This document shows, piece by piece, positions 1 to 29,990 of a DNA stretch of 29,990 bases. A program made the position numbers and the translations under genes. Origin of the DNA: a virus. Location: the IMG/VR virus record IMGVR_UViG_3300044825_000054, positions 1-29,990 of that record. One strand, written 5' to 3'. How positions within the stretch are numbered: position 1 is the first letter of the stretch; each line of letters opens with the position of its first letter. Under the pieces are notes generated by a model, which saw nothing but the letters and a program-made list of their open reading frames with translations, was not told where the DNA came from and searched no databases.

Positions 1-747
1 TTCGGTCAGTTCCTTTATCTTGGCATCCAGTTGCAAATACTCCAAAGCATTTTTGTCTGCTTCGGAATCCTCTATGATTACTTGTTCAGTTTTTGTACGT
101 TCTTTTTTTATACCAACGCATCCAATCTCACCAGTTGCGTCGTAGTATTTACAATAGAACTTACAGTAAGACTCATCTCGTTCAGGTGCTGGTGCTACCT
201 GTGATTCCTTGACAGCCTCCAACCAAGAGAGGGCTTCTAAAGCGATAGAAGAATCGTACTTCTCTGAGTGGACCTTTATATCTCTCTCATCACCGTCTCT
301 TGGTATGGCGACTAAGTGAACATTCTGAACCTTCCCCAATCCAGATTGTTCAATCAGGTAGCCGTAGGTTTGCACCTGCCAGCGTTGTTGCTCTGAAGGA
401 AAGTACGCAAGGTTTTTAGCCTTGACGGTCTTCCAATCGATTACATCACCCGTGTCCGGTAGGTAGCAATCGACGTGTGCTTTCATTCCGTTGTATTCAA
501 CTTCGGATTCCAGCATCACTCCTATATGTTTATCTAGCGCCTTCTCTATGGCGCTGTGTATGGCTGTTCCCATAATGGCAGCCAACTTCAACTCATTGTC
601 ATTAGTCTCAGGCTGGTCATTTAGTTTGTACCAAACTTTACGACGGCAGCCACCTAACTCTGATGGTCCTACCTGTACCTGTGTAGACCTAGGCCTAGCA
701 TTCTCTTTGGCGTGAAGCGCCTTGATAAGTAAATCTTTTATGTCCAT
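1..747 (-). CDS. Cas4/RecB-like PD-(D/E)XK exonuclease (3' end cut by window)
   Basis: I read 249 codons running off the left edge; the C-terminus is missing. The protein has a PD-(D/E)XK nuclease layout: GTAIHSAIE (His64), HVDCYL (Asp93), VIDWKTVKAKN (Asp104, Lys106) and QVQTYGYL (Gln125, Tyr128). Four cysteines (Cys34 in GGCRRKVWY; Cys195, Cys199 and Cys210 near the end) are placed as in the Fe-S cluster of Cas4 and AddB-type nucleases. Such enzymes trim DNA ends in phage recombination or replication. No CRISPR array or cas gene is near, so this is a stand-alone phage nuclease. It overlaps the 62-aa gene upstream, which ends at 738. An in-frame ATG at 762 is an alternative start; an in-frame TAA lies just beyond it. 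The family call is strong; the exact substrate is unknown. Confidence 0.85.
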   Translation of the reverse strand, partial: MDIKDLLIKALHAKENARPRSTQVQVGPSELGGCRRKVWYKLNDQPETNDNELKLAAIMGTAIHSAIEKALDKHIGVMLESEVEYNGMKAHVDCYLPDTGDVIDWKTVKAKNLAYFPSEQQRWQVQTYGYLIEQSGLGKVQNVHLVAIPRDGDERDIKVHSEKYDSSIALEALSWLEAVKESQVAPAPERDESYCKFYCKYYDATGEIGCVGIKKERTKTEQVIIEDSEADKNALEYLQLDAKIKELTE

Positions 748-926
748 AGTTTGTCCTGCCATCTCGTAAATGTAATGTTACCAAACAATAACCCTATTTG
801 AAATACTGTTGCCTGGTGTCTTGCTTCAGGCATAGCAAATACTTTGTAGTAATCAATACCGATACTCCAGTTACTGGTGTAATGACGGTTGATATGTAGT
901 GAATATCTTTTAAAATCTTTTCTCAT
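738..926 (-). CDS. Small conserved-looking phage protein, 62 aa
   Basis: Unrecognised 62-residue protein, rich in aromatic residues, with a C-terminal segment FQIGLLFGNITFTRW that looks like the beta-strand end of small phage proteins of unknown function. The open frame extends upstream to 962, but that extension lies inside the preceding 51-aa gene in another frame. The ATG at 926 has AAGGAA 5 bases upstream and overlaps the previous stop as ATGA, so I chose it. Its end overlaps the start of the Cas4-like nuclease by about 10 bases. Position suggests the early/middle operon. No signal peptide or clear membrane segment is seen. Confidence 0.6.
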   Translation of the reverse strand: MRKDFKRYSLHINRHYTSNWSIGIDYYKVFAMPEARHQATVFQIGLLFGNITFTRWQDKLWT

Positions 927-1078
927 CCAAGTTCCTTGATGATTGCTTGGATGGTGTAGCAAGGATAAAACCTTTTACAAGTACGGCATTGTGAAGTTGG
1001 CTTACCTTCAGGTGAATGCAATCTAACAACAGCAAGAAGAGCACCATCTGTTTTAGATAGTAATTCCTCGTGTGTCAT
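923..1078 (-). CDS. Small Cys-containing phage protein, 51 aa
   Basis: Too short for many gene finders, but a clear 51-residue frame exactly fills the gap between the protease and the 62-aa gene. It starts at an ATG overlapping the protease stop (TGATG) and ends with a TGA overlapping the next ATG (ATGA). The sequence carries LLAVVRLH, then CRTCKRFYPC and YTIQAIIKEL. The Cys-x2-Cys...YPC-x-TI-x-x-I pattern matches small proteins I know from actinobacteriophages, which are often annotated as hypothetical. Cys31, Cys34 and Cys40 could bind a metal together with a His or another ligand. Function unknown. Confidence 0.75.
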   Translation of the reverse strand: MTHEELLSKTDGALLAVVRLHSPEGKPTSQCRTCKRFYPCYTIQAIIKELG

Positions 1079-1641
1079 CAGTACTCCCGTCGTTGAGTAA
1101 CCAACTGTATTGGTGGGTGAGTATTGACGTCAAGCACTGACGCAATCTCAACGGACTTCTCGGCGTGTTGTTCTGGTTTTAGAGCAAGTGAATTACTTGT
1201 AAGACCAGCAAGATAACCAAGAGCAAACTGCCCACCAGTGCCAAGACCGTAGATACCAAGTTTGCTTTGGATGAACGAGAGGTCTGTCGCAACGTGGAAT
1301 AGGTTGCCAGCAAACGCAACAAGGTAGTCGAACCCTGAGTCTTTTTCTTTGTTCGCTTCATATGGGTCATATCCGTTATCTTTGAATGCTTTGACTATAG
1401 ATGGAAGAACTTTCTTACCCATCCAATGCACGGGGTCTGCACCTTTGTAGATGGGCGGAGTCCAGTTGTAGGCGAGAATATCTCCAGGCCGCGAGTCACC
1501 GACGATGCCTAGCAGATACTTACCCACGGAGACTATCTTCGGAACGGCAGTTGAGATAGTTCGGAGATTATCTTCAGTTACTTGGGAATCCGCTGCTAGA
1601 ATACAGCGGTCATCTAGTTGGATTCCAACGAGTGTAGTAAT
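1078..1641 (-). CDS. Proteasome beta / HslV-like Ntn-hydrolase protease, apparent ATT start
   Basis: A 187-residue protein beginning TTLVGIQLDDRCILAADSQ after the initiator. This matches the N-terminus of HslV and proteasome beta subunits: catalytic Thr (residue 2, exposed after Met removal), the AADS Asp (18) and VPKIVSVGKYL with Lys35 where HslV has Lys33. GIVGDSRPGD corresponds to the family's GFAGG segment, and GLGTGGQFALGYLAG to its GSGG...AL helix. The catalytic N-terminus is only complete if translation starts at ATT (1639-1641). No ATG, GTG or TTG lies between an in-frame TGA and this codon, and GAGGAAAGGA sits 7 bases upstream. The next possible start, GTG at 1527, would remove the active site. 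No HslU-type ATPase is seen in the window. Targets are unknown; host-protein turnover or virion maturation are guesses. Confidence 0.88.
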   Translation of the reverse strand: MTTLVGIQLDDRCILAADSQVTEDNLRTISTAVPKIVSVGKYLLGIVGDSRPGDILAYNWTPPIYKGADPVHWMGKKVLPSIVKAFKDNGYDPYEANKEKDSGFDYLVAFAGNLFHVATDLSFIQSKLGIYGLGTGGQFALGYLAGLTSNSLALKPEQHAEKSVEIASVLDVNTHPPIQLVTQRREY

Positions 1642-1648
1642 CGGTAGG

Positions 1649-1658
1649 TCCTTTCCTC
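1649..1658 (-). promoter_or_regulatory. Shine-Dalgarno site that sets the ATT start
   Basis: On the minus strand the sequence reads GAGGAAAGGA, followed after 7 bases by ATT ACT ACA. Spacing and strength are those of a normal ribosome binding site, and the encoded protein begins exactly where HslV-family proteins begin. This supports initiation at AUU rather than at a downstream GTG. Confidence 0.75.
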
Positions 1659-1681
1659 AGAGAAAAAAGTTTACTACCAGT

Positions 1682-1708
1682 CGGCGTGTCCGATTCGGAG
1701 ACACGCCG
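1682..1708. terminator. Perfect 9-bp hairpin, terminator-like on the plus strand
   Basis: CGGCGTGTC (1682-1690) pairs perfectly with GACACGCCG (1700-1708) around a 9-base loop. On the plus strand it is followed by TTTCTTTCT, as in an intrinsic terminator. On the minus strand it lies in the untranslated leader of the protease gene and is followed only about 12 bases later by six Ts. No plus-strand gene is recognisable to its left, so it could block antisense transcription into the zinc-ribbon gene or be a leader structure. Confidence 0.55.
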
Positions 1709-1714
1709 TTTCTT

Positions 1715-1743
1715 TCTACAATATGAGCGTCAGCGAATATATA
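1715..1743 (+). promoter_or_regulatory. Candidate promoter for the zinc-ribbon gene
   Basis: TCTACA (1715-1720) and TATATA (1738-1743) are separated by 17 bases and each match four of six bases of the bacterial -35 and -10 consensus. Transcription would begin near 1750 and lead into the only plus-strand gene. The match is imperfect, so this is a suggestion only. Confidence 0.35.
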
Positions 1744-1744
1744 A

Positions 1745-1800
1745 GAGGGCGCCTACGGCGTGACCGGCGCCCTCCCAACTGCGAGGCGCTCGACGCGCCT
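1745..1800. promoter_or_regulatory. GC-rich double hairpin region
   Basis: GAGGGCGCC (1745-1753) pairs with GGCGCCCTC (1766-1774), a perfect 9-bp stem with a 12-base loop. Immediately after, AGGCGC (1784-1789) pairs with GCGCCT (1795-1800) around TCGAC. The stretch is much more GC-rich than its surroundings. In minus orientation the first stem is followed by TTATATATT, which could terminate leftward transcription. In plus orientation it would lie in the 5' leader or extreme N-terminus of the zinc-ribbon gene. It does not fold as a tRNA by eye. Confidence 0.5.
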
Positions 1801-2044
1801 AGCCGAGCAGTCAGTGGTTTTCCGTCTACTCCGGCTGCTTACAAACAGACCGACTCTACCGCCGATACAGGCATCTGATTTGCGTTCCATTGGTCCGACA
1901 CACGCCTGTGTCTGTGGCTGTACAGTTTTCTCTACCTTTGTTCAGTTTGAAGATTACGACATATCCTGGTGGGCTTTAGATGTCCAGTGTGCTAACTGTG
2001 GCAATCTATTAAAGGCTCCCTGTCCAGTCGATAAACCTAATTAA
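1760..2044 (+). CDS. Zinc-ribbon protein on the opposite strand (start uncertain)
   Basis: The convincing part is the last 55 or so residues: GPTHACVCGCTVFSTF, then FEDYDISWW, then CANCGNLLKAPCPVDKP. This CxC...CxxC layout with an acidic/aromatic middle is the small zinc-ribbon protein often found in actinobacteriophages (typically a CPCG half, an FEDYEI-like stretch and a CALCG half). Its role is unknown; nucleic-acid or protein binding is inferred. The frame opens at GTG 1760 inside a hairpin loop, giving 94 aa, but the first 35-40 residues are atypical and from GC-rich DNA. TTG at 1880 or another internal start is quite possible. It is the only convincing plus-strand gene in the window and converges with the lysis genes. 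Confidence 0.7.
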   Translation: MTGALPTARRSTRLAEQSVVFRLLRLLTNRPTLPPIQASDLRSIGPTHACVCGCTVFSTFVQFEDYDISWWALDVQCANCGNLLKAPCPVDKPN

Positions 2045-2050
2045 AGGCAT

Positions 2051-2091
2051 AAAAAAAGAAGCCCTGAGGATTTCTCCCCAGGGCCTTTATT
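2051..2091. terminator. Bidirectional intrinsic terminator between convergent genes
   Basis: GCCCTG (2061-2066) pairs with CAGGGC (2079-2084), with a further two G-C pairs inside after one mismatch. On the minus strand the stem is followed by TTCTTTTTTTAT, a strong terminator for the late operon. On the plus strand it is followed by CTTTATT and would end the zinc-ribbon transcript. It sits in the gap between the two converging genes. Confidence 0.85.
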
Positions 2092-2107
2092 GCCTCGCAG
2101 TGGCTAA

Positions 2108-2314
2108 CTACTTCAATCCAAATTCCTTCTCTGCTCTATCTGCCCACTTGACAGCAGGTGCTGCGATACTGCCGATGAGGATTGCATACTCAGGTGCTAC
2201 ATCTCCTGCCAATGCAATGCCCATAGTTACAGCAGATGCAAGGACGGCACGTAGGTACGACTTAAACGCAGCCTTAAATTCCTTGCTTTTTAACTTCTTG
2301 ATTAACTTGTCCAT
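2108..2314 (-). CDS. Small membrane protein, holin candidate
   Basis: 68 residues: a Lys-rich N-terminus (MDKLIKKLKSKEFK), then two hydrophobic segments, about 23-38 (AVLASAVTMGIALAG) and 42-58 (PEYAILIGSIAAPAVKWA), and a short charged tail. Size, two membrane segments, basic end and position directly after the peptidase gene (its ATG abuts that gene's TAA) fit a holin that permits endolysin release. This is by location and topology, not by a recognised family signature. It is the last gene of the late operon before the terminator. Confidence 0.65.
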   Translation of the reverse strand: MDKLIKKLKSKEFKAAFKSYLRAVLASAVTMGIALAGDVAPEYAILIGSIAAPAVKWADRAEKEFGLK

Positions 2315-2782
2315 TTAGTCTCCTTTAGGACTTGGTACATCTTTCTTGACCGCCTTCTTTTTGAACTTGGCTTTTACCTTACTGCCAATAGACGGCTTTC
2401 CCATCCAAGCAAACCAAGGACTGGTGTCCTTAGAACATTCTGCTTTGATGGAAATATGTAGGTGCTTCTCGTGACGATTCGGTCCGGTGTAATCGCGCTC
2501 GCCATTGCGAGCAGACCAGATTCGACTATTGAATATTAGGTAATCCACCCGCTTGTCAGATTTCAACTGCTCAAAGATTTCTCTGCAGTCTATCCCGCTA
2601 TGTGGGTCGTGGGTTAAATCAGCAGCCAACCCTGAGTTATGGTCAGAGTTTGGGTTCTGTCTTATATGAGCAGCAGATGGAAGCAACCCATCACTAGCCT
2701 TGTTCCGCTTAGGAGCAATCGCAGTCGCTTGTCTCAGTACAGCAATCGCAGCAGGACTGGCAACTTTCACAAGTTTCTTCAT
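2315..2782 (-). CDS. Peptidase M15-like endolysin
   Basis: 155 residues carrying SDHNSGLAADL (His48, Asp55) and HEKHLHISI (His107, His109). This is the SxHxxGxAxD ... HxH zinc-binding pattern of M15 D-Ala-D-Ala peptidases and related phage endolysins. Such enzymes cleave peptidoglycan cross-bridges, so the product is the probable endolysin. No N-terminal signal peptide is evident. The C-terminal 25 residues are very Lys-rich (KVKAKFKKKAVKKD) and might bind the anionic cell wall in place of a separate binding domain. It is flanked on both sides by small membrane proteins, a typical lysis cassette. Confidence 0.87.
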   Translation of the reverse strand: MKKLVKVASPAAIAVLRQATAIAPKRNKASDGLLPSAAHIRQNPNSDHNSGLAADLTHDPHSGIDCREIFEQLKSDKRVDYLIFNSRIWSARNGERDYTGPNRHEKHLHISIKAECSKDTSPWFAWMGKPSIGSKVKAKFKKKAVKKDVPSPKGD

Positions 2783-2986
2783 TCATTTCCTTATCGCTTC
2801 TTTTACTAGGTCGGTTAGTAGGTCAACCTTCTCTTCCAAGGCGTTGACTTTATCCTTGATACTTGACCCACCATTGGGCTTTAGTTCAGATAGATAGTGC
2901 TTAGTCAAATGCTTTACTCCCATTGACAATGCTCCAATGAGGGTAGTGGCGGATACGGCTAATGCAGCCCAATCAGCAGGGGTCAT
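2783..2986 (-). CDS. Small membrane protein with coiled coil, second lysis-cassette membrane protein
   Basis: 67 residues. Residues 5-25 (DWAALAVSATTLIGALSMGV) form one probable membrane helix. The C-terminal half (KDKVNALEEKVDLLTDLVKEAIRK) has heptad-like hydrophobic spacing typical of a coiled coil. Single-span proteins with a cytoplasmic coiled coil next to an endolysin are common in phages of Gram-positive hosts, where they are called holin or holin-like. It abuts the peptidase gene. Which of the two membrane proteins is the holin cannot be decided here. Confidence 0.6.
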   Translation of the reverse strand: MTPADWAALAVSATTLIGALSMGVKHLTKHYLSELKPNGGSSIKDKVNALEEKVDLLTDLVKEAIRK

Positions 2987-3004
2987 TTACTGGCTCCTTG
3001 TAAG

Positions 3005-5200
3005 TTATACGCTTCTTATGGTCACCAACAGAACGCCACCAAACCCCGAGAATCTTTTATCGGTAGGTGTGCGGTTGATGAAATCTATTTCCTCTATTAG
3101 ACCGACGTAAGATTCACCGGTTCTAAAGTCTTCTACTCTGATGGTGTCTCCATTGTTTTCAATGGTTTCTAATTGTGTCATTCTCTGCCAAGCAGACCCT
3201 TCATAACCAACCATTACTCCAAACTTATCCATCTCGTGGTCAAAGCAGAGCGCTGGATATTGAATTAAACGTTGACGAGGAACGGCAGGTAAAGCCTTGA
3301 CTTGGTATCCAGTAAAGACTGGCGTCTTAGTACTGTCATTGCCAACATTAAATGTAAACTTAAATCCTAGATACTGCTGTGGTGTGGATGGATATGCGGT
3401 TCCAATCTCACCTACTGCATCACCTTGAGCAAATGAACCAAGACCAAACTCAGTGCCATCTTCAGTTACTGACTTAATTTCTATAGAGCCATTAGTTGTA
3501 TCAAACTGCGGAAGTAATAGTTTGAATCGCTTTAACTCCAAAGTGTTATATCGGATGTAGCCAGTTTGAAGATATCCAGAAGAAACATACCTGGTAGCAC
3601 TTTCAATATAAACTTTTCCATTTGTACCAGTTGCATTGGTGCAGAAAGCCAATCTGTCTGTACCATTAACGAAAGCACAGGCAGTGGTGTATCTTCCAGT
3701 TTCTGATGCGTAATAAGTATCCCAAGCATATGGGAATATCAAAGTTCCTAAAGATGTTCCTAGGTCAATACGGGTAGTTCCAGGAGCGCCATCAACGTTA
3801 GTAGCACACCAAACAAAACGGTCCCTAGCAGCAAAGTCATAGACTGGTTGCTCTGAGGTAAATAGCAATGGACCATAGGCTAAAGAACCATCATCAGATA
3901 CTGCCGATACTCGAACACCCTTGGTTGTACCAATCATCATATAGCCAAGGTAGTAATAAATCTTATAGATAAGTTCTCCAGCAGGCATCTCAGCAGCAGT
4001 AATAGCGCTGGTTAAGGTAGGCATAGTTCCATTAGAAGCCAAGGTAAACTTCTGGATATTGGACTGGCTACCTGAGAATCCGGTGACATAAATAGCAGCA
4101 CCGCTTGATGTGATGCTGGTATATATAAAGTCATCTACTGGGTGGGTATAGACAGCAGTAGGTAAAGCAGATGCTGTAGTTGAAATTTCAAATACTTTGT
4201 TATTGATACAAGCAACTATACGTTCCTTTGTAAACTCTATGACAGCATTATCAACTATAATTGATGTGGTCTTGAACATTTCTGTTGGCGCCACAGTATC
4301 GTCATCATTGAGTAACTTCTTATACATAGCGGTCTTATCCGTACCCGCATCATCAATCAAAGAAATCCAGTAGGCATATACGCCATCATCGCAGAGCGCA
4401 TAGACCTTATAGGCACCAGATGTTGCATAATCTTGGAAGTGAGTTTGATTGCTATAGGCAGTTCCAGCAGGGCTAACAGGCGTAGAAGTTACATTAGATG
4501 CAGTCTTAGCATAGGAAAAAGTATTAGCAGTAACAGCAGTAATCGTATAAGTACCGTTGAATGTAGCATCCACCCCAGATACTTCTACGGTCATACCTAC
4601 GGCAAAGCCGTGAGCAGTGGCAGTAAGGGTTGCCACGTTAGAGGTTAGAGCCTTATTGGTTACGCTTGCTGTGATTGTTGGGTAAACCTTGTCAATGTCA
4701 TAGCCATCAAGCAGTAGGCAACCGTCGTAAGTATTACCACTCTTTGTCCACTTGATTGAACGTAGATGCTGGTCTGGTTTGCCATTGCTATTTATATTAG
4801 CCGTAGTTTGGTGACCTGGGTCTACATCATAAATCAAAGTAGCCTGTCCTCTAGTCCAGACGTCTACACCTTTAGATTCGGTGTATTGGAATCTAAGTCC
4901 TTCATCCTGTGCTGGCTCAAAGTAAGTTATGCCCATTCCAAGATGAAATGATGATTGGCTACGGAACCACCAACCAGTAAGAGACTGTTCGCCTGCTTCT
5001 CTAGTCTGGTCGTACTGTTGTTTACGATACTGAGCAGTGACGCGACGGTAAGGAGAGTCATCAGAGGTCTGTAGAAAGAATGGCTGACCAGCAATGGCTA
5101 TGTCATAGGCTTCACCAGAAGCCGTATAGTTTGTAGCGCCTGCTGGATTGGAAAGTGTATACGGAATACCTTCCGTAATGTCATCGCCGTATGGGGCCAA
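3005..5200 (-). CDS. Large tail protein with inserted FCCH/Ig-like module
   Basis: 731 residues, the largest tail protein seen. The N-terminal 130 residues contain SLTGWWFRSQSSFHLGMG and GVDVWTRGQATLIYD, a pattern I associate with actinophage minor tail proteins. Residues about 178-248 form a separate beta-rich module (NVATLTATAHGFAVGMTVEV ... FNGTYTITAV) like the FCCH/Ig-like repeats often inserted in phage tail proteins. The middle has recurring short beta-strand blocks (YALCDDGVYAYWISL, YIGTTKGVRV-like) that suggest a beta-propeller. Size and position would suit a tail nozzle or hub of a short-tailed phage, but no enzyme or receptor motif is visible. Confidence 0.7.
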   Translation of the reverse strand: MAPYGDDITEGIPYTLSNPAGATNYTASGEAYDIAIAGQPFFLQTSDDSPYRRVTAQYRKQQYDQTREAGEQSLTGWWFRSQSSFHLGMGITYFEPAQDEGLRFQYTESKGVDVWTRGQATLIYDVDPGHQTTANINSNGKPDQHLRSIKWTKSGNTYDGCLLLDGYDIDKVYPTITASVTNKALTSNVATLTATAHGFAVGMTVEVSGVDATFNGTYTITAVTANTFSYAKTASNVTSTPVSPAGTAYSNQTHFQDYATSGAYKVYALCDDGVYAYWISLIDDAGTDKTAMYKKLLNDDDTVAPTEMFKTTSIIVDNAVIEFTKERIVACINNKVFEISTTASALPTAVYTHPVDDFIYTSITSSGAAIYVTGFSGSQSNIQKFTLASNGTMPTLTSAITAAEMPAGELIYKIYYYLGYMMIGTTKGVRVSAVSDDGSLAYGPLLFTSEQPVYDFAARDRFVWCATNVDGAPGTTRIDLGTSLGTLIFPYAWDTYYASETGRYTTACAFVNGTDRLAFCTNATGTNGKVYIESATRYVSSGYLQTGYIRYNTLELKRFKLLLPQFDTTNGSIEIKSVTEDGTEFGLGSFAQGDAVGEIGTAYPSTPQQYLGFKFTFNVGNDSTKTPVFTGYQVKALPAVPRQRLIQYPALCFDHEMDKFGVMVGYEGSAWQRMTQLETIENNGDTIRVEDFRTGESYVGLIEEIDFINRTPTDKRFSGFGGVLLVTIRSV

Positions 5201-5210
5201 GACTTACTCC

Positions 5211-5444
5211 TTACTTGGTAAGTGCTGCGATTTCTTCTGCGGTTAGTCCAAGTGCTGCTAGTTTAGATTCGGCAGCAGCCTTTGCGTCAGCCTTTGCTTG
5301 CTCTTCAGCGAGGCGCTCTGCCTCTGCTTGAGCAAACGCAGCAGCATCTGCATCACGCTGGGCTAGTTCTTCTGCGGTAAGAGTTACGATTTCAGTCTTA
5401 CCAGTAGAGCAGTCAACTACTACCTTTGTAGGTACTTCAGTCAT
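5211..5444 (-). CDS. Small Ala/Glu-rich coiled-coil protein
   Basis: 77 residues. After MTEVPTKVVVDCSTGKTEIV the protein is an almost uninterrupted Ala/Glu/Gln helix (AEAERLAEEQAKADAKAAAE), ending LGLTAEEIAALTK. Short proteins of this design, a small strand region then a long helix, commonly accompany tail-fibre genes in phages, but the role is not established. It overlaps the upstream gene by 8 bases, implying coupled translation with it. Confidence 0.65.
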   Translation of the reverse strand: MTEVPTKVVVDCSTGKTEIVTLTAEELAQRDADAAAFAQAEAERLAEEQAKADAKAAAESKLAALGLTAEEIAALTK

Positions 5445-5748
5445 TTATTTCTCCTAATGGTTTGTGTTCTTCATTTGTGCAAGTCCAAAGACAAGTATCT
5501 TCATCTAGTACAGCCTCTTCGTGACACTTCGGAGGAATGAATGCGTCACGGTTTGAGTCATATGTATAGCCAATACCTGCATAGTTCTTACGGATTCGAC
5601 CATTGTATGAAGTCTGAACCCAGGTTCCTCCTAAACCAAGTTCGTTAGCAAGGAACTCTTGAGCAGTGTTTGTATGTTCATAGTAATCATTTACTACTAG
5701 AACTTGTGTGACGATATTGTTTTCGTCAATCTGAGCATAGTGTGCCAT
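5437..5748 (-). CDS. Conserved phage protein of the AHYAQIDENN type
   Basis: 103 residues, starting MAHYAQIDENNIVTQVLVV and containing GGTWVQTSYNGRIRKNYAGI and a DAFIPPKC segment. This small protein is widespread in aquatic phages (cyanophages, pelagiphages and uncultured freshwater phages), usually near tail genes. Its function is unknown to me. Several Cys (CHEEAV, TCLWTC) may bind metal or form disulfides. Its ATG is next to the stop of the glycine-rich tail protein (5748). Confidence 0.75.
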   Translation of the reverse strand: MAHYAQIDENNIVTQVLVVNDYYEHTNTAQEFLANELGLGGTWVQTSYNGRIRKNYAGIGYTYDSNRDAFIPPKCHEEAVLDEDTCLWTCTNEEHKPLGEIND

Positions 5749-7124
5749 TACGCTGCATACCTCACAATCACGATACCTGAACCGCCGGATGCTACTGCTG
5801 ATGTGTTTGCGCCTTTACCACCTGCGCCACCGCCAGTATTAGCAGTTCCAGCAACAGCATTAGTTGTATTAGAACCACCATTACCGCCACCACCTGAACC
5901 ACCAGTACCACCGTTAGCAGTTCCTTCACCGCCACCACCGCCACCGCCTGCATAAGTTACTGATGAACCAGTAATAGCGACTGCAACTCCTGCTCCACCA
6001 TTTCCACCAACAGAAGATGGGCTAACGCTACCGCCGACGGCTCCTGCGCCACCACCGCCACCAGAGTTACCTACAGCAACGGTGCTTTCATTTCCACCTG
6101 CATAACCTTGATTAGCAGTTCCCGCTCCACCAACTCTTTGTGTGGAAGAACTGTTACCACCTGCACCACCACCAGAACCACCAGCGCTACCATCTACGTT
6201 TGTGTTTCCACCTTTACCGCCACCTGTAGATGTAATGGTTGTTATTCCAGTTCCAGATAAAGAAGAATCTGAACCGTTAGAAGTTGATGAGCCACCTGCT
6301 CCGATAGTTACTGTGTAAGCAGTATCTTTTAGAACGGATATTGCTGATTCTAATGAACCACCACCACCTGTTGCAGTAACTGTAGAGCGAAGACCACCCG
6401 CACCACCGCCACCGCAAGAGTTAGATGAACTTGTACTACCACTACCACCACCACCTGCTACTACTAGGTAGTCACAAGATAGATTCTTCTTTGGCGTGAA
6501 TGTGCCAGATGAGGTAAATGTATGAATCCAATATGTTCCATCAAATAGGATGCTATCTCCACCAGTAGCATATGGTGCGCTAGATGGAGCAGGGCTTACG
6601 CCTTCCTTTGCTATGCCATATAGGTAGAAGGTTGAGTATTGGACGAATGTAGATACTTCAGGCAATAAAGTGATTGAAGTTATTGCATTTGTACCAGTCC
6701 ATAATCCCGCTCTCATATACAACCAAGATTCCGTAGCGTTATTTTCCATAGCATCGTCAACACTTACGGATTTTTGATTTGAACTGGTGTAATTTGGAAT
6801 ATAAATTTCTTGGTTACCAAAAGTATTTGCTGTGGCTGTTGCTGCCGGCATATCGCCACGATAAATTGCAGATACACTTGTATTTGTTGTGCTTCCAGCC
6901 GCAGTACCACTTCCATTTAGTGCTCTAGTAGTATAATTATTTCCAGTATCTCCATTAAAACGAATCCATAATTCATCTCTTAGTTGACCAGAACGAGCAG
7001 AACGAGCAGATGCAACTACTTTCAAATCAGTATAAGTCTGCGGAATAGAGGTGAAGGTAACAGATGAGGCACCAGCAGCCCCTACTGTTATCTTTTCAAT
7101 TAAGGTGTACGTCTCATTAGCCAT
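5748..7124 (-). CDS. Glycine-rich tail adhesin with duplicated N-terminal tail domain
   Basis: 458 residues in two parts. Residues 1-175 form a beta-rich module (TFTSIPQTYTDLKVVASAR ... FNGDTGNNYT ... FYLYGIAKEG) that also forms the next two tail genes at 7661 and 8245. Residues about 200-458 are a glycine-rich domain opening with DYLVVAGGGGSG and containing many GGGGAGG-type runs, with SGIVIVRY at the end. Gly-rich domains of this type are known receptor-binding tips in tail proteins (for example polyglycine-sandwich adhesins). I infer that this protein contacts the host surface. It overlaps the HNH gene stop by one base. Confidence 0.78.
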   Translation of the reverse strand: MANETYTLIEKITVGAAGASSVTFTSIPQTYTDLKVVASARSARSGQLRDELWIRFNGDTGNNYTTRALNGSGTAAGSTTNTSVSAIYRGDMPAATATANTFGNQEIYIPNYTSSNQKSVSVDDAMENNATESWLYMRAGLWTGTNAITSITLLPEVSTFVQYSTFYLYGIAKEGVSPAPSSAPYATGGDSILFDGTYWIHTFTSSGTFTPKKNLSCDYLVVAGGGGSGSTSSSNSCGGGGAGGLRSTVTATGGGGSLESAISVLKDTAYTVTIGAGGSSTSNGSDSSLSGTGITTITSTGGGKGGNTNVDGSAGGSGGGAGGNSSSTQRVGGAGTANQGYAGGNESTVAVGNSGGGGGAGAVGGSVSPSSVGGNGGAGVAVAITGSSVTYAGGGGGGGEGTANGGTGGSGGGGNGGSNTTNAVAGTANTGGGAGGKGANTSAVASGGSGIVIVRYAA

Positions 7125-7651
7125 TATCTGACTCCCATCTTTTCTTCACGCTTCCGTGCAATCTGATTCTTTTGGCAAGGAATACACATTTTCTTACCGC
7201 TTTTATACGTAATCACATTTTCCTCTGTCCAGGGATGTAGGTTATTTCTACAAAAGCCAATATTCTCTCTGACGTTAGCACCTATTTTTATATTTTCATC
7301 TCTGGTTATTAGCCTTAGATGGTAAGGATTATAGCACCTGCGATGCTGACAGTTGTTTCCATTGACACAAGCCTTAGGGTTATGACAAGAATGGTCAACT
7401 ACCATATCCTTAGGTATTGCCCCATAAGTAAAGTAATATGAAACCCTATGAACAAGTAATCCGTAAAGTTTATTGTCTACATTTCTTCTAGCAATTCCAT
7501 ATCCTTCAGGAGATATAGGAGTTTCCCATAGCCAGCACTCTTTATAGTCCAAAGCATTTACATTATTGAACATTCTTTCAAGTAAATCCCAACTTGCCAA
7601 ACCTTCCTTTATTGCAGGCTTTATAGATTTGGTAGGAGTCTTTATTGCCAT
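7124..7651 (-). CDS. Free-standing HNH homing endonuclease
   Basis: 175 residues. ECWLWETPISPEGYGIARR, then HRVSYYFTYG, then VVDHSCHNPKACVN and CYNPYHLRLITRDENI is the HNH_3-type homing nuclease layout: His87 as general base, Asn108 and His111 as the remaining HNH residues, and Cys95, Cys101 and Cys106 probably binding structural zinc. A second Cys/His cluster (FCRNNLHP; MCIPCQK) follows and may bind DNA. No intron is evident. It lies between two paralogous tail genes, a typical place for a selfish intergenic nuclease. It probably nicks or cuts a related phage's tail locus. Confidence 0.88.
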   Translation of the reverse strand: MAIKTPTKSIKPAIKEGLASWDLLERMFNNVNALDYKECWLWETPISPEGYGIARRNVDNKLYGLLVHRVSYYFTYGAIPKDMVVDHSCHNPKACVNGNNCQHRRCYNPYHLRLITRDENIKIGANVRENIGFCRNNLHPWTEENVITYKSGKKMCIPCQKNQIARKREEKMGVR

Positions 7652-7660
7652 AGTATCTCC

Positions 7661-8188
7661 CTATTCAGCCTTTATTCCGTAAAGTGAAAATGTTGAACCT
7701 GATGCAAATTGCGCTCCCGATTGGAAACAAGATAAACTGATAGATGTTATCGCGCTTGTACTTCTCCAAAGGCCAGCAGTTGCGCTAACTTGTCCAGTTG
7801 TTGTAGTGCTAGAACCTCTACTTACAGTTGTTTTATTTGTTGTTGTGTTTGAATAATTTTGGATATTTATTATTCCAGGTGTGAAAATTCCCGAAGTAAT
7901 GTTGGCTGCGGCAAAAGTTACATCCGATATATAACTTACATTTGAACTTCTGCCGGAAGTTGCTGCTGTTCCGCTTCCGTTTAGATAAGTGTAAGAATAA
8001 TTATTTCCAGTATCAGAATTGAATCTTAGTAAAGAATAATCTTCATTAGATGCTGCTGTTGACCTAATATTTATTACTAAAACCAAATCAGTATATGTGC
8101 CAGAAATGCTGGAGAAAGTAACAGTAGTAGTATTACTACCTAGCGTTTGTGTCGCAATCTGACTATAGGTTACGGTCAAGACAATCAC
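7661..8188 (-). CDS. Tail protein, paralogue of the adhesin N-terminal module
   Basis: About 175 residues: TVTFSSISGTYTDLVLVINI, LLRFNSDTGNNYSYTYLNGSG, AGLWRSTSAITSISL and a closing FSLYGIKAE. These match, in the same order, segments of the 5748-7124 adhesin and the 8245-8796 gene, so the three are paralogues. The start is uncertain: TTG 8191, GTG 8188 and TTG 8179 are all possible after GAAAGGG, and the last gives a natural-looking MTVTYSQIATQ. GTG 8188 also overlaps the stop of an 18-codon reading frame upstream. Function inferred: structural fibre or tail-tip component. Confidence 0.7.
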   Translation of the reverse strand: MIVLTVTYSQIATQTLGSNTTTVTFSSISGTYTDLVLVINIRSTAASNEDYSLLRFNSDTGNNYSYTYLNGSGTAATSGRSSNVSYISDVTFAAANITSGIFTPGIINIQNYSNTTTNKTTVSRGSSTTTTGQVSATAGLWRSTSAITSISLSCFQSGAQFASGSTFSLYGIKAE

Positions 8189-8241
8189 CAACCCTTTCGG
8201 TTATTGTCGGCTAGATGAATTACAGAGTAATTTGTCAGCAT
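8185..8241 (-). other. Possible 18-codon leader reading frame
   Basis: ATG at 8241 preceded by GGAGAG reads MLTNYSVIHLADNNRKGW and stops at a TGA overlapping the GTG of the next tail gene (GTGA). The ribosome site and overlap resemble a coupling leader or a vestige of a degraded gene. It is too short to trust as a protein. Confidence 0.3.
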
Positions 8242-8244
8242 TGG

Positions 8245-8796
8245 TTACTCTCCTTTGATTCCGTATAGGGCAAGAGTGGAATACTGAACAAAGGAACCTG
8301 AACCCGCATATATTGTTACTTGATTTACCGCGCTAGTACTGCGCCAATTACCAGAAGATAATGCAATTTGCCCAGAACCATTAGCATCTACACCGCCTAA
8401 ATTTCTAATAGTTTTGAATTTATTGGTATTTGCATAGTCAAGTATGTCAGTAACATAGCCACCAAATTCAGAAGTATAGACAATGTGTTGTATATTCATA
8501 CCACTTGTTTGTGCGCTAGACGAAACAGTTGAACCATTGCCATTTATTTGATGTGCTGAATAATTTGTATTACTTGAAGCATCACCATTAAATGTAATAG
8601 AAGTCCAGTTATTTGCAACAGTTTGTTTCAGTATTCCTCTTATTTGTAAATGTGTATAAGTTGCTGGTATAGAACTGAAACTAATACTAGATGCACCACC
8701 TGAACCAACAGTTACAGTTGCAATAGACTCAAAAGATGTAGGTAGCGAATAACGAGAATAGTTCTGAGAAGCCCAGATGCCTAGGATTGGACTCAC
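8245..8796 (-). CDS. Tail protein, third paralogous module
   Basis: 183 residues starting MSPILGIWASQNYSRYS, an N-terminus seen in many uncultured phage tail proteins (PILGIxAS). It is followed by ATVTVGSGGASSISFSSIPA, TYTHLQI, SITFNGDASSNTNYS, SSGNWRSTSAVNQVTIY and LALYGIKGE. The second half is the same module as in the genes at 7661 and 5748. The short hydrophobic N-terminal element is unique to this copy and may be the attachment point to the tail. It overlaps its upstream neighbour by four bases (ATGA). Confidence 0.75.
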   Translation of the reverse strand: MSPILGIWASQNYSRYSLPTSFESIATVTVGSGGASSISFSSIPATYTHLQIRGILKQTVANNWTSITFNGDASSNTNYSAHQINGNGSTVSSSAQTSGMNIQHIVYTSEFGGYVTDILDYANTNKFKTIRNLGGVDANGSGQIALSSGNWRSTSAVNQVTIYAGSGSFVQYSTLALYGIKGE

Positions 8797-9161
8797 GCTA
8801 TATCACCTACTGCATACCAAGAATCGGTATCTCTCTTGATTAGGGTCATTGCTGAATACTGCGCTCTGCATTTAGGAGAAGCAGAAGTAGCGCCAGTTGA
8901 TACAACAGTTGTAGTTCCAGGAGTTGCAGCGCTGACAGTTACCTGCCCTGCTCCAATCTGGATAATGTTCAACTGAGTTCCAATAGGAAATGCTGTAGTA
9001 GCATTGGTTGGAATGCTTACTGTAATCGCAGCAGCATTGCTTGCTGTAACCAACTTGTTATCAGCATCAGCAAGTACGAAGGTATAGGTAGTACCTGTTT
9101 GTGCGTTGAATGCTAAAGCAGCACTAGCCGATGCTGTACCGCCAACTAAACCTGCACTCAT
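8793..9161 (-). CDS. Tail protein, copy of the C-terminal module of the 285-aa protein
   Basis: 122 residues. From about residue 21 it reads TGTTYTFVLADADNKLVTAS, then TVSIPTNATTAFPIGTQLNI, IGAGQVTV, RAQYSAMTLIKRDTDSWYAV and GDIA. The same order of segments forms the last 100 residues of the 9481-10338 protein, so one arose from the other by duplication. Predicted beta-strand-rich, and likely part of the fibre or tail-tip assembly. Its stop overlaps the next gene's start and its own start overlaps the previous stop, consistent with a polycistronic mRNA. Confidence 0.72.
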   Translation of the reverse strand: MSAGLVGGTASASAALAFNAQTGTTYTFVLADADNKLVTASNAAAITVSIPTNATTAFPIGTQLNIIQIGAGQVTVSAATPGTTTVVSTGATSASPKCRAQYSAMTLIKRDTDSWYAVGDIA

Positions 9162-9481
9162 TAGTTACCCTCGCTTCCGTAAGCATTGAAAGAAGATGTA
9201 CCAGTCGTTGAATAGACGGTAATCACATCTGTATTAGCCAAGGTTAGTCCACCTTGGATTGTCAAGAAAGCACCGCTTGGCACCTGTACACCATAAGCAA
9301 TGTAGTGTTGGTTAGCCAAGGCTGCACCAGCAGGTCTTACAGCAATTCTAATTGTATCTGCTGCACCGCCAGTATTTGCTACCTGTAGCGTCGATACGAT
9401 AGTTGCGCTAGTTGCTGTATAGAGCGTAGTAGCAGTAGCAGCGCTAGGTGCGCTCTGTGCTAAGACTTTATATGTAGGCAT
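9161..9481 (-). CDS. Conserved phage tail-associated beta protein
   Basis: 106 residues: YKVLAQSAPSAATATTLYTA, TIVSTLQVANTGGAADTIRI, AVRPAGAALANQHYIAYGV and DVITVYSTTGTSSFNAYGSE. This type, with its RPAGAALANxHYI signature, is widespread in tail clusters of phages and prophages and is usually annotated as hypothetical or tail protein. It looks like a single all-beta domain. Function beyond structural is unknown. It abuts both neighbours at TAATG overlaps. Confidence 0.75.
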   Translation of the reverse strand: MPTYKVLAQSAPSAATATTLYTATSATIVSTLQVANTGGAADTIRIAVRPAGAALANQHYIAYGVQVPSGAFLTIQGGLTLANTDVITVYSTTGTSSFNAYGSEGN

Positions 9482-10338
9482 TAGGATAGGTCTCCAATCA
9501 CAGTCCAGGAATCTGTACCGACTTTGATAATGCTTGCTGCCGAATATTGCGCTCTAGTAACCGGAGCGGTTGCAGTGGCTCCAGTTGAGGTAATAGTTAC
9601 TCCTGCTGCTCCTTGGATAGTAACTTGGCCCGCTCCTAATTGTTGTATATTTACAACAGAACCAGTTGGGTAGGCAACTGAAGAGTTTAGTGGCACAGTC
9701 AAAGCAATCGCTGCTGCGTTATTCAAAGTTACTAACTTATCTTTATCAGATAGAACTAATGTATATGTAGTTCCAGTTAGAGCATTTGTTGTTACTAACG
9801 CTGGGTCATTCCAAGATACCGCAGTTCCATTAGTTGTTAGATATTTGCCAGAGTTACCTGTTTGGTTTGGATAAGCAGAAGCCCACTTGACTCCCAATGT
9901 TTCGGCAGAGTCAGCAGTGAGGACTGTTCCGTTAGTTCCTACTGCAAGGTTATCTGCAGCACCTGCTGCGCTACCTGCAATCAAATCACCTTTTGCTGTT
10001 ATTAGTGTTGCCGGTAAGGTGGCATTGAAGTAAGTCAAATCATCTGAGGTTAGTACGTGACGTACTGTTGCACCAGAACTATGAGCAATAGCACTAGTTC
10101 CCGCTTGTTGTCTTACAATCGTAAACGAGTCGCCAGAGTTGGCAGTAGCAAAGACAATTTCTTCGCTTGTTGTATCTGGGTCAATGGCTAATGTAAATTG
10201 GTCTACGTTACCTGCAGCCAAGGTAACTCCACCTAGAAGGCCAGAGCCGGTACCTGTGGCTACCGTTATCGTAGTACCAGTGGCACCGATACTAGATGCC
10301 AGCGTTGTCTCAACGCTGATGCTGGAGTATTTTCTCAT
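9481..10338 (-). CDS. Multidomain tail/fibre protein
   Basis: 285 residues in three blocks. The N-terminal block (to about 100) contains GDSFTIVRQQAGTSAIAHSS and GATVRHVLTSDD, a domain common at the start of tail fibre proteins. The middle (about 110-155) has LITAKGDLIAGSAAGAADNL and GTNGTVLTADSAETLGVKWA, the repeat seen in many long fibres. The C-terminal 100 residues are the module repeated as the separate 122-aa gene at 8793. The N-terminal block may attach to the tail and the C-terminal module be distal, by analogy. No catalytic motif is visible. Confidence 0.77.
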   Translation of the reverse strand: MRKYSSISVETTLASSIGATGTTITVATGTGSGLLGGVTLAAGNVDQFTLAIDPDTTSEEIVFATANSGDSFTIVRQQAGTSAIAHSSGATVRHVLTSDDLTYFNATLPATLITAKGDLIAGSAAGAADNLAVGTNGTVLTADSAETLGVKWASAYPNQTGNSGKYLTTNGTAVSWNDPALVTTNALTGTTYTLVLSDKDKLVTLNNAAAIALTVPLNSSVAYPTGSVVNIQQLGAGQVTIQGAAGVTITSTGATATAPVTRAQYSAASIIKVGTDSWTVIGDLS

Positions 10339-10347
10339 TATCTTTCC

Positions 10348-11250
10348 TTAGCGAGATAGGTGGATACGGATTGGGAATTGGTCAGATAACTTCAATGCTT
10401 CCTCCTGAAGTCTCTGTTGGAACAAGGCAAAGACATATCTGGATACTGAAGAACCCGCAGATGCTGGAATCTTTGTATCGTTCAAGTCTGCTTCTGCAGA
10501 AGATAGATTGATTCGACCAGCATCCAAGAACGAAAGCAGACGGTAACAGGCACCATAAACAACAACATCTTGACAAGAGTCAGGTAACCCTGTGACATCA
10601 ACAAAATCATCTGTATTGGAATCCATAATATCTGGAACCATTGTGTACCAAATCTTTACAGTACGACCAGGCTGAATGTTCTCATAGATATTGATAGTCT
10701 TCTGAGTATTGAATGTTGGCGTATTTGCTAGTGGGTCAAATCTCCACTTGCGGATAGGTAGCCACTCAAGTGATGAACCCGTGGTCTGCCAAGACATATA
10801 TAGAACTTCTCGGCAATCATCAGGCAGTGGATAGGTTACTTGCGATGCGTTGAAAGTAAGAGTAGTTGAGCCAACAGCAAATAATTTAGGATAAAACGAA
10901 CGAATAGTATCGTTGATAGCCTTCTTAATTGTGACTCTAGGAAATGTTGGAGCCAAAGTAATCTGTGCATATTGGCTATGAGGTGAAGCAGTAGTTCCAA
11001 GGTATCCTCTACCAAACCCTGGTGCAACTACTAGAGCGTTATTAGCCTTGTCAAAAGAATCAATCCAGATTAGTTCATCATCAATCTCAATAATACCTTT
11101 GGCTAAGTTAGATGCTGAACCTGCGTTTATAGTGGTGGATGTAGTAGTCAAGCCATTCGCATTTGTCACATAGGTGATGCGGTCTTGGCGCAGTGTGTAG
11201 CCCTGCAGATTACTCTTGACCTCATCTACCAACTGGTCGAATGTAGGCAT
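10348..11250 (-). CDS. Head-tail adaptor / connector-like protein
   Basis: 300 residues. It starts with a helix (TFDQLVDEVKSNLQGY), has a beta insert with IIEIDDELIWIDSFD and RGYLGTTASPHSQYA, then TIKKAINDTIRSFYPKLFAV. The C-terminal half has DSCQDVVVYGACYRLLSFLD, the helical pattern of adaptor proteins that dock under the portal ring (T7 gp11 / P22 gp4-type fold is my inference). The insert resembles a domain also seen in tail fibre proteins. Its place between fibre genes and the glycosyltransferase is unusual, but no better adaptor candidate is present. Confidence 0.62.
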   Translation of the reverse strand: MPTFDQLVDEVKSNLQGYTLRQDRITYVTNANGLTTTSTTINAGSASNLAKGIIEIDDELIWIDSFDKANNALVVAPGFGRGYLGTTASPHSQYAQITLAPTFPRVTIKKAINDTIRSFYPKLFAVGSTTLTFNASQVTYPLPDDCREVLYMSWQTTGSSLEWLPIRKWRFDPLANTPTFNTQKTINIYENIQPGRTVKIWYTMVPDIMDSNTDDFVDVTGLPDSCQDVVVYGACYRLLSFLDAGRINLSSAEADLNDTKIPASAGSSVSRYVFALFQQRLQEEALKLSDQFPIRIHLSR

Positions 11251-12356
11251 TAGCCCTCCGTTATCTTCTCCTTGGCTTTCTCTATAGCCTCGGCTGCTTT
11301 TCCTTTTTCATACCAACCATCGCCCCATAGAGTCAGCAGGCGCTGGAAGTAATATTCATATTGCTTGGCGATTACATCTACGCCATAAGTCTCAACTGCT
11401 CTCTTGCGGATAGCAGCCCTATCTAAATTCTTTACATTTTGTGAAGCAAGGATAAATTCTTCTACGCTTCGGCATCTATAACCAGTAACACCTTGGACTA
11501 CAGTCTCTGTAAATGCACCCCAGTCTGTTGTGATTACTGGAGTTCCACAAGCCTGCGATTCAATGTTTACGTTACCGAATGGTTCTATATAAAGCGTTGG
11601 AACAAAGGTAGCAATAGCGCCACCCATAAGTTCTGCTCGCTTCTCAGGTCCAACAGGTCCGATGTACTCACCATAAGTTGGGATGTAATCACCAGGTCCT
11701 GCCATAATCAGTTTTGCACCTATCGTCTTGCAGATATGTGCTGCTACTTCAACGCCTTTTCTTGGAACCATTCTTCCAATGTAAAGGTAATAATCTCCAT
11801 CACCCTTACCGAGTGGGAACATATCAGGGTCTAAATATCCTGGAATTACCGCATCAAAGAACTGACCATCTACTGTCGCTGCGTTCTTGAACTGTGCATA
11901 GACTGCGTGCATCCAAGCGTATGATTCAAATACTCTGTACTGTGAAAATACTCCAGAGTATCCAACTCCGAACTCAACAGACATATGAGTTGGAAAAGCA
12001 TCTGCGATTGGCTTATGCGTAGCACCAGCAATCAAGCAGATAAAGTCTTGGTCTTTCAGACGCTTACGGATTTGCTTGATAGCATTTCCGTTGAACTTCT
12101 CCCAGTGAGGTAACTTGTAATCAAACGGTGCTTCTACATAGGGCTTCTTGCCTACTACGATTCTCCGTTGAGTCTCAGTTATACAAGGGATAAGTTCAGT
12201 TACAGTGGCTTCGTTTTCTTCGCCAGCATATAGATAAACCTCGTGACCAAGGTTTGTCATCATATTGCAGAACCTGCGTACCTTTTCGGTATAAGCGCAG
12301 TTAGCAAAATCTTTAGTTGTTTGGGTATGGGGCAGACTTACGACGTGGAATCTCAT
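11250..12356 (-). CDS. Glycosyltransferase, GT4-like (GT-B fold)
   Basis: 368 residues. The C-terminal half has YYLYIGRMVPRKGVEVAAH, then LIMAGPGD, then EPFGNVNIESQACGTPVITT, the E-x7-E nucleotide-sugar-binding motif of GT4 enzymes. The N-terminal half begins with a Rossmann-like strand (MRFHVVSLPH) and LGHEVYLYAG. It would transfer a sugar from a nucleotide-activated donor. It lies 12 bases after the GT25-like gene and downstream of the collagen-like gene on the same transcript, so a virion protein, especially the Thr-rich fibre, is a reasonable acceptor. Alternatives are modifying host surface glycans or phage DNA. Confidence 0.85.
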   Translation of the reverse strand: MRFHVVSLPHTQTTKDFANCAYTEKVRRFCNMMTNLGHEVYLYAGEENEATVTELIPCITETQRRIVVGKKPYVEAPFDYKLPHWEKFNGNAIKQIRKRLKDQDFICLIAGATHKPIADAFPTHMSVEFGVGYSGVFSQYRVFESYAWMHAVYAQFKNAATVDGQFFDAVIPGYLDPDMFPLGKGDGDYYLYIGRMVPRKGVEVAAHICKTIGAKLIMAGPGDYIPTYGEYIGPVGPEKRAELMGGAIATFVPTLYIEPFGNVNIESQACGTPVITTDWGAFTETVVQGVTGYRCRSVEEFILASQNVKNLDRAAIRKRAVETYGVDVIAKQYEYYFQRLLTLWGDGWYEKGKAAEAIEKAKEKITEG

Positions 12357-12368
12357 ACCACAACCTTA

Positions 12369-12938
12369 TCAGAAATACAAGTAGGTATAGTCAACCTCAT
12401 CGCCCAGCAAGTCGCTATATGAAGCGCCCTGATAGACCAAGGTAGGTCTAGCGGCGTAGGCAATGATTTCTTTATGCAGACTTGAGATGGCTACATCTAT
12501 ATGACCATCTACGCTCATAGCCCTTCTAATCAGCCTTGAGACGTATTCCTTCTTGACTGCATAGGCGTGGGTAGATGAAGACTCCACACTTCTAACCCAC
12601 TGGTTATTGACTGGTTCCTTCTGAAGTAGATGTGCTCCAAGATAAAGAATGTTCCAGTCTTGCGGGACTGAGTTCATAGCCTCTTCAAACTTCTTCTGGA
12701 AGTCATCTACGAAGATTGAGTCATCTTCAAAGACAAATATGGAGTCGCTTTTACACATACTCAATACTGAGACGTGGCTTAACTTACAACCAAGTTGTGG
12801 ATTCTCTGCCTCAACAGCACTAAATCTTTTATATTCAATACCAAGGGTTTTAGCCTGTTGGTCAAATCTTTCCATTCGGTCTTGCCGTCTATCAAGATTG
12901 ATGACGTAACTCTTTGGAAAATAATCGTTAAACTTCAC
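12369..12938 (-). CDS. Glycosyltransferase, GT25-like
   Basis: 189 residues with the GT25 pattern in order: [15 protein letters not shown] (11-25), [11 protein letters not shown] (49-59), the donor/metal-binding [12 protein letters not shown] (69-80), NILYLGAH (96-103) and STHAYAVKK (122-130). GT25 includes bacterial LPS galactosyltransferases and animal collagen galactosyltransferases. The start is GTG at 12938, overlapping the stop of the collagen-like gene by three bases, so the two proteins are made together. This makes the collagen-like fibre its most attractive acceptor, but that is inference. At 189 residues it is near the compact single-domain end of the family. Confidence 0.87.
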
Positions 12939-13843
12939 ATACCACCAAGCATTAGAATATCTGGTAACGCTGTTGCGTTAGTTCCAGATGCACCTGTTGG
13001 ACCAGTAGCACCAGTTACTCCAGTGGCTCCCGCAGGGCCTGTGGCTCCTGTTGCTCCCACAGGACCTGTAGGTCCCGTAGCGCCTGTCGGTCCAATATCT
13101 CCTGCTGGCCCTTGAGGACCAGTCGCTCCAGTAGGTCCAATATCACCTGTTACTCCTTGCGGTCCTGTTGCTCCGACGGGGCCAGTTGCTCCCGCTGGAC
13201 CCGTAGGTCCTGTAGCACCGACATCACCTTGTGGGCCTTGAGGCCCTGTAGCGCCCGTAACGCCTGCTGGACCTGTTGGTCCGACATCTCCAGTAACTCC
13301 TTGTGGCCCAGTGGCTCCTACAGGCCCTGTAGCCCCTACAGGACCCGTTGCACCAGCAGGTCCGGTAGGACCTGTATCGCCAGTAACTCCTTGTGGACCT
13401 GTAGCGCCGACTGGACCGGTTGGACCAGTCTGACCTGCAGTACCTTGTGGACCGGTTGCTCCTGTTGCACCTACCGGACCAGTTGGTCCAGTCGCTCCCG
13501 TATCTCCTGTAACACCTTGAGGTCCTGTTGCGCCTGTAACTCCCGTTGCACCCGTTGGGCCTGTAGCGCCTGCGGGTCCGGTTGCTCCAGTCGTTCCTGT
13601 CGGGCCTGTAGCCCCAGTCGGACCAGTACTTCCTGTAACACCTGTTGCTCCTGACGGACCAGTAGCACCTGTTGGTCCTGTCGCGCCAGTTGCACCGACG
13701 CCAGTTGGACCAGTTGCACCGGCAGGGCCAGTTGGTCCTGTAGGACCGGTGACTCCTGGTGTTCCTTGTGGTCCTTGGTCGTTTGAAAATTCTACGCCAA
13801 CTTGAGGTGTGATGGATTCAATTACGATGATTGTTGGTGTCAC
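12935..13843 (-). CDS. Collagen-like fibre protein with Thr-rich G-X-Y repeats
   Basis: 302 residues. After 23 N-terminal residues (ending GVEFSNDQ), G-X-Y triplets run from Gly24 to about residue 287 with at least one interruption (GPTGVGATG, where one residue is missing). X-Y is dominated by P-T, A-T, P-A, V-T and P-Q. The Y-position Thr bias is as in bacterial collagens such as BclA, where Thr is O-glycosylated. Such regions form triple-helical rods, so a virion fibre or stalk is likely. The tail ([15 protein letters not shown]) is short and could nucleate trimers or bind a partner. The DNA is internally repetitive and GC-richer than neighbours, allowing repeat-number change. Confidence 0.88.
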
Positions 13844-14181
13844 GTAGTCACTGCTCCTGTCACGACAAACTTACCCTCAAGTACTCTGGTAACTACCGAG
13901 CCAGAGTCTAAAACTAAATCATATGAATACCTACCAGATGCAATATCTTCGGTAACGGATGCTGGAACTGTTACAGTGACCCGACCATTTGGACCATCAA
14001 GAGTGATGTATCCATTACCTGTTGTAGCAAGTAAGGTGGTGGTATCTGACCCAACGAATGGTCTAACAGTCATAGTGACTGTATATCCATTTAGATTCCA
14101 AGGTGTTGAGTCATTCTTAATTTGGAACTGAAAATTGAATGTAGTTGCCTGGTCGCAGGTTAAATTATATTTCGCACTCAT
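13840..14181 (-). CDS. BppU/Ig-like tail or baseplate domain protein
   Basis: 113 residues: [58 protein letters not shown] and a closing LEGKFVVTG. This is the familiar all-beta phage domain (DQGATF... NLTGY... G-x-I/Y-T-L ... AGxYxYDL ... LEGKFTV) found in baseplate upper proteins and next to tail fibres. It overlaps the collagen-like gene by four bases (ATGA). I infer that it is the attachment collar or adaptor for the collagen-like fibre; the sequence does not prove this. Confidence 0.75.
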
Positions 14182-14471
14182 CAGGAGGCAATCTCTCTGA
14201 GAGCAGCCGCTGCAGCCAAGCCAGTAGTGCCAGCGATGTAATTACATACGCCGCTAAAATCAAGGTGGTTTTTAGCAGGACCCGTAATACCCGCGATGTC
14301 ATTTAGAACTCCTACAGTGTCTGTGTGATATGTGGTTACTGCACGAGCAGCAGCCCATTGACGGGCAGCAAGAGCCATATCAACCATTTGTGAAGGTGAA
14401 CGATAGGTGGCTCCGCCATTAGCAAGACGGTTTAGTTCTTGGTTGAGAGTTGAATTAGGATTGATTGCCAC
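14181..14471 (-). CDS. Unrecognised 96-aa protein
   Basis: I do not recognise this protein. It begins at a GTG (with AAGGAG 6 bases upstream) as AINPNSTLNQELNRLANGG and continues through a helical Ala-rich stretch (MVDMALAARQWAAARAV). It then has LNDIAGITGPAKNHLDFSGV and NYIAGTTGLAAAAALREIAS, with a repeated IAG-x-TG motif. It may be structural because it sits between small head-associated genes and the fibre module. Its stop overlaps the next gene's start by one base. Confidence 0.6.
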   Translation of the reverse strand: MAINPNSTLNQELNRLANGGATYRSPSQMVDMALAARQWAAARAVTTYHTDTVGVLNDIAGITGPAKNHLDFSGVCNYIAGTTGLAAAAALREIAS

Positions 14472-14480
14472 CTTGACTCC

Positions 14481-14639
14481 TTATTTCTTTTTCTTAGCGA
14501 CTGCTGCGTTATCTACTAAATTTGGATATGGACGACCTGCTGCCTTAGCGCGTTTCTTGGCTGCGGTCTTCTGTGCTGGTGTTAGTTTCTTGCTGGTCTT
14601 CTTTGGGTTCTTTGTATCCCAGAATGCTTTCTTCTTCAC
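14481..14639 (-). CDS. Small Lys-rich protein, 52 aa
   Basis: Read directly from sequence. GTG at 14639 overlaps the stop of the upstream gene, and the frame encodes KKAFWDTKNPKKTSKKL, then TPAQKTAAKKRAKAAGRPYP, NLVDNAAVAKKKK and a stop. The FWDTKNPKK...GRPYPNLVDN signature is one I recognise from small conserved proteins of actinobacterial phages. Highly basic overall, so DNA or capsid-interior binding is possible. Function unknown. Confidence 0.72.
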   Translation of the reverse strand: MKKKAFWDTKNPKKTSKKLTPAQKTAAKKRAKAAGRPYPNLVDNAAVAKKKK

Positions 14640-14902
14640 CACTTCACCTTGTCTGCCCAATATGCGGCGCTCATCTTGCCTTTAGCAATGTTCTTTGCGT
14701 GGCGGGCCTTGAAAGATTTCTGTCTAGCAGTTGGCTTCTTATCGCCACTTACACCCTGTTGACCAAATCGGATAGTCTTTACTTGACTTCCTTCTTTGGC
14801 TACCACAACGTGTGATTTAGTTGGGTGACTTGGAGTTCTCTTTGGTTTATTGAAACCAGATACTCCGGCTCTAGTTAGACGTGAATCCTTTTTGCTTGCC
14901 AT
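14636..14902 (-). CDS. Small basic protein with ARH...YWADKVKW ending
   Basis: 88 residues from ATG 14902, which has GGAAAG 10 bases upstream. The frame opens at ATG 14941 (101 aa), but that region overlaps the upstream gene and lacks a good ribosome site. Content: MASKKDSRLTRAGVSGFN, KTIRFGQQGVSG, SFKARHAKNIAKGKMSA and AYWADKVKW. FxARHxx...S-A-x-YWA-x-K-x-KW is a recurring small-protein signature in phages and giant viruses, where the second half often carries extra Cys that are missing here. Function unknown; its position in the head region and its basic charge suggest a virion-associated role. Confidence 0.72.
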   Translation of the reverse strand: MASKKDSRLTRAGVSGFNKPKRTPSHPTKSHVVVAKEGSQVKTIRFGQQGVSGDKKPTARQKSFKARHAKNIAKGKMSAAYWADKVKW

Positions 14903-15023
14903 ATTCGCCATACTTTCCGAGGACGGTTCTGATGGTGCCATTCTTATTCAGACGCACCACCAGACCATCTCTGATAATTACTGAATTGAAACCATCGTGG
15001 CGTTTGTATTTGCCAGATGACAT
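14871..15023 (-). CDS. Small protein, 50 aa
   Basis: Read directly: ATG at 15023 overlaps the upstream TAA (TAATG). The frame encodes MSSGKYKRHDGFNSVIIRDG, then LVVRLNKNGTIRTVLGKYGE, then YGKQKGFTSN and TAG. No family is recognised; alternating hydrophobic residues suggest a small beta-hairpin fold (VIIRDGLVVRLN, TIRTVLG). It overlaps the next gene by about 32 bases in another frame. The tight fit between start and stop signals of its neighbours supports it being real. Confidence 0.65.
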   Translation of the reverse strand: MSSGKYKRHDGFNSVIIRDGLVVRLNKNGTIRTVLGKYGEYGKQKGFTSN

Positions 15024-15190
15024 TACTTCTTCTTGGCCTTCTTCTTAGCCATTCCTGCTTCGCTCATTGCAATAGCAACGGCTTGCTTACGGGACTTAAC
15101 TACTGGGCCTTTCTTACCTGAGTGAAGTTCACCCTTCTTAAACTCACGCATTACTTTGGCAACCTTCTTGGCGCCTTTAGCCTTCTTCAT
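15023..15190 (-). CDS. DUF6496-like small basic protein, 55 aa
   Basis: Read directly: AAAGGGGAAGAA just before ATG 15190, then MKKAKGAKKVAKVMREFKKG, ELHSGKKGPVVKSRKQAVAI, AMSEAGMAKKKAKKK and TAA. The KVMREF..G.L.SG...GP.V..R.QA.AIA.SEAG core is the DUF6496 pattern, found in phages and bacteria. 18 Lys and 2 Arg in 55 residues. The function of DUF6496 is not known; nucleic-acid binding is likely from charge. Confidence 0.8.
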   Translation of the reverse strand: MKKAKGAKKVAKVMREFKKGELHSGKKGPVVKSRKQAVAIAMSEAGMAKKKAKKK

Positions 15191-15306
15191 TTCTTCCCCT
15201 TTTTACGCATAGCAAGTTTTTTCATAGCGGCTTTCTTGCCGTATTCCTTAACCATTTCTTTTTTGGATTCAGATTTCTCGTGCTTCTTGCCGTAGTGTTT
15301 TGGCAT
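15187..15306 (-). CDS. Tiny Lys-rich protein, 39 aa
   Basis: Read directly: ATG at 15306 overlaps the upstream TAA (TAATG), and the TGA overlaps the next ATG (ATGA). Sequence MPKHYGKKHEKSESKKEMVK then EYGKKAAMKKLAMRKKGKK: 15 Lys and 1 Arg of 39 residues. No family known. A short amphipathic basic helix that could bind DNA. It shares the Y-G-K-K motif with itself twice (HYGKKH, EYGKKA). Confidence 0.65.
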   Translation of the reverse strand: MPKHYGKKHEKSESKKEMVKEYGKKAAMKKLAMRKKGKK

Positions 15307-15470
15307 TACTTCTTACCCTTCGGATAAGCGCCATTAGCGCCTCTCATCAAATCCTCGTAGGTCATAAATGGTCTTTCACCTGAACCTGGAGGGTATGGAA
15401 GGTAGAACTCAGGACGGCTTGAAGGCGTGTAAGAATTGTCCTGCAAGTTTGGGTCTTTATCTTTTGGCAT
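15306..15470 (-). CDS. Small Pro-rich protein, 54 aa
   Basis: Read directly: GGAG upstream of ATG 15470, then MPKDKDPNLQDNSYTPSSRP, EFYLPYPPGSGERPFMTYED, LMRGANGAYPKGKK and TAA. The tail ends in a stretch that overlaps the next gene start by one base. Pro/Tyr-rich and poorly structured apart from the TYEDLMRG helix. Function unknown; it belongs to the group of small genes downstream of the major capsid gene. Confidence 0.65.
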   Translation of the reverse strand: MPKDKDPNLQDNSYTPSSRPEFYLPYPPGSGERPFMTYEDLMRGANGAYPKGKK

Positions 15471-15472
15471 TG

Positions 15473-15760
15473 TTACTCCTTGAAAGTAAGGGTATTACCA
15501 TCGAAGGCTTTACCCGATTCGTTACTTAGCCTCACCGCCGCATCAATATCTTTCTGCTTCGTTGAGATGGGTTCCATTCCCTGCCTTACAGCAGAGTAGT
15601 AGGACTCCAATTCTTTGTTATCCCTATTTTCTTTGTCTTTATCCCAGCCTTGCCGAGTAGGGAAGCACCCTGCAAATCCGAAGTTTGCTGCCTGTAGGCA
15701 GTCTGAATAAGACTCGTGGTCTTGGGTTTTACAACCAGACCTGCAATTTTTATTTGTCAT
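15473..15760 (-). CDS. Cys-rich small phage protein (CKTQDHESY type)
   Basis: 95 residues, beginning MTNKNCRSGCKTQDHESYSD, then CLQAANFGFAGCFP, and a mostly helical polar remainder (KDKENRDNKELESYYSAVRQ). The CxxGCxTQDHxSYxxCLxAA signature recurs in actinobacteriophage genomes near capsid genes. Cys6, Cys10, Cys21 and Cys32 with His15 could bind a metal ion. Known members are unannotated, so I assign no function. Confidence 0.75.
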   Translation of the reverse strand: MTNKNCRSGCKTQDHESYSDCLQAANFGFAGCFPTRQGWDKDKENRDNKELESYYSAVRQGMEPISTKQKDIDAAVRLSNESGKAFDGNTLTFKE

Positions 15761-16086
15761 TATGGTATTGGTGTTAGGTAGGAACTATATCCTGCGTCAA
15801 TAAGTATCTGTGCTTCTGCATCAGTAAGTATATACTCGTGACCGCCAAGATAGGCTGCATCTGCATTATCCACATCATCTTGATATGGAGTCTGTACTTC
15901 AGTCACAGTCGTTCCATTGACAATCAATGAATAACCGCGGGGAACATCTGTTAGGAATGGGTTTACAGTTCCACTCTGAGTTCCACCAGCAATCGGTCTA
16001 GCAGCAAGACGAGCATATGGAGAATAACGATTCTCTGTAATGCCCCAAGTCTCCCACCGCCAAGGTGTATTCAGTCTGTAAGCCAT
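15760..16086 (-). CDS. Unrecognised 108-aa head-region protein
   Basis: First gene after the major capsid protein. 108 residues: MAYRLNTPWRWETWGITENR, YSPYARLAARPIAGGTQSGT, a beta segment (GYSLIVNGTTVTEVQTPYQD) and a C-terminal helix YILTDAEAQILIDAGYSSYL. The last part resembles the short helix (LTDAEAxxLxDAGY) at the end of small capsid or head-completion proteins in environmental phages. A decoration or head-completion role is possible from position only. It abuts the next gene at 15760. Confidence 0.62.
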   Translation of the reverse strand: MAYRLNTPWRWETWGITENRYSPYARLAARPIAGGTQSGTVNPFLTDVPRGYSLIVNGTTVTEVQTPYQDDVDNADAAYLGGHEYILTDAEAQILIDAGYSSYLTPIP

Positions 16087-16114
16087 ATCTTCCTTTCAGA
16101 ATTGACTCATCCCA

Positions 16115-16138
16115 AGGGACAGACTTGCGCCTGTCCCT
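16115..16138. terminator. Hairpin downstream of the capsid gene
   Basis: AGGGACAG (16115-16122) pairs with CTGTCCCT (16131-16138) around an 8-base loop in the 66-base gap after the capsid stop. No T-run follows on either strand, so it is not a classical intrinsic terminator. It could stabilise the capsid mRNA or partly reduce read-through into the small genes. Confidence 0.5.
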
Positions 16139-16152
16139 CAGAATCAATCAAC

Positions 16153-17088
16153 TTAGTTGATGGATGCAGCAGTCTCAATACGATAGAGGGCTGCTTCACG
16201 GAGGCGGTTAAAGCCACCGAAGTAGTACCAACCGATGGTACGGAAACGACGGAGTGCGTCGATTTCTGGACCGATAACGGTTGTGATGTCTTGTGCTTGT
16301 GCTTCAGCAAGTGCTTCACGACCAGCAACAACTGCCTTGTAGACAGTGACGGCTGGTGATGCACCATTGGAGCCAGATAGAACACGAGGTGTTTCAACAA
16401 CGAATGCACCTTCGATGACACCAACAGCACCAGCAACGAACGGAGTACGCTCAACGTACTTGGTTAGTTCCTGGAATCCGCCGGTTCCGGCTTCAGCACG
16501 GAGGTCAGCAGATTGACGTGGGTGTAGATAAGCAGCATAGAGTTCGCCAATGCGAGGTACTGCCTTGTTTGTGCGAAGTTGTACAACAGCCTCGCGGATG
16601 TCAGCAACGGTCATTGTGCCAGATGCTGTGATACCTGAAGTACCAGTTGCGGTGCCACCGTAGATTACGTTGGTACCTGCAGTCAAGACGTTTGCTACAA
16701 CTACGTCGATAGAATCGGCAGCGTTGTATGCAATGATGTCAGCAAGTGCTGCATCTACGTCGTTGAATGAAGTCAGGTTCAACTTCTTGGTGGTTGTTAC
16801 GGCTGAACCGTACTCATTAAGTGTTACTGTAACCTGATTTGGGTTACCAAGAGCGATTGAGGAAACGTCAGATGTTTCAGTCAAAGTACCGGTTGCGGTG
16901 CTTAGGTCTGAATAGATGGAGAATACAACTGACGAACCTGGCATCGCTTGCTGTACCGGCTTGACATCAGCAAGCGCTCTCATCACAGGGATGGAACGAA
17001 GTGCCATACGTACATACTGGTCATATGCAGTTTGTACGAGGTTGCTGATTGTCGAAGACGAGGTGAGCGTTCCCGTAGGAATTGCCAT
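16153..17088 (-). CDS. Major capsid protein, N4 gp56 family-like
   Basis: 311 residues: TISNLVQTAYDQYVRMALRS near the start, IYSDLSTATGTLTETSDVSS, VTVTLNEYGSAVTTTKKL, and a long E-loop/P-domain with VADIREAVVQLRTNKAVPRI and GELYAAYLHPRQSADLRAEA. It closes with FRTIGWYYFGGFNRLREAAL. The C-terminal IGWY...GG-x-N-RL-x-E..-YRIE signature and overall order match the N4 gp56 family of HK97-fold capsid proteins. It follows the scaffold by about 30 bases, the usual scaffold-capsid order. Main shell subunit; no protease maturation gene is visible. Confidence 0.9.
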   Translation of the reverse strand: MAIPTGTLTSSSTISNLVQTAYDQYVRMALRSIPVMRALADVKPVQQAMPGSSVVFSIYSDLSTATGTLTETSDVSSIALGNPNQVTVTLNEYGSAVTTTKKLNLTSFNDVDAALADIIAYNAADSIDVVVANVLTAGTNVIYGGTATGTSGITASGTMTVADIREAVVQLRTNKAVPRIGELYAAYLHPRQSADLRAEAGTGGFQELTKYVERTPFVAGAVGVIEGAFVVETPRVLSGSNGASPAVTVYKAVVAGREALAEAQAQDITTVIGPEIDALRRFRTIGWYYFGGFNRLREAALYRIETAASIN

Positions 17089-17117
17089 TTACTTGCCTTT
17101 CGGTTAGTTAGTTCGGA

Positions 17118-17588
17118 TTAGAGTCCAGACTGCCTAATGATTTCGTCTAACTCCTCACGGCTGTTTGCGTTTAACAACTTTCTATGAACCTCTGCTTGAT
17201 ACTCAGGAGTCATCCCTTGTTCTACAGCATTGGTCATACGTTGATAAGCAGCAGCCTGCTTTGGGTCGACGTTAGGTGTCGCCTGGGTTTGCTGGGTCTG
17301 TACGCCAAATACATCGGCATAATCTTCCAGCCATTTTGATACAGACTCCTCAGTTGGGTCTATATCCTGTGGGATAAATGCAGCAATTTTGCCGTTTACC
17401 CCGCGACTAGCGAGGGCGTCTTTGATTGCTCGTTCTCTTTGTGCTTTTGAAAGAGACTCAAACTGACTCTTTAGTTCTGCCAGTTCTTTTTCTTTCTGCT
17501 TGTTTGCTTTTCGCAACTGTTTGACGAGGTCTCCACCATCATTCTGTGGTGTATCTAAGTCGTCATCTTCGTAGTCATAGTTGGACAT
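17118..17588 (-). CDS. Capsid scaffolding protein
   Basis: 156 residues, strongly acidic N-terminus (SNYDYEDDDLDTPQNDGGD), followed by a long charged coiled coil (LVKQLRKANKQKEKELAELK and onward) and a C-terminal helical part (GMTPEYQAEVHRKLLNANSR). Acidic start plus central coiled coil directly upstream of the major capsid gene is the standard scaffold arrangement. Scaffolds guide procapsid assembly and leave the shell. No protease domain is present. It is preceded by a 119-base gap with hairpin and repeats, so it may be separately regulated. Confidence 0.85.
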   Translation of the reverse strand: MSNYDYEDDDLDTPQNDGGDLVKQLRKANKQKEKELAELKSQFESLSKAQRERAIKDALASRGVNGKIAAFIPQDIDPTEESVSKWLEDYADVFGVQTQQTQATPNVDPKQAAAYQRMTNAVEQGMTPEYQAEVHRKLLNANSREELDEIIRQSGL

Positions 17589-17617
17589 AGAGTCCTTCTC
17601 CCTTATTAGTAGTTGTC

Positions 17618-17709
17618 GCAGGCCTCATATGGTCTTGGGGGAAACCGTATGGCTCCTACTACCGGTCTTGGTGTCTCTCTAACAGGCCGGTGGTTCTGTT
17701 AGCAGGCCT
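17618..17709. repeat. Small element with direct repeats and a hairpin
   Basis: GCAGGCCT occurs at 17618-17625 and again at 17702-17709. Between them are a second direct repeat, GGTCTTGG at 17631-17638 and 17664-17671, and an inverted repeat CTAACAG (17679-17685) / CTGTTAG (17696-17702). It occupies the longest non-coding gap inside the structural block. No clear promoter is seen, and the inverted repeat has no T-run. Confidence 0.5.
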
Positions 17710-19240
17710 AGAATGAACCCGCTCTGTCGCGGGCTAATGCGCCACTTGTTGCTCCGGCTCTTCCGGCAAATGATGCTTGTTCAAGTTGAGTTAATTTCTT
17801 ACGCTGTCTTGCAGCCTCAGTTGCTCCTGCAAGTCCAAATGTTTCTTGCTCTGCAGTTGTTTGAGTATATGCAGGCTCTCCGTAGAATTGAGATAATTGA
17901 GAACCACGAGGTGCTACTTCTGCTATGGTCTGGAATCCTTTTCTTGCGGTTTCTCCAGTTACTCCATACCTAGCAAGTTCTTCCGCTCTACCTCTTATTG
18001 CTGCAATTTGTTCTGGAGTCATATCTGGTGTTATCTTGTTTAATCCTGCCATAGTTGCAGCACCGCCAATTTCAGCAGCAGTTACTTTGCGGCGAATATC
18101 TTCTATAGCCTTTGTTGGGTCAAGGAAGTAAGCAAGCATTTCGCCTTGTCCTACTTCTGGATAGTAAGCACGTAGAGCATTTGTTACTTCTGGTGCAGCA
18201 TTGATTACTCTGCGTTGTGCAACCTGGATACGGTCTTCAAGTTCGGTTGGAGAAACATCTCCAGATATAAACTTCTCAAATCCTTCTTGACGACCCATAT
18301 CTCCACGAGTGTAGTAAGTTTCAGGTAAACCATATCTGCGCATAATATCCTGGTATTTATCTTCCAGGTCTATGTATTGCGCTTCTGATAAAACCCGTAG
18401 TCCTTTTTGAACGCGAGCCTGATTAGCAGCAAAGCGTTTCTTATAGGCATCTGTCTCTCTAAGACGGATAGCAAACTCAGCAGGAGAAACATTTTCAAGA
18501 ACTAAATTTTTCAAAGGTTCTACTAAGGCTCCAAGACCATATTGGTCGAACTGTTGATAAAGTAAATCATAAGCAGATTTACGAGCAGCCTGTTGCTCTG
18601 GAGTCCCTGCTCCTCCGGCTACAGATGTTCCTACAAACTGACCTTGAGCATTATATTGTCCACCAGGGGTTGGAATACCTTGAGCATTGTATCCACCTGT
18701 GGCGCCACCAGTAGTTCCGCCAGCAGCAGTTGTAGGTAAACCAAATTTCCCATACTGACTTGAAACCCTACGTGTTGCCTCTTCTTTAGATACTCCCTGT
18801 GATACAAGTTCAGCAATTTGCTTTTCTTGTAGGATTCTTGCCATACCAGCAGTATCAATACTTCCACCAGGAAGTGTTACTTTTTTATATTCTTCAGCAG
18901 TTAACTGACCTGATAGTGGTGTATCGTTAAAATAGCCTTGTGAGTTAATACCACCACGAGAAGCAATATACTCTTTGGTGTAACCAATGTTCATCGCCTC
19001 GCGCTCTTTAGCCATATTGCGCTCAGTGCCAGTTATTGTCAGTCCACTAATAGGAGACACCATACCTATTTCGGTTGCTGCCGGAGGTTTGGCTGTTCCA
19101 ATATCTATAGCGCCCTGATAAGTCTTGCCATTGACAGTTACGTCTCTACGAGTTGCCCCAAAAAATGGGTCATTTGCTATAGGAGTAGTTGCAGCCTTTT
19201 CTGCTGCAATTCGTTCTAATCTATCTGGTGTCGCCATCAT
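17708..19240 (-). CDS. Putative internal virion protein, 510 aa
   Basis: Not assigned to a named family, although its central part resembles proteins I know from uncultured actinophages. Residues about 215-345 contain LLYQQFDQYGLGALVEPLKN, RLRETDAYKKRFAANQARVQ and LPETYYTRGDMGRQEGFEKF. They then read ISGDVSPTELEDRIQVAQRR, and YYPEVGQGEMLAYFLDPTKA follows. The C-terminal third is Ala/Gly-rich helix and ends GALARDRAGSF. The first 200 residues are low-complexity with TTAAGGTTGGATGGYNAQG. It sits in the run of large proteins between portal and scaffold. An injected or internal structural role is inferred from position and size. Confidence 0.6.
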   Translation of the reverse strand: MMATPDRLERIAAEKAATTPIANDPFFGATRRDVTVNGKTYQGAIDIGTAKPPAATEIGMVSPISGLTITGTERNMAKEREAMNIGYTKEYIASRGGINSQGYFNDTPLSGQLTAEEYKKVTLPGGSIDTAGMARILQEKQIAELVSQGVSKEEATRRVSSQYGKFGLPTTAAGGTTGGATGGYNAQGIPTPGGQYNAQGQFVGTSVAGGAGTPEQQAARKSAYDLLYQQFDQYGLGALVEPLKNLVLENVSPAEFAIRLRETDAYKKRFAANQARVQKGLRVLSEAQYIDLEDKYQDIMRRYGLPETYYTRGDMGRQEGFEKFISGDVSPTELEDRIQVAQRRVINAAPEVTNALRAYYPEVGQGEMLAYFLDPTKAIEDIRRKVTAAEIGGAATMAGLNKITPDMTPEQIAAIRGRAEELARYGVTGETARKGFQTIAEVAPRGSQLSQFYGEPAYTQTTAEQETFGLAGATEAARQRKKLTQLEQASFAGRAGATSGALARDRAGSF

Positions 19241-20712
19241 TACCTCTGGAATCCGAAATCACGTAGCACATTTAGCGCTATATTTGATACTTCTTCACGA
19301 GCCTTATTTGTATATTGCCAGCGACTATCTTTACGTAGAGTCCTAGCAAAGTCACTAAGAGTCATTTCTTTATCGCCAAAAGCCATAGATAGAGTTGGGT
19401 CATCCAACTTTATCTGTTCTGGATTGGCTAATTCTAAAGTGTCTGCCATAACATTTCGATATGGATTAACGATTACATCAAAGTTTACACCTTGAGCAAG
19501 CATATTCTTGACGTAGTCAGAACGACCATTCATAGCGTAGTCACGGAATCTTTGTTCATAGTCTCGAATAGATGCACCTTCAGCAAGTCCACGTAGAACT
19601 TCATCAACTGTATTTACGCCTAAAACTTTAGGCATCAGTGATTCGCTAATACCATTGGCTGCTGCAGTTACAAGTAGTGATTGATAGTTTGCACCAGCCT
19701 TACCGCTAACGGTAGGTCTGCCAGTTACTGGACTTACGCCTAACTTGATATAAGGAGTCAATGCTCGCTCTATAACAAGTGGTCTAGCCTCGGTACCTGC
19801 TAAGTAGATATTGGTAGCAATTCTATTTAAGTCATCGTTACTTACAGAAGCACCTAGATTTTTAGCACTTGCTTCTAGGTTTGCAACGATACCAGCAATA
19901 TCTCTTTCATATACGGTGTTACCTGTGGCATCTACTCCAAGGCGGTCATAGATAGCCTTGTTAGCCATACGCTGTTTGATTACATCTGCATACTTAAAGT
20001 TAAACTTAGCCTGAGATAACTCATCAGTAAATTGCTTTAGAGTCATCTTTGACTTAGGGTCAACGTACTTGTTTAACAAAGCCTGAAGTTCTGGGTCTTG
20101 TTCAAACAAGGCGTCTATAATTGGGTATCTTGCTAATATCTCTTCACGAGTAAGTTTCTTGCCATCAGGTGTTTTGCCTGGTTTTCCTGGCTTAAATCCT
20201 GGGCCAGCAGAAATTTGTTCTTCACCAGGTTTACTAGGTTTGCTTGGTTTGAAACCAGGCCCAGCCATAATCTGTTCATCACCTGTTGTACCTGGTGTTT
20301 GAACATTTATACCGCCGGAAATAGGACCAGTCACTTTACCTACAGATGTGCCACCAAATGGAAGTTGTCTTTCTGAAAGAGAACCAACTTTCTTTTCCGG
20401 CTCAAGTGCTGGAGGATTCGCTATTAACTGTAAATCTTTTATTTCCTCGGATAATGTAACTGCTGCATCTTCAATTCTTTTTAGAGTTTGAGCACTAAGA
20501 ACTTTACCCTTAGATTTGCCAGATGCTAACTGGGCAATGTACATACGATAAAGAACTTCTTTTTCAGCAATTTGACGTAATGCGTCTTGCTTTCTTTTAT
20601 CGCCAGCATCACCAGACTTAGCGGGCTTTTCAGCCTCAATCTGTGCCTTCTTTTGGTTTTCGGCCTCAACCTGTGCTTGTCGTACTGCTTCTTTTACATC
20701 TTCTATAGACAT
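19240..20712 (-). CDS. Putative internal virion protein, 490 aa
   Basis: No confident family. The N-terminal 110 residues form a charged helix (VKEAVRQAQVEAENQKKAQI). Residues about 125-185 are Pro/Gly-rich, with GFKPSKPSKPGEEQISAGPG and a near copy, so a short tandem duplication is present (AGPGFKPSKP / AGPGFKPGKP). The rest is helical: IDALFEQDPELQALLNKYVD, IYLAGTEARPLVIERALTPY and a C-terminal FARTLRKDSRWQYTNKAREE. Its start overlaps the previous gene's stop by one base. A linker-plus-helix architecture suits a flexible virion protein. Confidence 0.58.
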   Translation of the reverse strand: MSIEDVKEAVRQAQVEAENQKKAQIEAEKPAKSGDAGDKRKQDALRQIAEKEVLYRMYIAQLASGKSKGKVLSAQTLKRIEDAAVTLSEEIKDLQLIANPPALEPEKKVGSLSERQLPFGGTSVGKVTGPISGGINVQTPGTTGDEQIMAGPGFKPSKPSKPGEEQISAGPGFKPGKPGKTPDGKKLTREEILARYPIIDALFEQDPELQALLNKYVDPKSKMTLKQFTDELSQAKFNFKYADVIKQRMANKAIYDRLGVDATGNTVYERDIAGIVANLEASAKNLGASVSNDDLNRIATNIYLAGTEARPLVIERALTPYIKLGVSPVTGRPTVSGKAGANYQSLLVTAAANGISESLMPKVLGVNTVDEVLRGLAEGASIRDYEQRFRDYAMNGRSDYVKNMLAQGVNFDVIVNPYRNVMADTLELANPEQIKLDDPTLSMAFGDKEMTLSDFARTLRKDSRWQYTNKAREEVSNIALNVLRDFGFQR

Positions 20713-21410
20713 TATAGATTTATCCCAAACGCTTGGGCAAAGGCGTCATAAGCATCAAGCACTCTGCGCTCCTTTGCGGCATCCGACTTAGCAATCTTTT
20801 CAAATAAGAATTGACGAGGATTAAATCCTGTCTCTGTAACTGAACTAGCACCAGTAGTGGTTGTTCTTGTTGGTTGACCCATAGCCTTAGAACGTAACTT
20901 GTTATAGTAGAAATCAATCTCGTCTTTAGTTGCACCATAGCCAGTTAGGTTTTGCTTGACATCATTTAACAATTCTGCTACATCGCCACGGCTAAGAATA
21001 GTTGCAGAGGTTCTAGTACCACCGCCAGTTTCTGTGGCTAGGTCGCCAAGGTATTTATCTAAATCGTAATCAACTTCCTTTAGGCGCTCTGGGTCATTCT
21101 TAGCAAGGTTAGTAATTTCTTGAGATAGATTTTCATTAGCAGTTAAGAAGGCATCTCTAACTACTGCGCTATACGCGCCAGTTACTGGGACGTTATAGCC
21201 AGCATCTTTTAACTTCTGAGCAAGAGCCTTACGAAACTCAGGTGTCATCTTGTTATAGTTCTGCATTAATTGCGCTCTAGTTGCAGAAGTCTGACGTGAG
21301 CCGTATTGAACACCACCAGCAGCAGGGTCATAACCTGTAGAAATAGCAGTAGATGATGTAATCAATCCACCGCTAGTTGCGGCATTTATGTCAAATTCGT
21401 TCAGGCTCAT
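20712..21410 (-). CDS. Putative internal virion or head protein, 232 aa
   Basis: 232 residues, no family recognised. It contains a disordered first 50 residues (PAAGGVQYGSRQTSATRAQL), then MTPEFRKALAQKLKDAGYNV and PVTGAYSAVVRDAFLTANEN. This resembles a small helical domain like peptidoglycan-binding or LysM-adjacent folds, without a recognisable catalytic motif. It goes on with EVDYDLDKYLGDLATETGGG and ends RVLDAYDAFAQAFGINL. One base separates it from the 1591-aa gene upstream. Likely made together with the two neighbouring large proteins. Confidence 0.55.
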   Translation of the reverse strand: MSLNEFDINAATSGGLITSSTAISTGYDPAAGGVQYGSRQTSATRAQLMQNYNKMTPEFRKALAQKLKDAGYNVPVTGAYSAVVRDAFLTANENLSQEITNLAKNDPERLKEVDYDLDKYLGDLATETGGGTRTSATILSRGDVAELLNDVKQNLTGYGATKDEIDFYYNKLRSKAMGQPTRTTTTGASSVTETGFNPRQFLFEKIAKSDAAKERRVLDAYDAFAQAFGINL

Positions 21411-21411
21411 C

Positions 21412-24400
21412 TTACCCTTCTCTCAAGAAGTTACTAAATAAAACTTCATAGGCACCAGCAGCATTTGCATCTGTTGCTGCGATGTCTTGAAGTTGTGACA
21501 ATGTGCTTTCGCGGAGAATCTCTCTTGCCTTGATGTCATTCTCGCTGTTTGAGTTATATACAGTATCCTTTTGGATTTTGTAATTCTCGTATATCTGAAT
21601 CATCTGACGCATTTTATTGGCAGCAGGTGATTGAATGTTAGTCTCATTAAGCATTCTCTTGAGGTCTTCGTAAGATGCCCGACGCTTTACGTTATTGGCT
21701 GCTGAGTTAGCAAACTCTTCTGCAAGTAATGGACGAGTCTTTGTAAAATCTTTAGACCAAGTTCTCCAGGCATCATTAAGACGTTTACGTTCAGAATCAG
21801 AAGTTGTTTGCTCAAGTGCTTTTTCGTACTTGTCTCGCTGTGTGTAGTACCACTGCTTTGACTTGGCTACGAAAGTCTCTTTGAGGAAGTCGCCAACTAA
21901 TTTAGTTTCACGGTATCCGTTATCCTTGAGGAACTCATAGGATTCCCAGGTAAAGGTTCCTGATTGTGGGATTAAGAATGAAGCGCCTTCTGGATACTTA
22001 GAAATCAAACTCTTATTATCATCAACCCAGTTAGCAGCAGCGTTGCTGGTCTTGAATCTAGCCTGAACTACAGGGTCAGATTCATTGATGATGTATGGAA
22101 CTTGGTCTGGGAATAACCTTACCCAGTCAGCCATAGCATTACCAACAGGATTATCAGTATTTTGATACTGTTCAATTAGTTTAGAAAATACCTGCTTAAA
22201 GTTAGTTCTACCGTTATCACGAACCCAGTCAGCCATATCGCTCTTGAGCATTGTTGTTGGTGACGCGGGCGATATAAAACCAAGAGCAAAACGGGTCATT
22301 AAGATACCGTTAATAGTTGACTTGAGACGCTTTTGATAGGTTGCTAATTCACCTGGAGTTGCATCTGCAGATGGAGTATGTCCACCAGCCTCTAGATATG
22401 TAACAGCCTTACGGAATGCTGAAGCGTATTGGCTATCGCGCTCATCTTTATCAAGAACAGAAAGCAAACGATTTACGTGACCAGGTAGTGCTGCTTGGAA
22501 AAATGACTGTCCTTCGCCGATAGTACCTAATGTGTACTGTTCAGTTAATCCAATTTCCTTACCTACACGAGATAAGAATGGAATTGTAGATTCTTCTGCA
22601 GCACCAGCAATAGCATAAACAGTCTTTAGAGATAGACCCGCTAATGGGCCAGAGAATGTAGGTAACCAAGATTCAGGGTTTGCAGATGGTGTAAGCATCT
22701 TGATAGATGAACCAAACTGCAATGGCATTGGAGCAACAAACTTCTCTCCAAGACCAAATACACTAAGAGCCTTATTGATTGCTCCATATACTGGAGCCAA
22801 TCCTGGATAGATGAAGTATGGCTCACCCTGGTCATCTCTTTGTACAAAACCTGAGTGTGTTACACCTTCGTAAGTCAACGCAATCTTCTGCAAAGAAGTT
22901 GGGTTATACTTGACAGTCCTTCCAAGGCGACGGTAAGCATCTTCAGTTGCACGGTAGAAACGAGCAAAGTTACGCATTGACCAAGCCATCTGGGTACGAA
23001 CCGCTGGGTTATCTACGAATGCTAAAACTCGCTCTACAGCGAGTTCTTGTGACAGTTCAATAACTCTGCGAGTAGCCTCATCTTTACCGACCTTCTTTGC
23101 CAGGTCATCTAGGTAAGGTTGTAGGTCTTTACGAATATCAAACGCTGCATCCAACACAATCTGGTCGCGTGAAAAACGAGCGTTAGCATCACCTAACCAG
23201 TCCCATAGACGGGTATTTAAGTCAGCAATAATGTTATTTGACTGTGTTGTTGGTACAAACCTATAGCCAACGATAGCCTTTGGTAGGTCCTCAGCCTTTG
23301 TTGGTAACCAGTCAGAGTTAAAGTCTTTGATACTTACAGAATCTCTGCCGTCTTCGCCTTTTTGAATGAAGCGTTTGAAGAACTTATCATTAAACGAGCC
23401 ATCATTTTTGGCAAATACAGACTTCAAATCTTTATAGATAACTGCTGCGTGGTCAGATGCAGAATAGTTATCTCCGATAATATATCGGTCAAATCTATTC
23501 TTATATTGAGAAAACTCAGGACTATTAATGTATTTTGCTAGGTCATCGATAATCTTTTGAGCATCATCTCCGTACTTAGCAAACGCTAACATACCGCGTT
23601 GGCCTAGTTCATCATTAGCCCTGGCTGCAATCTGAAATGCCCAGCCAATTTTACCCTCTTGGTCTAGAGGATTAAGAGTTATAGGTGAACCGTATTGTCT
23701 CTTATACTCAACCTCATCAAACTTGAAATCAACTACACGGCCTTTTCTACGAGACACTTTACTTACGCGAGAATAGATGTCATTACCTGTGTTTAGGTTA
23801 TATGCACCTTCAGATGCTGCTTTTAGTAGGTTTTCATAGTTACCATACATAGCAAACTCGTAGGCATATTGGTCAAATGCGTTACCAAACTTACCTATTT
23901 GAGCATCATTAAAGTTGTCGCGGAGCAGGATTTCAGCCAAAGCCTGACGCTTTGCTGTCTCTTTCTCTGCAAATGTTACATATGCGCCATCAATCTTGCT
24001 GATAGTTCCATCTTGGTTTACTACTTGCTTAATACCATTATTGATGTCATCAAATTTAGATACGAACTTCTCTTTATCCTTGGCTTTTGCTAGGCGATTT
24101 ACCATACCGAGTTCTAATTCCTTAGATGCGGTACGAATATCGGTAGCCAAGCGACGAGAACGAACTAAGTCACCTACAGAACGTAGAGCACCACGGCCAT
24201 TTGCTAGATAGAAAATATAATCTTCAATGGCGTTACGTACTGGGAATCTTGGTCCTGCAAGCGTACCTGTTACGAAGGTAGATATTGCAGTATCTGCTAA
24301 ATCTGTATATTGCTTACCCCATAGACTTGCAAACCAACCATCACGGGCTGCAAACTTATCAAGCATTTCAGGTGTAATAAACGCAAGACGGTCATTTAAT

Positions 24401-26187
24401 TGGTAAACATAGGCTGCTGAGTCAAAGCCATTAGGTAACTTAGATGGAATATATCCAGTTCCTGCTAAGTCATCAGCATCAAATACTCGGTTAGTGTAAA
24501 TAGCGTCCCGACCAAGACTACCTAAAGTGTCTAGAAGTCTACGTCCACCGACAGTTCCACGAAGTCCACGTAGTTCACCTACTGCAGACTGTAAACCAAT
24601 GAACATTTCACGGCGTTGAGCGATGTTGCTGGTCTTGTAAATGTCGCCAAGTACACGAGCGCCATATCTGCCATATGTAATTCTTGCGTACCTCTCAAAT
24701 GCGCCTACAGACTTCTCATTTGCAAAGTCGCCTAGAGCCTGCATATCAGGCATAAGTGCAAACTTGCGGCTAAAGTTATCAAGACGTCGGTTTATATCTG
24801 CAAGAGAGAATCTCTTAAAAGCCTCTGGTCCCTTTTCTTGGATTCTTGCTGCAGTTCTAGCGCCAGCCTCAATAGCGGATTCACCAGCACGCCCAACTAA
24901 AGATTGTCTTGCTGCTTCAATACCGCTAATACCACGGTAATCAGCCTCATCAAATACTATATTACGTAGAAATCCTGCAGAGTCCTCGTTTAGATTAAAA
25001 GTTCTATCAAGTTTCTGGTAGAAATTCAAACGAGCACGACGAGCAGCGGATAAAGTTGGCATAACTTTTGTCTGGAATCCTGGTTGACCATAAAGTAATG
25101 GTTGGATTCTTTCAGAGTTTGACAAGAAAGCCTTGGCTGTATCTAAATCTAACTTACCTTTGAAGTCAGAATCAGCAAACTTGATAAGTTCTGTATCAAC
25201 TCCATTGTCAACAAATGCTGGATTTAATCTTCTTAGGTTTGTTGTTGCCAATGCAATACCTGCATCATCGCCTGCCCTACGAGCATCGCGTAGCGCTGCG
25301 GTATTTTTTGTAAAGTCATCCCAGAATCTTGAAATCCCAGACTTTTGGAAAGCGTTTTCTACTTTAGCAGAATCACCTATAGTGACATCTAAAGCATAGT
25401 TAGCCGCTCTGTAGGCTTTTGCAGCCTTACCAAGTAGCAATGTTGGGTCTGCGAAGATACGAGTAGCAGCATCACCAATACCTGAAACCCAAGAATAGAT
25501 TCCGCTAGAACCTTCTAGGTCTTCTGGTAAGAAAGCATTTGCTAATTGACGACCTGGAGAATACTTGGCAGCATTTACTTTTGCTACCGCTTCATCAAGT
25601 AGTGGGTCTCCACCTTGTGCTGCAGTGGCTGCAATCTGCTTTTGGTTGTCATTCTGAGCAGTACGGATAATCTGGTCTAATGGAATACCAGCAGCAATCT
25701 GTTGTGCAATATAAACTCTATCGTTTCCGTATTGTGCTTTAGCCTTTTGGATACGGTCTGGATTAAATACCATTTCACCGTTAGCACCGCTTCTGCGCCA
25801 AGCAGATGCTAAGTCCATATCTTCTGCTACTGCAATAGCGCCAGTTCGGTATGCACGAGTTACCTGGTCTGATGCCCAGTTAGCAGCCTTGAATACTGCC
25901 TTAATTGGTTCGACAACTGGACGAGAAATAATGTAAGCAGCCTGACCAATGATGCCACGTTTTGGGTCGGTATCATCAACACCGCCAAAGAATGCTGCTT
26001 GTTTCTTTTGTTGGTCTAAAGGTAGTTGTGAGAACTCTGAAGAAGCCACATCTAGTGGTAAGTTACTTAAACGAACGTGCTGAGAATACATATCCGACAG
26101 AGAATTGATTTGATTCATCTGTGTTGGATTTAGATTTGCACGTCTAGCCGCCTGATAGATATTACCTTTGTCAAGGTTCTGTGACAT
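21412..26187 (-). CDS. Very large virion protein, 1591 aa (candidate ejected protein)
   Basis: The largest gene, 1591 residues, helical and charged throughout with scattered hydrophobic segments (YIISRPVVEPIKAVFKAANW near 83; FVTGTLAGPRFPVRNAIEDY near 640). Recognisable stretches include LAVERVLAFVDNPAVRTQMA, NFARFYRATEDAYRRLG and ALGFISPASPTTMLKSDMAD. They resemble large polyvalent or internal proteins of environmental phages. I see no HExxH metalloprotease, transglycosylase or RNA polymerase motif. Giant proteins beside portal genes in short-tailed phages are often packed inside the head and ejected with the DNA, so that is the favoured guess. It overlaps its upstream neighbour at 26187. 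Confidence 0.62.
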   Translation of the reverse strand: MSQNLDKGNIYQAARRANLNPTQMNQINSLSDMYSQHVRLSNLPLDVASSEFSQLPLDQQKKQAAFFGGVDDTDPKRGIIGQAAYIISRPVVEPIKAVFKAANWASDQVTRAYRTGAIAVAEDMDLASAWRRSGANGEMVFNPDRIQKAKAQYGNDRVYIAQQIAAGIPLDQIIRTAQNDNQKQIAATAAQGGDPLLDEAVAKVNAAKYSPGRQLANAFLPEDLEGSSGIYSWVSGIGDAATRIFADPTLLLGKAAKAYRAANYALDVTIGDSAKVENAFQKSGISRFWDDFTKNTAALRDARRAGDDAGIALATTNLRRLNPAFVDNGVDTELIKFADSDFKGKLDLDTAKAFLSNSERIQPLLYGQPGFQTKVMPTLSAARRARLNFYQKLDRTFNLNEDSAGFLRNIVFDEADYRGISGIEAARQSLVGRAGESAIEAGARTAARIQEKGPEAFKRFSLADINRRLDNFSRKFALMPDMQALGDFANEKSVGAFERYARITYGRYGARVLGDIYKTSNIAQRREMFIGLQSAVGELRGLRGTVGGRRLLDTLGSLGRDAIYTNRVFDADDLAGTGYIPSKLPNGFDSAAYVYQLNDRLAFITPEMLDKFAARDGWFASLWGKQYTDLADTAISTFVTGTLAGPRFPVRNAIEDYIFYLANGRGALRSVGDLVRSRRLATDIRTASKELELGMVNRLAKAKDKEKFVSKFDDINNGIKQVVNQDGTISKIDGAYVTFAEKETAKRQALAEILLRDNFNDAQIGKFGNAFDQYAYEFAMYGNYENLLKAASEGAYNLNTGNDIYSRVSKVSRRKGRVVDFKFDEVEYKRQYGSPITLNPLDQEGKIGWAFQIAARANDELGQRGMLAFAKYGDDAQKIIDDLAKYINSPEFSQYKNRFDRYIIGDNYSASDHAAVIYKDLKSVFAKNDGSFNDKFFKRFIQKGEDGRDSVSIKDFNSDWLPTKAEDLPKAIVGYRFVPTTQSNNIIADLNTRLWDWLGDANARFSRDQIVLDAAFDIRKDLQPYLDDLAKKVGKDEATRRVIELSQELAVERVLAFVDNPAVRTQMAWSMRNFARFYRATEDAYRRLGRTVKYNPTSLQKIALTYEGVTHSGFVQRDDQGEPYFIYPGLAPVYGAINKALSVFGLGEKFVAPMPLQFGSSIKMLTPSANPESWLPTFSGPLAGLSLKTVYAIAGAAEESTIPFLSRVGKEIGLTEQYTLGTIGEGQSFFQAALPGHVNRLLSVLDKDERDSQYASAFRKAVTYLEAGGHTPSADATPGELATYQKRLKSTINGILMTRFALGFISPASPTTMLKSDMADWVRDNGRTNFKQVFSKLIEQYQNTDNPVGNAMADWVRLFPDQVPYIINESDPVVQARFKTSNAAANWVDDNKSLISKYPEGASFLIPQSGTFTWESYEFLKDNGYRETKLVGDFLKETFVAKSKQWYYTQRDKYEKALEQTTSDSERKRLNDAWRTWSKDFTKTRPLLAEEFANSAANNVKRRASYEDLKRMLNETNIQSPAANKMRQMIQIYENYKIQKDTVYNSNSENDIKAREILRESTLSQLQDIAATDANAAGAYEVLFSNFLREG

Positions 26188-26597
26188 TACAAACCTCTAG
26201 AAACAGCCTGCTCGTACAATGCGGCAATCTCGCCGTTAGTATCATACGGAAGCATTTTTGAAAGAATGTTAGACAAAGACTCTGCTGGTGCTGCTGAGTT
26301 TATACCTAGCACTTCTGGGCCAGGTCCAGGACCAAACTTACTCCCTGAAGTAATTGGCTCATCTGGTCTTTGAGTTGGTGCATAAAGTGGAGTGATACGC
26401 TCTAATTGGCTCGGAGCAATACCTTGCTCGGAACGAGACATTGGAGTTACATCTGGAGTTCTTGCAAGAGGTGCGCCTTGCTGAATAGCCTGTGTTTGTA
26501 CACCTTCGCCATATGCTGCTGAAGGTAATGACATTCCATCTGTTCTAACGGAGAACTTACCAGGACCTGCTGCTCCTGCTAATGGGCCTCTAGCCAT
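26187..26597 (-). CDS. Pro/Gly-rich phage protein, 136 aa
   Basis: The frame opens at ATG 26603 but GGAGG directly precedes that codon with no spacer. The next in-frame ATG at 26597 is 6 bases after GGAGG, so I chose it. It begins ARGPLAGAAGPGKFSVRTDG and continues with low-complexity Pro/Gln sequence (PDVTPMSRSEQGIAPSQLER). It ends in a helix YDTNGEIAALYEQAVSRGL. The GAxGPGKxSxRTD N-terminus recurs in actinophage genomes beside head genes. Probably largely unstructured; role unknown. Confidence 0.65.
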   Translation of the reverse strand: MARGPLAGAAGPGKFSVRTDGMSLPSAAYGEGVQTQAIQQGAPLARTPDVTPMSRSEQGIAPSQLERITPLYAPTQRPDEPITSGSKFGPGPGPEVLGINSAAPAESLSNILSKMLPYDTNGEIAALYEQAVSRGL

Positions 26598-26808
26598 TTC
26601 CATCCTCCATCTTCTCTAAATCCTGTGTAAAATCTTTCCAAGCCTTCTTGACTTGGTTATCTCTAATTGCGTTATATGTTGCTAATTCTAAAAGTTCATC
26701 TGTAAGCGTATGTATCGCTGATACTAAGTTATGAAAAAATCCTGCAAATATCAAAAGAAAATCTGAGAATTGGATAGAGCGCGGAATATCATCATTGTGT
26801 TTATTCAA
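26590..26808 (-). CDS. Small helical protein, 72 aa, TTG start
   Basis: Starts at TTG 26808 with GAGGATAGAGCG immediately upstream (GAGG spaced 8 bases). Sequence NKHNDDIPRSIQFSDFLLIF, AGFFHNLVSAIHTLTDELLE, LATYNAIRDNQVKKAWKDFT and a short acidic end. Residues 14-32 are hydrophobic (FSDFLLIFAGFFHNLVSAI) and could form a membrane helix or amphipathic face. Similar small proteins occur downstream of portal genes in actinophages. Function unknown. Its stop overlaps the next start by 8 bases. Confidence 0.65.
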   Translation of the reverse strand: MNKHNDDIPRSIQFSDFLLIFAGFFHNLVSAIHTLTDELLELATYNAIRDNQVKKAWKDFTQDLEKMEDGNG

Positions 26809-26834
26809 CGCTCTATCCTCTCAATAGGGAATTA

Positions 26835-26966
26835 CTAAGCCTTCTTGCCCTTACGTCCGGCAGGGGCATATCCGAACTTCACAGCACCGCCTTTCGGCTT
26901 TGATGTGTCTCTCTTACCTTCTGTTGGCTTCTGCATTGATGCAGCAGCACGTCCACCTTTTTTCAT
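26835..26966 (-). CDS. Tiny basic protein downstream of portal, 43 aa
   Basis: Read directly: a strong GGAGGTGCTAA leads into ATG 26966, giving MKKGGRAAASMQKPTEGKRD, TSKPKGGAVKFGYAPAGRKG, KKA and TAG. 10 Lys and 3 Arg in 43 residues, otherwise Gly/Ala/Pro. No family recognised. Its composition resembles the basic small genes at 14481-15306. The excellent ribosome site argues for a real gene. Confidence 0.68.
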   Translation of the reverse strand: MKKGGRAAASMQKPTEGKRDTSKPKGGAVKFGYAPAGRKGKKA

Positions 26967-26988
26967 TTAGCACCTCCTTCGGCTATGC

Positions 26989-28749
26989 TCAACCTGCGAT
27001 TTGCGCGAGCAAACTTGCTATATCTGGACGAGCGCCAGCAGCAGGGGCCGCACCAGTCATCATTTCTGGAGTTGGCTGCGAGGCAGGAACTGGGGCCATT
27101 CCTGCTGCTGGAACTTGTGCGCCCATCATTTCTGCTGGGACTTGTGGTTGTGGTTCTGGAGCAAATACTTCATCGATTATTGTTTCGATGGCTTTGCCTT
27201 TTTGACGACCTTTGATGACTTCCGCGATTCGGGTAACAATTTGACCAGGGTCTTGACCTTGTGCCGCAAGCGCGGGGATAGCCTGAGCATACTGAGCCAT
27301 AGCAACACGAAGAGAATCACGCATCTCTTCAATGTCCACACGTTGTTCTTCTTGGGTGACATTTAACTCCATTGGTATTTCACGTCGTACATAGTCGCGT
27401 GATACAAGTTTGTCAGAACGCATTTGTAGTAAAGCAATAATTGCACGGTTCGGGTCCATACCAGACATAATTCCGTAGCGAACATCAACGCCATATTCGC
27501 CAGCAATAGCCTTTGCTGGGATGTACTTCATTGAGAATGGAGTACCATCTTCAGCGCCACGAATCTCTTTAGTCATATTGCCAAAGATTTTCTCGTCTAC
27601 CTCAAAGCAAAGTGCTACAAGTTCTGTAAACAAACGAGCAAACTGTGCTTGAGCCGAGCGAATCTGAGTATCGAACCCAGCCTGTAGAGCCTGAACTCCA
27701 CGACCAGTTACAACAGAAGCATCAAGATTACCTGAGCGTACTTCTGGATAACGAGCACCCATACGAAGTTCTCGTTCCAATACACCGGATTCAGCAAAAA
27801 CTCCAGGAGGAAGTTCTAGCGGTACACGGCGAATTGCTTGAGGGTTAGCAGAACGCATAATTGAATCTGGACCAAGGGCCAGTTCTTGCACATCTTGCGG
27901 AATCGCAATAGGTGCTTGGATTGACTTTTCTGCTGCTTGTATTTGCAAAACTGCAAAGCGAGCACGAGCCAGTTGTACCGCCAGAACATCGTCGAACTGA
28001 CCGCGTGCTTCGCCATCAATAGATGAACGAACTGCAACTGCAGCCAGACATTTACCAAGTGGGTTAGGAGTCTGTGATAGAACTAGGTTATTGCGCTCTG
28101 GGATAAAAATTAAATCTTGGTCTTTGTCGTGGTAACGAACCAAAGTCAAGTATGGAGTATTGCTTGGCATCTTCTGTGTTGGGTAACCAACATTGTTCTT
28201 ACCAAGAATCTCGTTATAGAACTCAGGGTATTGAGATGCCAAAGATTCAGCATCGCTATTTACTACCTGAGTCAAAGATACTGTACGTCCGAATCTATCA
28301 ATCTCAGGATAGACACCGAACGGATTTAGAAGGCGGATACGTGGATTGTTATTTGCATAATCCATCTCAACGATTGCTGGAAGCATACCGTAAGTATTGA
28401 ACCAGTCAGCACCGGTATACATTTGAATCTGTAAGTCAGAACCTGCTACATAGAAGTTTGCTATGCGGGTTCTAGTATCTGCTGCTTTACGAGCAGAGTC
28501 AGAAACCATATTTGTAGCCGAGCATTCAAACGATGGTAGAGGAGCCATCGCTTCTGCTAAGTCGCGTGCTGCAACATCAATGAAGTTTGCTACTAGAGGC
28601 TTTGGATATTCCTCGGTGAACATAGCAGGGTAAACCTTTGAGATGTCTCCCTGGCGTACCGATAGCACGCTGCGCATACGTTGGTCGCGTGGCGCGTACT
28701 TAGTCTTTAGTCTGTCGACTTTAGCGACGACATCTTTGACAGATAACAC
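26989..28749 (-). CDS. Portal protein
   Basis: 586 residues. Starts with GTG 28749 after AGGAGAGG. Helical, with LVANFIDVAARDLAEAMAPL, MYTGADWFNTYGMLPAIVEM, a beta wing region (NPFGVYPEIDRFGRTVSLTQ), SVVTGRGVQALQAGFDTQI and the long helix FARLFTELVALCFEVDEKIF. The C-terminus is Pro/Ala/Met-rich (PASQPTPEMMTGAAPAAGAR), probably flexible inside the head. Directly after terminase, in the standard packaging order. It forms the 12-subunit channel through which DNA is packed and leaves. Length is typical of podoviral or long-portal types. Confidence 0.87.
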   Translation of the reverse strand: MLSVKDVVAKVDRLKTKYAPRDQRMRSVLSVRQGDISKVYPAMFTEEYPKPLVANFIDVAARDLAEAMAPLPSFECSATNMVSDSARKAADTRTRIANFYVAGSDLQIQMYTGADWFNTYGMLPAIVEMDYANNNPRIRLLNPFGVYPEIDRFGRTVSLTQVVNSDAESLASQYPEFYNEILGKNNVGYPTQKMPSNTPYLTLVRYHDKDQDLIFIPERNNLVLSQTPNPLGKCLAAVAVRSSIDGEARGQFDDVLAVQLARARFAVLQIQAAEKSIQAPIAIPQDVQELALGPDSIMRSANPQAIRRVPLELPPGVFAESGVLERELRMGARYPEVRSGNLDASVVTGRGVQALQAGFDTQIRSAQAQFARLFTELVALCFEVDEKIFGNMTKEIRGAEDGTPFSMKYIPAKAIAGEYGVDVRYGIMSGMDPNRAIIALLQMRSDKLVSRDYVRREIPMELNVTQEEQRVDIEEMRDSLRVAMAQYAQAIPALAAQGQDPGQIVTRIAEVIKGRQKGKAIETIIDEVFAPEPQPQVPAEMMGAQVPAAGMAPVPASQPTPEMMTGAAPAAGARPDIASLLAQIAG

Positions 28750-28759
28750 TTAGCCTCTC

Positions 28760-29990
28760 CTAAATGAACTGGCGTTCTTTGTCCTGCAGTAATTGGTCGA
28801 TATTGACTACGACCTGTCGCCTTCTCTCATTATGATTGAGGAAGGGGTTAGACATATGGGTCTTCTGATTGATACCCACGTTGAGCATTTCTCGCGCTCT
28901 GATTTCACAGAACCAGAGAGCCATAACCATATCGGTCTTACCTTTAGTTGTTGGTGACCAGGTAATCAACTGCTCAATTAAACTTTTTATATTCTCCGTC
29001 TGGTCTGACGGTAGATGAATCAAATTATCTCTATGGTGTTTATTATCTACTTGCTTTGTACCAAACAAGGTAGACATAGAAGCAACACCGAAACCAGAAT
29101 CCCACTTGTTATTACCAGTGTGGTGTTCTTTTAGAACTACACCGCGTGATGCTAAAAATTGACGGATACCTTCATCCTGCGTCAAGAATGACTGGAAGGC
29201 GTTACGCTCTACAATCCATTCGGAAGGTGCGTATACGTTGGTCCAATCAGTGATGAGTTGTCGTATCTGAGCAGGCGTTGGACGCGTAATTTTGATAGCG
29301 TCCACGATATATCTCTTATGACTAACGCGGTCAACAGCGTAACAGACAGCGGCAGTATCACCGACCATTGCAGGGTCGAGGCCACAGATAAAAGAAAAGC
29401 CGTTAAGGTCACGAGGATGTCCAGGGGACCCTGGATTGAGGCGACCCGCCTTGCGCATTCCGTCGATGCTACCTTTAACGCAAACCGGGTCAAAGATGGC
29501 GTCATCTGAAATATCTTGCTGCTGATAGATAAGTGCCCAGGTTGAAGCGTCCATCGCCTGACGTTCCGCAAATAGGTGCTTACCATTCCAGCGCGGATAT
29601 AATCCTTCTTCTGTCTTATGCTCATCAGTCTGCCCATCGAACGGTTGGTCGGAATAGGGCCAGAGTGTAACCCACTTCTCTGGGTCTTCGTGAGTTTCAA
29701 GCAACGCTGGCATTGCTAAATATGTCCAAGGAACTACGCCACCAGGGTAGCGGTCTGGGTTTCTAAGTTCTTTATATAAATCTACTGAGGCAACTCGCGT
29801 ACCTACTACGATAAGTTTACCGGTAGGGTTTAGACGGGACCTAACGTCCTGCTGTAGCCACTTGATTTGCTTCTCAAAGTCATTGGCATTACTCAAGGTA
29901 ACTGCGTCATCTATGATAATCATATCTGCACGTTTACCGTAAATCTGACCGCCGATACCTACGGCTTCTAGGTTTGGGTCTTTCTCGCTA
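28760..29990 (-). CDS. terL: Terminase large subunit (5' end outside window)
   Basis: The reading frame enters from the right edge, so the Walker A part is missing. The visible part begins SEKDPNLEAVGIGGQIYGKR, directly followed by ADMIIIDDAVT, the Walker B motif with catalytic acid. Then LIVVGTRVASVDLYKEL (coupling motif region) and the RNase H-like nuclease domain, with FICGLDPAMVGDTAAVCYAV and WIVERNAFQSFLTQDEGIRQ. Its last acid is in KTDMVMALWFCEIRA. 410 residues visible. Cuts concatemeric DNA and drives it into the head. Stop is 10 bases before the portal start. Confidence 0.9.
   Translation of the reverse strand, partial: SEKDPNLEAVGIGGQIYGKRADMIIIDDAVTLSNANDFEKQIKWLQQDVRSRLNPTGKLIVVGTRVASVDLYKELRNPDRYPGGVVPWTYLAMPALLETHEDPEKWVTLWPYSDQPFDGQTDEHKTEEGLYPRWNGKHLFAERQAMDASTWALIYQQQDISDDAIFDPVCVKGSIDGMRKAGRLNPGSPGHPRDLNGFSFICGLDPAMVGDTAAVCYAVDRVSHKRYIVDAIKITRPTPAQIRQLITDWTNVYAPSEWIVERNAFQSFLTQDEGIRQFLASRGVVLKEHHTGNNKWDSGFGVASMSTLFGTKQVDNKHHRDNLIHLPSDQTENIKSLIEQLITWSPTTKGKTDMVMALWFCEIRAREMLNVGINQKTHMSNPFLNHNERRRQVVVNIDQLLQDKERQFI

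Follow-up and report, generated by a model that had tools for sequence, protein, structure and literature searches.

Translation of a proteasome-like protease gene in a probably actinobacterial phage appears to begin at an AUU codon, with initiation being driven by a Shine-Dalgarno (SD) sequence in a short leader; a probability of roughly 0.7 is assigned to this reading. The gene lies in a window of 29,990 nucleotides (the whole stretch of DNA that was analyzed) and belongs to a phage gene family that holds AUU, AUC and AUA (collectively AUH) as natural start variants, each of them tied to a shift from an apparently leaderless to a leadered or coupled start.

The predicted protease and its start codon

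The gene is encoded on the minus strand, a point absent from an earlier sequence-only reading of the window. Its coding region and immediate 5' sequence comprise the following features:

1078..1641, minus strand: proteasome/HslV-like protease gene with ATT start, 187 aa, TAA stop at 1080-1078
1639..1641, minus strand: putative AUU start codon, predicted to give fMet followed by Thr-Thr, the Thr at residue 2 being the predicted catalytic Thr1
1649..1658, minus strand: Shine-Dalgarno sequence GAGGAAAGGA, separated from AUU by a 7-nt spacer (CCTACCG)
1657..1659, minus strand: in-frame TGA stop, sixth codon upstream of AUU
1525..1527, minus strand: first standard in-frame start, GTG, giving a 149-aa product without residues 1-38

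Read along the minus strand, the ATT at 1641-1639 continues with ACT ACA CTC GTT. The in-frame TGA at 1659-1657 excludes an N-terminal extension in the protease frame, and none of the codons between TGA and ATT (GGA AAG GAC CTA CCG) is ATG, GTG, TTG or CTG. The sequence-only reading had correctly noted this stop and the lack of an intervening start codon, but had placed the stop at seven codons instead of six; its position for GAGGAAAGGA, 7 bases upstream of ATT, holds, and the duplex with the anti-SD is predicted at −10.0 kcal/mol. Downstream, no ATG, GTG or TTG occurs until codon 39, leaving AUH as the sole possible in-frame start of the window protease. As had been anticipated, initiation at GTG 1527 would forfeit the active site, i. 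e. Thr1, Asp17 and Lys. Standard gene calling would nonetheless pick this codon and annotate a truncated protease lacking its active site. Between two relatives (L001 and L003), residues 2-39 differ by 17 synonymous and 0 nonsynonymous changes, a pattern indicative of strong purifying selection. Since these residues can be reached only from ATT, selection on them argues that the stretch is translated from ATT. Together with the upstream TGA and the recurrence of the codon in other contigs, sequence evidence says that the AUU start, as originally proposed, is real and evolutionarily retained.

The assignment of the product as an HslV/proteasome-like protease, likewise proposed beforehand, is borne out by profile and structure comparisons. 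The protein matches phrog_1040 ('peptidase HslV family') at 3.5e-18 and PF00227 weakly, the latter with hits in 39 of 40 family members. In a profile search, residue 2 aligns with the first chain position of BPH 5ovs and of human β5, their mature Thr1, and T2 (=Thr1), D18 (=Asp17), K35 and G48 are among the residues invariant in 40 homologues. An AlphaFold model (pLDDT 86.8) matches BPH, HslV and proteasome subunits in Foldseek, with BPH 5ovs as best match (TM 0.72, E 2.8e-10). With its N-terminal Thr, its Asp and Lys partners and its modelled proteasome fold, the protein is classed as a proteasome-like Ntn hydrolase of predicted activity. It scores 27.6 bits against the HslV equivalog TIGR03692 (cut-off 157.75), far too low for HslV proper, and is hence better described as proteasome-like.

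An actinobacterial host is suggested by the portal protein, which is 43-44% identical to Streptomyces phage portals and ~50% identical to that of an uncultured phage. A glycosyltransferase gene (11250-12356, minus strand), unlike the Streptomyces-phage-like portal, is ~39% identical to genes of Synechococcus phages ACG-2014f. When bacterial genome contigs were searched with the window protease, no relative turned up, and thus neither a prophage nor a host copy. The end of the upstream operon is marked by a strong intrinsic-terminator-like hairpin with a T-run (2059-2086, minus strand), which suggests that the protease heads its own unit. At 1076-1080 (minus strand), the stop codon of the protease and the ATG of the small ORF that follows overlap in TAATG, which suggests translational coupling within a short operon that leads on to an exonuclease-like gene (1-747). 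A plus-strand ORF (1760-2044, 94 aa) with a zinc-ribbon-like C-terminus (CxC...CxxC) lies between the protease and the late operon. It has no match in PHROG. Relatives retain it, with pN far lower than pS (0.07 versus 0.36 to L003, for example), and it is therefore probably a real gene.

Start codons and 5' architecture across the family

Relatives were gathered from IMG/VR by protein and DNA-pattern scans, giving 147 members distinct by sequence, among which close or overlapping loci may count twice (L181 and L206, for example, come from one contig). Their start codons are ATG in 92 cases, GTG in 44, ATT in six, ATC in one and ATA in four (11 AUH). At the aligned position, ATT is found in five other contigs (L001, L002, L003, L006 and L181/L206) and ATC in two (L007/L008). 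These seven contigs come from several metagenomes and all carry an SD leader. Among the SD-leader relatives, but not family-wide, AUH is kept despite third-position differences of up to ~50%. In L007/L008, an in-frame GTG lies five codons upstream of ATC, which is therefore not necessarily their start.

Further upstream, the window contains the following elements:

1642..1667, minus strand: 26-nt stretch from −10 box to AUU, containing the putative 5' leader of ~20 nt
1668..1673, minus strand: putative −10 box TAAACT (TANNNT), positioned relative to the hairpin as in the apparently leaderless relatives
1682..1708, minus strand: inverted repeat CGGCGTGTC-9 nt-GACACGCCG, family-conserved and immediately preceding the −10 box
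1718-1723, minus strand: second −10-like motif, TATTGT here and TATAAT in some relatives; it is conserved and precedes the protease by ~80 nt

In nearly all relatives, the protease is preceded by an inverted repeat ending in GACACGCC(G) and then a TANNNT box. This box stands 5-9 nt before AUG or GUG in 65 of 67 distinct upstream regions (90 of 94 in a larger set), as compared with a mean of 6.3 and a maximum of 14 in shuffles of the same 67 regions. With AUU or AUC as start, TANNNT still follows the repeat at the usual position, but 26 nt now separate it from the start codon, which is preceded at 6-7 nt by a strong SD, AAAGGA. Start type tracks this architecture without exception: a repeat-to-start distance of 19-27 nt goes with 78 ATG, 44 GTG and zero AUH, one of 41 nt with six ATT and one ATC and nothing else, and one of ~435 nt, caused by an endonuclease insert, with the four ATA only, the repeat motif being absent in 14 ATG members.

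TANNNT, the principal −10 motif of mycobacteria, indicates transcription starts in M. tuberculosis when its centre lies 7-12 bp upstream of them; about a quarter of the mapped genes of this species are leaderless (PMC3898074). Judged by sequence, TANNNT would place the transcription start of the AUG/GUG relatives at the start codon, and the mRNAs of those with the hairpin are probably leaderless. Leaderless mRNAs appear to need AUG (PMC5622118), a strict need with which the 44 GTG members agree less well. A purine-rich SD-like sequence is also present upstream in about half of the AUG/GUG members which, along with the second −10-like motif, implies that some of them may be leadered. The succession of this motif (1718-1723) and the inverted repeat (1682-1708) on the minus strand might also constitute a second promoter or an operator. 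A sigma-70 consensus scan returned no promoter just upstream of the protease gene; the −10 assignment rests on family comparison. Within the window, scans for Rfam families and tRNAs gave no match.

According to the preferred reading, the promoter would generate a leader of roughly 20 nt upstream of AUU, 30S subunits would be placed by SD/anti-SD pairing, and fMet-tRNA would initiate at AUU, before removal of Met exposes Thr1 as nucleophile. By analogy with infC and with Streptomyces sigR (PMC5472188), initiation at AUU is probably low-yield and IF3-sensitive; deliberately low or IF3-controlled translation, as suggested by the sequence-only reading, may apply on the same grounds. The AUG/GUG relatives would instead follow a leaderless route, for which the mRNA must begin with a good start codon. 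Once a leader with SD was present, AUH could have been tolerated or kept for a low protease dose; the low yield may be either selected or merely tolerated. A start-site comparison with four relatives revealed no other main gene of the phage that clearly needs a non-standard start. Flagged cases were inspected by eye and non-exhaustively, and each one inspected proved to overlap a neighbouring coding frame. On the basis of this comparison, the idea that the phage uses AUU starts habitually was rejected.

Two readings would deprive the AUU of its role altogether. A sequencing or assembly error at 1639-1641 might be suspected from the ATG or GTG that most relatives carry, and the sequence-only reading had regarded an ATG elsewhere as a sign of such an error. 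The relatives do mostly carry ATG or GTG, but on a different, apparently leaderless 5' end, so that their codon shows no error in the window, whereas ATT or ATC recurs in seven further contigs whose flanks have diverged and which stem from several metagenomes. These independent contigs refute an error, whose probability is practically negligible. It is also very improbable that the true start lies elsewhere (upstream in frame, via a frameshift or ahead of a propeptide), with AUU being an internal Ile codon. Propeptides are often found in proteasome β and HslV subunits (PMC8665760), and the upstream GTG of L007/L008 would suit an earlier start. However, propeptides are reportedly lacking in non-HslV prokaryotic homologues (PMC8665760), in agreement with a start directly before Thr. 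Moreover, the window provides no standard start in any frame from the putative −10 box to ATT, and this, together with the in-frame TGA, led to the rejection of an upstream or frameshifted start in the window.

The AUA lineage and the origin of the leader

In L283, L337 (=L304), L333 and L364, a gene for a 138-aa protein of the endonuclease VII family (PF02945, 5e-20) is located between promoter and protease. The insert was mapped as follows:

L337, ~2585-3005: endonuclease-VII-family insert exactly at the protease start codon
L283, ~585-1005: the same insert at the same site
L364, ~2585-3005: the same insert at the same site

While the empty site reads tatatttctctgctATGACGACACTGG, the occupied site reads tatatttctctgctATGACG-endonuclease-gggtcATAACAACG. 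The endonuclease gene uses the former ATG as its start, and its stop codon, TAA, shares bases with the protease ATA. Inserts are 97-98% identical between phages whose proteases are ~82% and whose promoters are ~40% identical, and their carriers occupy separate places in the CDS tree. This identity far above that of the host genes and the scattered carriers point to a mobile endonuclease gene. Occupied and empty sites occur in near-identical neighbours and thus represent a presence/absence polymorphism at one site. With an HNH/endonuclease VII domain and a polymorphic site, the insert resembles free-standing homing endonucleases, its cleavage activity being predicted. The mobile gene would have inserted at the start codon and taken over promoter and AUG, leaving the protease with an AUA that overlaps UAA. 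As read from these sequences, the AUA lineage is an example of one route to AUG loss. Its protease could be translated by termination-reinitiation or from an internal promoter, both of which are possible. Neither this lineage behind an inserted endonuclease nor the link between AUH and 5' architecture could have been revealed by one sequence alone.

How AUU and AUC came to persist can be explained in several ways. Tolerated drift, in which less depended on the start codon once the SD leader was present, so that AUU/AUC remain as real but unselected starts, is plausible, albeit at clearly less than even odds. AUH is present only where the 5' architecture helps otherwise (SD or stop-start overlap), the third base of the start varies between T and C, and SD changes can offset weak start codons (PMC5622118). 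Yet a single third-base change would restore AUG and is seen in no SD-leader sequence, although as many as about half of the neighbouring third positions differ. Between L200 (L003 contig) and L202 (L006 contig), the leader is also better conserved (26/26 identical) than third codon positions (20/39 matching). Given the few independent lineages, neither point is decisive. Compatible with SD-driven initiation at AUU, but on the unlikely side, is the idea that an endonuclease-VII-family gene had once inserted at this site and then eroded, leaving the SD leader and AUU behind as its scar. The 10-mer AAGGACTGCC is common to leaders of the L003/L006 type and the 5' end of the endonuclease gene, preceded in both by a TTTCTC segment in the same order, and the AUA lineage displays the required intermediate. 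On the other hand, the match was found post hoc, at least 10 shared bases also occur in 28 of 2000 shuffled leaders (1.4%), no more than 8 bases are shared in the case of the leader in the window itself, and ATA to ATT requires one more change. In the CDS tree, the SD-leader sequences form a supported clade together with three apparently leaderless AUG members (L020, L004/L005), and the occurrence of ATG without leader in this clade implies recombination, reversal or two gains. A more far-reaching and decidedly doubtful version holds that the endonuclease repeatedly seizes the leaderless promoter and AUG and thereby forces AUH. The AUU/AUC phages would then be endonuclease-less descendants whose SD leader stems from the scar and whose weak, IF3-sensitive start restricts the dose of protease.

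Comparison with known systems

The protease family provides a natural series for trade-offs between start codon, SD and leader, and in addition a case of a mobile gene that apparently captures the start of its neighbour. AUH starts are exceedingly rare: in a survey of prokaryotes, a single switch from AUG to AUU was recorded among 61,358 ancestral AUG starts (PMC5622118). A literature search for AUU start codons in combination with phage yielded no such phage gene by title or abstract, although absence is not thereby proven.

Like the protease gene, infC possesses AUU (E. coli) or AUC (ATC in Streptomyces; PMC5472188) as a conserved sole start. It differs in that infC autoregulates IF3, whereas the window gene encodes a phage protease without known IF3 link, and in that AUU/AUC is limited to one clade of the protease family. 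Streptomyces sigR, which is repressed by IF3 through its GTC start, is another non-canonical actinobacterial start missed by gene callers (PMC5472188), but it involves a different codon and a cellular gene, and for sigR the IF3 effect has been demonstrated. On the protein level, phage proteasome homologues have been described by Fuchs et al., and the window protease has in common with PPH, AAH, BPH and HslV the proteasome-like fold, the Thr1/Asp17/Lys set and the absence of a propeptide (PMC8665760). Its length of 187 aa does not suit PPH, which has ~140 residues and lacks helix H2; its model shows helices at 50-59 and 70-88. It falls far under the HslV equivalog cut-offs. Finally, free-standing HNH homing endonucleases of T4-like phages are likewise mobile at a gene boundary, where they use upstream promoters and displace those of the neighbour (PMC2988022). 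Unlike these, the endonuclease of the AUA lineage also occupies the AUG of its neighbour, which would then start at AUA.
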